Positions 1-64,000 of a DNA stretch of 64,000 bases are shown here, piece by piece. The notes under the pieces were generated by a model. The model did not search any database. It had not been told where the DNA came from and saw nothing but the letters and a program-made list of their open reading frames with translations. The position numbers and the translations under genes are program-made. This DNA comes from Aequorivita vitellina (GTDB taxonomy: Bacteria; Bacteroidota; Bacteroidia; Flavobacteriales; Flavobacteriaceae): NCBI RefSeq assembly GCF_022008365.1, contig NZ_JAIRBA010000004.1, forward strand, positions 1 through 64,000. Reading direction: 5' to 3'. The number at the start of each line of letters is the position of its first letter. Positions within the stretch are counted from its first letter, which is position 1.

Positions 1-120
1 GCAGTGGTTTTAGAACTAGATTATTTAATTCCTGCAGCTAAATCTTCATCTTCTGATATCTTAGGAAAACCAGCTGGTACTTATACCCAAACGGTTACCT
101 ATACTGCTACCGCACTATAA
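1..120 (+). CDS. C-terminal end of a secreted pilin / spore-coat-U-like protein (5' end outside window)
   Basis: The last 39 codons of a gene that starts before the window; the stop is TAA at 118-120. The tail is P-A-G-T-Y-T-Q-T-V-T-Y-T-A-T-A-L. An ending of the form GTYxDTVTVTxxx is typical of spore coat U domains and archaic chaperone-usher pilins, whose last strand pairs with a chaperone (family knowledge). The protein at 3840-5255 ends in a comparable strand (YSINVIYSFTAL), so the two may be exported by the same machinery. With only the tail visible, the family call is an inference. Confidence 0.6.
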   Translation, partial: AVVLELDYLIPAAKSSSSDILGKPAGTYTQTVTYTATAL

Positions 121-137
121 TTTCGGTTTTAACGCAT

Positions 138-190
138 AAAGATTCCCTAGATTACATTTTTAACGTAATTTTGGGAATCTTTCTTTATTA
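138..190 (+). terminator. Stem-loop after the partial pilin-like gene
   Basis: Arms AAAGATTCCC (138-147) and GGGAATCTTT (173-182) are a perfect 10-bp inverted repeat, extended inside by ATTAC/GTAAT, and followed by CTTTATT. It lies between the partial pilin-like gene and the chaperone gene. It could be a terminator or a partial attenuator that lets a major subunit be transcribed more than the assembly genes behind it. Confidence 0.65.
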
Positions 191-209
191 CTAAAAACCC
201 ATAAACCCT

Positions 210-1016
210 ATGCGTACCTACTTGCATTATTCTCTTATTTTATTCTTTTGTACTTGCTTCGGCCTATCAACTTTTGCACAAGGAATTTCTATGTCGCCAA
301 CACGACTTTTTTTTACTGGCAATCCTGGTGAAACCGTAAGCCAACCCGTAGTTTTAAACAATAACTCTGAAGTTGACTACATTTTCAACATAAACACAAA
401 AGACTGGAAACGAGAAGAAGACGGAAACAAAGTGTACTTTGAACCTGGCACTCTAGAAAATTCGAACGCTACTTGGATCTCCACCACTGAGTCATCCGTA
501 AGCCTTCCAGCTAAAAGCACTAAGGAAATTATTATTACCATGAAAATTCCTGCGGACGCTTCTACTTCAGCCGTAACAAATAGCATGTTATTTTTTACTC
601 AGATTGGTAAGCAAAAAGACAAAGCGGAGTTACAAAATGGAATCGGGATTATTGCTTTGTTTGAATTTGGTTTGCACGTGTACTGCACCCCACCAAACAA
701 CAGCACCTTGAGTTTAGAGATTATGAGTATTGAGGAGATCTCTGATGAAAATACTACTTCACGAAAAGTTGCAATTGGCATTGAAAACGACGGCAACGTA
801 ATAAACGACGCCACTGTAGAATTAGAATTTACAAATACTGAAACTGGTGAAGAAATTAAGCTTGAACCAATCAATATATCCATGCTTCCTGATACAAAGC
901 AAATTGTAAACTTTAACGTACCCGAAGGACTATCAGGAACTTACTTGGGAGTTGCCATTGTAAAAATGGCAGGCACCAACGATTTACGAGTCGGTGAAAA
1001 GACCTTCGCGTTTTAA
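210..1016 (+). CDS. Periplasmic PapD-like chaperone
   Basis: 268 residues with a signal peptide (hydrophobic residues about 7-23, ending FAQ). The mature protein begins GISMSPTRLFF and reads as two Ig-like domains. The first has the archaic-chaperone pattern: an S-P-T-R-L strand, then D-W-K-R-E-E-D-G, then a V-S-L-P-A-K-S-T-K strand that matches the 'lppg..q.vrl' stretch of PapD-family chaperones. The second domain spans about 150-265. By analogy it would bind fibre subunits in the periplasm and pass them to the outer-membrane protein encoded just downstream. The TAA stop is followed nine bases later by the next start in the same frame. No catalytic function is expected. The fold is inferred from strand patterns, not from a search. 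Confidence 0.65.
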   Translation: MRTYLHYSLILFFCTCFGLSTFAQGISMSPTRLFFTGNPGETVSQPVVLNNNSEVDYIFNINTKDWKREEDGNKVYFEPGTLENSNATWISTTESSVSLPAKSTKEIIITMKIPADASTSAVTNSMLFFTQIGKQKDKAELQNGIGIIALFEFGLHVYCTPPNNSTLSLEIMSIEEISDENTTSRKVAIGIENDGNVINDATVELEFTNTETGEEIKLEPINISMLPDTKQIVNFNVPEGLSGTYLGVAIVKMAGTNDLRVGEKTFAF

Positions 1017-1025
1017 AAACTACAA

Positions 1026-3827
1026 TTGATATCCCCAAACTGCATATCGTTACTTATCCTAAAAAACACAACTCCAATTTTGGTGTTTGTGCTTTTCGGC
1101 ATTTTTAATGGGTATGCTCAAGATAAAAGTCAATTAAATTTTTATTTTGAAAAAGATTCGGTTTCTGTAAAACAGGGTCAAAGTTTTATAAATTTTATTG
1201 TTCTAAAAAACAATAGCGACAAGGAGATTAGGATTGAAAATTTGGAGCCTCAGGATACCTATCCCGGTTTACTCCTTTCACCAAAAACCAGCTATACCTT
1301 AGTAAAGGGTGACGCCTTAAAACTGCCCATCAAGTTTTTAGTAAACACCGATTTTATGAAAATGAAATCGGAAACAATAACCTATCAACTCTCCTACTTC
1401 GTTGAGGGAAAAAAAGAAAACATAGCAGCTTCGTTTTTTATTGAAAGAAACGAAGAGAAGCAGATTGCGCTATATTCCTTTACGCGCGAAAACTATATTG
1501 ATCCCTCCCAGACCGAATCTACACTTTCGTTGTTTGTTGAAAACAGAGGTTATTCGCAACGTTCTATTAAACTTACTTTTCAAGGCATTCCAGATGGGCT
1601 GGAAATTCGACCAAAAGAAATTATACTCGCTCTTGAAGGACAGGAAAAAAGAATGGTGGAATTCAAGGTGACATTACAGCACCAAGGATCCTTTTTCCCA
1701 GATTACAATATAAACGTAAAGGCTACCGATTTAATTGACAACGAAGATGTAGGCAACACCTACTTACGATTAGTTATTCTTTCTAATAATAGGCAAGTTA
1801 TGCGCGGACCGGGTGCCGAGATGGGGAAAAATTTTATAGAAGTAGGTTACAACGAACAGAGCAGTGGTTTTAATTATTTACAAGTAAAAGGCAACTCAAC
1901 GTTTTCATTAGGAAAAAACACACGTGCCACGTTCAATTTGGCAACCGATTATTACTTAACCGAAAACCAATACAATCTGTACGATACTTGGTTTGAAATA
2001 GAGAAAAAGAATACCGTATACCGTATTGGAAATGTGTACGCAAACGATTATGATTATTCCGCTTCGGGGAGAGGCGGTTTGGTAAGCACCAAGATTGGCG
2101 AGAACAAGATGGTTGAAGTATTTGGTCTTGACAACAATTACAACCTTTACGGCACTTATTTTCCGGAGAATGAAGGCTCTAAAATTGCAGGTGCAAAATA
2201 CAGTTTTGGTGAATCAAAAGGCTTGCACGGAAAAGCTTCGTATATTTTTGACCATAATCCGCGTTTAGATACCGATACGCAGGTTGCCAGTTTTGCTTCT
2301 GCACTTAGTTTAAATTCACAAAACAATCTGAGTTTAGAAACGGGTATAAGTCATGAGAGAGGACTCGTAAATGACGATGAAAATATTGGAATTAGCGCTG
2401 GCTTAAATTATCAAACAAATTTTGGCAGATGGGAATTCCAGTCTATAAACGATATTGCCAGTAGCAGTTACGCGGGCTTAAACCGCGGTTCGCTTAATTT
2501 TAATCAGAATTTGGGGTACAAAGTTTCACGTATTGCGCGTTTATTTCTACAGTATCAAAACTCGCAAGTACAGCCCGAATATTTAAGTTTTCAGGAGGAG
2601 GATGTAACCATAAACATACCAAGGGAGTATCCTTATTATTATTACAGTACGCAATCGGTAAAAACAGGAACGCAGTTTTCGTTGGCTAATTGGAACTTTA
2701 CATTTTCGCCGCAAGTAGAAAAACAAAAAAGCACTTCTTCTACTTTTTCACACGAATTACTTGCCTACCGTTTTGGCACACGAGTAGGCACTTCCTTCAG
2801 CGGACAAAGCATCGATCTTTCGGCAGAATATTCGTACTCCATCCCTTCAAATAACAATGGCTTTCACAGTTTAAAAACGAACCTTTCCTATAGGTTCGGA
2901 AGTTTTTCGGTAAATGGCACTGCCCAATACAATCCAAATTCCATAATGGATTTAAATAATTACACCCAAGAAGATAAAGATTTCTTTAATTACAGTGCAT
3001 ATGCTTCCTATAATTTTCACACTATAAACAACACCTTTACAGGTTCCATTGCAGCGGGAATTAATTTTTCAGAACTATACAACAACACCAATAAAACGGT
3101 TAATGGAAACTTAGAATATAAACTCAACCGAAGTTGGTCTGCCACGGCATACGGCAATTACAATCAATACAATTCTACTTTAAATTTGGGGTACAGTGGA
3201 GATAACTATCAATTTAGGCTAGGAATTAAAAAATACTTTATTAAAGCTACTGCGATGGGTAACCACAATCTTAATTTGCAATTATTTATCGATAAAAATT
3301 TCAACGGTATTAAGGATGCTGATGAAGTTGTAATGGCTCACGAAACTGTTAAATTAGACGACTTTATTGCAATTACAGATAAAAATGGAAAAGTTCGGTT
3401 TTCAAATGTACCAAAAGGAAGTTACACTTTAAAAATTAATGAAACCGCTGGTTTACGAATGGTTACCGACCCAAGCATTTTAATAGACAGCAACAAAACG
3501 CTTAAAATTGGATTGGTAAAAAAGAACAAAGTAATTGGTAAATTGGTAGAGTTAAGGCAGCAATATGATAAGCTTGCCACATCGGTACGTGGGGTTGTTG
3601 TTTACGCGAAGGACAGTGAGGGCAACATAACGAGTACCGTAGTTGATCAAAACGATACTTTTGAATTATTTTTAGGCAATGGCAGGTACACGATTTATAT
3701 TCAAAACAACAAGTACGAATATGTAAATGCTTCGCAAAATGTGTTATTGAAAAATGAAACAAATCCAAAAACCTTAACTTTTGAATACAAAAAGAAGAAT
3801 ACTGAAATTAAGGTGAAGAAATTTTAA
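1026..3827 (+). CDS. Usher-like outer-membrane beta-barrel protein with C-terminal Ig-like domains
   Basis: 933 residues. The likely start is TTG at 1026, because a signal peptide follows (hydrophobic core about 16-30, ending GYAQ) and the next in-frame ATG lies well inside the mature protein. Residues about 35-245 look like two NEW3/COG1470-type Ig-like domains. Residues about 265-740 are dense in alternating polar/aromatic strands typical of a large transmembrane barrel. A CNA-B/SdrD-like domain follows at about 755-825 (LFIDKNFNGIKDADE, then TDKNGKVRFSNVPKGSYTL), and another beta domain ends the protein. Gene order (pilin-like, chaperone-like, barrel, surface protein) suggests an usher-type pore. 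It lacks an obvious classical usher N-terminal domain, so it may be a distinct family. Confidence 0.6.
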   Translation: MISPNCISLLILKNTTPILVFVLFGIFNGYAQDKSQLNFYFEKDSVSVKQGQSFINFIVLKNNSDKEIRIENLEPQDTYPGLLLSPKTSYTLVKGDALKLPIKFLVNTDFMKMKSETITYQLSYFVEGKKENIAASFFIERNEEKQIALYSFTRENYIDPSQTESTLSLFVENRGYSQRSIKLTFQGIPDGLEIRPKEIILALEGQEKRMVEFKVTLQHQGSFFPDYNINVKATDLIDNEDVGNTYLRLVILSNNRQVMRGPGAEMGKNFIEVGYNEQSSGFNYLQVKGNSTFSLGKNTRATFNLATDYYLTENQYNLYDTWFEIEKKNTVYRIGNVYANDYDYSASGRGGLVSTKIGENKMVEVFGLDNNYNLYGTYFPENEGSKIAGAKYSFGESKGLHGKASYIFDHNPRLDTDTQVASFASALSLNSQNNLSLETGISHERGLVNDDENIGISAGLNYQTNFGRWEFQSINDIASSSYAGLNRGSLNFNQNLGYKVSRIARLFLQYQNSQVQPEYLSFQEEDVTINIPREYPYYYYSTQSVKTGTQFSLANWNFTFSPQVEKQKSTSSTFSHELLAYRFGTRVGTSFSGQSIDLSAEYSYSIPSNNNGFHSLKTNLSYRFGSFSVNGTAQYNPNSIMDLNNYTQEDKDFFNYSAYASYNFHTINNTFTGSIAAGINFSELYNNTNKTVNGNLEYKLNRSWSATAYGNYNQYNSTLNLGYSGDNYQFRLGIKKYFIKATAMGNHNLNLQLFIDKNFNGIKDADEVVMAHETVKLDDFIAITDKNGKVRFSNVPKGSYTLKINETAGLRMVTDPSILIDSNKTLKIGLVKKNKVIGKLVELRQQYDKLATSVRGVVVYAKDSEGNITSTVVDQNDTFELFLGNGRYTIYIQNNKYEYVNASQNVLLKNETNPKTLTFEYKKKNTEIKVKKF

Positions 3828-3839
3828 AACATTGAGGAT

Positions 3840-5255
3840 ATGAAAATTTACAATTGGTTTATTTTAGGAATTTTAATATTCTTTGGTGCATCTCAGGCTG
3901 TAAATGCACAGGATGTAAATATTGTGGTGCCAGAATTAAATATCTTTAACCGTTCAGAATTTCTCACGATTCAAAATGTAATGTATGCCCAAAGAAATAC
4001 AAAGTGGCAAAAACACAATGACCCAACTATGTGGGCCTTAAGCAGTCAGAATTTTTCGCATACGACACACTCGGGAGTTTTCTTACCTAATGCTGTACTT
4101 CACTGGCAATTTAATAGCATTGGGGGAGAAGATGCGCCGCTCCAAGGCAAAGACGGGTTGCCTGGTTTTCAGCATTTCACTACAAGTCCACAGGCGTGGT
4201 ATTTTCCACACCCTTCAGGAAGATATAACCAAGGAAATATAACCTTCAAATTCAAAATGCCTGCGGATGTCTTTTTAAATAATACGTTAGTCGCTGGAAA
4301 TTATTCATTGGCTATCGGGCAAAATTATGACGACGATTTTACTCCGGCTTCCTTTAATGTAGTTATTTCCGTTCCAAAAGCCATTTGGTGGCTTACTGCC
4401 AATAATTCTGTTTATAGACAAATAAATTCGCTAAATCAATATAGGTCTGGGGGTCCACAAGTACAAGCGAGTTTGGGCGATTTTGTAATAGGAAACACTG
4501 TAGATTTTAAGTTGTTTGGAAAAAGCGCCTCTTCCACCATTCAGTTTACCTCTTCAAAAGGAGTAGAGGGAACGCGTAATGTCTCAATTATCAACCTTGG
4601 CGGGAATAGTCCTAAAATTAATACGTTACCACTTTCCGAAACATGGAAAGATTTTACCCCGTCAGATAATTTTAATGTAGAAAGTGGCAATAGGAATGAA
4701 TTTCGACTAAAAGCATCCGTATCAAAATCAGACTTTAACACGCATTTTTTTGAAGCGGGAACGTATAAGTTTCAGATCAATTTGAATGCTAAAAGTACAG
4801 ACAACAGCACTGGGGCTCAACAAAACATTGACTTTACAGTAAACGTTGTACCACTTTCTGAAATAACCATTCCCACCTCTGGCAGTTCCGTAAATTTTAA
4901 TTTTAATACGATAGAACAATATCAAAATGGGCAAACGCAAACAATTGCCAATCAATTATTGATTTCAAACAATGAAACCTATGAGCTTAACGTTAAAACA
5001 GATGTACCATTCTTTCGGAAGTCTGGGGTGCAGTCTGATATTCCTTCAAGTATTTTAGAAGTAGGGGTAGAAGGAGGCTCACAAAATGTGGCATTATCTA
5101 CTACTTCCCAAAAAATTATCAACAACGGTACACCGGTACTCGACAAGAACTTAAATATAAAATATACCATTTCAGCTCTTGCTGCCCAATCGCTGGTAGC
5201 AAAAGAAAAAAGCACCTACTCTATTAACGTTATATACAGTTTTACTGCCCTATAA
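3840..5255 (+). CDS. Secreted surface protein, possible tip adhesin or minor fibre subunit
   Basis: 471 residues with a signal peptide (core about 8-20, ending VNAQ). The mature protein is beta-rich and Trp/Asn/Ser-rich, with no T9SS sorting domain and no lipobox. Two halves can be suggested: a unique N-terminal part to about residue 220 and a C-terminal beta domain (about 230-471). The end, K-S-T-Y-S-I-N-V-I-Y-S-F-T-A-L, has the alternating pattern of a pilin last strand and matches the tail of the partial gene at 1-120. A large two-domain subunit as the last gene of the cassette is how tip adhesins are often arranged. The start is 12 bases after the barrel gene. Function is inferred from context only. 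Confidence 0.5.
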   Translation: MKIYNWFILGILIFFGASQAVNAQDVNIVVPELNIFNRSEFLTIQNVMYAQRNTKWQKHNDPTMWALSSQNFSHTTHSGVFLPNAVLHWQFNSIGGEDAPLQGKDGLPGFQHFTTSPQAWYFPHPSGRYNQGNITFKFKMPADVFLNNTLVAGNYSLAIGQNYDDDFTPASFNVVISVPKAIWWLTANNSVYRQINSLNQYRSGGPQVQASLGDFVIGNTVDFKLFGKSASSTIQFTSSKGVEGTRNVSIINLGGNSPKINTLPLSETWKDFTPSDNFNVESGNRNEFRLKASVSKSDFNTHFFEAGTYKFQINLNAKSTDNSTGAQQNIDFTVNVVPLSEITIPTSGSSVNFNFNTIEQYQNGQTQTIANQLLISNNETYELNVKTDVPFFRKSGVQSDIPSSILEVGVEGGSQNVALSTTSQKIINNGTPVLDKNLNIKYTISALAAQSLVAKEKSTYSINVIYSFTAL

Positions 5256-5274
5256 AGGCTGCCCCAATTAACTA

Positions 5275-8049
5275 ATGAAAAAGATGAAAATAGTAAATCC
5301 AAAAAGTAATCCAGACCAAGATAAATCAGTCGTTAAGTTAAATATGCTCAAAAAGCGCTATGCCGAAGTTTTTGACTATTTGCTTTTTTCGGTTTCAGAA
5401 ATGATCGATATGCGTTTATGCACCATTACTATCAGAGACGAAGACCAAGCATTTGTTATTGCCGCTAATGACGATATCAATAAGGAGATAAGTGTGCTTA
5501 ATGCTGCCGTAAAAAACAACTTAAAAAGCACGGATAAAGATATGGATCTGGCACCCCATACGGTAACTTCATTTGATGTGAAATTTTATGAATCACTCCC
5601 AATTTTAGATTCCGAAAACGCCCGTATTGGGAGTCTAAATATCTTTGATGATAAAGAAAGAGTTTTAACCGATTTGGATAAAAGCTTTTTAAAAAAAGCG
5701 GTTGATCAAATAAACCGATGGGTAGCGAGTAAAGAAAAGGAACAGCGCTTAAGAAAACACGACAATTTATTTCAGCTCTCTAATGACTTGATTGGGATTG
5801 CTTCTTTTGAAGGAAACTTTGTAAAGATAAACCCCGCCTTTTCAAAAACACTGGGATGGACAAATGACGAAATATTGCAATCGCCCTTCAGCAATTTTTT
5901 ACACGAAGACGACAAAGAGGAAACAGCGCTTGCAATGCAGAACCTATCTTTGGGCAAGTCTGTTGTTAATTTCACCAATCGTTATAAAACAAAGAAAGGA
6001 GGCATAAAGTGGATAGAATGGACCAGCACCCCAGATATAGAGGCCGGACTTATTTTTACCATTGGCCGTGATGTTACCGAATTTGTAACAAGAGAGCAGC
6101 TACTCAAAAAAAGCGAGGAAAAGTATCACAACCTATTTGATAATATTCAGGGTATTTTAAGCATTCACGATTTAGACGGTAATTTTATTGACGTAAATGA
6201 AGCGGGCTTGGCAGCCACTGGCTACAGCCGAAAAGAGATGCAGAATTCTTCAATTTACCAATTAAGACCAGCTGAAAATCGCGATGAAATAGACGCCTAT
6301 TTAGCAGCGATTCAGGAACACGGAAAAGCGTCGGGCGAAATTTCAATTGTAAAAAAATCTGGAGAAAAGGCCATTTGGTATTTTATGAGTGCCCTAGATG
6401 AAAACGAAGCAGGAACGAAACTGGTTTTAACCAACGTAATAGATATTACCGAGCGTAAAAGAATGAGCAATGAGCTTATTCAAGCCAAGGAAGCCGCTGA
6501 AGAAGCCTATAAAGCGAAATCGGAATTTGTGGCCAATATGAGTCACGAAATTCGCACCCCTTTAAATGGGATTATCGGGTTTACCGAACTTGCGTTAGCC
6601 ACGAATTTAGACGACACCCAGAAACAGTATTTAGAAATTATCAATCAATCGGGAGTTTCGTTATTCAGTATCATTAACGACATTCTCGATTTTTCAAAGA
6701 TGGAAAGCAACAATATGAAGTTGGCCATTGACCGTATTGAAGTGGAGGAGGTAGTGTCAGAGGCATTCAATATTGTTTCGTATGGCATAAACACAAAGGG
6801 CTTGGAAATGCTTTTAGACATAGACCACAAAATACCCAGATATATTTGGGCAGATGCTATGCGCTTAAAGCAAATTTTGGTAAACCTATTAGGCAATGCT
6901 TTAAAGTTTACCGAGAAGGGGGAGATAAAACTATACGTTAACATTTTAGAAGATTATGGCAACAATAAAATGCGTTTGCGTTTTGGGGTTAGCGATACAG
7001 GTATTGGAATTCACAAAGACAAGCAGCAAGAAATATTCAATGCATTTTCGCAAGAAGACGGCAGTATTACCAAGCGTTTTGGCGGCACGGGGTTGGGTTT
7101 ATCTATTTCAAACAAGCTATTAGCCTTGGCCAACAGCACCCTGCAATTGGAAAGTGAACAAGGGAAAGGCAGTAACTTTTACTTTGACCTTGAATTTAGG
7201 GTAGAAGACGAACCGTTAGAAAACGGTCTAGCAGATATTAAAAGGGTTTTGATTGTTGATGACAATGAGAACAACAGAAAAATTTTAAGACGCATGCTGG
7301 AGATAAAAAACATTGAAGTTGAAGAAGCCGACAGCGGATTAAAAGCTTTGTTGGTTATGCTAGACAAGCCAGAGTTTGACGTAATTATCATGGATTACCA
7401 CATGCCTATTATGGACGGTCTGGAAACAATTAGAAAGATAAAGGGGCTTCAACCTGCCGAAACCCAGGAGCAGCCATTTATTGTGTTGTACAGCTCTTCA
7501 GATGACGACCAACTTCAATCTGCCTGCGACGAATTGGAGGTTACAAGCAGGCTGGTAAAACCCATTAGAATGAAGCAGATGTACCAAACCTTGGGACGTC
7601 TTAAAAATATTTCAGAAGAAAAATCGCCGGTTATAGAAGATACGTTTTCTGTACCTGCTACCTGCGATCTCAAGATTTTAGTAGCCGAGGACAACGATGT
7701 AAATATGCATTTAACAAAGCTATTTTTACAAAGTATTGTTCCCAATGCTGTAATTATTGAAGCCACAAATGGCGAAGAAGCGGTTGCAGTATATAAAAAG
7801 GAACTTCCAGATTTTGTTTTAATGGACGTACAAATGCCCACGATGAATGGTTTAGAGGCCACCCGGCAAATAAGAGCATCGGAAGCCCACGTAGAGGTAC
7901 CCATAATTGCGCTTACCGCGGGTAGTCTTCCGGGTGAAAAAGAAAAATGTCTAGAGGCTGGAATGACCGATTTTATAACAAAGCCGCTATTAAAACAGAC
8001 GTTGAGCAATATGCTTTCAAAATGGTTAGGCGAAAAAATAATGAACTAA
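5275..8049 (+). CDS. Hybrid sensor histidine kinase (GAF-PAS-PAS-HisKA-HATPase-REC-REC)
   Basis: 924 residues, no membrane segment. Order seen: a GAF-like domain (about 25-150), two PAS domains (about 160-275 and 285-400), a HisKA segment with S-H-E-I-R-T-P-L (phospho-acceptor His424), an ATPase domain with an N box (LVNLLGNALKF), G1 (DTGIGI) and G2 (GGTGLGLSI), then two receiver domains with phospho-acceptor Asp707 (IIMDYHMP) and Asp851 (VLMDVQMP). It would autophosphorylate on a cytosolic signal and pass phosphate through a multistep relay. It starts 19 bases after the surface-protein gene and is probably cotranscribed with it, so it may link fibre expression to a signal. No Hpt domain is visible nearby. 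Confidence 0.92.
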   Translation: MKKMKIVNPKSNPDQDKSVVKLNMLKKRYAEVFDYLLFSVSEMIDMRLCTITIRDEDQAFVIAANDDINKEISVLNAAVKNNLKSTDKDMDLAPHTVTSFDVKFYESLPILDSENARIGSLNIFDDKERVLTDLDKSFLKKAVDQINRWVASKEKEQRLRKHDNLFQLSNDLIGIASFEGNFVKINPAFSKTLGWTNDEILQSPFSNFLHEDDKEETALAMQNLSLGKSVVNFTNRYKTKKGGIKWIEWTSTPDIEAGLIFTIGRDVTEFVTREQLLKKSEEKYHNLFDNIQGILSIHDLDGNFIDVNEAGLAATGYSRKEMQNSSIYQLRPAENRDEIDAYLAAIQEHGKASGEISIVKKSGEKAIWYFMSALDENEAGTKLVLTNVIDITERKRMSNELIQAKEAAEEAYKAKSEFVANMSHEIRTPLNGIIGFTELALATNLDDTQKQYLEIINQSGVSLFSIINDILDFSKMESNNMKLAIDRIEVEEVVSEAFNIVSYGINTKGLEMLLDIDHKIPRYIWADAMRLKQILVNLLGNALKFTEKGEIKLYVNILEDYGNNKMRLRFGVSDTGIGIHKDKQQEIFNAFSQEDGSITKRFGGTGLGLSISNKLLALANSTLQLESEQGKGSNFYFDLEFRVEDEPLENGLADIKRVLIVDDNENNRKILRRMLEIKNIEVEEADSGLKALLVMLDKPEFDVIIMDYHMPIMDGLETIRKIKGLQPAETQEQPFIVLYSSSDDDQLQSACDELEVTSRLVKPIRMKQMYQTLGRLKNISEEKSPVIEDTFSVPATCDLKILVAEDNDVNMHLTKLFLQSIVPNAVIIEATNGEEAVAVYKKELPDFVLMDVQMPTMNGLEATRQIRASEAHVEVPIIALTAGSLPGEKEKCLEAGMTDFITKPLLKQTLSNMLSKWLGEKIMN

Positions 8050-8160
8050 GACGGATGCCAAATAAATTAAAAAAAATTATTAGTATTGCTTTCCAATAGA
8101 AGTACATCTCTATAAAAAAGAGGGATTACGGGCAAAATTGAAAAATTATTTACTACGGAA

Positions 8161-8877
8161 ATGAAAAAACTCACTGAAGAAATTGAACGTTTACACGAAC
8201 AAAATGAACTAAAAACAGGATGGATTTCATTACTCACTCACGATTTTAAGGAAGCCTTTGGCAGCCTGTTGTGGACCATTGAAGCCGTTGAAAATGAAAC
8301 GATAAGCAAAGACGATTTTTTTAAATTATTAGTTCAAATAAAAAAGGATACTAAAAAAAATCTTCAAACCATTACCGACACCAACCAATGGTTACGCACC
8401 CAAATGGATAATTTTGAATTAAAAAAGTCGGAGCTTTTAGCATTGGATATGTTTATAAAGTTAAGAAAGGAATTTGAGGGGAAATTGAATAAGAAACAAA
8501 TCGATTTTCAATTTAAGGGAGATGAAAGTGTCATTTTTGAAAGCGATAAATTCTTAATTCATTATATTTTATCAAAATTTACAGACAATGCCATAAAATA
8601 TTCACATAAAAAAAGCACTATCTATTTTGAAGTCGAAAAAACAGACAAATCTGTCGTTTTATCCTTAATTGACGCGGGTACGGGGATGACGGCTTCGACG
8701 CAAAAAACGCTATTTACATTTCAAAATCCTGTTTTTCAAGGCACTGAAAAAGAAAAAGGTGCTGGATTAAGTTTGCATGTTGCAAAAAATTTCGTATTAT
8801 TGGTGCAAGGAAAAATAGAAGTTGAATCCACTGAAAATGTGGGCACAAAAATTTCTATGATTCTGCCCCTAATCTAA
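8161..8877 (+). CDS. Compact sensor-less histidine kinase
   Basis: 238 residues, soluble, no sensor domain. After a short coiled-coil start, S-L-L-T-H-D-F-K-E holds the likely phospho-acceptor His27. The ATPase part has an N box (TDNAIKYS), a G1-like LIDAGTGM and a G2-like stretch K-G-A-G-L-S-L-H-V. The missing input domain suggests activation by a partner, perhaps the hybrid kinase upstream. The response regulator starts 11 bases downstream, so the two form a two-component pair and were probably always transferred together. Confidence 0.85.
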   Translation: MKKLTEEIERLHEQNELKTGWISLLTHDFKEAFGSLLWTIEAVENETISKDDFFKLLVQIKKDTKKNLQTITDTNQWLRTQMDNFELKKSELLALDMFIKLRKEFEGKLNKKQIDFQFKGDESVIFESDKFLIHYILSKFTDNAIKYSHKKSTIYFEVEKTDKSVVLSLIDAGTGMTASTQKTLFTFQNPVFQGTEKEKGAGLSLHVAKNFVLLVQGKIEVESTENVGTKISMILPLI

Positions 8878-8888
8878 ATTGAAATATT

Positions 8889-9524
8889 ATGCATACTAGC
8901 ACTCGCATTTTAGTTGCGGATGATCATGGTATAGTGCGTATGGGGCTGGTGCAAATTATAAAGCAGCTCCGGCCACAGGCTCTCTTATCTGAGGTAGACG
9001 ATTACAAATCGCTCTCATCTCTTATCTCCCGCGAAAGTTTTGATCTTGTAATTCTAGATGTAAACATGCCCAATGGCACTTTACAACAAGCAATTGATTT
9101 TATTAAGCTGAAACAACCGGAATTAAAAATCCTTATTTTTTCTTCCCAAGACGAACATCTGTATGGTTTGCGTTATCTTAAAATGGGCGCACACGGATTT
9201 TTAAACAAGCATTCCAGCAAGGATAAAATTGACCGTGCCCTATACGCCATGCTTGAGGAAGGAAAGTTTATTAGCGAGGGAATAAAAGACACTATACTTT
9301 CAAACACTTTAAACAAGCCGCAAAAACTATCACCTTTAGAATCATTGTCTAACAGGGAGCTGGAAATTGCAAACAAATTGGTAGAAGGCTTACCGTTAAA
9401 AGAGCTTTCCAACCGTTTAAATCTTCATGCATCAACCATCAGCACCTATAAAAACAGGGTGTTCGAGAAATTAAAAATTCAATCCATTCCCGATTTAGTG
9501 GAAGTTTTAAAAATGTACGCATAA
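8889..9524 (+). CDS. NarL/FixJ-type response regulator
   Basis: 211 residues. The receiver domain has the acidic pair in VADDHG (Asp11, Asp12), phospho-acceptor Asp57 (VILDVNMP), and a Lys in LNKHSSKDK near residue 106. A LuxR-type HTH follows (about 145-205) with L-S-N-R-E-L-E-I-A and L-H-A-S-T-I-S-T-Y-K-N-R. It is a DNA-binding transcription regulator controlled by the kinase gene just upstream. Candidate targets are the surface cassette and itself. Confidence 0.92.
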   Translation: MHTSTRILVADDHGIVRMGLVQIIKQLRPQALLSEVDDYKSLSSLISRESFDLVILDVNMPNGTLQQAIDFIKLKQPELKILIFSSQDEHLYGLRYLKMGAHGFLNKHSSKDKIDRALYAMLEEGKFISEGIKDTILSNTLNKPQKLSPLESLSNRELEIANKLVEGLPLKELSNRLNLHASTISTYKNRVFEKLKIQSIPDLVEVLKMYA

Positions 9525-9570
9525 ACAATAGCAAGTATTTTGTTTGCAAAACATACACCTTAGCTTTTAT

Positions 9571-9603
9571 AATATTACTTTGGTTTTATACCGAAGTAAT
9601 ATT
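9571..9603. repeat. Inverted repeat, possible terminator of the regulator operon
   Basis: AATATTACTTTGG and CCGAAGTAATATT are 13-base arms with one mismatch around a 7-base loop, starting 47 bases after the response regulator stop. There is no clean T-run after it, so termination is only one possibility; it could also be a dyad operator. Confidence 0.5.
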
Positions 9604-9792
9604 GTAAAAGGAGGGTTAATTATTGGCTATTTTTAAAAAGGGGTAGCTGCCGTTGAGGCTTAAACTATTCTTCTTTAATTCATAATATTACATCACTCAT
9701 TTTTCCAAACACCCCACAGGTTACACACACGCGATAGCGGCAAATATTCAGGCTTCTTTTATGGCTTAACATAGGAGTATCTAGGGAGTATA

Positions 9793-9869
9793 GTCGGCTT
9801 AGAGTCGGCATTGGGTCGGCATGCTGTCGGCATTGGATCGGCTTTAGGTCGGCATGGAGTCGGCTTAGA
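9793..9869. repeat. Seven-unit 11-bp tandem repeat (GTCGGCATTGG type)
   Basis: Seven units in strict 11-bp period: GTCGGCTTAGA, GTCGGCATTGG, GTCGGCATGCT, GTCGGCATTGG, ATCGGCTTTAG, GTCGGCATGGA, GTCGGCTTAGA. The TCGGC core is invariant and the 3' half of each unit varies; the first and last units are identical. The array stops two bases before a -33-like TTTG, so it sits where an upstream activator or operator array would be. Eleven bases is close to one helical turn, so all cores face the same side of the DNA. Confidence 0.9.
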
Positions 9870-9871
9870 AA

Positions 9872-9903
9872 TTTGTTTTTAGGGAAGAAATGCATTATAT
9901 TCA
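9872..9903 (+). promoter_or_regulatory. Candidate promoter of the 9929 gene
   Basis: TTTG at 9872-9875 and TATATTCA at 9896-9903 resemble the Bacteroidota -33 TTTG and -7 TAnnTTTG boxes (6 of 8 matches in the -7), with 20 bases between. The upstream ATG at 9890 would lie within the promoter, which favours the ATG at 9929 as the true start. Confidence 0.4.
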
Positions 9904-9928
9904 CCTAATAATCAACAAATTGTGTGCC

Positions 9929-10579
9929 ATGAGAGGATTCAACTACGAAAATAATAAAAATAATCCAAGAATCTCCAAAAACTCTGACGAAATGACTTTA
10001 TGCAGTGTTTTTGTGAAGGAATTTAAGATTGGGTTACATCCTATTCTGAAGTATTATAAGGATGGGACGCTGCATCAGCGGTTAATGTCATTATTTATGG
10101 CCATCAAGGCCGTAGATCCTAAATCGGCTCCCGGCAGTTTAAATGTAGGCGAAGGATTGCGGACCTTAAAAGGACAGTTACTACTGCGGCAATTTGTTTT
10201 CAATCGCAAATTGGGGATACGGCAGCAGTTAGGGAATCCAGAGGTTAACGAGACGGATTTTTCATTGTCATGGTCGGATTTTGACCCCTCCTCTATCAGG
10301 TTTCCCAGTAGTGCAACCCATTTTGAGCTTCAATATTTGGTACTTACCTACGACAACAAGCGCAATATTTTCACCACTTATACTGCAGTTCCTGTGCGAA
10401 GAGCCAGAAAGGATGAATGGGAGGTGTTGGAGTTGCGAACGGAGAAAGCCATAGTTAAGAAAAAGGGCGTTCAATATTTCTTGGCAATAGGGTTGCGATT
10501 TTTAGAGATTCTCGGGGAGGAAGAATATCCGTTATTGGGACAAAATGCGGTGGGGATTGAGGTATTGGGGGTTTATTGA
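9929..10579 (+). CDS. Conserved-looking protein of unknown function
   Basis: 216 residues from the ATG at 9929 (229 if 9890 is used). No signal peptide or membrane segment. The middle is basic and Leu-rich (GLRTLKGQLLLRQFVFNRKLGIRQQLG), followed by a beta-rich part with acidic and aromatic residues (SWSDFDPSSIRF, FELQYLVLTYD), ending in short strands. I do not recognise the family. It stands alone between the response regulator and the restriction enzyme, behind the 11-bp repeat array, at the left border of the accessory region. The well-formed codons over the full length argue for a real gene. Confidence 0.75.
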   Translation: MRGFNYENNKNNPRISKNSDEMTLCSVFVKEFKIGLHPILKYYKDGTLHQRLMSLFMAIKAVDPKSAPGSLNVGEGLRTLKGQLLLRQFVFNRKLGIRQQLGNPEVNETDFSLSWSDFDPSSIRFPSSATHFELQYLVLTYDNKRNIFTTYTAVPVRRARKDEWEVLELRTEKAIVKKKGVQYFLAIGLRFLEILGEEEYPLLGQNAVGIEVLGVY

Positions 10580-10873
10580 TTTGTTAATCCGTTAATTGGT
10601 TGATTTATGATTGGGTGGTGCTTTTGGCAAAGGGGTGTTAATTGGGGATTTGTTGGGACTTGTATAGTGCGGCCATTGAAACTGGACCTCTTGTAAATTC
10701 CTTTAGTGATAGAATAATAAAGGTTTAATTTCTCAAAGTTTAAAGTGCCATTTCTAGGGCACTTGTTTAAGAGTTATATTCAGACGCCTTAAAAAATTTA
10801 TAAAATCCTATTACGTTTTAAAACTAAGGTAAATTATCTATTTTTAACAATAAGTTATATCTAGATTATTGCG
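10580..10873. other. Gene-free stretch before the restriction-modification gene
   Basis: About 294 bases with no convincing gene. A GT-rich, T-rich tail follows the unknown gene, and from about 10700 the sequence becomes AT-rich up to the ATG at 10874. I see no strong inverted repeat or clear promoter box. Confidence 0.5.
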
Positions 10874-13800
10874 ATGCCATTATTTCAAACAACGGTTGTT
10901 ACTAAGTACCTCAAAACACAAGATTCAATAAAGCTTGCTGAAAAGTGGGAATTATATAAATCTCATTTTTTAAATCCTATTATTCAAGAGAATATAAGGA
11001 GCAGTAAGGAAGAGCAATACCAAGAAGGTTTTCTCCGGGATTTATTTGTTAAAATCCTGGGATATACTCTAAATCCTGAGCACAATTTTAATCTCACAAC
11101 AGAACTTAAAAATGTAAAAGACAGCAAAAAAGCTGATGGTGGAATTATTATAAAAGACAAAGTCACTGGTGTAATAGAACTTAAAGGTACTAACACTACG
11201 GATTTAGGTAAAGTAGAGGAACAAGCCTTTGGATATAAAAACAACCAATCAGGTTGTATTTATGTAATTACCTCCAATTTTGAAAAGTTGAGGTTTTATA
11301 TTGATAATGCCATTGAACATATAGAATTCAACTTATTTACCCTTAGTGAGGAAGATTTTAAATTGCTTTATTTGTGTTTAGGTTTTGAAAATGTTAAGAA
11401 TAACATTCCCAAAAAACTGAAAGACGAATCACTAAGTCAAGAGGAATTAATCACTAAACAACTCTACAAAGATTACTCCCTTTTCAAAAGAGAATTATTC
11501 CAAAACCTCTGTGAATTAAACCCGCAGTTTGAGCCATTGGAGCTTTTCAAAAAATCTCAAAAGCTACTGGATAGGTTTTTGTTTTTATTCTTTGCGGAAG
11601 ACAGAAACTTATTACCTCCTAACTCTGTTAGGGTGATTCTAAAACAATGGAAGCAGTTAAAAGAACTTGATGCTTACACTCCATTGTATGATAGGTTTAA
11701 AAAATACTTTGGGTATCTGAATACTGGTTTTAAAGGTAAACAATATGATGTATTTCCATATAATGGAGGGCTGTTTAAACCTGATGAGGTTTTAGATACT
11801 ATTCAAATAGATGATGACCTACTCTACCAACATTCTTTTAAACTCTCAGATTATGATTTTGAAAGTGAAGTAGATGTAAATATCCTTGGGCATATTTTTG
11901 AAAACTCCCTTAATGAAATAGATGAGATTACAGCCCAACTAGAAGGAAAAACTATTGATAGGGCAGATACTAAGAGAAAAAAAGATGGTGTATTCTACAC
12001 CCCCAAATACATTACAAAATACATAGTAGAAAATACCATAGGGAAGCTCTGTGAAGAAAAGAAAGCAGAACTTGATATAACAGATGAAGCATACCAGCCC
12101 GCTAAGCAAAGAAGTAGGAAAAGATTGGATAACCTCAGCATTTATAGAGATTGGCTATTACAACTCACTATATGTGATCCAGCCTGTGGTTCTGGAGCAT
12201 TTTTAAACCAAGCATTGGACTTTCTAATCAAGGAACACAGATACATTGATGAACTCTCTGCCAAGTATAACAAAGATGCATTTGTATTAAGTGATGTTGA
12301 AAAAAGTATTTTGGAGAATAACCTTTTTGGGGTTGACCTAAATGAAGAATCTGTAGAGATAGCAAAATTATCATTATGGTTAAGAACGGCACAACCTAAT
12401 AGGAAACTGAATGATTTGAGTGATAATATTAAATGTGGAAACTCTTTAATTGATGATGTAAGTGTTGCAGGAGATAGTGCTTTTAATTGGCAAAAGGAAT
12501 TTCCTCAGATATTTGATAAAGGTGGATTTGATGTGATTATTGGGAATCCTCCTTATGGAATTTTTATAGATAATGCCTCGCAAGGTTATTTTGAGGAACA
12601 TTTCCCATTGACGAATTATAAAATTAATCTTTATATCTTATTTATAGAAAGAATGTTACAAGTGTTCAACAGAGGAGTTGTTCAATTCATTATTCCAAAA
12701 TCTCTTCTATTTAATTCTTACTATAAGCTAATAAGAGAGGAATTACTTCTTAAAACCCAAATAAATGAGATTTTTACAATTACAGAAAAGGTCTTTGATG
12801 ATGCAGAAGTTGGAGGAAGTCTAATAATTAATTTTACCATTACTAATGAAGTTAAATTAAATCAAGAAATCAGATTAGCAGAAGCAAATAAAATTAATGA
12901 TTTCATTTCCACAATAGGTCTTATAGAAAGTAATCAAAGACAAGATTTTTTCTTAAGCATTCCTAATTTTGAAATTTCAATAATTGACCAAAAGGCAGGC
13001 TCTATCTTAGATAAACTATTAAAATTAAAACCATTAAGAAGTTATTATAATCTTAAAAATGGATTAAATCCAGGGAATATTAAGCATATACTTATTTCTA
13101 ATGAAAAAGGAACCCCTAATCATAAGCCTATTATATGGGGTAAGGACATTTCTAAGTATTTAATAAAATGGAGTAATGATTATATAAATTATGATGAAAA
13201 CATAGGTGATACAATTAGTCTAGATGATGTTAAATCTAAACAGGGGATGAAAAAGCAAAATAGAATTGATTTTGCCTTGAGAAATCCTGAACTTTTTGAG
13301 AATAAAAAAATCCTAATAAGAAAAACAGGAGATAAACTTATTGCATCCCTAGATTCAAAAAATTTTTATTTTGATACTCTTGTTCACGGTATTTATAAAA
13401 AGGAAAATGGTTTAAATCTTGAATGTTTATTGCCTATTATAAATTCAAAATCAGCCACTATTTTTTATAGGATATTACACGATATACAAGGGAAAGTATT
13501 TGCTAAAATTAGCCTTGATAATCTTGGCTCCTTTCCTATACCAGAAATGTCAAAAGTAGATGTTGAAAGGTTAACTATTCTAGCTAATTCTCAAACAGAA
13601 AATATTACACTATTGGATGAGATGTCTACCAAAGTTCATAGAACTCTGCAAAGAGAATTTGAGCAATTAGCCAAACTTAGTAAAAAATTAGAAAACTGGT
13701 TTGAACTAACCTATGCTGATTTTCTAAAAGAACTCAAAAAGAAAAAAATAGAACTTTCTCTTTCTCAAAAAGCAGAGTGGGAAGATTACTTTTTAGCTGA

Positions 13801-13921
13801 GCAGAAATTAGCTTTGGAAATTCAAAATAAAATAACCTCAACAGATAAAGAGATTGATGCTATGGTTTATGAGCTTTATGGGTTGAGTGAGGAGGAGATT
13901 GGGATTGTGGAGAATAGTTAA
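10874..13921 (+). CDS. Type IIG (Eco57I-like) restriction endonuclease-methyltransferase
   Basis: 1015 residues. The N-terminal part has a PD-(D/E)xK-like nuclease signature: Asp88 (KKADGG), then IELKG with Glu102 and Lys104. A helical linker leads to an N6-adenine methyltransferase: GVFYTPKYIT, motif I CDPACGSGAF (about 434-443), GVDLNEESVEIA, and catalytic motif IV NPPY (558-561). Residues about 700-1000 would be the target-recognition region and a coiled-coil end. Such single-chain enzymes cut DNA near an asymmetric site and methylate one strand. PglX of BREX also has the NPPY methyltransferase, but the visible N-terminal nuclease motif and the lack of BREX neighbours favour type IIG. AT-rich codons (ATA, AGA) differ from the core genes, which fits transfer. 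Confidence 0.88.
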   Translation: MPLFQTTVVTKYLKTQDSIKLAEKWELYKSHFLNPIIQENIRSSKEEQYQEGFLRDLFVKILGYTLNPEHNFNLTTELKNVKDSKKADGGIIIKDKVTGVIELKGTNTTDLGKVEEQAFGYKNNQSGCIYVITSNFEKLRFYIDNAIEHIEFNLFTLSEEDFKLLYLCLGFENVKNNIPKKLKDESLSQEELITKQLYKDYSLFKRELFQNLCELNPQFEPLELFKKSQKLLDRFLFLFFAEDRNLLPPNSVRVILKQWKQLKELDAYTPLYDRFKKYFGYLNTGFKGKQYDVFPYNGGLFKPDEVLDTIQIDDDLLYQHSFKLSDYDFESEVDVNILGHIFENSLNEIDEITAQLEGKTIDRADTKRKKDGVFYTPKYITKYIVENTIGKLCEEKKAELDITDEAYQPAKQRSRKRLDNLSIYRDWLLQLTICDPACGSGAFLNQALDFLIKEHRYIDELSAKYNKDAFVLSDVEKSILENNLFGVDLNEESVEIAKLSLWLRTAQPNRKLNDLSDNIKCGNSLIDDVSVAGDSAFNWQKEFPQIFDKGGFDVIIGNPPYGIFIDNASQGYFEEHFPLTNYKINLYILFIERMLQVFNRGVVQFIIPKSLLFNSYYKLIREELLLKTQINEIFTITEKVFDDAEVGGSLIINFTITNEVKLNQEIRLAEANKINDFISTIGLIESNQRQDFFLSIPNFEISIIDQKAGSILDKLLKLKPLRSYYNLKNGLNPGNIKHILISNEKGTPNHKPIIWGKDISKYLIKWSNDYINYDENIGDTISLDDVKSKQGMKKQNRIDFALRNPELFENKKILIRKTGDKLIASLDSKNFYFDTLVHGIYKKENGLNLECLLPIINSKSATIFYRILHDIQGKVFAKISLDNLGSFPIPEMSKVDVERLTILANSQTENITLLDEMSTKVHRTLQREFEQLAKLSKKLENWFELTYADFLKELKKKKIELSLSQKAEWEDYFLAEQKLALEIQNKITSTDKEIDAMVYELYGLSEEEIGIVENS

Positions 13922-13924
13922 CAA

Positions 13925-14245
13925 ATGGATATTAAGGAACTTTCAAATAAGCTTGATAAAATATTGGAACAGCAGGAACTTATCTTAAATAAATTAGAAA
14001 ACAGGATAGTGTTAGAAAGTAACATACCTGCACTAAACTTAACGGTTTCCTCAAAACAAAAAAAAGAACAAGAACTGGAACGATGGGCTAAAAGTATGGT
14101 GGAAGAATCAATTGCATTACAGCCTCACAAAATAAGATTACAACGTCAATTCAATTTATTAGTGCCACCCCATAATAGTAGAATTAAAGCTTATTTGAAA
14201 ACCAATGACCCTAAAGTATTTGATGGGTTGAAGAGGAATATTTGA
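13925..14245 (+). CDS. Small coiled-coil protein paired with the type IIG enzyme
   Basis: 106 residues starting three bases after the restriction enzyme stop, so the two are surely cotranscribed. The first 35 residues form a heptad-like coiled coil (LSNKLDKILEQQELILNKLE); the rest is basic and ends K-T-N-D-P-K-V-F-D-G-L-K-R-N-I. No known domain is recognised. Possibilities are a specificity or inhibitor subunit of the enzyme. Function unknown. Confidence 0.7.
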   Translation: MDIKELSNKLDKILEQQELILNKLENRIVLESNIPALNLTVSSKQKKEQELERWAKSMVEESIALQPHKIRLQRQFNLLVPPHNSRIKAYLKTNDPKVFDGLKRNI

Positions 14246-14328
14246 AGAATTTAAGTAGATTTGAATTCTCCCCACGATTTTAAGCATTATTACAGATAGA
14301 TGTTTATGTTTTAATTTAAATCAAAACC

Positions 14329-14511
14329 ATGATTGAATTTATTAAAAATAATTTGGAATACATAGTTCCAATTGTACTAGCTCTAATTGGAGGTTCTTGG
14401 CTAGTTTACAAAAAGGTAGTTTCAAAGACTAATTCTAATGATGTTAAGCAAAAAAATATTCGCACAAAGTCTGGTGACGTGGTAGGTAGAGACAAAATTC
14501 AAAAAAAATAA
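14329..14511 (+). CDS. Small membrane protein of the ABC-3C locus with a GDVVGRDK tag
   Basis: 60 residues: one transmembrane helix (about 10-27, YIVPIVLALIGGSWLVY), then a basic linker and the tag QKNIRTKSGDVVGRDKI (41-57). The same tag with two changes is in the next protein (residues 7-23). The TAA stop overlaps the next ATG (TAATG), so translation is coupled. Tags of the type G-D-x-V-G-x-D-K recur in other bacterial conflict proteins as I recall them. The protein probably anchors the effector-like partner to the membrane, or is itself a membrane-damaging effector. Confidence 0.75.
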   Translation: MIEFIKNNLEYIVPIVLALIGGSWLVYKKVVSKTNSNDVKQKNIRTKSGDVVGRDKIQKK

Positions 14512-15083
14512 TGTCAAAAAAGGTACAACAGAAAAACATTCAGACTGAAAGTGGAGACGTAGTTGGAAGAGACAAAATTGTTAACTCCCCAAAAAAGATA
14601 AAGATTAGTCAAATAAGAAGATTATTTCAAGAATTATCAGAGGAATATGATAATAAAGATAAGATTGAAGAAATATGTTTTGAGTTGACAGAATATCAAA
14701 TAGAAAAAGATGTTATTGGATTAGATGCAAAATTAAATGATGCTGGGTGTACTGAAAATTACATTGAAGATGCCGAAATTGTAAAACAAAAGTTTGCAAA
14801 AAAACTTTATCATTATCAAGAGTATCAATCTGCACAAAGAATTTTTGTTCTTCTTCTAGCACAAGTGTCTGAATTATTTAGAGCTAAAATATTGCCTCTA
14901 CTTAATAGTGGAAAAGACGTAATAGAACTTCAAAATGACATTTATATTGAGATAATTAACCCTGTTTATGAATTGCTAAACAGAGAAGCATCTGAAGACA
15001 ATGTATTATATCTAAATCAAGCAGAAATTAAAGGAATGGTTTATTACCTGACAGGTAGATGCCATATTAAGTGGGTAGCATGA
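14511..15083 (+). CDS. ABC-3C system effector-side protein with C-terminal ABC-3C domain
   Basis: 190 residues. It begins with the tag QKNIQTESGDVVGRDKI (7-23), then an all-helical body (about 30-185) ending M-V-Y-Y-L-T-G-R-C-H-I-K-W. The 'YLTGxCHIKW' ending is what I associate with the C-terminal domains of ABC-three-component effectors, which couple a variable toxin domain to the middle component and ATPase. Here no enzymatic domain precedes it; the toxin role may sit in the 60-residue membrane protein. The stop (TGA 15081-15083) overlaps the next ATG as ATGA. Confidence 0.75.
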   Translation: MSKKVQQKNIQTESGDVVGRDKIVNSPKKIKISQIRRLFQELSEEYDNKDKIEEICFELTEYQIEKDVIGLDAKLNDAGCTENYIEDAEIVKQKFAKKLYHYQEYQSAQRIFVLLLAQVSELFRAKILPLLNSGKDVIELQNDIYIEIINPVYELLNREASEDNVLYLNQAEIKGMVYYLTGRCHIKWVA

Positions 15084-15592
15084 TTACATACAATGAAGCT
15101 TTTGACATAAATCACACTTTTTATAGAATCCTTCTATTATTAAATAAAATGGAGCAAGACTCTGTTGAATACGAACGCATTAGAATTTGGGATTTTTATA
15201 TGGCATTTCCATATGAAATTGAAAACATCAGGTTTGGAGTTAAACCTGAAGACAGACAAATTAAAAAGCTTTTCCCAAAAAAGTATAATCCCTATAGAAA
15301 AATTATAAACCCAAGAAAACTTTTTGAAAGAATGAGCCCATACCAGTTGTCAGCTTTTAATAAGCTAGCATCTTATGGGATAATAGACAAAAGTTTTCAT
15401 TCAACTGGAAGAATTAATGTTATAGATAGAAACAAACTGAAGTTAATCCTTGAGGATATGGACATTTCATTAGAAAATAGAGAGAGTAATGTTCTAAAAA
15501 TTTTAACTACATATTTTTACAATATGGACTTTTATGGCAACAATGGTCTTAAAGCCCGCACTAATTTATCAGAATTTAAATACGATGAATAA
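15080..15592 (+). CDS. ABC-three-component system middle component
   Basis: 170 residues from the ATG at 15080, chosen over the in-frame GTG at 15071 because ATG overlaps the upstream stop as ATGA. The start M-I-T-Y-N-E-A-F-D-I-N-H-T-F-Y-R-I matches how ABC-3C middle components begin. The body is helical with a winged-helix-like middle (RIRIWDFYMAFPYEI, and L-S-A-F-N-K-L-A-S-Y-G-I-I-D). In this system type the middle component bridges the ATPase and the effector protein. It is the third of four coupled genes. Confidence 0.8.
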   Translation: MITYNEAFDINHTFYRILLLLNKMEQDSVEYERIRIWDFYMAFPYEIENIRFGVKPEDRQIKKLFPKKYNPYRKIINPRKLFERMSPYQLSAFNKLASYGIIDKSFHSTGRINVIDRNKLKLILEDMDISLENRESNVLKILTTYFYNMDFYGNNGLKARTNLSEFKYDE

Positions 15593-17489
15593 TCAATTAG
15601 TTTTAAATAGTCTAAAAATCTACACAAATTCTGGAAAGGTAGCTTATTATGAGAAATTTAAGGCTGGTATAAATATTATTCGCGGTGAAAATAGTAGTGG
15701 GAAATCCACAATTTCACATTTTATCTTTTATGTTTTGGGGGGTGCTTTCAATAATTGGGTAGATGAAGCACTTGAATGCAATAGTGTTCTAGCAGAAGTA
15801 AACTTAAATGGAATTATAGCAGTTTTAAAAAGAGAAGTTTCAACATCTTCAAATCAGCCTATGTATATTTATTGGGGAGCATTAGAAGAAGCCACCAAAT
15901 CAACAGAGCCTGGTCACTGGACTAAATTTCCATATAGTGCAACGTCCAATAAAAAAAGCTTATCTAATGTTCTATTTGAAAAGTTAAACATTCCCACGGT
16001 TTATGGTGAAGCCAATATTACAATGCACCAAATTTTAAGGTTATTATATATAGACCAAGATTCTCCAACAAACTCTCTTTTCTTTTATGAACAATTTGAC
16101 ACCTCTCTTACCAGAAAGACAATAGCAGAACTGCTTTTAGGTATATATAATGAAAAACTTTATGAAAATAGATTAACCAAAAGGGAGCTAACAAAAAAGG
16201 TTGAAATACTTGAAGGAGAAATTAAGGGTATGAAGCGTCTCTCTGAAAACCCTCTTATGCTCCAACCCTCCCATCTTTTAGCAACAATTGATAGTTTAAG
16301 GTCCAATAAAGATAAAATTGCTGTTGAAATTGAAAATCTAAAGTCTAACAAAAAAAGAGCTGTATATACAAAAAAGTCAAAACTAGAATTTCAAGTACTT
16401 CAGAAAAAAGCCCTTGAATTAAGAAGGGAAGTAGAAGCTTTAGATGAAAAGATATTTTCTTTAGAATATGAAATTCAAGACACAACTTTCTTTCTTGAAA
16501 TGCTTGAAAGCAAAATTCAATCAATAAAAAATTCCTTAAAGACTAAGGAGAGATTAAATGATTTCCCATTAGTATTTTGTCCTGAATGTCTTTCATCACT
16601 GGAGAAAACCAATGAGGACAACTGTGGACTCTGCAAACAGCCTTTAGAAAGTAAGAACGCTGCCAATGCTCTAAGTAAGATGCAACAGGAAATTTCTTTT
16701 CAAATAATTGAATCAAAACGAATAAGGGAAAGACAAATTAACGAACTAGCTGACCTTCGTGCTAAAAAGGAAAAAATGGATGCTGAGTTAACTACTTCTC
16801 AAAAAGCCGTTAACCATTCAATTGAAGATGTACAAAGTGTAAGAGACGAAAGAATTGACTCTCTTTTAGTGGAAATTGGAGAAATTGATGGGCAAATAAT
16901 GCAGTTTACAACCTTACTTGAAACAGCAACTAAATTTCAGCAATTCCAAGATGACCTATTAAAACATAAGGCTAGACTTAAAGAATTAAACGAGGTAATT
17001 AAGCATCAAGAATTTGCTCAAAGTGCATTGGCAAATAGCACTTCAGAACAAATTGAAGAATTTGCTTTAGACCTTTTGCACGAAGATCTAAATAGAGAAG
17101 ATGGATTTAAGGAAGCTGAATCTCTTAAAATTGATTACGGGAGTAATGCTATCTATGTAGATGATAGACAGAAGAGGTTTTCAGCAAGTTCAAATTTTTA
17201 TTTAAAAAATACAGTGCGATTTGCATTATTTTTTGCAAGTCTTGAACTGCCGGAAATGAGGTTTCCTAGATTTATTTTATGTGATAACATGGAAGATAAT
17301 GGGATAGAAGAAAGACGGGCTAAAAACTTTCAAAGATTAATAATTAATAAAGCTGAAGCGTATCCAAAAAAATCTTATCAAATAATATACACAACTTCTT
17401 ATATACCCGAGGAATTTAATAACTCTGAATATTGTGTTGGAAAATTCTATTCAAACGAGGGTAATAATAAAACATTAAATATTTTTTAG
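15585..17489 (+). CDS. ABC-3C system SMC/Rad50-like ATPase
   Basis: 634 residues from the ATG at 15585, which overlaps the stop of the middle component (ATGAATAA); an upstream in-frame ATG at 15534 would add 17 residues lying over the other gene. Walker A is GENSSGKST (34-42). Long coiled-coil arms (about 200-330 and 370-480) surround a four-cysteine motif, CPEC (332-335) and CGLC (347-350), like a zinc hook. The signature-like region is FSASSNFYLKN and the Walker B region is FILCDNMED (about 563-571), where the usual D-E or D-S-P is replaced by D-N. It would sense DNA or phage structure and gate the effector. Confidence 0.88.
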   Translation: MNNQLVLNSLKIYTNSGKVAYYEKFKAGINIIRGENSSGKSTISHFIFYVLGGAFNNWVDEALECNSVLAEVNLNGIIAVLKREVSTSSNQPMYIYWGALEEATKSTEPGHWTKFPYSATSNKKSLSNVLFEKLNIPTVYGEANITMHQILRLLYIDQDSPTNSLFFYEQFDTSLTRKTIAELLLGIYNEKLYENRLTKRELTKKVEILEGEIKGMKRLSENPLMLQPSHLLATIDSLRSNKDKIAVEIENLKSNKKRAVYTKKSKLEFQVLQKKALELRREVEALDEKIFSLEYEIQDTTFFLEMLESKIQSIKNSLKTKERLNDFPLVFCPECLSSLEKTNEDNCGLCKQPLESKNAANALSKMQQEISFQIIESKRIRERQINELADLRAKKEKMDAELTTSQKAVNHSIEDVQSVRDERIDSLLVEIGEIDGQIMQFTTLLETATKFQQFQDDLLKHKARLKELNEVIKHQEFAQSALANSTSEQIEEFALDLLHEDLNREDGFKEAESLKIDYGSNAIYVDDRQKRFSASSNFYLKNTVRFALFFASLELPEMRFPRFILCDNMEDNGIEERRAKNFQRLIINKAEAYPKKSYQIIYTTSYIPEEFNNSEYCVGKFYSNEGNNKTLNIF

Positions 17490-17526
17490 TAAAGAAAAGT
17501 AGCCCAATAATTAAGCTAAGCTTCAC

Positions 17527-17706
17527 TCAACTCAAAAACCAATGGTAGTTAGAATCACCCTTGATAGTTTGTACCAATCCATTTGCAAATTCAAAAGCAT
17601 TTACATTCCTTTCTGAAAAGGTGTCAATATAACTGTTCTTATTAGCAGATAGATATTCCGGAGCAAGCTGACCTCCTTTAATCACTTTACAGTTTGATTT
17701 TGCTTT
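17527..17706 (-). pseudogene. Remnant of a coding region, unknown product
   Basis: An open frame of 59 codons on the minus strand, closed upstream by TAA (17707-17709) and lacking an ATG. It reads as natural protein (for example K-V-I-K-G-G-Q-L-A-P-E-Y-L-S, and N-V-N-A-F-E-F-A-N-G-L) and ends W-F-L-S at TGA 17527-17529. It looks like the C-terminal piece of a gene whose front was lost when the neighbouring module arrived. The product is not recognised. The rest of the 17490-17914 gap is AT-rich and shows nothing else. Confidence 0.4.
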
Positions 17707-17914
17707 TTATTTGGCACATACACGTATGTCATAATGTTTTACAACATGCGGATGAAAATTATTTAATGTTTATTCCAATTATATAATTAGGTTCGTATTT
17801 CCAAATGTAACAAAAACACAAAACCACCAAGTACTGAAATCCGTAAAGGGCTTATGTGAATTGCTGAGTTTGTGTGAATAGGCATGTATATTGACAAATG
17901 CAGATTGAATGTTA

Positions 17915-18121
17915 TTATTTTGTAGACACAAATAATTCCCTAATGTCAACATTTAAAAATTCTGAGATTTGATAAAAGATCTCTACAGCGGGCTGAACAT
18001 CGTTGGTACACCATCTAGAAACCGTGGATTCCGTTTTTCCAAGATGTTGCGCTAAATCTTTGCTGGAAACGTTTTTTTCAGCCAATACAGCTTTAATACG
18101 ATTGTAGTGAATTTTTGTCAT
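17915..18121 (-). CDS. Cro/CI-type HTH regulator
   Basis: 68 residues, one helix-turn-helix domain of the XRE family: K-D-L-A-Q-H-L-G-K-T-E-S-T-V-S-R-W is helix 2-turn-helix 3, followed by P-A-V-E-I-F-Y-Q-I-S. This size is typical of small autoregulators such as C proteins of restriction systems or antitoxin-like repressors. It is divergent from the HTH gene at 18294. A 13-bp direct repeat lies over its start codon and a TAnnTTTG box just upstream, so it likely represses itself. Confidence 0.85.
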   Translation of the reverse strand: MTKIHYNRIKAVLAEKNVSSKDLAQHLGKTESTVSRWCTNDVQPAVEIFYQISEFLNVDIRELFVSTK

Positions 18122-18147
18122 TTAGTGAGAATAATTGTCATTTAGTG
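18115..18147. promoter_or_regulatory. 13-bp direct repeat, candidate operator of the small HTH gene
   Basis: TTGTCATTTAGTG occurs at 18115-18127 and again at 18135-18147, exactly 20 bases apart (two helical turns). The first copy covers the start codon of the HTH gene (18119-18121) and the second lies over the predicted transcription start. That layout fits autorepression by a protein binding on one face of the helix. Confidence 0.55.
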
Positions 18148-18155
18148 CAAATATA
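18148..18155 (-). promoter_or_regulatory. -7 box of the small HTH gene
   Basis: TATATTTG on the minus strand is a full match to TAnnTTTG. It would start transcription near 18141 and give a leader of about 20 bases. Confidence 0.45.
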
Positions 18156-18293
18156 ACGAGTCTAATCTTCTCGTATTTTTTATTAAATTATTGTTTCGTG
18201 CCATTTTCTTTCCTTTATATCGAATATAATTTCCTTAAAACAATAATTTATTGTATTTTAGCGAAAAGTAATTATGGTTTAATAGCAATTAAT

Positions 18294-18701
18294 ATGGACA
18301 CTACAAAAAACCATATTGGCCAAAATATCAGACGTATTCGAGAGCTTCGGGGGTTGAAGCAGGATGCTTTGGGGTTTGAGCTTGGTATTAGCCAAAAACA
18401 GGTGTCGCATCTAGAACACCAAGAAAGCGTAGCAGAAGAAACACTTTTACAAATAGCCCGTGTTCTAGGAGTATCGCCCCATGTGATTACACTGTTTACC
18501 GAAGAAGCATTTATTAATTATTGCGAAAACTTCCTAAACCGCCCACAGGATGCTTTTGAAGTGGAGCCCCTCCATGAAGCTTCCCTTCACGCTTCACGCT
18601 TCGCACCTCACGATAAAATATTTGAACTTTACGAACGACTGCTACAAGCCGAAAGGGAAAAGTTGGCTTATGTGGAGAAGATTTTGGAGCATAAGCTATA
18701 G
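18294..18701 (+). CDS. XRE-family HTH regulator with C-terminal coiled coil
   Basis: 135 residues from the ATG at 18294; the longer in-frame ORF from 18135 begins in the intergenic promoter region and has an unlikely Phe/Tyr-rich leader. The HTH spans about 8-65 (IGQNIRRIRELRGLKQDALG, S-Q-K-Q-V-S-H-L-E). Residues 105-133 form a coiled coil (ELYERLLQAEREKLAYVEKI). This two-part layout is common in Bacteroidota. A heptamer repeat (TTCACGC twice, then degenerate copies, 18586-18613) encodes A-S-L-H-A-S-R-F, so slippage there could shift the frame and remove the coiled coil. Confidence 0.85.
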   Translation: MDTTKNHIGQNIRRIRELRGLKQDALGFELGISQKQVSHLEHQESVAEETLLQIARVLGVSPHVITLFTEEAFINYCENFLNRPQDAFEVEPLHEASLHASRFAPHDKIFELYERLLQAEREKLAYVEKILEHKL

Positions 18702-18757
18702 AACCGTAGTCCATTTATGACCCGTAAGTAACATCAAGAAATTACCACGGCCTATCT

Positions 18758-18887
18758 GCCTCGCAATGATCCTTCGACTCCGCTCAGGGCAGGCTGGTTA
18801 TGTTCATTTTATCCTCCTTGTGAATGAATCTGTCTAGTAAAATATACCTCTCTTTTAATTTTTTATCAAGCCTATTGTTTTACCAAA
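18758..18887 (+). repeat. Left copy of a diverged sequence flanking the IetAS pair
   Basis: This stretch aligns with 22745-22906 in the same direction: TGCCTCG, CAATGA, CCTTCGACTC, AGGGCAGG, TGGTT, GTAAAATAT and TTTTTTA-CAAG-CTATTG recur in order with small gaps. It includes one copy of the interspersed CTTCGACTCCGCTCAG element. The rest of 18702-18947 shows no gene. Confidence 0.65.
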
Positions 18888-18947
18888 ATTTTATGAGGCT
18901 AACTTCAATATCGAGATTCCATTTTGCATAATATGTTCGGAAAGTTA

Positions 18948-21419
18948 TTATTCTATTGATATTGGAATACTCACAGGTACAGGGATTTGAGCTAGAACAT
19001 TATTGTAAATATCAATTTCTGTCGATTCTGTTTCAATGGAAACTATTAAGCTATAATCGACATCTGAGTTGTATCTCATTAGTTTTTTTCGATTTTTCCA
19101 CCAGCCTCCAACTGGATAAATAGCAATCTTATTTCTCAATGCTAAGTCTGCGGCCGAACCTTCCCATAAGTCTTTATGAATACTTCCTTTATCTCTAACT
19201 TGACTGCCTAACAACCAATTTTCACTACCTTCTTGTACGTAATCATCTTGTTCTTCCTTAATAGATTTGCTAACACGAGCTTTAAATCTTTCTAAACCTT
19301 CATTTCTATCTATCATCTTAAATCTCAAACCATGTGATCTATATGATTGATCGCTTGCATATCTTCTATTTCCAGGATTAGGTTCGATAAAATATGACAA
19401 TGTTATTTTTAGCGTTACATTCGTCTCTGCCAAATCAGTTAATATATCACTTGGCCAAGGCAAATCAAACAGGTGAAACTCATTCGTTTTTGCCCTGCTT
19501 TGTTCATATTTATAAGGTCTTAAAGACCTTTCCGCTATTAATGTTAGAGAATTTTCAGCACTATACTTCGCTTTGTTTAAATTTGGAATTCCATAGCCAA
19601 TTTTAGATATAAGATTCCATTTTTCATCAGAACTTAAGTCACTAATATTTGAATTATTTAGAAGTGTGCTACTCCATTCAGCTGAATGTATTATTAAAGC
19701 CCTTATTGTCTCTGGTTTATAATTTGGATACATTTGATATAATTCAGAAGCAAATTTTGAAGCCAAAGCTACAGATGCACTTGTGTCTGAAAATGTGGTT
19801 AACCAAGATCTTCCCACACCTCCTACTCCTGTTGACAAAAGTTTTAACGAATCGTGATCTAGAATGCCTGAATTAAATATTCCATCATTTCCACCTTCAA
19901 ATACAACATCTGGCTTACGAGGCCATCTTTTGTTCCATTTTAAAGAAGTAGAATTACAGGGAGCCATTTGACCTCTTTGCGCCAGTAACGCTGCTCCAGG
20001 GAATTCTTGAACATCTAACCTATCTTTATCTGTAAATGAACCCACGGTAATTGCATTAAATGATTGAGCAGGATCTTCAACGGAAAAATCTTCATTGGAT
20101 ATTGGATAATTTAATCTATCATTTAAGGGTAAATTACCTCCAGAAATTAAAATTAATGTATTATCATTTCTTTTATTTATAGTACCAAATAATTTTTGGT
20201 CTATTGCAGCTGACCAAGAGGATGGTCTGCCAAGGTATTCATTATTTGGAGCTGTTACAGCTAAACAAACGATTCTTTTAGATAATGGATTAATGATTTC
20301 AGCGCTTGCAATAGCTTCCAATGTGATATTACCATACAATTCAGGGTCATTTGCTGTACTAGCGTCTATTATTTTGATACTTTCTACATTATTCGTTATG
20401 TTAATGATTCCCGTATTACTCAACGGTTCATTTAAATCACCATATAAAATAATTCCTGCCATAGGAGTACCATGTCCATGTCTATATGAATCAGCAGTTG
20501 TCCATTCTGGATTTATAGAATCTAAATTCCTTGCAAGAATTAAATCTTTCAATAGTGGATTAGTTATATTAATACCGGTATCTAAAAGACAGACAACAAC
20601 ATTGCTTTGAGCTATTTCATTATTGATTCTATCTTTTAAATCTTCAATGAAGTCACCTTCCCACGTTTTATCCAAATTGGTGAAGAAATCTGAAGTTTCA
20701 ATTGGTTTTCTTAATTCAGCTAGATTATCTTGATATAATAGAATACTAGCTAATTGATCAGATGTTCCTTTTACTAAACCAACAATATTTTCCGGAAACT
20801 CTAGTATTCTTTCATTAATGGTTAAGCCGCCATCCTTCAAATTATTTATAGATGATACAACTTCTTCTCTGCCTACATTACTATACCAAATTTCCCACCA
20901 AACCTCTTGACCTGATGCAGGGAATTCAATTTCTGGTTCTTGCCAAAAACTTTCAAGAGTTGCAGCTTTAATGCTTTCAATATTTGAAATTAAATTTTGA
21001 TTGCGTGGTTTGCCTCCTGCTGTATCTTCATTTAAATATTGCTCAATTTTAATCAGGAAGTTAGAAACAGCTCTTTTGTTTAAATAAACAGCAATTTTAT
21101 AGACAACTTGTTCTTTCCCATCTTCATTAGTTATAAATATGCCTTTGCATGAAGCAAGTCTAATATTATCTTCTGCATCTTCAAATCTGTCAAAAGTTAA
21201 TTCAAAATCAATTGCCGATTCGAACTCAATATAGACGAACTCATAGTCAATATCACCTTCTGAAAATTCATTAACAGCATCATTAAATTCTTGTTGTATT
21301 TTTGATCCATGCTGTTGTCTATTTAATCGAGGTTTTAAATTGAAACCACCACCTCCATGTGTGCTATACGGAAAGGACGAGGTATGGCCATTTAAAAAAA
21401 TATGATTTAATTGAGACAT
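18948..21419 (-). CDS. ietS: Subtilisin-like serine protease, IetS-type antiphage component
   Basis: 823 residues. An uncharacterised N-terminal part (about 1-270) precedes an S8 protease domain with the catalytic triad Asp280 (CLLDTGIN), His316 (HGHGTPMAG) and Ser547 (SDTSASVA), and the oxyanion Asn429 (ISGGN). The usual GTSMAxP is changed to D-T-S-A-S-V. There is no signal peptide, so it acts in the cytoplasm. It starts four bases after the AAA ATPase stop. A cytosolic subtilase with an adjacent AAA ATPase is the IetAS pair, reported as a phage defence system and earlier as a plasmid toxin-antitoxin pair. The protease is probably the toxic arm. The name rests on architecture and gene order. 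Confidence 0.82.
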   Translation of the reverse strand: MSQLNHIFLNGHTSSFPYSTHGGGGFNLKPRLNRQQHGSKIQQEFNDAVNEFSEGDIDYEFVYIEFESAIDFELTFDRFEDAEDNIRLASCKGIFITNEDGKEQVVYKIAVYLNKRAVSNFLIKIEQYLNEDTAGGKPRNQNLISNIESIKAATLESFWQEPEIEFPASGQEVWWEIWYSNVGREEVVSSINNLKDGGLTINERILEFPENIVGLVKGTSDQLASILLYQDNLAELRKPIETSDFFTNLDKTWEGDFIEDLKDRINNEIAQSNVVVCLLDTGINITNPLLKDLILARNLDSINPEWTTADSYRHGHGTPMAGIILYGDLNEPLSNTGIINITNNVESIKIIDASTANDPELYGNITLEAIASAEIINPLSKRIVCLAVTAPNNEYLGRPSSWSAAIDQKLFGTINKRNDNTLILISGGNLPLNDRLNYPISNEDFSVEDPAQSFNAITVGSFTDKDRLDVQEFPGAALLAQRGQMAPCNSTSLKWNKRWPRKPDVVFEGGNDGIFNSGILDHDSLKLLSTGVGGVGRSWLTTFSDTSASVALASKFASELYQMYPNYKPETIRALIIHSAEWSSTLLNNSNISDLSSDEKWNLISKIGYGIPNLNKAKYSAENSLTLIAERSLRPYKYEQSRAKTNEFHLFDLPWPSDILTDLAETNVTLKITLSYFIEPNPGNRRYASDQSYRSHGLRFKMIDRNEGLERFKARVSKSIKEEQDDYVQEGSENWLLGSQVRDKGSIHKDLWEGSAADLALRNKIAIYPVGGWWKNRKKLMRYNSDVDYSLIVSIETESTEIDIYNNVLAQIPVPVSIPISIE

Positions 21420-21422
21420 TTA

Positions 21423-22400
21423 TTAGTAAGGCTTTTTCCTAGAATTTATTATTTCAGTTATAAATTCTAGATTGGATTTTTCCTCGCCATAAATAAGGAT
21501 ATTTTTCAGAAAGTCTTCGCAAACTCTTTTTAAGTCAGAAAAATTAAGACCTATAGATTGTTTAGACAGATTTAGCAGTATAGTATGTGAATCGGATAAC
21601 TTATCGTTTAATTCTTTTTTATAAAATTGATAAATTTGCTCTTCTGTAGGTAGAGGATAATTAATTATATCATCAAACCTTCTGAATAGCGCCTCATCAA
21701 GATTTTCTGGCATATTTGTGGCAGCAATTATTAAACTATTTGACTCGTCCTTTTCAATTTGTAAAAGAAAGCTATTCAAAACTCTTTTTATTTCTCCGAC
21801 ATCATTTCCTTGATTTCTAGTTGTTCCTATACTATCAAATTCATCAAATAGATAAACAGCTCTAAATTCTTTCATTGTATCAAAAACTAAACGAAGTTTA
21901 ACATTTGATTCTCCCATATACCTGCTTATTAGTCCATCAAGTCTAATAACAAATAAAGGAATTCCAAGCTCGTTAGATAACACCCTTGCGGTCATTGTTT
22001 TGCCACAACCAGGCGGTCCTGTAAGTAGTAATTTTTTTCTTGGAAATAAATTATGTTGCCTTAATTTTTCAATTTGCTTTTGTTCATCTAAAATTCTGAT
22101 AATGATTTTTTTTAATTTATCATTCAAGACCATATCTTTCAATTTATCATCAGGTCTTGTAAATTCCAATAAATCATTCAGCTCCTTTTGAGCGGCATTT
22201 ACTGGTAAGTTTTTTAAACTACTTATGTCAAGTTTAGACTTTCTTGAGTCTTTAATTAATTTCTTTAATTCTTCAGCTAACTCTTGACGACCCTTTCTCG
22301 CTTCTGCAGCTGCTATTTGCATTGCTGTAGCGTAGAATCGAGAATCGTCTCCATCACTAAAGGATTTAATTAAACTTTTGATTTGTTCTGCAGCTGCCAT
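21423..22400 (-). CDS. ietA: AAA+ ATPase, IetA-type partner of the subtilase
   Basis: 325 residues. After a helical N-terminal region (about 1-100), the AAA domain has Walker A GPPGCGKT (128-135), the pore-loop-like RYMGES, Walker B YLFDEFD (184-190), sensor 1 Asn229 (AATNMP) and arginine fingers LFRRFD (Arg240, Arg241). The C-terminal lid (about 250-320) is helical. FtsH/katanin-like ATPases of this size partner with subtilases in IetAS. The ATPase gene is first in the operon, and the protease follows within a few bases. It likely controls the protease as antitoxin or as a sensor of infection. Confidence 0.85.
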   Translation of the reverse strand: MAAAEQIKSLIKSFSDGDDSRFYATAMQIAAAEARKGRQELAEELKKLIKDSRKSKLDISSLKNLPVNAAQKELNDLLEFTRPDDKLKDMVLNDKLKKIIIRILDEQKQIEKLRQHNLFPRKKLLLTGPPGCGKTMTARVLSNELGIPLFVIRLDGLISRYMGESNVKLRLVFDTMKEFRAVYLFDEFDSIGTTRNQGNDVGEIKRVLNSFLLQIEKDESNSLIIAATNMPENLDEALFRRFDDIINYPLPTEEQIYQFYKKELNDKLSDSHTILLNLSKQSIGLNFSDLKRVCEDFLKNILIYGEEKSNLEFITEIINSRKKPY

Positions 22401-22744
22401 TATCTTATCACGCTATTTGCCGTAAAAATATACAAAAGTTTTATCATTAATTGATGCAAAACTGTAATATCAAAATTAAATCTATAAATAATTCCATCCT
22501 ATACTTATCCCGCCACTCAGCTTCTGTCCCTTCCTGAAAACAGTGTTGCATTTATTTCATAAAGAAATTTCTTCCGTTGGATGCTTTTTGCAAGGCGGTT
22601 CCAATTATGTTTAGTATTTGCAACGTGGCTCTACAAATTATAAGTGTTTCTCTCGAGTCACTTTAATAGATTCACTACGCTAAACAAATCTATCACGAAT
22701 GGAGTTGAATACTTTACGAAAAACCTTATGTAGCCTCCTGAAAT
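22401..22744. other. Gene-free stretch upstream of the IetAS operon
   Basis: About 340 bases with no supported gene. It must hold the IetAS promoter (minus strand). A 34-codon minus-strand frame at about 22452-22556 includes Q-E-G-T-E-A-E-W-R-D-K-Y-R and looks protein-like, so it may be a fragment of an older gene, but it is too short to call. Confidence 0.45.
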
Positions 22745-22906
22745 TGCCTCGCTTCGAGTACAATGACCCCTTCGACTCCCGACTCCGCTAAGGGCAGGGT
22801 GGTTTTGCTCATTTTTGTTTGACGTCATTCGTTATAAATACACTCGGTAAAATATCCCTCCCATTTTGGTTTTTTACCAAGTCTATTGGTTTTTTATCCA
22901 GCCAAG
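22745..22906 (+). repeat. Right copy of the diverged sequence flanking the IetAS pair
   Basis: Same-direction match to 18758-18887 with short insertions; for example CTTCGACTCCCGACTCCGCT here has an internal partial duplication compared with CTTCGACTCCGCT at the left. It ends just before the HEPN protein gene. Confidence 0.65.
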
Positions 22907-22942
22907 CTTTTGCAACTTGTAGCTGTAAAAAGAGCGAGGAGC

Positions 22943-22962
22943 GAACGAACGAACGAACGAAC
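22943..22962 (+). repeat. (GAAC)5 tetranucleotide repeat
   Basis: Five perfect GAAC units lie 25 bases before the ATG at 22988 and inside the frame that opens at an upstream ATG (22886). A change of unit number alters spacing to 22988 or shifts the frame from 22886, so it is a contingency-type repeat. Confidence 0.85.
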
Positions 22963-22987
22963 AACGAGTCACAAAAAACAAAAACAA

Positions 22988-24796
22988 ATGAGCTACAAAC
23001 CCATTTCATCGCCGGTCCCAACACACCTACTACCAGAATCACTATTAAATGAGCTGATAGCTGAATTAAAACCACTGTTTATTTTTTGGGGAGAATTTAT
23101 TGTTAATCCTGATGTTAGCATGCTTACCATTATTGTAAGTGAGTATGCATGCAATCCCAACACCTTTGAGAAAGCGGATGCTTTGTTGAAGGGCCACGCA
23201 CAGCTGCGGCACCGGATATATACGCAAAGTTACGCCATGGAACAGATTGAGGTGGGAAACCTCTTTTTTATTGAGAATCTATTATTGGGCAGGATGGTGT
23301 ATGGACAGCCGGAACTGGAATTCCCATTTATGACCCCTGCCCTCTGCCTAAACGATTTGATAGGCAGAAGCAAACGCGCTTTCGATAAGGAGCTAAAGAA
23401 GATTGATGCTTTTAATGAAGGAGCGAGTAGCCATTTTGAAAAGGGTCACTATGCCCAGAGCACTTTTGCCTACCACCAAACCATAGAACTACTATTTCGG
23501 ACAGCGGAATGTGGTTTGATGGGAAGGAACAAAATTACCCATAGGCTTCGGGAACATCAGGCGTATTGTGACGGTTTTATTCCCGTATTGGCATCCTTCT
23601 TTGACCCAAATGCTGAGGAGGAGGTAGCGGTATTGAAGCTTTTGGATCAATCTTATTGTGCCGCGCGGTACCAAAGTGATTTTGAGCCCACCCTTGAAGC
23701 AATAGATATGTTGTATTACAAGACCGAGCAACTGTTTACTTTGGTGAAATCGGTATTCTATTTCACTTGGCAACGCTGTTTTGCGGCAAGCTATAAAAAA
23801 GATAAGGCAGATGAGAGAGGGGAGGAAATTCAAATAGAAGCGGAAGAAACAATCAATCTTACAACCCCTCAAAAAGTGAATACGGAGGAAACCGATACCC
23901 ATACTACCAAAAGTGGCACCTACGAGACGGAAGACAAACTTTTGATAGGGGTAATAGAATTGATAAAAACAAGGTTGAAGGTTGATTCCGTTTTTCTAAT
24001 TAGCAAGTACGAGGATCAACAAATGCTGGAAGTCTATTTGGAGCAGGCTGCATCATTGTTGCAAAATACTACCATTTATACACTGATGCTGGTTACTAAT
24101 AAACCCGCACCATTAAGCCCTGCAGAAATTACGAATTTTATTTTTCAGGAAACAGCCCAAGATTGCAAGGTGTATTCAATTTTATTTACGGTGGGTGAGA
24201 TTTTGAGAAAAAGGAGTTTTGGCAGCCACTTTTTGGAGCATATAATTACAGAGTCGAAATGGATTTATTATAAAAATGAAAAAGACTTGGGCTACAATCA
24301 TTGCATATCCTACTACCCCAAGATTGTGACGGGAATTGAAAAGAAATGGAACAAAAAATACTCCCAAGCAGCACAATTTTTGGGTTATTTGGACACCTGC
24401 GAAATTAAATATAAAGAACCAAGAATCGAAATGATGTTGGCGCAATTGGTCCTTGAACAAGTTTGTTTAGGGCTGCTGCATGTATTTTGGGAGTTTAAGC
24501 CAAAGGAGTTTTCCCTGCCCTACCTCCTCCATCTGTGTAACCATTTTTCAAAAACGCCCACTACTATATTTCACAAAACCGATTACGAGAACCAACGCCT
24601 ATACCATCTTATCTGCAATGCAAGGCGTGTATTGCGAAACAACAGAAACCCCCAAGTTAATCGTAATGATAGTGAGGGCGCCATAATTATGGCGGAGGAA
24701 TTTGTGCGGCAGGCAAGAGAGGAGGTTGCTGCACATTTAAAGCACTTATGGGTTTTGGCGGAGGAGTATGAAAAAAGAAGGGCTTTACGGGTGTGA
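22988..24796 (+). CDS. Protein with two tandem nucleotidyltransferase-like/HEPN modules
   Basis: 602 residues from the ATG at 22988; an in-frame ATG at 22886 would add 34 low-complexity residues coded partly by the GAAC repeat. Module 1: a nucleotidyltransferase-like alpha/beta part (about 20-115), then a HEPN helical bundle (about 140-260) with R-N-K-I-T-H-R-L-R-E-H (180-190), which holds the R-x4-H arrangement of HEPN ribonucleases. Residues 270-315 are an acidic linker. Module 2 (about 316-600) repeats the layout (VDSVFLISKYED; FGSHFLEHII; then a helical bundle from about 460), but the equivalent of T-H is F-S, so its HEPN site looks degenerate. HEPN proteins often act as RNases in defence or toxin-antitoxin systems. 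Confidence 0.7.
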   Translation: MSYKPISSPVPTHLLPESLLNELIAELKPLFIFWGEFIVNPDVSMLTIIVSEYACNPNTFEKADALLKGHAQLRHRIYTQSYAMEQIEVGNLFFIENLLLGRMVYGQPELEFPFMTPALCLNDLIGRSKRAFDKELKKIDAFNEGASSHFEKGHYAQSTFAYHQTIELLFRTAECGLMGRNKITHRLREHQAYCDGFIPVLASFFDPNAEEEVAVLKLLDQSYCAARYQSDFEPTLEAIDMLYYKTEQLFTLVKSVFYFTWQRCFAASYKKDKADERGEEIQIEAEETINLTTPQKVNTEETDTHTTKSGTYETEDKLLIGVIELIKTRLKVDSVFLISKYEDQQMLEVYLEQAASLLQNTTIYTLMLVTNKPAPLSPAEITNFIFQETAQDCKVYSILFTVGEILRKRSFGSHFLEHIITESKWIYYKNEKDLGYNHCISYYPKIVTGIEKKWNKKYSQAAQFLGYLDTCEIKYKEPRIEMMLAQLVLEQVCLGLLHVFWEFKPKEFSLPYLLHLCNHFSKTPTTIFHKTDYENQRLYHLICNARRVLRNNRNPQVNRNDSEGAIIMAEEFVRQAREEVAAHLKHLWVLAEEYEKRRALRV

Positions 24797-24862
24797 TTTT
24801 TATACACTATATACGGGAAACTGCTATTAATGGCGGAAAATGTTTATTAAAAAGTTAGACGT

Positions 24863-24937
24863 GTCAGACTTAAGATGTAAGATACTTCGGCTTCGCTCAG
24901 CAACCGCCGCTTCGCTGAAAGACGTAAGATATAAGAC
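24863..24937 (+). repeat. Heptamer repeat split by a CTTCGGCTTCGCTCAG element, within a gene-free gap
   Basis: Units GTCAGAC, TTAAGAT, GTAAGAT (24863-24883) and GAAAGAC, GTAAGAT, ATAAGAC (24917-24937) flank a 33-bp piece of the interspersed repeat (ACTTCGGCTTCGCTCAGC and a second partial copy). The rest of 24797-25116 is AT-rich and shows no gene. Confidence 0.6.
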
Positions 24938-25116
24938 TTGCTTTAAAAGGGTTAGCAATTAGGTTGAATTGATTAAGTATATTTTTTAGTTGTTAAATTC
25001 CGTGGTGAACCTTATAGCAAGCTATCACTTAATAAAAATGCTTTAAGCGCCTAACAGCTTTGACTGAACGAAATTTTGAAATATTTTAATTGGACACTAC
25101 TGATAAAAAGTAAACA

Positions 25117-25464
25117 ATGGAAACAAATAAAAGCGTAGCTAAAACGGATAAGGAAAAGTTGGCGGAAGCAATTGAACTTTTAAGTCCGAGAAAACGCCGA
25201 CATTATAAAAGGGGCAATAATGTTACGATGCAGGAAGTAAGTTTTGAGGTAACGAGCAATGGGGAACTTCGCTATATTATTTCATGTTTGTTGCGGGTCT
25301 GTATTTTGGCGTTGGAAAATGAGGAAGGGTTTTGCTCTCCCCGATTGTCCTCATGTTCTGAGGATCTGACCATAGCCACAATCTTAGACTTAGCAGATTC
25401 ATTAATGCCTGATACGCAATTGGATAGTTATGATGCTTTGGAGAAAGTATTGTTGGGAGGGTAA
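25117..25464 (+). CDS. Small protein of unknown function
   Basis: 115 residues, ATG start, no signal or membrane segment. The N-terminal third is charged (K-L-A-E-A-I-E-L-L-S-P-R-K-R-R-H-Y-K-R); the rest is helical with E-L-R-Y-I-I-S-C-L-L-R-V-C-I-L-A-L and a cysteine-containing C-S-E-D-L-T. I do not recognise it. It lies at the right end of the accessory region, next to the HEPN protein, and could belong to that module. Confidence 0.6.
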   Translation: METNKSVAKTDKEKLAEAIELLSPRKRRHYKRGNNVTMQEVSFEVTSNGELRYIISCLLRVCILALENEEGFCSPRLSSCSEDLTIATILDLADSLMPDTQLDSYDALEKVLLGG

Positions 25465-25520
25465 AGCACAGTAAGGGTTTTAGGTGTACTCACACTTTAT
25501 GAGATAGTCCCATCCATTTT

Positions 25521-26447
25521 TTATTTATTTAAAAAGTTATTGGTAGCAACAGTTTTAAACTCGGGATTATCGTCAAAAAATTGATGCAAATGCCTTAAGT
25601 GTCCGCTTCCAAAAATGATTAAAATCCTATCATTATCCTCTGTTTGTTCTAGAATATTACGGTATATAAACAGGTTGCGCCTATACCATTCCGTTGCCAG
25701 TGCCACCCCAATATTGTTGAAATCAAAAGATCGCATTTGATAAAGAAGTCCATCAATTTCCATCTCCATTTCCTGATAACCAAACATCACATTTGCAGTG
25801 TCTTTTACGGTTATTGCTATGTTGTTATAATAGTTGTGGTTGTTTAAAATTTGTTGCCAGTCATTTAGATGAATCAAATTCTCCTTTACCGTATTTTCAG
25901 TAAAGTCTTTTTGACGTTTTTCCATTTGTTGATTGTATGCTTTATTGTATTCCTGGTACGATTCTATTGAAAGTGTATCTGAAATAAAATCTGCATAAGG
26001 CGCTAAAAACACTCCGGGATGGTCAACCGCTATAATTTCATTGATTCCCAATTGTTTTGCCAACCTAAACCCCAGCTGGTACACTTCGTTTTGTCCACCC
26101 TCAATGGCTTTTAATGTTAAACGACCGCTAGCATAAAGCGCAAACAAACTGTCCAATTTGGGTTGTTGGCCTGGTAGGAATTCGACAAATATTTTATGAG
26201 GCTTATATGCTGCCAACAAAGCAACTACTTCCTGGATTTCAGCCTGTCTCTTTTTTGTGAAATAATCATCGATTTCGAGATTATAGGTATCCATTCCTGG
26301 ATTGTCAAAATGATATACCCCAAGAAGTATAGCTTCTTTGGAAGCCTTGTAAGAAAGTTGTGCTGATTTATTCTGACTTCTCACTTGATTGCTTCCCATT
26401 ATCACCGCTGAAATTAGGAGGACTTTAATTAGTTGATTAGTATTCAT
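25521..26447 (-). CDS. DUF5694/TraB-like secreted protein
   Basis: 308 residues with a signal peptide (core about 8-20, ending SNQVRSQ). The mature part begins E-A-I-L-L-G-V-Y-H-F-D-N-P-G-M-D, then F-V-E-F-L-P-G-Q-Q, E-V-Y-Q-L-G-F-R-L-A, A-V-D-H-P-G, and near the end I-I-F-G-S-G-H-L-R-H. The paired G-x-Y-H-F, V-E and G-H-x-R-H motifs resemble the TraB/PrgY/ChaN-like fold seen in DUF5694 proteins. Periplasmic hydrolase activity is possible but not shown. It faces the same way as the hydrolase and Crp genes that follow, with 90-100 base gaps. Confidence 0.7.
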   Translation of the reverse strand: MNTNQLIKVLLISAVIMGSNQVRSQNKSAQLSYKASKEAILLGVYHFDNPGMDTYNLEIDDYFTKKRQAEIQEVVALLAAYKPHKIFVEFLPGQQPKLDSLFALYASGRLTLKAIEGGQNEVYQLGFRLAKQLGINEIIAVDHPGVFLAPYADFISDTLSIESYQEYNKAYNQQMEKRQKDFTENTVKENLIHLNDWQQILNNHNYYNNIAITVKDTANVMFGYQEMEMEIDGLLYQMRSFDFNNIGVALATEWYRRNLFIYRNILEQTEDNDRILIIFGSGHLRHLHQFFDDNPEFKTVATNNFLNK

Positions 26448-26540
26448 AATTATATTTTTTAGATAGATTCATATTTCTTTAAAAGATTCTTTTAACCATT
26501 ATTTCACCACACATACATCAACTGGCCATTGTTTTTTTGA

Positions 26541-27416
26541 TTAATCGCTTAGCCACTTCTTCATTATTGCAACTGTCCTTTTGGGTTTTTCTTCCTGAAC
26601 TAGATGTCCAGCTTTAAAAGCATAAGTGGTTTCACTCGAAAAGAAGTTTTTCCACTTCTCCAGATTCTTCATTTTTATAAAATTGTCTTTTTCACCCCAC
26701 AGAATCAATACAGGCTTATTCTTTATCACAACTGCATTTTGCCATAGTTCTTCATACCAATCAGATGAACCAATTAAGGATTTTCCAAGGTTGAGCAGGC
26801 CATATCTGCTGTTCCTATTTGGGAAAGGTTTTTTATAGTGGTAGTGTACTTTTTTACTCAGGAGCTTCTTAGTGTAAAAAGCTTTTTTGAGCAGCACTGT
26901 GGGTGAAAAATTAGTGTTTAGATATAAGAAATTGCCCAAACTGCTATGAAGGATTCGGTCTATTTTTTGAGCGTTTTTATCTTCCTTTGTTCCCCATAGC
27001 CAGGTATTAAACATCACAATTCTTTTTACATTTTCAGGATTTGATATGGCATAAGACAACCCAATGGGTCCACCAAAATCATGAACTACTAGCGTTATGT
27101 TTTTTAAATTGAGATGTTCAATTAGCTGCCTTAGATTGATGGCGTGTTCTTGCGGTGTACCGACAAAGTCTTTAGGTTTATCAGACAAACCAAATCCAAT
27201 AAGATCTGCTGCAATACACCGATAGTCCTTTGAAAGTTCCCTTATAAAATCCCTATATAGGAATGACCAGGTTGGAGTGCCATGAACAAACAGAATGACG
27301 TCACCCTTTCCTTCATCAACATAATGCATATTGCCTGCTTCTAATCGCAGAAAGTTGTTTTTAAATGGATAAAGGGCGGTGTCCACCCACGATTGGGAAA
27401 AGATTGTTGCGTTCAT
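26541..27416 (-). CDS. Alpha/beta hydrolase, haloalkane dehalogenase-like
   Basis: 291 residues. The oxyanion motif is VHGTPTWSF; the nucleophile elbow V-H-D-F-G-G-P carries Asp113 in place of the usual Ser, which is the haloalkane dehalogenase/epoxide hydrolase type. A cap domain follows (NTWLWG, where Trp could bind halide), then W-G-E-K-D-N (about 243) and the base H271 in AGHLVQEE. In standard dehalogenases the residue after Asp is Trp; here it is Phe, so the substrate is uncertain. It is soluble and lacks a signal peptide. It may be regulated by the Crp-type gene upstream. Confidence 0.75.
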   Translation of the reverse strand: MNATIFSQSWVDTALYPFKNNFLRLEAGNMHYVDEGKGDVILFVHGTPTWSFLYRDFIRELSKDYRCIAADLIGFGLSDKPKDFVGTPQEHAINLRQLIEHLNLKNITLVVHDFGGPIGLSYAISNPENVKRIVMFNTWLWGTKEDKNAQKIDRILHSSLGNFLYLNTNFSPTVLLKKAFYTKKLLSKKVHYHYKKPFPNRNSRYGLLNLGKSLIGSSDWYEELWQNAVVIKNKPVLILWGEKDNFIKMKNLEKWKNFFSSETTYAFKAGHLVQEEKPKRTVAIMKKWLSD

Positions 27417-27517
27417 TATGGATAAGATTAAAATGTTAAGTAGCTGTTTTACTGTTTCTTATTTTGAAACAAAGATCAGGCACATATCACATTTTATTTT
27501 TGGTATAAACCAAGATT

Positions 27518-28078
27518 CTAAATCTTAATCGTATTGAACAGCTTACTAAAGTTTGATGAATCAATCCGCAAATAGGAAGCTAAGTCTTTATGGGCTACAA
27601 GGCTGAATAGGTGTGGGCTTCTTTGAGCAAAAGATTTGAATCGCTGATTTATATCAAAAGCCATTAATTCATAGTGACGCTGTACCATGCCAATTAAAAG
27701 GAGTTCGGTTGCTTTTCTGAAAAGGGTTTCTATTTCCCGATGTTCGTGCATCAATTGCTGGTGCTTTTCAAAAGAGAGTCGAAGGAAGGAGCTGTCGGTA
27801 ATTGTCTCCAAAAAATACGTTGAGGGGGTTTGCGTAAGAAACGATTCGGGTATCCCGCTAAATGAGGGTGGATAGGTAAACGCAATGACATGCTGCTTGT
27901 GTTGGTTTAGGTAATAGGATTTTTGAATACCGTCAAGTACAAAATAAATGTATCGCTCCGTTTCTCCAGGGGCTGTCATTACAGTTTTTTTGGGAGCCTT
28001 GTATTCTGTCCATTCCGAAAGGTACGCGTCAAGGATACTTTGATCTATTGGATGTATTTTATTAAAGAAGTCTTTCAT
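27518..28078 (-). CDS. Crp/Fnr-family transcription regulator
   Basis: 186 residues. The N-terminal two thirds is a cyclic-nucleotide-binding beta-roll (APGETERYIYFVLDGIQKSYY, V-I-A-F-T-Y-P-P-S-F-S-G) without a clear cAMP phosphate-binding motif. The C-terminal HTH includes V-A-H-K-D-L-A-S-Y-L-R-I-D-S-S-N-F-S-K-L. This is the common Bacteroidota Crp subfamily. It precedes the hydrolase gene (gap about 100 bases) on the same strand. Confidence 0.88.
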   Translation of the reverse strand: MKDFFNKIHPIDQSILDAYLSEWTEYKAPKKTVMTAPGETERYIYFVLDGIQKSYYLNQHKQHVIAFTYPPSFSGIPESFLTQTPSTYFLETITDSSFLRLSFEKHQQLMHEHREIETLFRKATELLLIGMVQRHYELMAFDINQRFKSFAQRSPHLFSLVAHKDLASYLRIDSSNFSKLFNTIKI

Positions 28079-28248
28079 TGTTTTAGCGCTTGTACATAAC
28101 TGGAGTCCCTAATAACCTCTAAATTAAATGAAAAATACGTTGCTTAAAAGCCGTGGGATGTTTTTAAGGGAAATAGGCTGTGAGTTTTTAGAAAATGGTG
28201 ATATGGTTTTAGGAAAATGCAAGGCTTTTTATGTAAAACGCATTCGTT

Positions 28249-28935
28249 TTAAAACACACAAATAGTATCTGCACGCTTTAAAACTGTTTTTTCAAGTTGA
28301 AAGCGAAAAGCCTCGTGAGCTTCGGGTTGTTCAATTTTTAGAAGCATTTGTGTGTTTTCCCAAACATCTTCCCGCCAGCTGGTAATAAGTTTAGAAATTA
28401 AGTATTCATCCATTCTACCCAGCAAACTATCTACCCATTCAAGCATCGGGTTTAACGGCTCTAGAATTTCATCTTGTACACGATCAATGGTGCATGCAAT
28501 TACATAATTTACGCGTTTGTGATCTTCATAGCGTTGTTGTCGTTGCGTTATGGAAAGGGAGTTCCATTCAGGTTTTAAAAGATCGAATAAGGCTAATACT
28601 AAGTCGTAATTTATATGTGCATTAACCCCAAGTATTAAGCACTGCAGTTCGCTTAACTCTTTGGTACAAGTGGTTTTATGCGCGTGTTCCCAAACTTTGG
28701 AGGTTAGGTCTCCACAATCATAACACGTTAAGGAGTCGAAATAATAATCTGCAAAACGGTGTAGCAATGTATTTACCCAGGCTGAATCGTGAAATTCGTT
28801 GTTGTTAATTGCCGAAACCATGTTGGTACTCATTAAATGATAGCAGCTTAAAAACACATGGCGCGAATCTTTGGTAGCTTTCCAATCATCGGCGTAGCGG
28901 GCCATTTTAACCAATACTGGATCTGTTGGACTCAT
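28249..28935 (-). CDS. DUF5995-family protein
   Basis: 228 residues, helical, soluble. Features typical of this family as I know it: F-L-S-C-Y-H-L-M-S near the start, F-H-D-S-A-W-V-N-T-L-L-H-R-F-A-D-Y-Y-F, then L-G-V-N-A-H-I-N-Y-D-L-V-L-A-L, with a conserved N-A-H-I-N motif. The biochemical function is unknown. It is a single gene between the Crp regulator and the tRNA. Confidence 0.7.
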   Translation of the reverse strand: MSPTDPVLVKMARYADDWKATKDSRHVFLSCYHLMSTNMVSAINNNEFHDSAWVNTLLHRFADYYFDSLTCYDCGDLTSKVWEHAHKTTCTKELSELQCLILGVNAHINYDLVLALFDLLKPEWNSLSITQRQQRYEDHKRVNYVIACTIDRVQDEILEPLNPMLEWVDSLLGRMDEYLISKLITSWREDVWENTQMLLKIEQPEAHEAFRFQLEKTVLKRADTICVF

Positions 28936-29159
28936 ATTTTTTATATTTAATACACTATTAAAATATACAAAATACGATTTTTTATTATTGAAAAGAAAGT
29001 GACGGTTACTCTAACACCTAATTTAACCCAATTTATAGGTTTACCAGGATTTTTGCATAAACACAACAATTAGGCTTGGTCCCTTTTATATGCCAAAAAC
29101 GCATCAAAATCCCCCAAACAAAAAAAGCCCATCCTAATGGATAAGCTTCTCATCGGTCT

Positions 29160-29259
29160 TCCCGATAGCTATCGGGATTCAACCACATCCCGAAGTTAAT
29201 TCGGGACAACACAACTTCATTCCTCTTTCTAAGGTGAAAGAGATACCCGATTTCTCGGG
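29160..29259. repeat. Cluster of CCCGA-type palindromes beside tRNA-Asp
   Basis: TCCCGATAGCTATCGGGA (29160-29177) is a perfect 18-bp palindrome. TCCCGAAGTTAATTCGGGA and ACCCGATTTCTCGGGT follow before the tRNA. A related TCCCGATAACTATCGGGA lies at 29444-29461. These are stem-loop interspersed repeats; the last could also end tRNA transcription. The rest of 28936-29267 has no gene. Confidence 0.7.
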
Positions 29260-29267
29260 TGTTTATG

Positions 29268-29341
29268 CGGTCTGGACGAGACTCGAACTCGCGACCCCCT
29301 GCGTGACAGGCAGGTATTCTAACCAACTGAACTACCAGACC
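29268..29341 (-). tRNA. tRNA-Asp (anticodon GTC)
   Basis: 74 nucleotides on the minus strand. Acceptor arms GGTCTGG and CCAGACC, D-arm GTTC-AGTTGGTTAG-A, anticodon stem CCTGC/GCAGG with loop CTGTCAC (anticodon GTC), T-arm with GAGTTCGAGTCTC, and discriminator G. CCA is not encoded in full. No integrase or phage gene is next to it. Confidence 0.95.
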
Positions 29342-29644
29342 AATATTATAAATTCGTTTTCACGATAATCGACAACAGTCGATTGGTAATATTGTTACAC
29401 TAAATTTTAATAACTATCTCTTCTTCTATCTAGTATTCTAATCATCCCGATAACTATCGGGAGAACTACCAGACCAAGTTTTTCACTCTATCCCGAAACT
29501 TAGGGGCAAACCCCAACAACAGTTGGGCATAGTGAAAAATTGTTACCAATACATTTTGAAATTTCTCTCTTGCTGTATTAAGCGGTGGCAAATATACCAC
29601 TCCATTTCATTTTCACAAACTATTTTTTTAAAAAATATTAAATA
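29342..29644. other. Gene-free stretch with a tRNA-Asp fragment and hairpins
   Basis: GAACTACCAGACCAA (29463-29477) repeats the first part of tRNA-Asp (29329-29343) exactly, directly after the palindrome at 29444-29461. TTTTTCACTCTA (from 29478) and TAGTGAAAAA (to about 29539) form another inverted repeat. No gene is visible. Confidence 0.55.
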
Positions 29645-30574
29645 TTATCCAAACTTCTGACGTTCCACTAGATACGTAGTCAATATCTTATTAAAACTTT
29701 CATTAATGTCGGTTAAAACGTACTTAATTCGGTATTGCGCACAACGCAGCTGCAATTCGGTGAAGTACTTTTGCACTGCTTCGGCATATTCTTCTTTAAT
29801 ATTATCTGCGTAAAGGTTTACGTGTTCTCCAGTTTCAACATCTACAAAGCGCTTGGGACGGTTACTAAAATTAAATGTTAACTCCTTCTTTTTATCGAAA
29901 GTGTGAAAAAGTATAACTTCGTGTTTGTTGTACTTTAAATGTTGCAGCGCCTCAAAAAGTTTTTCAGCTTCTGCATCGCTTTGAAGCATATCGGTAAAAA
30001 GGAAAACCAAGGATCTTCGTTTTAGTTTTTCAGCAATTAAATGAAGATGTTCGTAGGTTTTAGTTTCCGTTTTTTCTTTTGAAGAAATCAAGGCTTCGTT
30101 TAGTTTTTGAAGCAGCATTTGGTGATGGCGCTCACTGCCTTTTTCCGAAGCGTAAAACTCATAATTATCGCTGTAAATACTCAAGCCAACGGCATCGCGC
30201 TGACGTTTCATTAAATTTAAAATTGCCGCTGAAGCTAGAACCGAAAAACCAATTTTATTTAAAGAATTTATATTGAATTGCTTTAGCTTTGGATAGTGCA
30301 TCGAGCTGCTATTATCTACAATTAAATGGCAGCGCAAATTTGTTTCCTCCTCGTATCGCTTGGTATAAAGCTTATCGGTTTTGGCAAACAGTTTCCAATC
30401 TATATGTTTGGTACTTTCGCCATTGTTATAAATTTTATGTTCGGCAAATTCAGCAGAAAACCCGTGAAACGGACTTTTATGTAGCCCAGAAATAAAGCCT
30501 TCCACCACTTGTTTTGCAAGCAGCTCTAGGTTTTTAAAACCCGTAATCTCGTTTATTTCCTTTTCTATATTCAT
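29645..30574 (-). CDS. DUF58 protein, MoxR-associated, vWA-like
   Basis: 309 residues from the ATG at 30574. The longer ORF to 30655 would code the leader through an inserted repeat (R-P-F-A-C-A-Q-D-D is its translation), so the inner start is preferred. DUF58 signature: H-I-D-W-K-L-F-A-K-T-D-K-L-Y-T-K-R-Y-E-E-E (about 66-86), then V-D-N-S-S-S-M, a MIDAS-like DxSxS motif. Such proteins normally work with a MoxR AAA ATPase and vWA/batABC genes in aerotolerance or envelope assembly; those partners are not in the window. Cytoplasmic. Confidence 0.88.
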   Translation of the reverse strand: MNIEKEINEITGFKNLELLAKQVVEGFISGLHKSPFHGFSAEFAEHKIYNNGESTKHIDWKLFAKTDKLYTKRYEEETNLRCHLIVDNSSSMHYPKLKQFNINSLNKIGFSVLASAAILNLMKRQRDAVGLSIYSDNYEFYASEKGSERHHQMLLQKLNEALISSKEKTETKTYEHLHLIAEKLKRRSLVFLFTDMLQSDAEAEKLFEALQHLKYNKHEVILFHTFDKKKELTFNFSNRPKRFVDVETGEHVNLYADNIKEEYAEAVQKYFTELQLRCAQYRIKYVLTDINESFNKILTTYLVERQKFG

Positions 30575-30627
30575 ATTGTCATCCTGAGCGCAGGCGAAGG
30601 GTCGTTTATTTCTTTTTCTATATTCAT
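30549..30627 (+). repeat. Interspersed repeat inserted at a gene start with a 26-bp duplication
   Basis: The 26-bp sequence beginning TCGTTTATTTC and ending CTATATTCAT occurs at 30549-30574 and 30602-30627 with one mismatch. Between them is a 27-bp piece, ATTGTCATCCTGAGCGCAGG plus CGAAGGG, of the CTTCGCCTGCGCTCAGGATGAC-type repeat. It duplicates the first codons of the DUF58 gene. Confidence 0.8.
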
Positions 30628-30647
30628 CTTCTTTTTTATAGAAGAAT

Positions 30648-31112
30648 TTATTCAACAGTTTTTTTCAGAATATAAAAATCGGCCAGATCGCCAGTTACCA
30701 CATTGCCGTCCAAATCAAGCATAGTCAATTGGTTTTCCCCAACTTTGAATTTTAGGGTTCCGTTTTTAATATTCAGGGTGATTTTTGAGCCTGTTTCGTC
30801 CCAGGTAAAGGTACCGGTCTCTCCTATTTCTGCTTTTTTATCTTCATAATCGCTTAAATAGGTTTGAGACAAGATGTAGGTTTTATCGTCTTTTAGCTCT
30901 ACAACAGTTTTTATTCCATCGCAATCTGCACAGGGTGTGGTACCTTCGTAAACCCCAGCCCAATCTAGCGAGGTTTCTGAGTTATGTGAATCAACAACTG
31001 TTGAATCTACAGTTTCCGTCATGTCTTCGGAAGAAGCTTCCGTTTTTTCGCCATTTTTACAACCAACTAAAGTGATGGCGACGACACCAAATAATAATGC
31101 TACGTTTTTCAT
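30648..31112 (-). CDS. NlpE-like lipoprotein
   Basis: 154 residues. Lipobox T-L-V-G-C with lipidated Cys18 and a Ser/Thr/Glu-rich spacer to about residue 48. The domain W-A-G-V-Y-E-G-T-T-P-C-A-D-C-D-G-I has the CxxC (Cys61, Cys64) of the NlpE N-terminal barrel, followed by L-K-D-D-K-T-Y-I-L-S and E-T-G-T-F-T-W. In enterobacteria NlpE senses envelope and copper stress; here only the N-terminal type domain is present, anchored to a membrane. It sits behind the DUF58 gene on the same strand. Confidence 0.85.
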   Translation of the reverse strand: MKNVALLFGVVAITLVGCKNGEKTEASSEDMTETVDSTVVDSHNSETSLDWAGVYEGTTPCADCDGIKTVVELKDDKTYILSQTYLSDYEDKKAEIGETGTFTWDETGSKITLNIKNGTLKFKVGENQLTMLDLDGNVVTGDLADFYILKKTVE

Positions 31113-31191
31113 CTTTTTCTTTTTTTTAATATTGAACTTTGTTAATACTTTTCTACTGTTCGTAGGTTCATTTAAAAGTTTTGGGAAGTTC

Positions 31192-31737
31192 TTATTTTGA
31201 AATTTTATCTACAATACCATAAGATACAGATTCCTCGGCGCTCATCCAATGATCGCGGTTAAAATCTTTCATCACTTTTTCGAATTTCTGACCGCAGTTT
31301 TCGGCAAGGATACGGGCGCTAATTTCTTTGGTTTTTAAAATTTCCTGTGCGGTAATTTCTATATCGCTAGCAACGCCTCGGGCGCCTCCACTTGGTTGAT
31401 GAATCATAACGCGAGCGTGTGGTTGAATAAAGCGTTTTCCCTTTTCGCCAGCAGAAAGTAAAATACTTCCCATAGACGCTGCCAAGCCAGTACAAATAGT
31501 TGAAACTGGACTCTTTATTTCTTTTAAGGTGTCGTAAATAGAGAACCCGGAAGTTACGTAACCACCAGGGCTATTTATGTAAAATTTAATTTCGTCGTGG
31601 CTCAAGGCATCCAGATACATCAATCTGTCTACCACGTGGCGCGCGCTTTTATCGTCAACCATTCCCCAAAGAAAAACTTTGCGTTCCTCTAGTAATTTAC
31701 CATCTATTTTATCCTGTACTTTTTCTGTTTTTTTCAT
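31192..31737 (-). CDS. clpP: ATP-dependent Clp protease proteolytic subunit
   Basis: 181 residues. Catalytic triad by motif: Ser88 (LAASMGS), His113 (MIHQPSGG), Asp162 (NRDHWMSA). It is a serine peptidase that assembles as a tetradecamer with ClpX or ClpA/C. It is shorter than usual housekeeping ClpP and starts M-K-K-T-E-K-V-Q-D-K. As no clpX is adjacent, it may be a second ClpP paralog of the genome, as seen in some flavobacteria. Confidence 0.93.
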   Translation of the reverse strand: MKKTEKVQDKIDGKLLEERKVFLWGMVDDKSARHVVDRLMYLDALSHDEIKFYINSPGGYVTSGFSIYDTLKEIKSPVSTICTGLAASMGSILLSAGEKGKRFIQPHARVMIHQPSGGARGVASDIEITAQEILKTKEISARILAENCGQKFEKVMKDFNRDHWMSAEESVSYGIVDKISK

Positions 31738-31799
31738 AGTTTTTGGTCTGTGTCCTCCATCGTAGTCAAGAGGTTTTCTATAAGCTTACTATTTTAAAA

Positions 31800-31846
31800 T
31801 GCGGTCTCGACTGTGCTTCAACTACGCTTAGCATAAACTCGCGACC
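31800..31846 (-). other. tRNA-Asp-like fragment interrupted by a repeat
   Basis: TGCGGTCT (31800-31807) and AACTCGCGACC (31836-31846) match the 3' half of tRNA-Asp at 29267-29295 in order, but the piece between is a CGACTGTGCTTCAACTACGC stretch of the interspersed-repeat type. Not a functional tRNA. The match is short, so chance is possible. Confidence 0.35.
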
Positions 31847-31865
31847 AGCCATTCCACTAATATAG

Positions 31866-31895
31866 AAAAAGGCCTAGCAATACGCCAAGCCTTTT
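31866..31895 (-). terminator. Terminator after thioredoxin gene
   Basis: On the minus strand AAAAGGC ... GCCTTTTTC forms a stem 28 bases after the thioredoxin stop, followed by a T-run. Confidence 0.75.
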
Positions 31896-31922
31896 GTTTT
31901 TAATTTTTCTTTTTCAAATATT

Positions 31923-32240
31923 TTACAAAAGTGAATCGATTGCTTCTGCATACACATTTTTAGGAGCAACGCCAACTTGACGGCCTACTACTTCGCCATT
32001 TTGAAAAACCAAAACGGTTGGAATGTTACGTACGCCATATTTAGCGGCAAACTCTTGGTTTGCATCAACATCTACTTTTCCTACTACGGCTTTACCGTCG
32101 TATTCTTTGCTTATTTCTTCAATGATGGGTCCTACCATTCGGCAAGGTCCGCACCAGGCTGCCCAAAAGTCAACCAATACCGGCTTATCGCTTTTTAAAA
32201 CCGTTTCTTCAAATGTTGCGTCTGTTATTTCTAATGCCAT
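31923..32240 (-). CDS. trxA: Thioredoxin
   Basis: 105 residues from the ATG at 32240, the standard thioredoxin length; a start at 32267 would place the first codons over the promoter box. Active site W-C-G-P-C (Cys30, Cys33), buried Asp in V-D-F-W, cis-Pro in V-R-N-I-P-T. General cytosolic dithiol reductant for ribonucleotide reductase and other enzymes. Confidence 0.96.
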   Translation of the reverse strand: MALEITDATFEETVLKSDKPVLVDFWAAWCGPCRMVGPIIEEISKEYDGKAVVGKVDVDANQEFAAKYGVRNIPTVLVFQNGEVVGRQVGVAPKNVYAEAIDSLL

Positions 32241-32264
32241 AATCTTCGTTTTTTTAATGAATTT

Positions 32265-32272
32265 CAAAAATA
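32265..32272 (-). promoter_or_regulatory. -7 box of the thioredoxin gene
   Basis: TATTTTTG on the minus strand is a full TAnnTTTG match, 25 bases upstream of the chosen ATG. Confidence 0.5.
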
Positions 32273-32392
32273 GTTAATTTTTATACTAATTCTTACACTC
32301 TTAATATATGTTTAGGAAATGTGGGTATTGTTTATTTCTATTGCTATATTTTATTCTTGTTTATCCAGCTTTTAAAATGCAACAAACACTAT

Positions 32393-35300
32393 TTAATTCA
32401 ACTTATACCGCACCTGTTCCCGGTCAAGTTCGTCCAGCAATTCCTTGGAAATATTTATTTTATGCTTTCTACTGGGCATAGTGAGGTGAATTTTTTCTTC
32501 GTTTTCATAGACCACAAAAAACAATTGTTTTTTACCTTTATGGGTATTAACCAATGTTTTAAGGGAATCTAGTTTGTCCTCTTTTAAATCGTTTAGCGGC
32601 ATGGTGATGGTTATCTTTTTTCCGTAGGTTTCCATCACATCGTGCAATAATAGGAAGCTGTTATATTGAAGTCGCGGCTCGCCTTTTTTACCAGTATCGC
32701 GATTGGTCCAGCCTTCTTTTACGAAAACTCGCCCGTAAATAAAACTATTGGGAACCAAGAAATGGCGCCATTTTAAATATTCTTCGCCAAATATTTTGAA
32801 GTCGTAACTATCGTCATAATCTTCCACTGTAAAAATAGCCCAACCTTTTCCCGCTTTCGATTCTCTGTGTTGCACATCGCTTACTACCCCGCCAAAACAC
32901 ATTTCCTTATTGATAAAATCTTCCAAATGGTTAAAATCTGAAACTTTGCAGTTAGTAAAGCTGGTCATTTCTATTTTGAAATCGTCCAGCGGATGGCCCG
33001 AAATATAGACGCCAACCACTTCGCGTTCCTGTTTCAGTTTTTTCATCGTGCCCCATTCTTCGCAGGGCGGTACTTCAGGTTCAGGAATTTGCACTTCGCT
33101 GGCATCGCCAAAAAGGCTCACTTGCGAAGAGTTTTGTGTTTCTTGATATTTTGCGGCATATCGCAAAACTTTTTCAATAAACATTACGCCATCGCCACTG
33201 TCGTGTAAATATTGCGCGCGGTGGGTGTCAAAACTGTCGAAACCACCCGCCAAAGCCAAGTTTTCAAAAGCTTTTTTATTTGCGGAGCGCAGGTCAATTC
33301 GCTTTGCCAGATCAAAAACCGATTTGTATTTACCATCCTTTCTGTGCTCAACTATTGTTGCCACGGCACTACTACCAACGCCTTTTACAGCACCCATTCC
33401 AAAACGGATTGCGCCTTGGTCGTTTACGGTAAATTTGTGGAACGATTCGTTGACATCCGGACCCAAAACCGTTAGTCCCATTCGCTTGCACTCGTCCATA
33501 AAAAAGGTAACTTGTTTTATGTCGCTCATATTATTACTCAGCACCGCCGCCATATATTCTGCGGGATAATGGGCTTTTAAATAAGCGGTTTGGTAGGCAA
33601 TCCAAGCGTAACAAGTAGAGTGCGATTTGTTAAAGGCGTAGCTGGCAAAAGCTTCCCAATCTTTCCAGATTTTTTCGAGTTTTTCGGGGTCGTGGCCTTT
33701 TTCGGCTGCTTGGGCAACAAATTGCGGCTTCATTTTATCGAGCACTGCTTTTTGTTTTTTACCCATCGCTTTTCGCAAAACGTCGGCTTCACCTTTTGTA
33801 AAACCTGCCAACTTTTGCGAAAGAAGCATCACCTGCTCTTGGTAAACCGTAATTCCGTAGGTTTCCTTTAAGTATTCTTCCATTGCTGGAAGGTCATATT
33901 CAATTTCTTCTTCGCCGTGTTTTCTTCTAACGAAACTGGGAATATATTCCATCGGGCCAGGACGGTATAGGGCGTTCATCGCAATTAAATCTGCAAAAAC
34001 CGAAGGCTTTAACTCTTTCAAATATTTCTGCATTCCGGCAGATTCATATTGAAAAATACCTACTGTATCGCCTCTTTGGAAAAGCTCGTACGTTTTTTCG
34101 TCGTCCAGCGGAAAGAAGTCTGGATCGAGGTCTATATTGTGTTTGTGCTTTACAAGTTTTACGGTGTCTTTAATAAGGGTTAGTGTTTTCAACCCCAAGA
34201 AATCCATCTTTAAAAGACCTGCACTTTCCACCACCGAGTTATCGAATTGGGTAACGTACAAATCGGAATCTTTTGCCGTGGCAACGGGCACGAAATCTGT
34301 AATATCGCTGGGCGTAATAATTACACCGCAAGCGTGGATACCCGTATTCCGAACGGAGCCTTCCAGTATTTTTGCTTGATTTATAGTTTGCGATTCCAGA
34401 TTGGTTCCTTCTGCCAGATTTAGAAGTTCTTGCACTTTTGGCAGCTCATCGCTTCTAAAGCGGCTTCGTAAATCTGCAGGACTCAAACCGAAAATTTTGT
34501 TCAGCTTAGTCATATTCGGAATCAGTTTCGAAATCCTATCGGCTTCATTCAACGGCAAATCCAACACGCGCGCCGTATCGCGAATGGAAGATTTTGCGGC
34601 CATTGTACCGTAGGTAATAATCTGTGCTACTTGATTGCTGCCGTATTTGTCAATAACATAATCCATAACCCTGCTTCGGCCTTCGTCATCAAAATCGATA
34701 TCGATATCGGGCATACTCACACGGTCTGGATTTAAGAAACGCTCAAAAAGCAGATCGTACTTTATGGGGCAGATATTTGTAATTCCCAAGCAATAGGCCA
34801 CCGCACTTCCCGCCGCAGAACCACGGCCCGGCCCCACGGACACGTCCATTTTTCGGGCTTCGGCTATAAAATCCTGTACAATTAAAAAGTAACCAGGATA
34901 GCCGGTATTCGCAATTACGCTCAGCTCAAAGTCTAAACGTTGTTTTATTTCCTTAACCCGATCTGATGCCCCTTCGGGAATTTCAGCATCGGTGAGCACT
35001 TCATAGGAAACTTCAATTAATTCGGGGTAGCGTTTTTTAGCACCTTCATAGGTTAGGTGTCGTAAATACGCATTTTCACCGCGCTTGCCACCATCAATAT
35101 CTTCTGGGTTTAAAAACTCTTCCGGGATTCCGAAATTAGGAAGTAAAACGTCGCGATGTAGGCTATACGGCGCTATTTTATCAACTACTTCTTTTATGTT
35201 TAAAATGGCTTCGGGAAGATCTTTAAAGAGCGACTTCATCTCGTCTGGCCCTTTAAAGTAATATTCCTGATTTGGCAGACCGTAACGATAGCCGCGACCG

Positions 35301-36823
35301 CGACCTATGGGCGTTGCCTGCTTTTCGCCATCTTTTACGCAAAGCAATATATCGTGGGCGTTGGCATCTTCTTTACTTATATAATAGGTGTTGTTGCAGG
35401 CAACAAGTTTTACGCCGTTGCGCTTTGCCATTTCAATTAAAACACCGTTTACGCGCTTTTCATCTTCTTGATTATGGCGCATAATTTCTACATACAAATC
35501 TTCACCAAACTGTTCTTTCCACCAATGCAGTGCTTCTTCTGCTTGGTTTTCACCAACGTTTAAAATTTTTCCGGGCACTTCGCCATAGAGGCTTCCAGTT
35601 AAAACAATAAGATCTTCTTTGTATTTTTCAACTATGTTTTTATCAATTCGCGGCACGTAATAAAATCCGTCGGTGTAAGCGATGGAGGCCATTTTGGCTA
35701 AATTGTGATAGCCATTTTTGTTTTTGGCGAGAAATACAATTTGGTAGCCATTGTCTTTATGGGTTTTGTTTAGATGGTCTTCGCAGACAAAAAACTCGCA
35801 CCCTACAATTGCTTTTAGCGGTTGTTGCGGATTTTCATCGTCGTCGTTTTTGGGTATATCGGCAAGTGTTTTATTGTAATTGGAAACCGCTTGTACAAAA
35901 TGAAAAGCCCCCATCATATTTCCGGTATCAGTAAGCGAAATAGCGGGCATATCATTTTTAACTGCTGCGTTCACCAAGTCTAAAACACTGGAGGTAGATT
36001 GCAGAATTGAAAATTGCGAATGATTGTGAAGATGCACAAAAGGGGCGTCTTCGAGGGTAGCAATATTTTCTTTTATTTCTTCGGAAGAAATTTTTTCCGT
36101 TTCCGAAGCAGCTTGCATTTGTTTTCTAATTCGGTCTGAAGCCTTTTTCAAGTTGATATGCTCTAAACCAATAAGCTGAAACGGCTGCGGATTTTCCTTT
36201 GAAAAATTTTCGAAATAATCTGGCTGAACCACAAGTTCTTCAGCGGTAAAAATTTGACGTCGCACCAATTCTAAGAAACAACGTGTGGTTGCTTCAACAT
36301 CTGCGGTGGCGTTGTGTGCTTCGGCAAAGGGCTCGCTAAATAGAAATTCGTGAAGCTCGGTTAAGGTTGGCAATTTAAACTTGCCACCACGGCCACCGGG
36401 AATTTGGCAAAGCTGAGCGGTAGTTTCGGTACAGGTATCTAAAACCGGGAGATTGGGCATGGGATTTTCCATGCCTAAACGGAAAAATTCAGCCCCCATA
36501 ATGTTTAAATCGAAACCTACATTTTGCCCGACAAGGAATTTGGTTTTTGAAAGTGCTGCTAGAAATTTTTCAGCTACTTCTTCCAAGGAAATACCTTCGG
36601 CAGTTGCGAGTTCTGTGGAAATTCCGTGAATTTTTTCGGCGTCAAAAGGAATGTTGAAACCTTCTGGTTGCACAAGATAATCCTGATGCTCTATCAAGTT
36701 TCCCATGGCGTCGTGCAACTGCCAGGCAATCTGAATACAGCGTGGCCAGTTATCGGTATCGCTAACGGGAGCGTTAAAGCGTTTGGGAAGGCCTGTGGTT
36801 TCTGTATCGAAGATTAAATACAT
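32393..36823 (-). CDS. dnaE: DNA polymerase III alpha subunit fused to DnaQ-type exonuclease
   Basis: 1476 residues. Residues 1-190 are a DEDDh 3'-5' exonuclease: F-D-T-E-T-T-G (Asp6, Glu8), G-F-D-L-N, and H-N-A-T-A-D. A PHP domain starts near 262 with H-L-H-N-H-S-Q-F-S. The polymerase palm has V-G-P-G-R-G-S-A-A-G-S and the metal-binding P-D-I-D-I-D-F (near 706-712), then the fingers, helix-hairpin-helix and an OB-fold. It is the replicative polymerase catalytic chain. The N-terminal exonuclease fusion is usual in Bacteroidota, so it likely supplies proofreading in cis. Separated from trxA by about 125 bases. Confidence 0.96.
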   Translation of the reverse strand: MYLIFDTETTGLPKRFNAPVSDTDNWPRCIQIAWQLHDAMGNLIEHQDYLVQPEGFNIPFDAEKIHGISTELATAEGISLEEVAEKFLAALSKTKFLVGQNVGFDLNIMGAEFFRLGMENPMPNLPVLDTCTETTAQLCQIPGGRGGKFKLPTLTELHEFLFSEPFAEAHNATADVEATTRCFLELVRRQIFTAEELVVQPDYFENFSKENPQPFQLIGLEHINLKKASDRIRKQMQAASETEKISSEEIKENIATLEDAPFVHLHNHSQFSILQSTSSVLDLVNAAVKNDMPAISLTDTGNMMGAFHFVQAVSNYNKTLADIPKNDDDENPQQPLKAIVGCEFFVCEDHLNKTHKDNGYQIVFLAKNKNGYHNLAKMASIAYTDGFYYVPRIDKNIVEKYKEDLIVLTGSLYGEVPGKILNVGENQAEEALHWWKEQFGEDLYVEIMRHNQEDEKRVNGVLIEMAKRNGVKLVACNNTYYISKEDANAHDILLCVKDGEKQATPIGRGRGYRYGLPNQEYYFKGPDEMKSLFKDLPEAILNIKEVVDKIAPYSLHRDVLLPNFGIPEEFLNPEDIDGGKRGENAYLRHLTYEGAKKRYPELIEVSYEVLTDAEIPEGASDRVKEIKQRLDFELSVIANTGYPGYFLIVQDFIAEARKMDVSVGPGRGSAAGSAVAYCLGITNICPIKYDLLFERFLNPDRVSMPDIDIDFDDEGRSRVMDYVIDKYGSNQVAQIITYGTMAAKSSIRDTARVLDLPLNEADRISKLIPNMTKLNKIFGLSPADLRSRFRSDELPKVQELLNLAEGTNLESQTINQAKILEGSVRNTGIHACGVIITPSDITDFVPVATAKDSDLYVTQFDNSVVESAGLLKMDFLGLKTLTLIKDTVKLVKHKHNIDLDPDFFPLDDEKTYELFQRGDTVGIFQYESAGMQKYLKELKPSVFADLIAMNALYRPGPMEYIPSFVRRKHGEEEIEYDLPAMEEYLKETYGITVYQEQVMLLSQKLAGFTKGEADVLRKAMGKKQKAVLDKMKPQFVAQAAEKGHDPEKLEKIWKDWEAFASYAFNKSHSTCYAWIAYQTAYLKAHYPAEYMAAVLSNNMSDIKQVTFFMDECKRMGLTVLGPDVNESFHKFTVNDQGAIRFGMGAVKGVGSSAVATIVEHRKDGKYKSVFDLAKRIDLRSANKKAFENLALAGGFDSFDTHRAQYLHDSGDGVMFIEKVLRYAAKYQETQNSSQVSLFGDASEVQIPEPEVPPCEEWGTMKKLKQEREVVGVYISGHPLDDFKIEMTSFTNCKVSDFNHLEDFINKEMCFGGVVSDVQHRESKAGKGWAIFTVEDYDDSYDFKIFGEEYLKWRHFLVPNSFIYGRVFVKEGWTNRDTGKKGEPRLQYNSFLLLHDVMETYGKKITITMPLNDLKEDKLDSLKTLVNTHKGKKQLFFVVYENEEKIHLTMPSRKHKINISKELLDELDREQVRYKLN

Positions 36824-36954
36824 CGGGATTATTTATTGATTATTACTATTTACTATTGCTGATTTCGGCTCCGCTCCGGGAACGTTTTGGAAAAAGTAAA
36901 AATAGAAAAATCCCCTGCTTTTAGGTAGTTAAATTGTTAGGAGTTGTTCACAAT

Positions 36955-36992
36955 AAAAAACCGCTTTTGGAAAATTCCAAAAGCGGTTTCAA
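36955..36992 (-). terminator. Strong terminator after the DUF2383 gene
   Basis: Perfect stem AAACCGCTTTTGGAA / TTCCAAAAGCGGTTT, followed on the minus strand by a run of six T. Confidence 0.9.
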
Positions 36993-37010
36993 TCCTTCTT
37001 TTTCAAAATA

Positions 37011-37463
37011 TTAGGATACTACAGTTTCAAAGTTTTTTGCACTTTGCCAAGCATTTTCAATGGTGTCTCTTTGCTTGGTTAATATTTGTTGGGTTGTGGG
37101 TGGTAATGTTGTATCGTTTATAACCTCGTTGTATTCTTCAACGGCGGCTTTTTCACCTTTTTGCACTTCATTTAAAATGGTTTCTTCGTTATTGGAAGAA
37201 AATGCGGTTTCAATATCCATCCACGTTCTGTGCATTGTGCCTGTTGCACTTCCTCCCTTTTCGGGGGTTTCGCCGTAGTTTTTAATTTCAGACTTTATCT
37301 CGTGTCCAAAATCGTATCTTTTCTGAGCCTGTTCGTTAAAAAATTGCTTCAGTTTTGTGTTATCCACATTTTCTGCTGCTTTTTTATAACCTTTTTCGGC
37401 GTCATAATTTTTTTCTAATAGTTGATTTAGTTTGTTCGACATTTTTTCTGTGTACTTCATCAT
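37011..37463 (-). CDS. DUF2383/PA2169-type four-helix-bundle protein
   Basis: 150 residues, all helical, soluble. Ferritin-like bundle with L-L-E-K-N-Y-D-A-E-K-G-Y, then H-R-T-W-M-D-I and a second helical pair with K-G-E-K-A-A-V-E-E-Y. Members of DUF2383 are stress-related in many Gram-negatives. The start could be Met1 or Met2 (ATGATG). Single gene with its own terminator. Confidence 0.85.
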   Translation of the reverse strand: MMKYTEKMSNKLNQLLEKNYDAEKGYKKAAENVDNTKLKQFFNEQAQKRYDFGHEIKSEIKNYGETPEKGGSATGTMHRTWMDIETAFSSNNEETILNEVQKGEKAAVEEYNEVINDTTLPPTTQQILTKQRDTIENAWQSAKNFETVVS

Positions 37464-37640
37464 AATTGTTTTAAATTATACAGTTGTTTTTCATCGTCAT
37501 TCCTCTAAAGACAACTGTTTAACTTCATTCGGATATACTCGAATATACCAGAAATAATAGCGGCTGGACGAATTATTAACCTAAGTTTAAAACAAATTAA
37601 CAGGGTTTAACCTTTGTAGTAGCTGTAGTGCAAATAGCAA

Positions 37641-38432
37641 TTAATAACCAACATCAAACTGGCCTTCTGTAATCTCAGACATATCTGTTACAAAAGAAAA
37701 GGTAGCTTTAATTGTCTCTGCAGAAATATTGTGGTCAAGAATATTAATGGTGCCTTCTGAAGTAGTTTCAAGTCCATCTACTCCTTGGTATTTAGCTGCG
37801 AATCCTGCTCGTGGAAGCGTGTATTCTCCAGGTTCAACATTGGTTGGCACAGAAACCATCATTATAGCATTTTCAGTGGTGGCAGAAGTAATAATTGCAT
37901 TATCTGTACTTCGCGATGAAACGGTAAGTGGCATAAACGCAATGCCATTAACATTCGCACTAAACGAACCCGCATTGTTGGGATCATCAATATTTACATT
38001 AGAATATGGAATATCGTACAGCACACCTTTAGACACATAAACCGTATCTATTCCCGCAAGGAAGGCGTTAAATTTAAAGGTTCCCGAAAGCGTTTTATTG
38101 GTTTCGTTAAGTTCTGAAATTGTTACAACACCTTCTCCATTTGGATCTGTGGTATAGACATTACCACCCATATCGCCATAAATTGCGTAGTTTCGCGCAC
38201 CTTCTTCAATAGTAAAATTCCCTTCCCCTAAACGCGAAAGATGGATTGTAATAGATTCATCTCGATCAAAACCTTGAATCGTTACGGTACCATTTGGGTT
38301 TAACGCAGCACGAGCCTCGGTAGAAATGTAGAGATTATTATCTACTTTTGCCTGTAATGCAACTACATTTGTTTTAGTATCTTCGCAGGACATTAGCGAT
38401 ATTACAGCAATTAGGAAGAGTAACTTTTTCAT
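37641..38432 (-). CDS. DUF6252-type lipoprotein with two similar domains
   Basis: 263 residues from the ATG at 38432, where a lipoprotein signal begins (MKKLLFLIAVISLMSC; Cys16 lipidated). The longer ORF to 38498 has no sensible signal. Two repeated beta domains: about 25-140 (V-A-L-Q-A-K-V-D-N-N-L-Y, then T-I-Q-G-F) and about 150-263 (F-S-A-N-V-N-G-I-A-F, then T-I-N-I-L). This pattern is typical of DUF6252 lipoproteins of flavobacteria. Function unknown; membrane-anchored and surface or periplasm located. Confidence 0.75.
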   Translation of the reverse strand: MKKLLFLIAVISLMSCEDTKTNVVALQAKVDNNLYISTEARAALNPNGTVTIQGFDRDESITIHLSRLGEGNFTIEEGARNYAIYGDMGGNVYTTDPNGEGVVTISELNETNKTLSGTFKFNAFLAGIDTVYVSKGVLYDIPYSNVNIDDPNNAGSFSANVNGIAFMPLTVSSRSTDNAIITSATTENAIMMVSVPTNVEPGEYTLPRAGFAAKYQGVDGLETTSEGTINILDHNISAETIKATFSFVTDMSEITEGQFDVGY

Positions 38433-38486
38433 CAGCAAATAGTTTGTAAGCCTTTTTTTACAAATGTAAAAGAAAAACTTTAATTG

Positions 38487-38520
38487 TTTGAATTTCAAAA
38501 CTAAAAAAACACTATCTTTG
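38487..38520 (+). promoter_or_regulatory. Promoter of the rpsP operon
   Basis: TTTG at 38487-38490 and TATCTTTG at 38513-38520 match the -33 and -7 boxes of Bacteroidota sigma-70. A leader of about 45 bases follows, with a small hairpin GGGT-CGAGA-ACCC near 38545. Confidence 0.7.
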
Positions 38521-38570
38521 CCGTCCTTAATTATAACCGGGGTCGAGAACCCTAAAAATTAATTGTAAAC

Positions 38571-39158
38571 ATGCCTGTAAAAATCAGACTACAAAGACGT
38601 GGAAAAAAGGGGAAACCTTTTTTCTGGATTATCGCGGCAGACAGCCGTAGTAAAAGAGATGGTAGATACCTAGAAAAAATAGGTTCGTACAATCCAACAA
38701 CAAACCCTGCACAGATTGACCTTGACGTGGACCTTGCTGTAAAGTGGCTTCAAAACGGAGCACAACCTACAGATACGGCTCGCGCCATTTTATCTTACAA
38801 AGGAGCTTTAATGAAAAATCACCTTGCTGGTGGTGTTCGTAAAGGCGCTTTAACTGAAGAACAAGCTGAGGCAAAATTCAACGAGTGGTCAGAAACTAAA
38901 AAAGGTTCTATCGATCACAAAAAAGCAACACTTTCAGAAACTAAAGAAAAAGCGAAAGCTGAAGCTCTAGCTGCTGAAAAAGCTGTAAATGAAAAGCGTG
39001 CCGCTGAAGCTGCTGCCGCTGCTGCTCCTGCAGAAGAAGAAGCAACTGAGGAAGAAGTTGACGCAACCGCTGAAACCGAAACTGAAGAAGCTCCAGCTGC
39101 AAAATCTGCAATTGAAGAAGCTGCAGACGAAGCAAAAGAGGACAAGAAAGAAGCTTAA
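38571..39158 (+). CDS. rpsP: 30S ribosomal protein S16 with C-terminal extension
   Basis: 195 residues. The first 80 are S16: M-P-V-K-I-R-L-Q-R-R-G-K-K-G-K-P, then I-G-S-Y-N-P-T-T-N-P. After about residue 100 there is an extension rich in Ala, Glu and Lys (A-A-A-A-A-P-A-E-E-E-A-T-E-E-E), as in many Bacteroidota S16 proteins but not in E. coli. It is a primary 16S rRNA-binding protein. It leads the operon with rimM (12 bases apart). Confidence 0.96.
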   Translation: MPVKIRLQRRGKKGKPFFWIIAADSRSKRDGRYLEKIGSYNPTTNPAQIDLDVDLAVKWLQNGAQPTDTARAILSYKGALMKNHLAGGVRKGALTEEQAEAKFNEWSETKKGSIDHKKATLSETKEKAKAEALAAEKAVNEKRAAEAAAAAAPAEEEATEEEVDATAETETEEAPAAKSAIEEAADEAKEDKKEA

Positions 39159-39170
39159 AAATTAAAGACG

Positions 39171-39695
39171 ATGCAAAAGGAGAACTGCTTCTACTTGGGC
39201 AAAATCGTTAGAAAATATAGCTTTAAGGGGGAACTGCTCATTAAACTTGATACAGACGAACCCGAACTCTTTACCGAAATGGAATCGGTTTTTGTGGAAC
39301 AACGCAAAAACCTGATTCCATTTTTTATTGAAGAAAGTTCACTGCACAAAAGCGAATTGCTTCGCGTGCGTTTTGAAGATGTAAATGACGAAGCCGACGC
39401 CGATGCACTAATTGGCGCACATCTTTATTTGCCTTTGGAATTTCTTCCAAAACTTACCGGCAATAAATTTTACTACCACGAAATAATTGGCTTTACTGCC
39501 GAAGACAATTCTTTCGGAGAAATTGGTAAAATAACTGGCGTTAACGATACAACGTCGCAAGCCTTGTTTGAAATTGACCGCGACGGAAAACAAATCTTAA
39601 TCCCGATGATTGACCATTTTATTAAAAAAGTAGATCGGGAAAAGAAAACCATACTTTTGGAAGTGCCGGAAGGGTTGATTGAAATGTACCTATAG
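39171..39695 (+). CDS. rimM: Ribosome maturation factor RimM
   Basis: 174 residues. N-terminal beta-barrel with G-K-I-V-R-K-Y-S-F-K-G-E-L-L-I-K, then a PRC-barrel (about 95-174) with Y-Y-H-E-I-I-G-F and L-I-P-M-I-D-H-F-I-K-K-V-D. It helps 30S head maturation by binding S19. Placement behind rpsP is the normal bacterial order, without trmD here. Confidence 0.95.
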   Translation: MQKENCFYLGKIVRKYSFKGELLIKLDTDEPELFTEMESVFVEQRKNLIPFFIEESSLHKSELLRVRFEDVNDEADADALIGAHLYLPLEFLPKLTGNKFYYHEIIGFTAEDNSFGEIGKITGVNDTTSQALFEIDRDGKQILIPMIDHFIKKVDREKKTILLEVPEGLIEMYL

Positions 39696-39699
39696 GAGG

Positions 39700-39734
39700 A
39701 AATCTCAAATACCAAATCTCAAATCTCAAAAACT
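39700..39734 (+). repeat. Heptamer tandem repeat (CAAATCT)
   Basis: Five 7-base units in register: GAAATCT, CAAATAC, CAAATCT, CAAATCT, CAAAAAC. They begin five bases after the rimM stop and lie before the methyltransferase start. Confidence 0.75.
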
Positions 39735-39763
39735 TCAAGTGGCAACCGTTAATCTAAAATACA

Positions 39764-40474
39764 TTGAAACCTTTTCAGTTTAAACAATTTACCGTTGAAC
39801 AAGACCGCTGCGCCATGAAAATTGGCACAGACGGGGTTTTACTGGGCGCTTGGGTTTCACTTAAAAACAATCCGTTTTCTATTTTAGATATTGGTGCCGG
39901 CACAGGAATTATCGCACTTCAACTCGCCCAGCGTTCCAATGCAGAAATGGTGGACGCCCTTGAAATTGACGACAAGGCCTACGAACAGTGTGTGGATAAT
40001 TTTGAGAATTCACCTTGGGGCGATAGATTGTTTTGTTATCACGCTTCTTTGGAAGAGTTTGTTGAGGAAATTGAAGACAACTACGACCTCATCATTTCAA
40101 ACCCTCCATTTTATTCTGAAGATTATAAAACTACCGATGAGTCTCGTGATATTGCACGTTTTAGCGACGCCCTTCCTTTTCACGAATTGATTGAAAGTGT
40201 TTCGATTTTACTTTCTGAAGAAGGAGGTTTTGCGGTTATCATTCCGCGGAAAGAAGAAGAAAATTTTATAAAAATGGCTTCGGCAGTAAATCTGTTTCCG
40301 AATAGAATTTGCAGAGTTCGCGGGAATGAAACTTCCGAAGAAAAAAGAAGTATGCTGGAGTTTTCATTTGAAAAAACTTCCCCTAAAATAGAGAATCTTA
40401 TCATTGAAACTTCACGCCATAAGTATACGGAGGAATACAAAAATCTTCTACGGGAATTTTACCTGAAAATGTAG
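39764..40474 (+). CDS. tRNA1(Val) A37 N6-methyltransferase-like protein
   Basis: 236 residues from a TTG start (39764). The first residues, KPFQFKQFTVEQDRCAMKIG, are typical of the start of the YfiC/TrmN6 family, so TTG is favoured although no ATG lies upstream. SAM-binding motif L-D-I-G-A-G-T-G-I-I-A-L-Q, acidic E-I-D-D, and catalytic I-S-N-P-P-F-Y (motif IV). It would methylate N6 of A37 in tRNA1(Val). The gap to rimM holds the heptamer repeat. Confidence 0.88.
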   Translation: MKPFQFKQFTVEQDRCAMKIGTDGVLLGAWVSLKNNPFSILDIGAGTGIIALQLAQRSNAEMVDALEIDDKAYEQCVDNFENSPWGDRLFCYHASLEEFVEEIEDNYDLIISNPPFYSEDYKTTDESRDIARFSDALPFHELIESVSILLSEEGGFAVIIPRKEEENFIKMASAVNLFPNRICRVRGNETSEEKRSMLEFSFEKTSPKIENLIIETSRHKYTEEYKNLLREFYLKM

Positions 40475-40524
40475 GTCTATATGGTTGTGATTTCTACATT
40501 TGTATTCCTTTAAATTACTTATAC

Positions 40525-41703
40525 ATGAAACCAGATTTATTTGAAGCTCCAGATTATTACAATCTTGACGAATTACTTTCAGACGAACACAAACTGGTAC
40601 GCCAAGCTGCCCGCGATTGGGTAAAGCGCGACGTATCTCCCATTATAGAGGAATATGCCCAAAAGGCAGAATTCCCAGAACAAATTATCAGCGGTCTTGC
40701 TGAAATTGGGGCCTTTGGTCCATACATTCCCGAGGAATACGGCGGCGCTGGGCTCGATCAAATTTCATACGGTTTGATTATGCAGGAAATTGAGCGTGGC
40801 GATAGCGGCGTGCGCAGTACCGCTTCGGTGCAATCTTCTTTGGTTATGTATCCAATTTGGAAATACGGCAACGAGGAACAACGAAAAAAATACCTTCCAA
40901 AACTCGCTTCGGGCGAATGGATGGGCTGCTTTGGTTTAACCGAACCAGACCACGGTAGTAACCCCGGTGGCATGACTACCAATTTTAAAGATAAAGGCGA
41001 CCACTATCTTTTAAACGGTGCCAAGATGTGGATTAGCAATGCGCCCTTTGCACAAGTAGCCGTTGTATGGGCAAAAAACGAAGAAGGCAGAATCCACGGC
41101 TTGATTGTTGAACGCGGAATGGAAGGTTTTTCTACTCCCGAAACACATAACAAATGGTCGCTTCGCGCTTCGGCAACGGGCGAACTTATTTTTGACAACG
41201 TAAAAGTGCCAAAAGAAAACTTGCTTCCAAACAAATCTGGTTTGGGCGCGCCGCTTGGCTGCCTTGATTCGGCTCGTTATGGAATTGCGTGGGGTGCTAT
41301 TGGCGCTGCAATGGATTGTTATGACACCGCACTGCGTTATTCAAAAGAGCGAATTCAGTTTGGAAAACCAATTGGTCAATTCCAACTTCAACAGAAAAAA
41401 CTGGCTGAAATGATTACTGAAATCACCAAAGCGCAATTGCTAGCTTGGCGTGTGGGCGTTATGCGAAATGCAGGCACTGCAACCAGCGCACAGATTTCCA
41501 TGGCGAAACGCAACAATGTGGATATGGCTATAAACATTGCCCGCGAAGCACGACAAATGCTGGGCGGAATGGGCATTACTGGCGAATACAGCCTAATGCG
41601 CCACTCTATGAACCTTGAAAGTGTAATTACGTATGAAGGCACACACGATATCCATTTGTTAATTACAGGGTTGGATATTACTGGGTTAAACGCTTTTTCG
41701 TAA
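40525..41703 (+). CDS. gcdH: Glutaryl-CoA dehydrogenase-like acyl-CoA dehydrogenase
   Basis: 392 residues. FAD-binding acyl-CoA dehydrogenase with catalytic Glu371 in T-Y-E-G-T-H-D-I-H. R-S-T-A-S-V-Q-S-S-L-V-M matches the Arg-containing substrate pocket stretch of glutaryl-CoA dehydrogenase. Other family marks are F-G-L-T-E-P-D-H-G-S-N-P and R-Q-M-L-G-G-M-G-I. It oxidises and decarboxylates glutaryl-CoA to crotonyl-CoA in lysine and tryptophan degradation. A single gene ending in a strong hairpin. Confidence 0.92.
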   Translation: MKPDLFEAPDYYNLDELLSDEHKLVRQAARDWVKRDVSPIIEEYAQKAEFPEQIISGLAEIGAFGPYIPEEYGGAGLDQISYGLIMQEIERGDSGVRSTASVQSSLVMYPIWKYGNEEQRKKYLPKLASGEWMGCFGLTEPDHGSNPGGMTTNFKDKGDHYLLNGAKMWISNAPFAQVAVVWAKNEEGRIHGLIVERGMEGFSTPETHNKWSLRASATGELIFDNVKVPKENLLPNKSGLGAPLGCLDSARYGIAWGAIGAAMDCYDTALRYSKERIQFGKPIGQFQLQQKKLAEMITEITKAQLLAWRVGVMRNAGTATSAQISMAKRNNVDMAINIAREARQMLGGMGITGEYSLMRHSMNLESVITYEGTHDIHLLITGLDITGLNAFS

Positions 41704-41734
41704 CGGCGATTAAGTTTTCAAAAGCTTAAAAAGG

Positions 41735-41782
41735 AAAACCACGAATTCACGAATATTTTATAATTCGAGCATTCGTGGTTTT
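41735..41782. terminator. Hairpin after the acyl-CoA dehydrogenase gene
   Basis: AAAACCACGAAT (41735-41746) pairs with ATTCGTGGTTTT (41771-41782), perfect 12-bp arms ending in T's. Confidence 0.85.
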
Positions 41783-41889
41783 AAATTTTCTAGTATTTCA
41801 GTTTAAAAAACAATTAAACGCCAATATTTGATAGGTTTTAAATCTAAGTTGGCGCTTTTATCGTATTATTATAAACTGAAATTACAAAA

Positions 41890-42579
41890 ATGACAACTTA
41901 TAAAATTTTAATACTATTAGCACTCCTTCAGGTTTCGTGTGGAATTTCGCAAGAGAAAGTTTCTTCGGAAGAAATAACTTATAAATATTTAGCCCTAGGC
42001 GATAGTTACACTATAGGCGAAAGTGTTTGCGGCGACTGCAATTATCCATCCCAATTGAGAGACAGTTTAAACGCTGTTTTAAAAGAAAAAACCTCGGTGG
42101 AAATCATTGCTAAAACAGGCTGGACAACTACCGATTTGCTCACGGCAATTGCCACTGAAAATCCTTCAAAAGATTACGATTTGGTTACTTTGTTGATTGG
42201 CGTGAACAATCAATACCAAGGAAAATCATTTTCACTTTACGAAGAAGAGTTCATTGAATTGCTGGATTTGGCAATAGGTTTTGCAAAGGGAAAAACCGAA
42301 AACGTAATTGTACTTTCCATTCCCGATTATGCCTTTACGCCATTCGGACAAAAATCTGGGAAAGCGGAAAAAATAACTTCAGACTTAAAAAGATACAATG
42401 CATACGCTAAAAAGATTGCTGAAGAAAAAGGAGTGGCATTTAAAAACATAACCCCAATTACACAGCAAGGTTTAGACGATCCAGAATTGGTTGCAGCAGA
42501 CGGTTTGCACCCTTCTGAAAAAGCATATAAAAGATTTGTTGAACTGCTATTTAAAAGTGTGTTGAAAACACTTCACTAG
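41890..42579 (+). CDS. SGNH/GDSL-type lipoprotein hydrolase
   Basis: 229 residues. Lipobox L-Q-V-S-C with lipidated Cys17. GDSL block L-A-L-G-D-S-Y-T (catalytic Ser), block III L-L-I-G-V-N-N-Q, and block V D-G-L-H-P-S (Asp and His). It is an esterase or lipase-like hydrolase anchored outside the cytoplasm; substrate unknown. Its 3' end overlaps the ferredoxin gene on the other strand by four bases. Confidence 0.88.
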   Translation: MTTYKILILLALLQVSCGISQEKVSSEEITYKYLALGDSYTIGESVCGDCNYPSQLRDSLNAVLKEKTSVEIIAKTGWTTTDLLTAIATENPSKDYDLVTLLIGVNNQYQGKSFSLYEEEFIELLDLAIGFAKGKTENVIVLSIPDYAFTPFGQKSGKAEKITSDLKRYNAYAKKIAEEKGVAFKNITPITQQGLDDPELVAADGLHPSEKAYKRFVELLFKSVLKTLH

Positions 42580-42905
42580 ACTTCGGGAGCCAATTCTATT
42601 TCCAATCCGTCGAGTTCTTCCTTTATAAATATTTGGCAGCTAAGGCGGCTGTTATCTTTCACATTAAAAGCTTCGGAAAGCATTAAGTCTTCATCATAAC
42701 TCATTTCAGGAAGTTCGTGATTGCTCTCTACATAGCATTGGCAAGAGGCGCACATTGCCATTCCGCCACAGATACCGATTGTTCCTTCGGGAGCCAATTC
42801 GTAGGAGCGAACTAATTCCATAACATTCATATTCATGTCGGTGGGGGCGTCAACTTGATGTTTAACTCCGTGACGGTCTGTAATAATTATTTTTATATCT
42901 TTCAT
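42576..42905 (-). CDS. 2Fe-2S ferredoxin (adrenodoxin type)
   Basis: 109 residues. Cluster ligands Cys46, Cys52, Cys55 (G-I-C-G-G-M-A-M-C-A-S-C) and Cys90 (L-S-C-Q). It is an electron carrier. Next to it on the same strand is a ferredoxin-NADP+ reductase-like flavoprotein, and an Nfu-type and Mrp-type Fe-S assembly genes follow, so the group deals with Fe-S electron transfer and cluster delivery. Confidence 0.92.
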   Translation of the reverse strand: MKDIKIIITDRHGVKHQVDAPTDMNMNVMELVRSYELAPEGTIGICGGMAMCASCQCYVESNHELPEMSYDEDLMLSEAFNVKDNSRLSCQIFIKEELDGLEIELAPEV

Positions 42906-42917
42906 AAGAAAGCTGAT

Positions 42918-42952
42918 GAGTTATGAGCTTTGAGCTATGCGCTATGAGTTAA
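42918..42952 (+). repeat. Heptamer tandem repeat (GAGCTAT)
   Basis: Five units GAGTTAT, GAGCTTT, GAGCTAT, GCGCTAT, GAGTTAA in strict 7-base register, 13 bases from the ferredoxin start on its upstream side. Confidence 0.75.
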
Positions 42953-42997
42953 AAATTTATATATCCGAACTTGTTTACTCTTCTTGGGGTTATGGGC

Positions 42998-44050
42998 TTA
43001 ATCAATAGATTTTACCACAGCTTTTGGAGCTTCTTTTTTACTACCATCGAACCCTTCAACACCACCAACCGTAGTATATTTCATTACATAGCGTTTATCC
43101 GGAAAAATACGCTGGTATGCACTTTGGCACATTAGCGTTGCTTCGTGAAATCCGCAAAGTATTAATTTAAGTTTTCCGGGATAGGTGTTTACGTCGCCAA
43201 TGGCATAAATTCCAGGAATGTTAGTTTGGTAATCTAAAGCATTATTGACTTTAATGGCGTTTTTTTCAATTTCAAGTCCCCAGTCGGCAATTGGGCCTAG
43301 TTTTGGTGACAATCCGAATAAGGGAATAAAATGATCGCATTCGCGGTTAAAAACCTCAGCGCCTTGCTTTATTACTACTTCTTCCAAACTATTGGTTCCA
43401 ACTAAACCTATTACTTCGGCAGGGGTTATCAATTCAATCTTGCCCAGATTTTTTAGTTCTTGGACTTTTTCAACGCTGTCTAAGGCACCACGGAATTCAT
43501 TTCTTCTGTGAACCAGGGTAACGCTTTTGGCAACATCAGTTAAAAAAATACTCCAGTCTAGCGCAGAGTCGCCGCCACCAGAGATAACCACATTTTTATC
43601 GCGGTACATTTCTGGGTTTCTAATAATGTATTCCACGCCTTTATCTTCAAAGTCGGAAAGATTGGTAATTGGAGGTTTTCGGGGCTCAAAGCTACCCAGT
43701 CCACCGGCAATAGCGACGATTGGGGCGTGATGTTTTGTGCCTTTATCTGTAGTGACAATAAAAGAACCATCGTCTAGTTTTTCAATTGTATTTGCGCGTT
43801 CGCCTAAAGTAAAGCCAGGTTGAAAAGGTTCAATTTGCTTCATTAAATTTTTCACCAAATCGCCTGCTAATATTTCAGGAAAACCAGGAATATCGTATAT
43901 GGGTTTTTTAGGATATATTTCTGTACACTGTCCGCCTGCCTGTGGTAACGCATCGATTAGATGGCATTTCAGCTTAAGCAATCCGGCCTCAAAAACAGCG
44001 AAAAGCCCAGTAGGCCCTGCCCCGATGATGAGTATATCTGTTTTTATCAT
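42998..44050 (-). CDS. Ferredoxin-NADP+ reductase, thioredoxin-reductase-like type
   Basis: 350 residues from the ATG at 44050; an in-frame ATG at 44077 adds nine residues unlike the family. FAD motif I-I-G-A-G-P-T-G-L-F-A, NADP motif V-I-S-G-G-G-D-S-A-L-D, and C-terminal G-D-V-N-T-Y-P-G. It lacks the redox CxxC of thioredoxin reductase, which marks the YumC-type FNR. It likely reduces the adjacent 2Fe-2S ferredoxin. Confidence 0.9.
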   Translation of the reverse strand: MIKTDILIIGAGPTGLFAVFEAGLLKLKCHLIDALPQAGGQCTEIYPKKPIYDIPGFPEILAGDLVKNLMKQIEPFQPGFTLGERANTIEKLDDGSFIVTTDKGTKHHAPIVAIAGGLGSFEPRKPPITNLSDFEDKGVEYIIRNPEMYRDKNVVISGGGDSALDWSIFLTDVAKSVTLVHRRNEFRGALDSVEKVQELKNLGKIELITPAEVIGLVGTNSLEEVVIKQGAEVFNRECDHFIPLFGLSPKLGPIADWGLEIEKNAIKVNNALDYQTNIPGIYAIGDVNTYPGKLKLILCGFHEATLMCQSAYQRIFPDKRYVMKYTTVGGVEGFDGSKKEAPKAVVKSID

Positions 44051-44117
44051 GAAAAACTCTTTCTTAATTAAGTTCAAAAATAATTTAGAAGTTGGTTGAA
44101 TAAAATGACGGTTGTCA

Positions 44118-44360
44118 TTACTGAGTAATACTTACAACTTTTTCTATTTGTGGAGCGTATTTTTTAATGGTCATTTCTACACCGCTTTTTAAAGTCATCT
44201 GATTTACAGAACACCCCACGCAGGCGCCTTCCAACTGTACATTTACTATTCTATCGTCTTGAATTGAAACAAGGGAGATATCGCCACCGTCATTCTGTAA
44301 AAATGGGCGAATCTCCTCTAATGCTTGCTCTACCTTTGTTGTTAGTTCCTGCGTTGTCAT
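44118..44360 (-). CDS. NifU-like C-terminal domain protein (Nfu)
   Basis: 80 residues; a stand-alone Nfu domain with the Fe-S scaffold motif C-V-G-C (Cys47, Cys50). It carries or inserts Fe-S clusters. It overlaps by spacing of one base with the Mrp gene upstream, so the two are an operon. Confidence 0.93.
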   Translation of the reverse strand: MTTQELTTKVEQALEEIRPFLQNDGGDISLVSIQDDRIVNVQLEGACVGCSVNQMTLKSGVEMTIKKYAPQIEKVVSITQ

Positions 44361-44361
44361 A

Positions 44362-45501
44362 TTATTTTTTTACGGCGCTGCAACCTGCCATTGTTGTAAT
44401 TTTTATCGCTTCGGTTGGTGGAAGGTTTTCGTTTCTGCGAACGGTCTCTTCTACCACGTTTCTTGTAATTGTTTCAAAAGCTTCCTCGGTTTGGGTTGCA
44501 GTTTGCAATGCTGCTGGTCTACCCACATCTCCCGATTCGCGAATGCTTTGCACCAAGGGTACTTCGCCTAAAAATGGCACATCTAAATCTTCGGCTAAAT
44601 GTTTTGCACCTTCTTTTCCAAAGATATAGTATTTATTTTCAGGAAGTTCAGCAGGTGTAAAATAGGCCATATTTTCAATAATTCCCAAAACTGGAACATC
44701 GATATTTTCTTGTCGGAACATAGCCACTCCTTTTCTGGCATCTGCCAAAGCCACATTTTGCGGCGTACTCACCACAACTGCACCCGTAATTGGAAGTGAT
44801 TGCATAATGCTTAAATGAATATCGCCAGTACCCGGCGGAAGGTCGATTAACATAAAGTCTAATTGGCCCCAATCTGCATCAAAAATAAGTTGGTTTAACG
44901 CTTTGGCAGCCATTGGGCCACGCCAAATAACCGCCTGATCTGGTTGCGTAAAAAACCCAATGGAAAGTACTTTAATTCCGTAATTTTCAACAGGTTTCAT
45001 TTTACTTTTTCCACCAACGTTTACTGAAAGTGGTTTTTCCATTGCCACATCAAACATTATTGGGATTGAAGGACCGTAAATATCGGCATCTAAAACACCC
45101 ACTTTAAAGCCCATTTTCGAAAGTGTTACCGCTATATTTGCAGTTACGGTAGATTTTCCAACGCCACCTTTTCCCGAAGCCACGGCAATAATATTTTGTA
45201 TTCCTGGAATTGGCTTTCCTTTTATCAGGTTTGGATTTTGCGGTTTTGCTGGTGCTTCAACTTTTATATTTACTTGTACTTTGGCGTTTGCATCCACTTT
45301 TTCGTGAATGGTTTTAACAATATCTGCCTCGGCGCGCTTTTTTATGTGAAGTGCAGGTGAAGAAAGTTTTAAATCTACTATAATTTCGTCTGCAAAAGTA
45401 ACTACATTTTGTACGGCACCGCTCGCCACCATATTTCTTCCTTCACCTGAAACCGTAATAGTCTCAAGGGCTTGAAGGATATCTTGTTTTGAAATGCTCA
45501 T
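44362..45501 (-). CDS. mrp: Mrp/NBP35-family Fe-S cluster carrier ATPase
   Basis: 379 residues. N-terminal MIP18/DUF59 domain (about 1-85), then a P-loop ATPase with the deviant Walker A S-G-K-G-G-V-G-K-S-T (109-118), D-A-D-I-Y-G-P-S-I-P and L-I-D-L-P-P-G-T-G-D. The region after N-M-A-Y-F has T-P-A-E-L-P-E-N-K in place of the CxxC of many homologues, a form I associate with Bacteroidota. Cytosolic Fe-S cluster carrier, coupled with Nfu. Confidence 0.93.
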   Translation of the reverse strand: MSISKQDILQALETITVSGEGRNMVASGAVQNVVTFADEIIVDLKLSSPALHIKKRAEADIVKTIHEKVDANAKVQVNIKVEAPAKPQNPNLIKGKPIPGIQNIIAVASGKGGVGKSTVTANIAVTLSKMGFKVGVLDADIYGPSIPIMFDVAMEKPLSVNVGGKSKMKPVENYGIKVLSIGFFTQPDQAVIWRGPMAAKALNQLIFDADWGQLDFMLIDLPPGTGDIHLSIMQSLPITGAVVVSTPQNVALADARKGVAMFRQENIDVPVLGIIENMAYFTPAELPENKYYIFGKEGAKHLAEDLDVPFLGEVPLVQSIRESGDVGRPAALQTATQTEEAFETITRNVVEETVRRNENLPPTEAIKITTMAGCSAVKK

Positions 45502-45736
45502 TTGTTTTATATAATATTTAGATTCATTCTAAAGTGCAAATATACTAAAATAAGTTGGCAGTATATAGGGGTAACTCATAGGAAGTTTTGTTGAAATTAT
45601 TTCCTATTATTTGTAAATTTTTTGAAAATTAGGAAATAATAGAAGATTGAAGATTTCAGCTATTTAACACTTTCAATATTTAAAACCCTGGAAGCGTTTG
45701 GTTGGAGTTTAGTGCTTGGAATATGTAAATTCTTTC

Positions 45737-46060
45737 TCAAAGCTCCTTCATAGGGTCCCAAAAGTGTTTTTCAAAATTCTGGATTTTATTATCTACAATT
45801 TCAATTCCTTCGTTTTCTAAAAGTTGCTGCATTAAGTTTGTTCCGTCAAAATGATGCTTTCCGGTTAGCAATCCATTTCGGTTTACCACTCTATGGGCGG
45901 GCACTTCTTGCTTTTTGCTCGCGTTCATTGCCCAGCCAACCATTCTCGCGCTTCCCGAAGCGCCCAAATAGTTTGCAATAGCGCCATAGGAAGTCACTTT
46001 TCCGTAGGGAATGAGCTTCACAACTTGATATACTTTTTCAAAAAAACTTACTTCAGTCAC
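45737..46060 (-). CDS. Alkyltransferase-like protein (ATL), MGMT family without active Cys
   Basis: 107 residues. Y-G-A-I-A-N-Y-L-G and V-P-A-H-R-V-V-N are the MGMT fold, but the alkyl-acceptor Cys of PCHR is Ala (P-A-H-R). ATL proteins bind O6-alkylguanine and flag it for nucleotide excision repair; they do not transfer the alkyl group. The stop is two bases before the LysE-like gene stop region of the same strand, so they form a tight cluster. Confidence 0.9.
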   Translation of the reverse strand: MTEVSFFEKVYQVVKLIPYGKVTSYGAIANYLGASGSARMVGWAMNASKKQEVPAHRVVNRNGLLTGKHHFDGTNLMQQLLENEGIEIVDNKIQNFEKHFWDPMKEL

Positions 46061-46061
46061 T

Positions 46062-46688
46062 TTACATTTGCTTAAGTATTTTTATGAATGTAATTATGGA
46101 AATAATAGCAGTTAGTATTCCTATTACGTAATTCATATTCAGCTTTAACTTGCTGGAATCTTCTTTTGGTCTAAAAAATTGAACGTAGAGTGCCAAGCTT
46201 CCAAATGTGCCTATCCCGGAGGCCAAAACGGCAAGTAGCAGTGCTGGTTGCGAAAATGAAAATGCACCAAAGGCCGAAAAGGTAATACTTAAATACATCC
46301 AGTACGGAAGGGGGAGCAGGTTAAGCATTGCAATAAACACGCCTAAGAAAAATCGATTTTTTTTTGAATTTTCACCGTGATCCCGAATCTCTCTTCGTGT
46401 ATCTTTTGCAATAAACATAAAGTAAATGGTAAGGCTAATAAAAATTCCCAAAGCAACCTTTTGAAGCATACTTACAATCTCTGGGTGTTTGCCAATATAT
46501 CTGGCAAAAATCAAGGCGATAAAAGTTTGGATCATGACGGTAATACACACGCCAATGGAAAAGAGAAAGCCCTTTTTCCGGCCCTCTTTCATGCTAATTT
46601 TTGCCGCGTACATATTTATTAGCCCCGGCGGCAATACTCCAATAAACGACCCAAATAGACCTATTAGTAAGTTGTAAAAAATTGCCAT
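46062..46688 (-). CDS. LysE-family membrane transporter
   Basis: 208 residues with six hydrophobic helices. L-P-P-G-L-I-N-M-Y-A near the start is the LysE motif. It exports amino acids or related metabolites. The ATL gene starts one base before its stop on the same strand, so the two are cotranscribed with the transporter first. Confidence 0.82.
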   Translation of the reverse strand: MAIFYNLLIGLFGSFIGVLPPGLINMYAAKISMKEGRKKGFLFSIGVCITVMIQTFIALIFARYIGKHPEIVSMLQKVALGIFISLTIYFMFIAKDTRREIRDHGENSKKNRFFLGVFIAMLNLLPLPYWMYLSITFSAFGAFSFSQPALLLAVLASGIGTFGSLALYVQFFRPKEDSSKLKLNMNYVIGILTAIISIITFIKILKQM

Positions 46689-46726
46689 TCAGGGCCTTAA
46701 TTTCTGTGAATATAATAAAATTTTAA

Positions 46727-47401
46727 CTAACGGAATTTAAATCGGATATAGGTTATCTTTTTTCCTTCTTCAAGATATTGATTTTCATAAAATGTTTGAA
46801 TATCGGTTACTGTAGCTGGAGCGCCATCACTGCCGTACACATCGTGGTGTGCATATTCTATAATTTCGCCTAAGCCGTGCAGCAAGCCAAGGGTGTAGCC
46901 ATGCATAAATTCGCTATCGGTTTTAAGGTGAACAACGCCGTCTGGCTTTAAAATCCTTTTATATTTCTGAAGAAAATCGCAGTTGGTCAATCGGTGTTTG
47001 GTGCGTTTAAATTTTATTTGGGGGTCGGGGAACGTTATCCAAATTTCATCTACTTCGTTTTCGTCAAAAATATGGTCAACAAGTTCAATTTGGGTACGCA
47101 AAAAACCTACGTTGTTCAGGTTTTCTTCCAAAGCAGTTTTTGCACCTCGCCAAAACCGAGCTCCTTTAATATCTACGCCCAGGAAGTTTATATTCTTATT
47201 GGCACGTGCCAAGCTAATGGAATATTCCCCTTTGCCACAACCGAGTTCTAAAACCAGTGGATTTTCATTTTTAAAGAAATTTTTTCGCCAATTTCCTTTT
47301 AGTTTTAGCGTATTGTTTTGCACTTCTTCTCGCGATGGTTGCACCACATTATCAAAAGTTTCATTTTCCTTAAAGCGCCGTAATTTATTTTTACTTCCCA
47401 A
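46727..47401 (-). CDS. trmB: tRNA (guanine-N7)-methyltransferase
   Basis: 224 residues. SAM motif L-E-L-G-C-G-K-G-E-Y-S, then G-V-D-I-K-G-A-R, and the family mark T-F-P-D-P-Q-I-K-F-K-R-T-K-H-R-L. It makes m7G46 in tRNA. Divergent from the glycosyltransferase-like gene at 47468. Confidence 0.94.
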   Translation of the reverse strand: MGSKNKLRRFKENETFDNVVQPSREEVQNNTLKLKGNWRKNFFKNENPLVLELGCGKGEYSISLARANKNINFLGVDIKGARFWRGAKTALEENLNNVGFLRTQIELVDHIFDENEVDEIWITFPDPQIKFKRTKHRLTNCDFLQKYKRILKPDGVVHLKTDSEFMHGYTLGLLHGLGEIIEYAHHDVYGSDGAPATVTDIQTFYENQYLEEGKKITYIRFKFR

Positions 47402-47467
47402 AATTTTAAAATTTTCGGTAAAATTAAGGAAATATAATCCTGCTGCAATTATTGCTACCTTTGTTTT

Positions 47468-48535
47468 ATGCCGAAAAAGAAGACTATTCTTGTTGCACCT
47501 TTAAACTGGGGGCTGGGCCATGCAACGCGCTGCATTCCTATAATTCGCGCCTTGCTTGCCCATAATTTTAGTGTTTTGGTAGCTTCAGATGGCGCGGCAT
47601 TACTTCTACTTCAAAAAGAATTTCCCAATTTGGAGTCTGTGGAATTACCTTCGTATAACATTACATATCCTAAAAAAGGACGATTTTTTAAATGGAAAAT
47701 GCTGTTAAAATTTCCGAGAATCCAGCGAACAATTGCAGCAGAAATAAAACACATAAAAAAAATTGTGGCCGAAAAAGAAATTGACGGCATAATAAGCGAC
47801 AACCGATTTGGCGTACGAAATAGCACCATTCCTTCGGTTTATATTACGCATCAATTGCAAGTTTTAACGGGAAGCACCTCGTATTTTAGCAGTTCTATTC
47901 ATCAAAAAATTATTGCAAAATTTGATGCGTGTTGGGTACCCGATGTGGCAGATCTAGTGATGAATTTAAGTGGAGAATTGGGGCATTTACAAAAGGAGAG
48001 TTTGCCTGTTACCTATATGGGAGTTTTAAGTCGAATGAATAAACGTGAGCTCCCAAAAACGATAGATATTCTGTTGTTACTTTCCGGACCAGAGCCACAG
48101 CGTTCAATATTTGAAGAGCAGCTGAAGGGTATTTTTAAAGCAAGTGAAAAAAGCATTGTAATGGTTCGCGGAGTAATTGAAAGTTCTCAGAAATGGGAAG
48201 ATTTTGGAACTATTAAAACGGTGAATTTCTTACAAACTGATGCCTTGGAGGAAGTTGTAAACCAAAGCGAAATAATAGTCGCAAGGCCAGGATATACTAC
48301 TATTATGGATTTAACGGTGCTTGAAAAAAAGGCATTTTTCGTGCCTACACCCGGGCAATATGAGCAAAAGTATTTGGCAAAACGATTAAAGCATTTGGGA
48401 ATTGTACCAAGCTGTAAACAGCAGCATTTTAAGGCAGAAAAGCTAAACCAGGTATTGGTTTATAAAGGATTGAAAAAACTAAACCATCCCCCTATTAATT
48501 TTACCGAATTATTTACCTCTTTCGAGGGTAAATGA
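47468..48535 (+). CDS. MurG-like (GT28-type) glycosyltransferase
   Basis: 355 residues. The start T-I-L-V-A-P-L-N-W-G-L-G-H-A-T-R-C-I-P is the G-L-G-H-A-T-R mark of this family, and the C-terminal half has A-R-P-G-Y-T-T-I-M-D-L, the nucleotide-sugar site. Substrate unknown. Its last 27 bases overlap the convergent histidine kinase gene. Confidence 0.85.
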   Translation: MPKKKTILVAPLNWGLGHATRCIPIIRALLAHNFSVLVASDGAALLLLQKEFPNLESVELPSYNITYPKKGRFFKWKMLLKFPRIQRTIAAEIKHIKKIVAEKEIDGIISDNRFGVRNSTIPSVYITHQLQVLTGSTSYFSSSIHQKIIAKFDACWVPDVADLVMNLSGELGHLQKESLPVTYMGVLSRMNKRELPKTIDILLLLSGPEPQRSIFEEQLKGIFKASEKSIVMVRGVIESSQKWEDFGTIKTVNFLQTDALEEVVNQSEIIVARPGYTTIMDLTVLEKKAFFVPTPGQYEQKYLAKRLKHLGIVPSCKQQHFKAEKLNQVLVYKGLKKLNHPPINFTELFTSFEGK

Positions 48536-49552
48536 AAATTCAGAACCTACTCCAAATTGGCTCTCAATATATATTTTTTCGTTGTGAGCTTCCACAATAT
48601 GTTTTACGATGGAAAGGCCCAAACCGCTGCCGCCCTCTTTACGGGAACCGCTTTTATCTACTCTATAAAAACGCTCAAAAATACGGGGGATGTTTTCTTT
48701 TAAAATGCCTTCGCCGTTATCGGTGATGCGCACCAAAACTTTATTTTTTAAAATGCGCTCAACACTTACCTCAGTGGTTCCGTCTTGTTTACCGTATTTT
48801 AATGAGTTTACAATTAAATTGGTTAGCACTTGTTCAATTCGTTCTCTATCAGCATTTACAATAATTTCTTCGTTGTATTCCTTATCAAAAACCAGAGAAA
48901 TATTCTTCTTTTTAGCTCTCATTTCCAACAAATCAAAAATATTTTGAACGAGACTAATAATGTTAAATTCCTCTTTATTCAAAACCAAACCGCCAATTTC
49001 TAGTTTGGCAATCATATCTAATTCTTTTACAATATAGATAAGTCTTTCCACGCCTTTATTTGCTCTTCGCAAGTATTCTTTGCGCACTTTTTTATCTTTC
49101 ATTGCACCATCGAGCAAAGTTAAAATATAGCTTTGCACTGTAAACAGCGGTGTTTTAAGCTCATGCGAAACGTTTCCCATAAATTCCTTTCTATAATTTT
49201 CACGCACGTTTAGGGTTTCAATTTCTAGCTTCTTTACGTTTACATAATTTTCTACTTCGCGGGTAAGCACGTCCATATCTGTAGTAACAGCGGGTTTTGG
49301 GAAGTCTTTTTCTTTTAAAATGCGAACGTCCTTATACATTTTTTTAATACGGTGAAAAATAAATTTCTCTACTCTATATTGAAGAATGTAAAACGAAAAT
49401 AAAAAGGAAATAACAAAAAATAACAGGAGCCAAAACGAAACTGTAGCCATTAAGAAATACAAAAAAACGGCCATTACCAATGTAGAAAACAAAGCGATGA
49501 GCAGTGAAGTAGAAGCAGCAAAATTATATTTTCTAGAATATTTCATCGGCAA
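48509..49552 (-). CDS. PhoR-type sensor histidine kinase
   Basis: 347 residues. Two hydrophobic helices near the start (about 14-55) with almost no periplasmic loop, a short linker, then HisKA with N-V-S-H-E-L-K-T-P-L (His about 131) and an ATPase with an N box, D-N-G-E-G-I and G-S-G-L-G-L-S-I. It lacks a large sensor, so it may sense through the membrane or a partner. The regulator gene is one base upstream. Confidence 0.93.
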   Translation of the reverse strand: MPMKYSRKYNFAASTSLLIALFSTLVMAVFLYFLMATVSFWLLLFFVISFLFSFYILQYRVEKFIFHRIKKMYKDVRILKEKDFPKPAVTTDMDVLTREVENYVNVKKLEIETLNVRENYRKEFMGNVSHELKTPLFTVQSYILTLLDGAMKDKKVRKEYLRRANKGVERLIYIVKELDMIAKLEIGGLVLNKEEFNIISLVQNIFDLLEMRAKKKNISLVFDKEYNEEIIVNADRERIEQVLTNLIVNSLKYGKQDGTTEVSVERILKNKVLVRITDNGEGILKENIPRIFERFYRVDKSGSRKEGGSGLGLSIVKHIVEAHNEKIYIESQFGVGSEFSFTLERGK

Positions 49553-50233
49553 TTAAACAACAAATTTGTAACCCACACCTTTTACAGTTTTAAACCTGTC
49601 GTCGCCAATTTTTTCGCGAAGTTTGCGAATGTGAACATCTATCGTTCGTCCACCAACAATTACGTCGTTACCCCAAATATTATCTAGAATTTCTTCACGC
49701 TTAAACACCTTTCCGGGTTTAGAAGCTAAAAGTGCTAATAATTCAAATTCTTTTCTTGGCAGAATTAACTCTTTTTTACCCAGCATTATTTTATATTCTT
49801 CCCGATTAATTGTGAGATTGCCAAGTTTAATTTTGTCGTTTTCAGCTTCTTTCTTAAAACGACGTAACAGTGCTTTTACCTTGCTAACAAGTACTTTTGG
49901 TTTTATGGGTTTGGTTATATAATCGTCGGCTCCAGCTTCAAAGCCTGCCATTTGCGAATAATCTTCTCCTCTGGCGGTTAAAAAGGTAATTACAGTTTCG
50001 GAAAGCTCCGGTATGTTTCTTATATTTTCGCAAGCTTCCATGCCGTCCATTTTCGGCATCATTACATCCATAATGATTAATTGGGGCTTTATTTGTTTTG
50101 CCTTATCAATTGCTTCCAATCCATTTTCGGCAGTTTCAACTGTGTAGCCTTCAGTAGTTAGATTGTATTTTACTATTTCAAGAATGTCCGGTTCGTCGTC
50201 TACCAACAAAATTGTAATATCTTTTTTTTTCAT
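49553..50233 (-). CDS. PhoB/OmpR-type response regulator
   Basis: 226 residues. Receiver with V-D-D-E-P-D-I, phospho-acceptor Asp in M-D-V-M-M-P-K-M-D-G and Lys in Y-I-T-K-P-I-K; winged-helix C-terminal domain with V-I-V-G-G-R-T-I-D-V-H-I-R-K-L-R-E-K-I. Operon with the kinase that follows. It carries a TAnnTTTG box about 45 bases upstream. Confidence 0.95.
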   Translation of the reverse strand: MKKKDITILLVDDEPDILEIVKYNLTTEGYTVETAENGLEAIDKAKQIKPQLIIMDVMMPKMDGMEACENIRNIPELSETVITFLTARGEDYSQMAGFEAGADDYITKPIKPKVLVSKVKALLRRFKKEAENDKIKLGNLTINREEYKIMLGKKELILPRKEFELLALLASKPGKVFKREEILDNIWGNDVIVGGRTIDVHIRKLREKIGDDRFKTVKGVGYKFVV

Positions 50234-50277
50234 TTTTATATTCTATTGTCGAAGCAATATTTCGGGTTTTAACATTT

Positions 50278-50285
50278 CAAAGATA
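50278..50285 (-). promoter_or_regulatory. -7 box of the PhoB/PhoR-type operon
   Basis: TATCTTTG on the minus strand, full TAnnTTTG match, with the start codon about 45 bases downstream. No clear -33 box. Confidence 0.45.
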
Positions 50286-50418
50286 CTATTATTTAATGTG
50301 AGCTAATCTTTAGCACGTTTATTGTTAACCATTAAATAACCTTTTGGTAATATTAGAAAAATATAGGTTAAAGTTTATAAAACCTCAACTTTAAAAACCT
50401 CTTTTACCTCACTGTCAA

Positions 50419-50449
50419 TTGGTTATAAATTTTTTATGAATTATATTTG
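50419..50449 (+). promoter_or_regulatory. Promoter of the T9SS cargo gene
   Basis: TTGG at 50419-50422 and TATATTTG at 50442-50449 fit the -33 and -7 boxes. The -7 box overlaps the upstream ATG at 50447, so translation should begin at 50474. Confidence 0.6.
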
Positions 50450-50473
50450 TATACTAACCTTAAAATTTTTCCG

Positions 50474-51451
50474 ATGAAAAAAACTACATTAATTGTGGCT
50501 CTTTTGTTGGTCTCTGTTTCTTTTGCTCAAGTTGCGGGAACCAGTTTTGAGGAGCCAGAAACATTTTCAGGAAAATATACGGATACTGGCGATCCGAATA
50601 TTGCACACGATTTAATTAACAACGCCAGCGAGCCGCTTGTAGATTTTACATCTGTTGGCGGAGAAATGGGCTTTAATGCCACATACGTACCGTACGACAC
50701 ACCAAATGTTGGTCTCACCGATGGAGATGACGTGGGTGTAACCGATAAAAAACCGTCTTCTTCCGTTCCATTTACAGCTGGAACAAAAGGGTATAGATTG
50801 AGCGATATTGACGGAAACTATATTCTTGAGTTTGATCAAGTAGATTTAACAGGCATTTCCTCACCCGGTTTATCTGTGGATTTCCTCCTTTCAATAAACA
50901 GTAGCAATCCTTCAAATGGCAATTATGAAGGCGATGGAACTACCAATGAATCTGGTTCAGACCGCTTGCGTATTTACGTGAGAGACATTACAAATAGTAC
51001 CGAAATTGACCTTTTTAACTCGACAGGCTCAGACCTCGACGATTTAGTGCCGTTTGATTCTGGCACGGGAGAGTATCAATTAGAGTGGCAAAACGTATTG
51101 ATGGGGCTTCCGTCCAGCGTAGTACAATTAGTAATTGAAGGCAGGAACAACGCAGGAGGCGAATCTTTTTGGCTCGACAATATTATGTTTGTTGGCGCTG
51201 TTGGCGTGACTGAACAGCCTATACAACAGTTTTCGCTTTATCCAAATCCGGCAACCAAAGGTTTTGTAAACATCACTTCAAAAACAACCGGAGCGAAAAA
51301 CATTTTAATTTATGATGTGCTGGGCAAAAAAGTTTTGCAAACTGCATTAATTGGCGACAGATTAGATATTTCAAAATTGAATAGTGGCGTTTATATCCTA
51401 AAAATAGAGCAGGGAAATAATTCAGCAACCAAAAAATTGGTGATTAAATAA
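50474..51451 (+). CDS. Secreted protein with type IX secretion (type A) sorting domain
   Basis: 325 residues from the ATG at 50474, where a signal peptide (core about 5-17, ending SVSFAQ) begins. The body is beta-rich. The last 75 residues are a T9SS sorting domain: F-S-L-Y-P-N-P-A, I-Y-D-V-L-G-K-K-V, L-N-S-G-V-Y-I-L-K-I, ending K-K-L-V-I-K. It is exported across the outer membrane by the type IX system and anchored or released. Function of the body unknown. Confidence 0.9.
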   Translation: MKKTTLIVALLLVSVSFAQVAGTSFEEPETFSGKYTDTGDPNIAHDLINNASEPLVDFTSVGGEMGFNATYVPYDTPNVGLTDGDDVGVTDKKPSSSVPFTAGTKGYRLSDIDGNYILEFDQVDLTGISSPGLSVDFLLSINSSNPSNGNYEGDGTTNESGSDRLRIYVRDITNSTEIDLFNSTGSDLDDLVPFDSGTGEYQLEWQNVLMGLPSSVVQLVIEGRNNAGGESFWLDNIMFVGAVGVTEQPIQQFSLYPNPATKGFVNITSKTTGAKNILIYDVLGKKVLQTALIGDRLDISKLNSGVYILKIEQGNNSATKKLVIK

Positions 51452-51471
51452 TCTGTTACAAAATTATTTTT

Positions 51472-51501
51472 AAAGCTTCTGTTTCGGCGGGAGCTTTTTT
51501 A
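51472..51501 (+). terminator. Terminator after the T9SS cargo gene
   Basis: AAAGCTTC / GGAGCTTTTTT stem-loop with a T-run, 20 bases after the stop. Confidence 0.8.
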
Positions 51502-51541
51502 TTTACCTATTTTTGGAGAAAATTTTTGCAGTCTAATTGCT

Positions 51542-52516
51542 ATGTTTGAAAAAGAAATTTTCAATATAAAATCTTCGGAAGAATTTGAGCAGCTTGCGCT
51601 CCAAATATTTCGTTTTCAATATGAAAATGTATCGGTGTATCGCGATTTCTGCAATCTTTTGAATACAAACATTTCTGAAGTTGTATCCTTAAAACAGATT
51701 CCTTTTCTGCCCATTCAATTTTTTAAAAGCCATAAAATAATTACTGGAAATACAGCCGAAGAAACCATTTTTACAAGTAGCGGCACCACGGGTAGTATTA
51801 CGAGTAAACATTTTGTTTCAGATTTAAAATTGTACGAAACGAGTTTCCAAAAAGCATTTGAACAACAGTACGGCAAGCCTGAAAATTATACAATACTGGC
51901 GTTGCTGCCCTCCTATTTGGAACGCGAAGGTTCTTCTTTAATTTATATGGTTGAAAGCTTGATTGAAAAAAGTAACAACACAGAAAGCGGTTTTTATTTA
52001 TACGAAATGGAAGCGCTAATTGAAAAGTTAGACGCCTTAGAAAAGAACAATCAAAAAACGCTGTTAATAGGCGTTTCCTATGCTTTGCTTGATTTAATTG
52101 AAAAAAGAAAATTTCAGCTTAAAAATACAATCGTGATGGAAACCGGCGGAATGAAAGGTCGCCGAAAAGAAATGATTAAAGAAGAATTGCACGAAATTTT
52201 AAAAAATGGATTTGGTGTTGCTAAAATTCACAGCGAATACGGAATGACCGAACTGCTTTCGCAAGCTTATTCAACGGGCGACGGCATTTTTAACTGTCCC
52301 CCGTGGATGAAGGTTTTAACGCGCGACACCGAAGATGCGTTTACTTACACTTCCGGAAAAACTGGCGGAATAAATGTAATTGATTTGGCCAACCTTCATT
52401 CCTGTGCATTTATTGCAACCCAAGATTTAGGGAAAACTTTTGACGATGGTTTTTTTGAAATTATTGGACGTTTTGACAGCAGTGACATCCGAGGTTGTAA
52501 TTTGATGGTTTTTTAG
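51542..52516 (+). CDS. LuxE/PaaK-family acyl-activating protein
   Basis: 324 residues. P-loop-like acyl-adenylate motif T-S-S-G-T-T-G-S-I-T-S-K-H, then L-G-V-S-Y-A-L and E-Y-G-M-T-E-L-L-S, the A5-type motif. It resembles the acyl-protein synthetase LuxE, which makes acyl-AMP. In flavobacteria this family occurs without lux genes; the substrate is unknown. Single gene, ending before a strong terminator. Confidence 0.82.
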   Translation: MFEKEIFNIKSSEEFEQLALQIFRFQYENVSVYRDFCNLLNTNISEVVSLKQIPFLPIQFFKSHKIITGNTAEETIFTSSGTTGSITSKHFVSDLKLYETSFQKAFEQQYGKPENYTILALLPSYLEREGSSLIYMVESLIEKSNNTESGFYLYEMEALIEKLDALEKNNQKTLLIGVSYALLDLIEKRKFQLKNTIVMETGGMKGRRKEMIKEELHEILKNGFGVAKIHSEYGMTELLSQAYSTGDGIFNCPPWMKVLTRDTEDAFTYTSGKTGGINVIDLANLHSCAFIATQDLGKTFDDGFFEIIGRFDSSDIRGCNLMVF

Positions 52517-52630
52517 GGAAATATTTAACATAAACCCTTAATAATGAGTGTAAGAAACTGAAAGCTGTTCCGACCAAACTAATGTGAAAAAGTGATGATT
52601 TTTCATAATTTGGTTGGTTAGTTAATTGAA

Positions 52631-52663
52631 AATCCCCGCGCAAGTTTTGCCGGGGATTTTTTT
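52631..52663 (+). terminator. Terminator downstream of the LuxE-like gene
   Basis: AATCCCCG / CGGGGATT with seven T's. The gap 52517-53217 also contains the decayed toxin-antitoxin pair and otherwise shows no gene. Confidence 0.85.
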
Positions 52664-52725
52664 CTCTCTGAGCCGTTGTGGATTTTGATAGCGATCAAAA
52701 ATAATTTCAATCTAAACTTACGTAA

Positions 52726-52869
52726 TTATATCAGTTTTAGAAATTTGTCAAATTCCCGCGAATCCTTTGTATTGTCCAAAACAACAGTTAATCTATCCTA
52801 TTTTTCCAGAATGAAATCAATTTATTGGGCATAAGTAATTTCTGCAGTTGTAGTTGAAAAAACATTCAT
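52726..52869 (-). pseudogene. Decayed toxin of a ParE/RelE-like pair
   Basis: An ATG at 52869 follows the antitoxin-like stop directly. The frame reads M-N-V-F-S-T-T-T-A-E-I-T-Y-A-Q, then TAA, then I-D-F-I-L-E-K, then TAG, then 23 more residues before TAA at 52726. The Gln-site TAA and the Trp-site TAG sit where Y-x-Q-Q-I-D-F-I-L-E-K-W would continue, a pattern like the first helix of ParE/RelE toxins. Two nonsense codons make it inactive. Confidence 0.55.
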
Positions 52870-53103
52870 TTATTTTGAAAGACGGTTTTTTTTGAATTCA
52901 GCCATAACTTCATTATGAGGTTTTATTAATCCCTCCTCACTTTCTTCCAAGGCTTGCAAAATCAATTTTTCTGCAACTTCCGGAAGGTCATATTCTTTAG
53001 CGCCTTCATAATTCTCAAAAACAGCATACGCAATTCGCAACGTCTTTTCATCGGCTTTGTTTGCACAGGCTATTACTTTCTTTCGCAGTTCAACAGTACT
53101 TAT
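52870..53103 (-). pseudogene. Antitoxin-like gene with a lost ATG start
   Basis: 77 codons from ATA 53101-53103 to TAA 52870. They read as a real protein: S-T-V-E-L-R-K-K-V-I, then D-L-P-E-V-A-E-K-L-I-L-Q, ending K-K-N-R-L-S-K. Residues fit small flavobacterial antitoxins that begin M-S/N-T-V-E-L-R-K. The position of that Met is ATA here, and an in-frame TGA lies two codons upstream of it, so the start codon seems mutated. Translation may still begin at a poor internal codon. Confidence 0.6.
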
Positions 53104-53217
53104 AAATCAAATTTTACTCCCTAAAAAATACGTAATTATACCGCCTTTATAATAAAATAATTCTTTTTACCCCGTTGCACTTCGGCTTCGCTCAGCGACC
53201 TCAAATGGATAAAAATT

Positions 53218-54516
53218 TTATTGAGCCACTATAATAAAATAATTTCTTCTTCCTCGCTGTAATAGAATAAATTGACCATTTATTAAATCATTTTTAGAAA
53301 GGGTAAAATCGTCTGTAACTTTTTCTTTGTTTACTGAAATTGAATTTTCTTTTAAGGCACGACGCGCTTCTCCATTCGATTTTAAAAATCCGGTTTTTTC
53401 AGCTAATGCGCCAATAATATTTATGCCTTCGACTATTTCTTCTTTCGAAATTTCTGCTTGCGGCACGCCTTCAAAAACATCGAGAAAGGTTTTTTCGTCA
53501 AGTGTTTTTAAATCTTCCGAAGTAGATTTTCCAAACAATATTTCGGAAGCTTTTACAGCCTTTTCAAGTTCTTCGGCACTGTGAACCGTCGTGGTTACTT
53601 CTTGTGCCAAACGTTTTTGAAGCAAACGCATATGCGGCGCTTCTCTGTGTTCAACGATTATGGATTCAATAGTGGTTTTATCTAAAAACGTAAAAACTTT
53701 AATGTATTTTTCGGCATCTTCATCACTTGTGTTTAACCAGTATTGGTAAAATTTGTACGGCGAAGTTTTGTTGGCATCTAACCAAACGTTTCCGCCTTCA
53801 CTTTTTCCAAATTTAGTTCCATCGCTTTTTGTGATTAACGGACAGGTTAATGCGTAGCCTTTTGTGCTGTCCATTCTTCTTAAAAGCTCGGTTCCGGTGG
53901 TTATATTTCCCCATTGATCGCTGCCGCCCATTTGCAATGTACAATCTAAACTTCTATTTAAATGTACAAAATCGTACCCTTGAATTAATTGGTAGGTAAA
54001 TTCTGTAAATGAAAGCCCGTCTGCGCTATCGCCGCTCAATCTGGTTTTTACAGAATCTTTCGCCATCATATAATTTACGGTGATGTGCTTCCCAACATTT
54101 CGAATAAAATCGAGGAATGAAAATTCTTTAATCCAGTCGTAATTATTTACGAGCACCGCTTGGTTTTCGGCGCCCGAAGAGAAATCTAAAAATTGTGACA
54201 GCTGATTTCTTACGCCATCCTGGTTTTTTTTGAGCGTTTCTTCATCTAATAAATTTCGCTCGCTGCTTTTCATTGATGGATCGCCAATCATACCTGTGGC
54301 TCCGCCCACAAGTGCAACAGGTCTGTGTCCGCAGCGTTGATAGAACGACAAGAGCATTATTGGCACTAAGTTGCCAATGTGTAACGAATCTGCAGTTGGG
54401 TCGAAACCCACATAAGCAGAGCGCATTTTTTCCATAAGGTGCTCCTCGGTTTCGGGCATTACATCGTGTACCATGCCTCGCCATTGTAATTCTTCTACGA
54501 AATTTTTCAGCTTCAT
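53218..54516 (-). CDS. tyrS: Tyrosyl-tRNA synthetase
   Basis: 432 residues. Class I signatures: the HIGH-like L-H-I-G-N (near 45) and K-F-G-K-S (about 230), plus [13 protein letters not shown]-terminal S4-type RNA-binding domain (about 360-430) includes [11 protein letters not shown]. It attaches tyrosine to tRNA-Tyr. A single gene. Confidence 0.97.
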
Positions 54517-54715
54517 TTTTATAAATTTTGTGCAAAGATAAGGTTCTGATTAAATATTTAAGGTATGGTAATGCGTTTATCGCGGTATAAAAAATTCATA
54601 ATTATTATTTCAAAAATTTATATTTTACGCCTACTAGCTTGAAAAGATTCGCTTTAAAAAAAATCCTGTTTACTTTCAGCATTATTTTCGATTTCAATTT
54701 GAGTATTTTCGCATA

Positions 54716-55726
54716 ATGATTTTAGTTACCGGCGGTACAGGTTTAGTGGGTTCGCACCTTTTGTATTTTCTGTTAAAAGAAAATACTACCGTGCGCGCTA
54801 TACACAGAAAAAACAGCGACATGCAAGCGGTTAAAAAAGTGTTTGCACTTTACACTTCGGAAGTAGATTCACTTTTTAACAAAATTGAGTGGGTAGCAGC
54901 AGATATCATTGATATTCCTGCGCTTACCGAGGCTTTTAAAAACATAACCACCGTGTATCACTGCGCGGCTATCATCAATTTTGAAACGTCTAAATACTCA
55001 CTATTAAAAAAGATAAACGAAGAAGGCACTGCAAACATTGTAAATATTTGCCTCTCAAACCACGTTGAAAAGCTCTGTTACGTAAGCTCTGTTGCCACTT
55101 TGGGAAGCAATTTGAACAATCGGTTGGTCAATGAAGAAAACCCTTGGAATCCCGATGAAAAGAACAACGTTTACGCAATTACAAAATACGCTGCCGAAAT
55201 GCAAGTATGGCGTGGCACACAGGAAGGCCTTAACGCTGTAATTGTAAATCCTGGGGTTATTTTAGGTGTTTCGCCCGACGATGGCGGGAGCAGCCGAATT
55301 ATTTCGTTGGGAAAACGAGGTGTCTCCTATTATCCTTCGGGAACAATGGGGATCGTGGATGTTAAAGACGTGGTGAAAGCAATGAAAGCGCTGATGGAAT
55401 CTGAAATAGTAAACCAGCAATTTATATTGGTAGGCGAAAATATACCTTATAAAGAGCTACTGTCTAAATTGGCGATTCTGTTCGGTACAAAACCACCGAC
55501 TAAAAAATTATCGAAACGTCTTATGCTTTTTTTAAGTGGAATGGATTGGCTTTCAAACAAATTATTCAATACCGATAGAAGCATACCAAAATCAATGGTT
55601 CGGGCTATGTTTAAAACTTCGAATTACGATTCTTCAAAAATTAAAAACACCCTTAATTTTGAATTTACACCTACAGAAGAAACGCTTAAACGCGTAGCTG
55701 AAGCATATAAGAAATCCTTAAATTAA
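54716..55726 (+). CDS. NAD-dependent epimerase/dehydratase (extended SDR)
   Basis: 336 residues. Rossmann motif V-T-G-G-T-G-L-V-G-S-H-L at the start, S-S-V-A-T-L-G active-site Ser region, and Y-A-I-T-K-Y-A-A-E with the YxxxK pair. Substrate unknown; family members act on nucleotide sugars or on steroid/dihydroflavonol-like alcohols. The last nine bases overlap the convergent DUF4296 gene. Confidence 0.88.
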   Translation: MILVTGGTGLVGSHLLYFLLKENTTVRAIHRKNSDMQAVKKVFALYTSEVDSLFNKIEWVAADIIDIPALTEAFKNITTVYHCAAIINFETSKYSLLKKINEEGTANIVNICLSNHVEKLCYVSSVATLGSNLNNRLVNEENPWNPDEKNNVYAITKYAAEMQVWRGTQEGLNAVIVNPGVILGVSPDDGGSSRIISLGKRGVSYYPSGTMGIVDVKDVVKAMKALMESEIVNQQFILVGENIPYKELLSKLAILFGTKPPTKKLSKRLMLFLSGMDWLSNKLFNTDRSIPKSMVRAMFKTSNYDSSKIKNTLNFEFTPTEETLKRVAEAYKKSLN

Positions 55727-56149
55727 GCTGTCTTTTAACGGTTCAGCTTCGTTTATTTCTTCAAAATCCTTCGTTGAAATACTGTCTTTTAAAGCCCTCT
55801 TTACTTGACGAAGACTGTCCATTTTCTGCTGCTTTGCTGCGAGTCTTGATTCAACCTTTTGAAAAATTTCCATATACGTATTTATATCTGCCGCGTAAAA
55901 GGCATTACTTTCCGCAAACTGTAGGCTGTCCACACCAAAATTGCCATATATTAACGAATCTAAAACTACTCCTCTTTCTATAATGGTTTGATTGTTTACG
56001 CTGCGAGCGGCATTGGCCATATACGATTCTGTTAAAATATCGACCATTTTTTCTTTAGAGATAAGATTTTTTGGCTTTTTAGGTTGCTCCACATTTTGGC
56101 AACCCACAAAACTTAAAATACATACGAAAACAAAAAACCAGTATTTCAT
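55718..56149 (-). CDS. DUF4296 lipoprotein
   Basis: 143 residues. Lipobox L-S-F-V-G-C with Cys17. Then K-E-K-M-V-D-I-L-T-E-S-Y-M-A-N-A-A-R, the mark of DUF4296, and a long coiled-coil end. The family is common in flavobacteria and unstudied; this order, after dihydroorotase, recurs there in my experience. The start overlaps the dihydroorotase stop by one base. Confidence 0.88.
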   Translation of the reverse strand: MKYWFFVFVCILSFVGCQNVEQPKKPKNLISKEKMVDILTESYMANAARSVNNQTIIERGVVLDSLIYGNFGVDSLQFAESNAFYAADINTYMEIFQKVESRLAAKQQKMDSLRQVKRALKDSISTKDFEEINEAEPLKDSLI

Positions 56150-57489
56150 TATCTGTTAAATGTTAATCTTTCAGGATTGCTTCTATTTGGGAATTTAAAG
56201 TTTTCATAAACCACAACTCCGTTAACCAGCGTGTGCGTTATACGGGATTTAAATATAGTTCCTTCAAACGGCGACCATTCGCATTTATAAAGAATATTCT
56301 CCTTTTTTACGTTCCAGGGCGAGTTGAGGTCAACCAAAACCAAATCTGCTTTATACCCTTTTCTAATAAAGCCGCGCTCTTTTATTTGAAAAAGAATAGC
56401 AGGATTGTGCGCAAATTTTTCAACAATTTTCTCCAAAGAAATTTTGCCTTTATGGTACATTTCTAATAGTGCCACTAAGGCGTGCTGCACCAATGGCCCA
56501 CCAGAAGGCGCATTTAAATATGTATTGTTTTTTTCTTCTAAAGTATGCGGGGCGTGGTCTGTAGCAATTACATCTATACGGTCATCGAGCAATGCTTTTA
56601 ACAATCCATTTCTATCTTTTTCGGTTTTTACTGCGGGGTTCCACTTTATTTTTGTGCCTTTGGTTTTGTAATCTTCTTCTGAAAACCACAAATGGTGAAT
56701 ACAAACTTCAGCAGTTATTTTCTTTTCGGCAAGTGGTTTTTTATTGTTAAACAGATGTGTCTCCTTTTCAGTTGAAACGTGAAATACGTGAAGCCGCGCT
56801 CCCGTTTTTTCAGCAAGCTTTATCGCCTTAGACGACGATATATAACAAGCTGCTTCGCTTCTAATTTTTGGGTGAAGCGCAATGGGAATGTCTTCGCCAT
56901 ATTCAGCTTTATATTTTTCTAAATTCTTTTTAATGGTGTCTTCGTCTTCACAATGTGCCGAAATAAGCAACTTTGTTTTGCTGAAAATTTCTTCTAAAAT
57001 TTTTGGATCGTCAACGAGCATATTTCCGGTAGAAGAGCCCAAAAACAATTTTAAACCGGCTACTTTTTGCGGGTCAACTTTTAAAATTTCGTCAATATTA
57101 TTGTTGGTGCCACCAAACATAAACGAGTAATTGGCCCACGAGGTTTTAGCAGCAATATCAAATTTATCTTCAAGCAACTCAATAGTTGTAGCTTGCGGCA
57201 CCGTGTTTGGCATTTCAATAAAAGAGGTTATTCCTCCTGCCACTGCAGCTTTAGATTCGGTTTCAATTGTTGCCTTGTGGGTTAATCCCGGTTCGCGAAA
57301 ATGCACTTGATCGTCTATCATTCCGGGCAGTAAATAACTTCCGTCTGCGTCTATAACTTTTGTTTCGGCAGATTTCATGCTAATGGTTTCAGAAATTTCT
57401 GCAATACGGCCGTCTTGAACGAGAACGTCTCCTTTTACAATTTTTCCTTCGTTTACTATGTTCGCGTTTTTAATTAAAACTGATTTCAT
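56149..57489 (-). CDS. pyrC: Dihydroorotase
   Basis: 446 residues. Zinc-binding D-D-Q-V-H-F-R-E-P-G near residue 58, active-site K-L-F-L-G (the site of the carboxylated Lys), H-V-S-T-E and A-T-D-H-A-P-H-T. It cyclises carbamoyl aspartate to dihydroorotate in pyrimidine synthesis. It could be confused with other cyclic amidohydrolases, but the sequence fits the class I dihydroorotase type used by Bacteroidota. Confidence 0.92.
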   Translation of the reverse strand: MKSVLIKNANIVNEGKIVKGDVLVQDGRIAEISETISMKSAETKVIDADGSYLLPGMIDDQVHFREPGLTHKATIETESKAAVAGGITSFIEMPNTVPQATTIELLEDKFDIAAKTSWANYSFMFGGTNNNIDEILKVDPQKVAGLKLFLGSSTGNMLVDDPKILEEIFSKTKLLISAHCEDEDTIKKNLEKYKAEYGEDIPIALHPKIRSEAACYISSSKAIKLAEKTGARLHVFHVSTEKETHLFNNKKPLAEKKITAEVCIHHLWFSEEDYKTKGTKIKWNPAVKTEKDRNGLLKALLDDRIDVIATDHAPHTLEEKNNTYLNAPSGGPLVQHALVALLEMYHKGKISLEKIVEKFAHNPAILFQIKERGFIRKGYKADLVLVDLNSPWNVKKENILYKCEWSPFEGTIFKSRITHTLVNGVVVYENFKFPNRSNPERLTFNR

Positions 57490-57554
57490 CTGTAGCTTAT
57501 ATCTTTTTTTAGGCCAAATGGAGTTACTAAAGTTCCATTTTTTAAATTACTATT

Positions 57555-58304
57555 TTAATGAAAAGACTTTTCATTAAATTTTTTTCTATTAAACACGCTT
57601 TTAAATTTCATTGCGAGTACCCCGAAAATAGCTTCGGAAATAATACCCGAACTCATTTTAGATTCGCCCTTGGTCCGGTCTGTAAAAATTACCGGTACTT
57701 CTTCAATTTTAAATTTGCTGATGTAGGCTTTAAATTTCATTTCAATCTGAAAGGCATAACCCACAAAACGTATTTTGTTTAAGTTTATTTTCTCTAAAAC
57801 ACTTCTTCGGTAGCAAATAAATCCGGCGGTGGCATCATAGATATTCATCCCCATTATTAACTGCACATATCGCGAAGCGAGCCACGAAAGCAATACCCTG
57901 CTCATGGGCCAGTTTACAACGTTTACGCCCTTTACATAGCGTGAACCAATGGCCATGTCGTTGCCGTCTTTATGGCAGGCATTAAACAATCTAATTAGAT
58001 CGTTTGGGTTGTGCGAAAAATCGGCGTCCATTTCAAAAATGTAGTCGTAATCCCTTTGCAAAGCCCATTTAAATCCAGCGATGTAAGCGGTTCCCAATCC
58101 ATTTTTTTCGGCTCTTTTTAGCAAAAACAGTTTATCGGGATAGTTGGTGAAATTATTCTCAACAAGGTTTGCGGTGCCGTCTGGAGAGTTGTCGTCCACC
58201 ACCAAAATGTGAAACTCGCGCTGTAACGAAAAAACCGTGCGCAACAACCGCTCTATGTTTTCAATTTCATTGTAGGTTGGCACCACCACTACCGCCTTGG
58301 ACAT
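57555..58304 (-). CDS. Polyprenol-phosphate mannosyltransferase-like GT2 protein
   Basis: 249 residues. GT2 fold with V-V-V-P-T-Y-N-E-I-E-N-I-E-R, V-V-D-D-N-S-P-D-G-T and E-M-D-A-D-F-S-H (DxD-type metal site), then I-G-S-R-Y-V-K-G. It resembles dolichyl-phosphate mannose synthase (Dpm1), which makes a lipid-linked sugar donor. No long C-terminal membrane domain. Follows dihydroorotase on the same strand with a 65-base gap. Confidence 0.9.
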   Translation of the reverse strand: MSKAVVVVPTYNEIENIERLLRTVFSLQREFHILVVDDNSPDGTANLVENNFTNYPDKLFLLKRAEKNGLGTAYIAGFKWALQRDYDYIFEMDADFSHNPNDLIRLFNACHKDGNDMAIGSRYVKGVNVVNWPMSRVLLSWLASRYVQLIMGMNIYDATAGFICYRRSVLEKINLNKIRFVGYAFQIEMKFKAYISKFKIEEVPVIFTDRTKGESKMSSGIISEAIFGVLAMKFKSVFNRKKFNEKSFH

Positions 58305-58413
58305 ACTGCTATTTTAGCGCAAATGTACCCTTTTTTGAAGAAACAAATGTGAATGAAAATCTAATTCGTAGCTTAAAAAGAAATTATATTTTACTGTACC
58401 TTTACCAAAAAAA

Positions 58414-59073
58414 TTGGAAGCAGATTTTAGCTATAGACTTATAGATTCTACCGACTGGGCTACATATTTGCTGCTTGGGTGTTTCGTGCTGTATGCGCTG
58501 GCGAAATATTATTACCCCAGACGATTTAACGAGTTTTCGCTATTGCCATTAACAAATCAATACTTTTTTGTACACGGCAAAAACGACGAGTTGAACCACC
58601 CCTTTAATATGATTCTGTTTGTTGCACAGATTATCTGCGTTTCTATTTTTATCTTTCTATTATTTAAAGTTTTTAATCCAGAATTAGTAAAAAGCAACGA
58701 TTGGCTATTTATACAAATTGGTACTGCCTACAGCATGTTTATTTTAATTAAATTCACTTTTGAAAAAATTGTAGCGAACATTTTTTCGATGGACGAGCTT
58801 ATTAATAATTATCTGTATCAAAAATTGAGTTACCGAAATTTTTTAGGAATATTTTTCTTTGTGGGCAATCTTATTTTTTTATATATCTATTCTCCAACGC
58901 CAATAGCGATGATAGTCTTTGGCGTAATTGCACTGCTGTTAAACGCTATTGCATTGCTTTACAGCTATAAGAAAAATGGAAAATTGATATTCCGCAATTT
59001 CTTCTATTTTATTTTGTATCTTTGCACACTTGAAATTTCACCCTATATCATCCTTTACAAGAGCATTGTTTAA
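58414..59073 (+). CDS. DUF4271 membrane protein
   Basis: 219 residues from a TTG start at 58414; no ATG lies upstream in the frame. Six hydrophobic segments. This is a flavobacterial family usually next to hemD, as here. Function unknown. The stop is 32 bases from the hemD start. Confidence 0.82.
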   Translation: MEADFSYRLIDSTDWATYLLLGCFVLYALAKYYYPRRFNEFSLLPLTNQYFFVHGKNDELNHPFNMILFVAQIICVSIFIFLLFKVFNPELVKSNDWLFIQIGTAYSMFILIKFTFEKIVANIFSMDELINNYLYQKLSYRNFLGIFFFVGNLIFLYIYSPTPIAMIVFGVIALLLNAIALLYSYKKNGKLIFRNFFYFILYLCTLEISPYIILYKSIV

Positions 59074-59105
59074 AGGATAATATTTAAAAAAAACAAGGAC
59101 TACCT

Positions 59106-59855
59106 ATGAAAGTGAAAACTATTTTGGTTTCCCAACCAGAGCCTAAAATTGAAAACTCTCCCTATTTTGAATTAATTGAAAAGCAAAAGGTGAAAATTGA
59201 TTTCCGCCCCTTTATTCACGTTGAGGGTGTTTCAGGCAAAGATGTTAGAGCCCAAAAAGTTGATCTCACTAAATATACTGCTATTATTCTTACCAGCAGA
59301 AACTCTGTAGATCATTATTTCAGAATTGCTGAAGAGCTTCGTTTTAAGGTTCCAGATTCTATGAAATATTTTTGTTTAAGTGAAGCTGTAGCTTATTATC
59401 TCCAAAAATATGTGGTTTATAGAAAACGGAAAATCTATGTAGGAAAACGAACATTTTCTGAACTTGTTCCGTTGATCAAGAAATACAAAAACGAAAAATT
59501 CCTTTTGCCTTCATCCGATAAATTGAAGCCTGAAGTACCTGAATTGCTCAACGAATTGAAAGTAGATTGGAAAGAAGCTACCTTCTACAAAACGGTGATT
59601 AGCGACCTTTCAGATTTGCGTGACGTTTATTACGATATTTTGGTATTTTTCAGCCCAAGTGGAATTCAATCGTTATTTGAAAACTTTCCAGATTTTAAGC
59701 AAAAAGATACGCGTATTGCCGTATTTGGAAACACTACGGTAAAAGCTGCAGCCGAACAGGGCTTGCGTGTAGATATACAGGCTCCAACCCCCGAGACGCC
59801 TTCAATGACAATGGCTTTAGAAAAGTATATTAAAGAGGTGAACAATAAAAAATAA
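59106..59855 (+). CDS. hemD: Uroporphyrinogen-III synthase
   Basis: 249 residues. Two-lobed HemD fold with V-S-Q-P-E-P near the start, I-L-T-S-R-N-S-V-D-H, and F-F-S-P-S-G-I-Q-S-L. It closes hydroxymethylbilane to uroporphyrinogen III in haem synthesis. The low sequence conservation of this family makes the call depend on these motifs and on the DUF4271 neighbour. Confidence 0.88.
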   Translation: MKVKTILVSQPEPKIENSPYFELIEKQKVKIDFRPFIHVEGVSGKDVRAQKVDLTKYTAIILTSRNSVDHYFRIAEELRFKVPDSMKYFCLSEAVAYYLQKYVVYRKRKIYVGKRTFSELVPLIKKYKNEKFLLPSSDKLKPEVPELLNELKVDWKEATFYKTVISDLSDLRDVYYDILVFFSPSGIQSLFENFPDFKQKDTRIAVFGNTTVKAAAEQGLRVDIQAPTPETPSMTMALEKYIKEVNNKK

Positions 59856-59875
59856 TCTTTTTTAAATAGAAAAAC

Positions 59876-59910
59876 AAAAAAGGCTTACCGCATTGGCAAG
59901 CCTTTTTTTT
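59876..59910. terminator. Bidirectional terminator between hemD and pckA
   Basis: AAAAAGGCTT / AAGCCTTTTT stem with T-runs on both strands, between two converging genes. Confidence 0.9.
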
Positions 59911-59930
59911 ATTGTTATTAATTGAGGAAA

Positions 59931-61532
59931 TTATTCAGCAGCTGGTGCTCCCGAAAGTATTTCGTCGTTGGCATAAGATTCAAACTTGGCGAAGTTTTCT
60001 TTAAATGAATTTGCCAATTCTTTAGCTTGAATATCGTACGCTTTTTTGTTCTTCCAAGTATCTTTTGGGTTTAAAATTTCCGAAGGTACGTTGGGGCAGG
60101 ATTTTGGCATCATCAAATTGAAAATTGGGTGTTTTTCAAATTCAACATCTTTCAGTTTTCCCTCTAATGCGGCGGCAATCATTGCACGGGTATATTTAAG
60201 TTTCATTCGGCTTCCCACGCCATAGGGTCCACCGGTCCATCCTGTGTTTACCAACCAAACATTAACGCCAGAATCTTTCATTTTCTTGCTTAACATTTCG
60301 GCATATTCCGTAGGGTGAAGTAGCATAAACGGAGCTCCAAAGCACGCTGAAAAGTTTGGCGTAGGCTCGTTGATTCCTTCTTCGGTTCCCGCAACCTTTG
60401 CCGTATAACCACTAATAAAATGATATGCAGCTTGTCCCGGAGTTAATTTTGAAATAGGAGGCAGTACCCCAAAAGCATCTGCCGTTAAAAAGAAAATATT
60501 CTTTGGGTTTTCGCCTATAGACGGCACTTGAATATTATTGATGTGATAAATAGGGTAACTTACACGAGTGTTTTGTGTAATCGTAGTATCGGCAAAGTCA
60601 ACTTCACCTTTATCATCCATAATTACATTTTCAAGGAGTGCGCCGGGCTTTATTGCGTTATAAATATCTGGTTCATTCTCGGCAGATAGGTTTATTACCT
60701 TAGCGTAGCAACCTCCTTCAAAATTGAAGATTTTATTATCTGCGGTCCAACCGTGTTCATCATCACCTATTAATTTACGATCTGGATCTGCCGAAAGCGT
60801 TGTTTTACCAGTTCCCGAAAGTCCGAAGAAAATAGCAGTTTCTCCATCGTCACCAACGTTTGCCGAGCAGTGCATAGGCATAGTTTCTTTAAATACGGGA
60901 AGAATAAAGTTAAGCGCAGAGAAAATTCCCTTTTTAATTTCGCCTGTGTAACCTGTACCGCCAATTAAGGCAATTTTACGGGTAAAATTAAGAATTGCAA
61001 AATTGTGTTGTCTTGTACCGTCAACTTCTGGGTCTGCCATAAATCCGGGAGCATTTACTATAAGCCATTCCGGATCAAACGATGCTAATTCCTCCGCAGT
61101 TGGACGAAGAAACATATTATGTGCAAAAAGATTGCTCCACGGTGTTTCATTAATTACGCGAATATTCAATTTATAATTTTTATCAGCGCAAGCATAACTA
61201 TCGCGAACGTATATTTCTTTGTTTGAAAGATAATCTGTAACGCGATCGTAAAGTCTATCGAACATATCTGGCGGAAATGGAATATTTATATTTCCCCACC
61301 ACACTCTTTCGCGCGTAACATCGTCTTTTACAATAAACCTATCTTTTGGAGACCTTCCTGTAAATTCTCCTGTGTTTACTGCCAAGGCACCGCTAGCGGC
61401 TTCTGTTCCTTGTCCTTTTTGCAATGTTTCGCTGTGAAGCTCTTGAGAAGAAAGTTGATATTTAACTTTTGCATTTTTGATTCCGTATTTTTCAATCGAA
61501 ATCGGTTTCGTAGCTTGGTTTTTATCGACCAT
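59931..61532 (-). CDS. pckA: Phosphoenolpyruvate carboxykinase (ATP)
   Basis: 533 residues from the ATG at 61532; the longer ORF begins with TTG at 61568 inside the promoter. ATP-binding P-loop G-L-S-G-T-G-K-T-T-L-S near 243, metal-binding F-E-G-G-C-Y-A-K and G-G-T-G-Y-T-G-E. It turns oxaloacetate into PEP for gluconeogenesis. The length fits the ATP-dependent type. Confidence 0.96.
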   Translation of the reverse strand: MVDKNQATKPISIEKYGIKNAKVKYQLSSQELHSETLQKGQGTEAASGALAVNTGEFTGRSPKDRFIVKDDVTRERVWWGNINIPFPPDMFDRLYDRVTDYLSNKEIYVRDSYACADKNYKLNIRVINETPWSNLFAHNMFLRPTAEELASFDPEWLIVNAPGFMADPEVDGTRQHNFAILNFTRKIALIGGTGYTGEIKKGIFSALNFILPVFKETMPMHCSANVGDDGETAIFFGLSGTGKTTLSADPDRKLIGDDEHGWTADNKIFNFEGGCYAKVINLSAENEPDIYNAIKPGALLENVIMDDKGEVDFADTTITQNTRVSYPIYHINNIQVPSIGENPKNIFFLTADAFGVLPPISKLTPGQAAYHFISGYTAKVAGTEEGINEPTPNFSACFGAPFMLLHPTEYAEMLSKKMKDSGVNVWLVNTGWTGGPYGVGSRMKLKYTRAMIAAALEGKLKDVEFEKHPIFNLMMPKSCPNVPSEILNPKDTWKNKKAYDIQAKELANSFKENFAKFESYANDEILSGAPAAE

Positions 61533-61556
61533 ACCTTTTTTAGATTTTGTAGAGTA

Positions 61557-61564
61557 CAAAAGTA
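61557..61564 (-). promoter_or_regulatory. -7 box of the pckA gene
   Basis: TACTTTTG on the minus strand, a full TAnnTTTG match 25 bases upstream of the chosen ATG. Confidence 0.55.
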
Positions 61565-61602
61565 GCAAATCTTAGAGAGATTGAAGGAAAATAAAAAAAC
61601 AT

Positions 61603-62001
61603 TTATTCTTTCTTAATAGAAAACACGGCATAGCCAAAATAAAACCAACCTATAATAAACATCAACCCTCCTATAGGGGTAATAAATCCAATAGTTGTCG
61701 CATTAAATGGCAAGATTTCATTTAGCGCAAGCAGATAAATTGAACCCGAGAAAAAAAGTATGCCGGTAATAAAAAACCAGAATACTGTTTTCTTTATTTT
61801 CTTAGGAATAACAGGTGCCAATCCCAAAGCCAAAATAGCCAAGCAATGGTACATTTGGTAACGTACGCCTGTTTCAAAAGTAACCAATGCGGCTGCATCA
61901 ACCATATTCTTTAAACCGTGTGCCCCAAAGGCACCCATTGCAATAGTAATAGCTGCGAGAAAAGAAGCCGTTACCACCATATTTTTATCGAAAACTGTCA
62001 T
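61603..62001 (-). CDS. DUF423 membrane protein
   Basis: 132 residues with four hydrophobic helices. G-A-F-G-A-H-G-L-K near the start and F-I-T-P-I-G-G-L-M-F-I-I-G-W at the end are typical of the DUF423/YwdK family. Function unknown. It is upstream of pckA on the same strand, separated by its promoter, and divergent from the next gene. Confidence 0.88.
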   Translation of the reverse strand: MTVFDKNMVVTASFLAAITIAMGAFGAHGLKNMVDAAALVTFETGVRYQMYHCLAILALGLAPVIPKKIKKTVFWFFITGILFFSGSIYLLALNEILPFNATTIGFITPIGGLMFIIGWFYFGYAVFSIKKE

Positions 62002-62072
62002 TTTTGAATTTTGGAATTAGTAATTTCGTGCCTTTCAAAATATATCTTCAAAGTTAACAAAAAACTCCCCCA

Positions 62073-63440
62073 ATGAGAAACATTTTAATTATAGGCGCAG
62101 GAAGATCTGCCGCAAGTTTAATACGCTATTTACTAGACAAAAGTGAAAAAGAAGACCTTTTTATTACCATTGGGGATATTTCTATTCAGTCTGCGCAAAA
62201 GTTCATATCAGGGCATAATAACGCACGCGGAATTATGCTCGATGTTTTTAACGACGTTCAAAGAAAGGAAGCCGTTCAAAATAGCGACTTGGTAATTTCA
62301 ATGTTACCGGCCCGCTATCACATTGAAGTGGCTAGAGATTGTATTGAATTTGGAAAACATATGGTTACGGCCTCGTACGTAAGCAAAGAAATGCAAGCGC
62401 TAAACCACAAAGCCGAAGCAAAAGGCTTGGTTTTTATGAATGAAATTGGCCTCGACCCTGGAGTAGACCATATGAGTGCGATGCAAGTAATAGACCGTAT
62501 TCGAGCAAAAGGAGGCAAGATGTTGCTTTTTGAATCGTTTTGCGGTGGATTAATTGCACCCGAAAGCGACAACAATCTGTGGAATTATAAATTTACGTGG
62601 AACCCTCGAAACGTTGTTTTAGCAGGCCAAGGCGGCGCTGCGGAATTCGTTCAAGAAGGAAGGTATAAATACATTCCTTATCACAGACTTTTTAGAAGAA
62701 CCGAATTTATCAATATTGAAGGTTATGGAAAATTTGAAGTTCTAGCGAATAGAAACTCACTACAGTACCAATCTGTTTACGGACTGGACAACATCCTTAC
62801 ACTTTACCGGGGAACCATTAGAAGGGTTGGGTTTAGCAAGGCGTGGAATATGTTTGTACAATTAGGAATGACGGATGACACTTATACAATTCCAGATTCT
62901 GAAAACTTAACATATCGCGAGTTTGTAAACTTATTTTTGGCTTATTCGCCCACCGATACTATTGAACTGAAACTTCGCTATGCCCTAAAAATTGATCAAG
63001 ACGATTTAATGTGGGAGAAATTAGAGGAGTTAGATATTTTCAACAAAGAAAAGACCATTGGTATTGAAAACGCAACCCCTGCCATGGCGCTTCAAAAAAT
63101 CTTGGAAGAAAAATGGACATTGGCGCCAGAAGATAAAGATATGATTGTTATGTATCATAAATTTGGCTACGAATTAGACGGTAAAAAGCACCAAATAGAT
63201 AGCCATATGGCTTTGATAGGCGAAGATCAAACCCATACCGCAATGGCAAAAACAGTAGGATTGCCAGTTGCAATTGCTGCGGTTAAAATACTAAATGGTG
63301 AAATTACTACGCCGGGAGTGCAACGTCCGATTGCGAAAGAAGTTTATGAACCAATCTTAAAGGAATTAGAGGAAAACGGTGTGATTTTTAGAGAAGAAGA
63401 AGTGAAGTATTTGGGATATAACCCCGAAAATTTACATTAA
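62073..63440 (+). CDS. Saccharopine dehydrogenase-family protein
   Basis: 455 residues. N-terminal Rossmann fold I-L-I-I-G-A-G-R-S-A-A-S-L, then V-T-A-S-Y-V-S-K and N-E-I-G-L-D-P-G-V-D-H. The family splits saccharopine into glutamate and an aldehyde or lysine; in bacteria the same fold also makes homospermidine or carboxynorspermidine. The glutaryl-CoA dehydrogenase elsewhere in the window makes lysine degradation a reasonable role. Confidence 0.85.
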   Translation: MRNILIIGAGRSAASLIRYLLDKSEKEDLFITIGDISIQSAQKFISGHNNARGIMLDVFNDVQRKEAVQNSDLVISMLPARYHIEVARDCIEFGKHMVTASYVSKEMQALNHKAEAKGLVFMNEIGLDPGVDHMSAMQVIDRIRAKGGKMLLFESFCGGLIAPESDNNLWNYKFTWNPRNVVLAGQGGAAEFVQEGRYKYIPYHRLFRRTEFINIEGYGKFEVLANRNSLQYQSVYGLDNILTLYRGTIRRVGFSKAWNMFVQLGMTDDTYTIPDSENLTYREFVNLFLAYSPTDTIELKLRYALKIDQDDLMWEKLEELDIFNKEKTIGIENATPAMALQKILEEKWTLAPEDKDMIVMYHKFGYELDGKKHQIDSHMALIGEDQTHTAMAKTVGLPVAIAAVKILNGEITTPGVQRPIAKEVYEPILKELEENGVIFREEEVKYLGYNPENLH

Positions 63441-63448
63441 AAATTAGC

Positions 63449-63476
63449 GGTGAGTGGTGAGTGGTGAGTGGTGAAG
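63449..63476 (+). repeat. Heptamer tandem repeat (GGTGAGT)
   Basis: Three identical GGTGAGT units and one GGTGAAG, starting nine bases after the saccharopine-family gene. Confidence 0.85.
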
Positions 63477-63497
63477 TAAAAATTTTAATATAAAACG

Positions 63498-63638
63498 AAG
63501 AGGCTGTTTAAAAAGTAAAATCAATCAGTTTGTTAGGTCGAGCGGAGTCAAGACCTTATTGTATGTTGTATGTCAAAAACATAGAGTTCTCGACTGCGCT
63601 CAAACTGACAACCAAAACTACTTTTTAAACAGCCTCTT
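63498..63638. mobile_element. MITE-like element with 20-bp terminal inverted repeats
   Basis: AAGAGGCTGTTTAAAAAGTA (63498-63517) and TACTTTTTAAACAGCCTCTT (63619-63638) are a perfect 20-bp inverted repeat around about 100 bases with no ORF. Inside are two copies in opposite directions of the interspersed repeat (GGTCGAGCGGAGTC and CTCGACTGCGCTCA). The GAGGCTGTTTAAAAAG-type end resembles ends of known insertion sequences. The right arm with its T-run may also act as a terminator. Confidence 0.65.
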
Positions 63639-63673
63639 TTTATTATTCAGTAAATTGATAATGGTAAATTTAG

Positions 63674-64000
63674 TTATCTTCTTCCTAAAAAAATTGAAAT
63701 AAAATAGAGTAAGGTAGCCAAAGACCCAAGTGCTGCCACTACATACGTTCGCGCGGCCCATTTTAGGGCATCTTCTGCACCATCGTGCTCCTGTGGCGTA
63801 ACCATATTGCTGGTTTCTAACCAAACTAAAGCACGTTTACTGGCATCAAATTCAACTGGAAGAGTGATAAAAGCAAAAGCGGTTGTAACTGCGAAGAGTA
63901 AAATTCCAACGCCAAAAATCCACGTGCCAATTGCAGAACCCGTGGCAAATAAAATTATACCAGCCATAATCACAAAATTAGATAGCTTACTTGAAATACT
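63674..64000 (-). CDS. Zinc metallopeptidase (YugP-like), C-terminal part
   Basis: The gene runs off the right edge; 108 codons are visible. Two hydrophobic segments and L-P-V-E-F-D-A-S-K-R-A-L-V-W-L-E, then A-A-R-T-Y-V-V-A-A-L-G-S-L, are the end of the PF04298 zinc metallopeptidase family. The HExxH catalytic motif would be upstream, outside the window. Membrane-bound; substrate unknown. Confidence 0.8.
   Translation of the reverse strand, partial: SISSKLSNFVIMAGIILFATGSAIGTWIFGVGILLFAVTTAFAFITLPVEFDASKRALVWLETSNMVTPQEHDGAEDALKWAARTYVVAALGSLATLLYFISIFLGRR

Follow-up and report, generated by a model that had tools for sequence, protein, structure and literature searches.

A probable chaperone-usher-type pilus operon with a plugless barrel protein in Aequorivita vitellina and other Bacteroidota

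At the start of a contig of the flavobacterium Aequorivita vitellina, genes for a small pilin, a PapD-type chaperone, an outer-membrane barrel protein and a large candidate tip subunit follow one another in a single operon. This operon probably encodes a surface pilus built on the chaperone-usher principle, with the reservation that there are no fibre, expression or binding data. The gene set and its order, the relationships of the chaperone and of the tip and pilins (by profile and by fold), and the absence of a plug insertion from the barrel are shown. The chaperone-usher reading itself is an inference that draws on the operon, on the homology found by profile between this chaperone family and those of E. 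coli, and on the fold matches of the tip and barrel proteins. In its best-supported form the system is a diverged branch of the pathway that does not belong to the Pfam Usher family, since the barrel neither reaches the cut-off of that family nor carries a plug. The features of the locus are as follows, with positions counted in the window, i.e. the whole stretch of 64,000 nucleotides that was analysed.

1-117, + strand: 3' end of a small pilin gene, the remainder lost at the contig start
138-182, + strand: terminator-like hairpin between the last pilin and the chaperone, with a T-rich run after the stem
210-1016, + strand: PapD-type periplasmic chaperone, 268 aa, with a signal-peptide-like start and no lipobox
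1026-3827, + strand: barrel protein of the outer membrane, interpreted as a diverged usher, 933 aa, TTG start
1134-1778, + strand: Ig-like domain pair of the barrel protein (residues 37-251), weakly chaperone-like
1833-3239, + strand: beta-barrel of the barrel protein (residues 270-738), from DSSP of the AF2 model
2025-2075, + strand: IGN...GRG motif of the barrel protein (residues 334-350), resembling by eye the LGD...FRG of E. coli ushers
2097-2105, + strand: three-residue turn of the barrel protein (residues 358-360) at the plug position of classical ushers
3258-3824, + strand: C-terminal beta domains of the barrel protein (residues 745-933), the first CNA-B/SdrD_B-like, with a conserved IKVKKF end
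3840-5255, + strand: candidate three-domain tip subunit or adhesin, 471 aa
4848-5252, + strand: tip domain 3 (residues 337-471), a pilin domain; the chain ends on the last strand of the domain
5275-8049, + strand: PAS hybrid histidine kinase
8161-8877, + strand: histidine kinase, with a homologue downstream of the operon in 52 of the 59 loci described below
8889-9524, + strand: LuxR-type response regulator, with a homologue downstream of the operon in 57 of these 59 loci

The chaperone and barrel genes are separated by 9 nt and the barrel and tip genes by 12 nt, all three ORFs being on the + strand. The window starts at base 1 of its contig (C142), so the upstream side of the operon is truncated. 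The pilin remnant at 1-117 is 67% identical over its length to a pilin of a related locus, L008. A complete pilin of the source genome lies near the end of another contig (C118), and its neighbours are the genes that stand upstream of the operon in L008; the assembly therefore probably broke within pilin repeats. The original prediction, made from sequence alone, had placed a pilin tail, a chaperone, a barrel and a large two-part secreted protein in one operon. The ORF positions and the four-part cassette held; the two-part description of the secreted protein failed in part, three domains being the better fit.

A scan of named genomes gave at least 59 such loci, mostly in Chryseobacterium and also in Flavobacterium, Arenibacter, Bizionia, Aequorivita, Kaistella, Paenimyroides, Membranihabitans and others. 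Chaperone and barrel occur together in 59/59 (in L114, L117 and L118 the barrel gene is truncated or fragmented), and the pilin and the tip are each present in 58/59, both absences falling at contig ends. Since the barrels of close relatives are 45-79% identical and the chaperone-barrel pairing is constant, the operon is not a chance arrangement. Among ten more distant operons the tip precedes the barrel in five (L047-L051), follows it in one (L046) and was not recognised in four (L013, L043-L045). In a separate search of 59 genomes around the source genome, the barrel was present in seven, its own included: four of the 28 from the same genus, two from another family (50% identity) and one from the same family (25%). 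One Chryseobacterium locus, L118, has several fragmented pilins together with a fragmented barrel, tip and regulator, which reflects either decay or sequencing error.

Across the phylum, the chaperone profile matched at E <=0.001 in 138 of 395 sampled Bacteroidota genomes, representing 53 of 171 genera. This count pools the window type with chaperones of DUF4402-associated operons; many matches are of the DUF4402 type or partial, and strong window-type ones are few. A related barrel was found near the chaperone in all 16 chaperone-match loci that were opened (a hand-chosen set). The barrel profile (A1) matched 82 of the 395 genomes, many of them only through the CNA-B-like domain, and is unusable as a count. 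Viral contigs yielded no confirmed relative of the window barrel, and none was found among plasmids.

We conclude that the product of 210-1016 is a PapD-type chaperone from the homology of a wide profile (the close family plus distant members) to six E. coli PapD-type chaperones (82%, E 1e-5, 202 columns; reversed-profile control, 0.1%); its periplasmic role is inferred. The close family alone reached only 40% over 56 columns against the E. coli chaperones, the PapD_N Pfam model had no match in the source genome, and a PDB search with the first close-family alignment returned no relative. With the wide profile the first PDB match was Enterococcus faecium WxLIP1 (entries 9i25/9i1y; E 7e-12, over most of the length), followed by FaeE (E 0.036) and YadV (0.14). 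When the DUF4402-type rows were removed, WxLIP1 remained at 1.5e-5 and no PapD-type chain was left in the list. WxLIP proteins have two IgG-like domains and a strand predicted to insert into WxL (PMC10599100), so the likeness to WxLIP does not contradict a strand-donating chaperone. An arginine near the chaperone N-terminus (R32 in the window) is kept in 17 of 24 chaperones; we take it to resemble the basic anchor residue of PapD but did not use it as evidence.

Profile and fold both support pilin-type subunits and a multi-domain tip. The pilins are mostly 175-205 aa long, with a hydrophobic start followed by AQ (by eye) and an end that reads AGTYTQTVTYTATAL or similar; a regular-expression search found a lipobox in none of 29. 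Over its final 123 aligned residues (domain 3) the tip protein matches these pilins at 98.1% (E 9e-14), and domain 2 matches them weakly (69%, E 4e-5). The structural model of the tip, which had 25 pilins in its alignment, is good (pLDDT 92.3, pTM 0.80), and its eight best Foldseek chains belong to CfaB, CfaE and CsuE (E 2e-16 to 1.4e-7, TM at most 0.52), with FimH at 4e-7; overall, TM-scores are at most 0.45-0.55. In VIA-align the top match was a CfaB fusion (365 residues at rmsd 7.0 A, Z 10.3); domain 3 aligned with TLP-1a (131 residues at rmsd 3.1 A, Z 10.1) and domain 2 with the pilin CooA (135 residues at rmsd 3.0 A, Z 9.4). When pilins and tip are aligned, the mature pilin N-termini fall on the strand that closes tip domain 2 (residues 325-336). 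From this alignment we infer a natural cis-complemented tandem and take it as a hint that the donor strand is supplied by the pilin N-terminus. The strand list of domain 3 runs to the C-terminus of the model, whose coordinates were not inspected. By profile, window-type pilins did not match E. coli pilins (7-9%), and PDB searches with the first pilin alignment and with the tip/pilin set found no relative. L011 has five pilin genes between 9687 and 16817, in groups of two and three with three other ORFs in between, and the groups contain near-identical copies, suggesting recent duplication.

Is the barrel protein an usher? The AF2 model is of moderate quality (pLDDT 78.4, pTM 0.51); in it an N-terminal part rich in beta strands is followed by a barrel of about 26 strands at residues 270-738 (our own count of the DSSP list) and by C-terminal beta domains. 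In Foldseek its top nine chains are all FimD or PapC (E 1e-15 to 1.5e-12), ahead of BtuB (3e-9). TM-scores to FimD are low (0.23-0.38), and in VIA-align the top match is MtrB (Z 19.0), FimD (16.6) and OccK porins (16.2) being level with each other below it. By profile, the window-type barrels do not match E. coli ushers significantly (1-2%). In the wider set the best, non-significant alignment keeps a single register, pairing window residues ~280-354 with positions 197-274 of the usher profile, and this register appears with the whole, the barrel-only and the 5' slices of the barrel profile. A PDB search with the first barrel alignment found neither an usher nor any relative, and single-sequence searches found no relative there either. 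Pfam Usher (PF00577) had no match in the window barrel and, above its curated cut-off, none in any of the 395 sampled Bacteroidota genomes, the source genome included. There were four sub-threshold Usher matches in the 395 genomes, all from one family and all within barrel genes that neighbour a chaperone hit of the window-derived profile; of the full proteins behind them, those of L172 and L174 match Usher at E <=0.01 and those of L173 and L175 do not.

The barrel's tie to ushers is indirect, resting on the Foldseek ranking and on a set of relatives with plug-like regions, here called plugged relatives. Twenty-three of them, many with DUF4402-type subunits, have genes next to a chaperone of this family; compared with a profile built from six E. 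coli ushers, they score 98.2% (E 3.6e-14, 570 columns). Among the controls, LptD, FhuA, BtuB and FadL as single sequences gave at most 1.3%, as did the usher profile when reversed, and EcpC gave 24.8%; control depth was unequal, the barrels being single sequences while the usher profile had six members. With an earlier set of seven plugged relatives, individual E. coli ushers gave 0.2-89.8%. The window type in turn matches the 23 plugged relatives at 98.9% (E 1.3e-17, 317 columns, residues 575-921). Without the C-terminal domains, however, the window barrel slice reached only a non-significant 5.4%, whereas those domains matched at 99.0% over 171 columns. The link to the plugged relatives therefore rests mainly on the C-terminal domains, one of which is CNA-B-like and so of a kind found in many unrelated proteins. 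Because of the 5.4% result we hold the usher reading less firmly and give an unrelated barrel more weight. That the barrel domain itself is homologous to ushers remains likely but is not proven by sequence. The usher-like barrels of L173, L174, L175 and L181 carry SPOR domains; SPOR domains bind peptidoglycan. The IKVKKF end of the window barrel (3807-3824) is nearly invariant in close relatives, and several distant ones have similar basic ends.

What the window-type barrels lack is a plug insertion. It is absent from all 64 aligned (54 close, 10 distant), whose plug site is 14-16 residues long (15 in the window). The sole barrel insertion of 15 or more residues among the 64 (17 residues, in L046) lies elsewhere in the barrel; the alignment of the ten distant barrels was not otherwise checked. 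In five of six E. coli ushers a pattern search found LGD...FRG or similar ahead of the plug, and plugged relatives have IGN...GNG-like residues followed by a plug-like stretch; in the window type IGN...GRG is followed by a direct turn into the next strand. The N-terminal Ig pair occupies the place of the usher N-terminal domain but scores 0.1% by profile to E. coli ushers, and the N-terminal part of the plugged relatives does not align with it. Against chaperone profiles this pair scored 83.5% (wide/wide), 56% (close/wide) and 0.7% (close/close), with reversed profiles at or below 1.4%.

For the barrel, the original prediction fared unevenly. It had described Ig and CNA-B-like domains: the latter held (SdrD_B, residues 754-812, E 2e-7), and behind the N-terminal Ig pair there is only the strand pattern of the model and the weak profile link to the chaperone. 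It had named the lack of a 24-strand-type pore and plug in 1026-3827 as a refutation. About 26 strands were counted rather than 24. The absence of a plug insertion is an outcome against the usher reading. Its statement that the barrel is not a standard usher held, given that no genome reached the Pfam Usher cut-off. Its suggestion of a separate fibre-export family is probably too strong, because the plugged relatives tie both to ushers and to the window-type C-terminal part; it is not excluded, because the barrel domain alone has no significant match to ushers or to plugged relatives. The broader claim of a chaperone-usher principle in a flavobacterium is supported, without proof that the barrel is homologous to ushers.

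In the mechanism we propose, the chaperone would hold Sec-exported, non-lipoprotein pilins and the tip in the periplasm, and the barrel, as a diverged usher, would accept chaperone-subunit complexes and export them one after another, beginning with the tip. Each pilin would use its N-terminal strand (TTTVNITLADV-like) to displace the chaperone strand in the preceding subunit. These steps are inferred and neither the export nor the strand exchange has been shown. With no plug insertion, the pore must be gated in some other way; the N-terminal Ig pair or the C-terminal CNA-B-like domains could do so, which is speculation. The intergenic stretch 118-209 folds with an MFE of -21 kcal/mol (z -4.9), and eight of nine pilin-chaperone gaps that were folded have z <=-4.4, the exception being L121 (-0.7). 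A stem-loop before a T-rich run occurs in 44 of 56 pilin-chaperone gaps of relatives (a loose test, without a shuffled control). We infer that a hairpin after the pilin genes may hold pilin mRNA above chaperone and usher mRNA, and that the downstream kinases and LuxR regulator probably govern expression.

Three other explanations deserve consideration. One is that only the chaperone and the subunits are chaperone-usher-like and that the barrel is unrelated, whether MtrB-like, porin-like or of a family of its own. The VIA-align ranking, with MtrB on top and FimD level with porins, favours this, as does the failure of the barrel domain, compared by profile, to match either ushers or plugged relatives significantly. 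Against it, FimD and PapC lead the Foldseek ranking, and the barrels that do match ushers have the C-terminal part, the chaperone family and the place in the operon in common with the window type; linkage to the chaperone is constant and the IGN...GRG motif resembles that of ushers. On balance we consider an unrelated barrel unlikely.

A second possibility is a complex like those of WxL clusters, in which the Ig-pair protein would permanently cap small and large subunits and display them on the cell surface, without polymerisation through the barrel. WxL clusters comprise a small WxL protein, a large one with a C-terminal WxL domain, and a WxLIP (PMC10599100), a layout analogous to the small and large subunits here, and the chaperone is homologous to WxLIP1 at the E values given above, with and without the DUF4402-type rows. 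However, no C-terminal transmembrane helix was seen by eye in the 268-aa window chaperone, neither the tip nor three scanned pilins have a Pfam WxL match, and, unlike a WxL cluster, the operon has a barrel gene, which adjoins in 59/59 and 16/16 loci. We regard this reading as very improbable. The last alternative would make these proteins either T9SS cargo or fimbriae of the ordinary type V kind (FimA/Mfa). Both systems are known in Bacteroidota (for Mfa1, see PMC5789003), but none of the 29 pilins has a lipobox by regular expression, and neither the three window proteins nor the three scanned pilins have a type V or Por_Secre_tail Pfam match, so that this explanation is all but ruled out.

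A diverged chaperone-usher system therefore remains our preferred reading, and it can be set beside known ones. Classical and archaic chaperone-usher pili (Fim, Pap, Csu, CupE) share with it the gene set, a PapD-type chaperone (by the wide profile), pilin-type subunits and a multi-domain tip (by fold), and the indirect usher links. The window barrel differs from their ushers in having no plug insertion, an Ig pair in place of a recognisable N-domain, a CNA-B-like C-terminal domain and about 26 strands in the model. DUF4402-associated barrel operons, found in Bacteroidota and on plasmids of Proteobacteria, likewise keep small subunits, chaperone and barrel together, and match the window type by profile in the chaperone (99.6%, E 1e-23) and in the C-terminal part of the barrel (98.9%). 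Their barrels differ by a plug-like region, the usher alignment over 570 columns, an N-terminal part that cannot be aligned and, in some, SPOR domains. In a Polaromonas plasmid relative the order is DUF4402, hypothetical, DUF4402, 'fimbria/pilus periplasmic chaperone', barrel (PLSDB/RefSeq naming). For the tip model, Foldseek ranks the CFA/I pilus proteins CfaB/CfaE first (E 2e-16, TM 0.45), but no sequence link was found. TLP-1 and TLP-2 (PDB 9ikj, 9ikk) match the pilin profile over its N-terminal part (E 1e-5 and 2.5e-6), and among these structures tip domain 3 finds its match at Z 10.1. EcpB and EcpC, of the Ecp system related to CFA/I, gave 1.3-9.3% against window-type sets (16.5% with the C-terminal slice); E. 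coli classical chaperones and ushers themselves reach only 0.2 and 5.4% against them, so these values do not discriminate.

A bolder reading has two parts: that the window type represents a phylum-wide branch of plugless ushers with their own chaperone-like Ig pair in place of the N-domain, and that strand-donating Ig-pair chaperones form one superfamily across one- and two-membrane bacteria. The second part is suggested by chaperones homologous both to the PapD type and to Gram-positive WxLIP. Taken jointly, we think these two proposals more likely wrong than right.

In passages of two papers that name the phyla with chaperone-usher systems or ushers, Proteobacteria, Cyanobacteria and Deinococcota or Deinococcus-Thermus appear, as do Spirochaetes in one of them; Bacteroidetes are absent (PMC10104325, PMC4827864). 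We found no chaperone-usher system in Bacteroidota, and no paper on DUF4402, in the open-access literature searched (for the former by title and start of abstract, with incomplete coverage). Novelty is limited in that the chaperone-usher principle is known, a related subunit (TLP) has solved structures, and the literature coverage was incomplete. Given how widely the related chaperone is spread (138/395 genomes, 53/171 genera), there may be a class of surface fibres that has no name yet. Were the barrel a natural plugless usher, the gating of usher pores would become directly testable.

Beyond the regulatory genes, 10874-13921 encodes a Type IIG restriction enzyme-methyltransferase (PADLOC E 2e-270; Pfam Eco57I, TaqI_C), and 14511-17489 carries a Lamassu-like set consisting of an ABC-3C CTD9 protein, a weak LmuC (E 6e-5) and an LmuB (E 2e-42).
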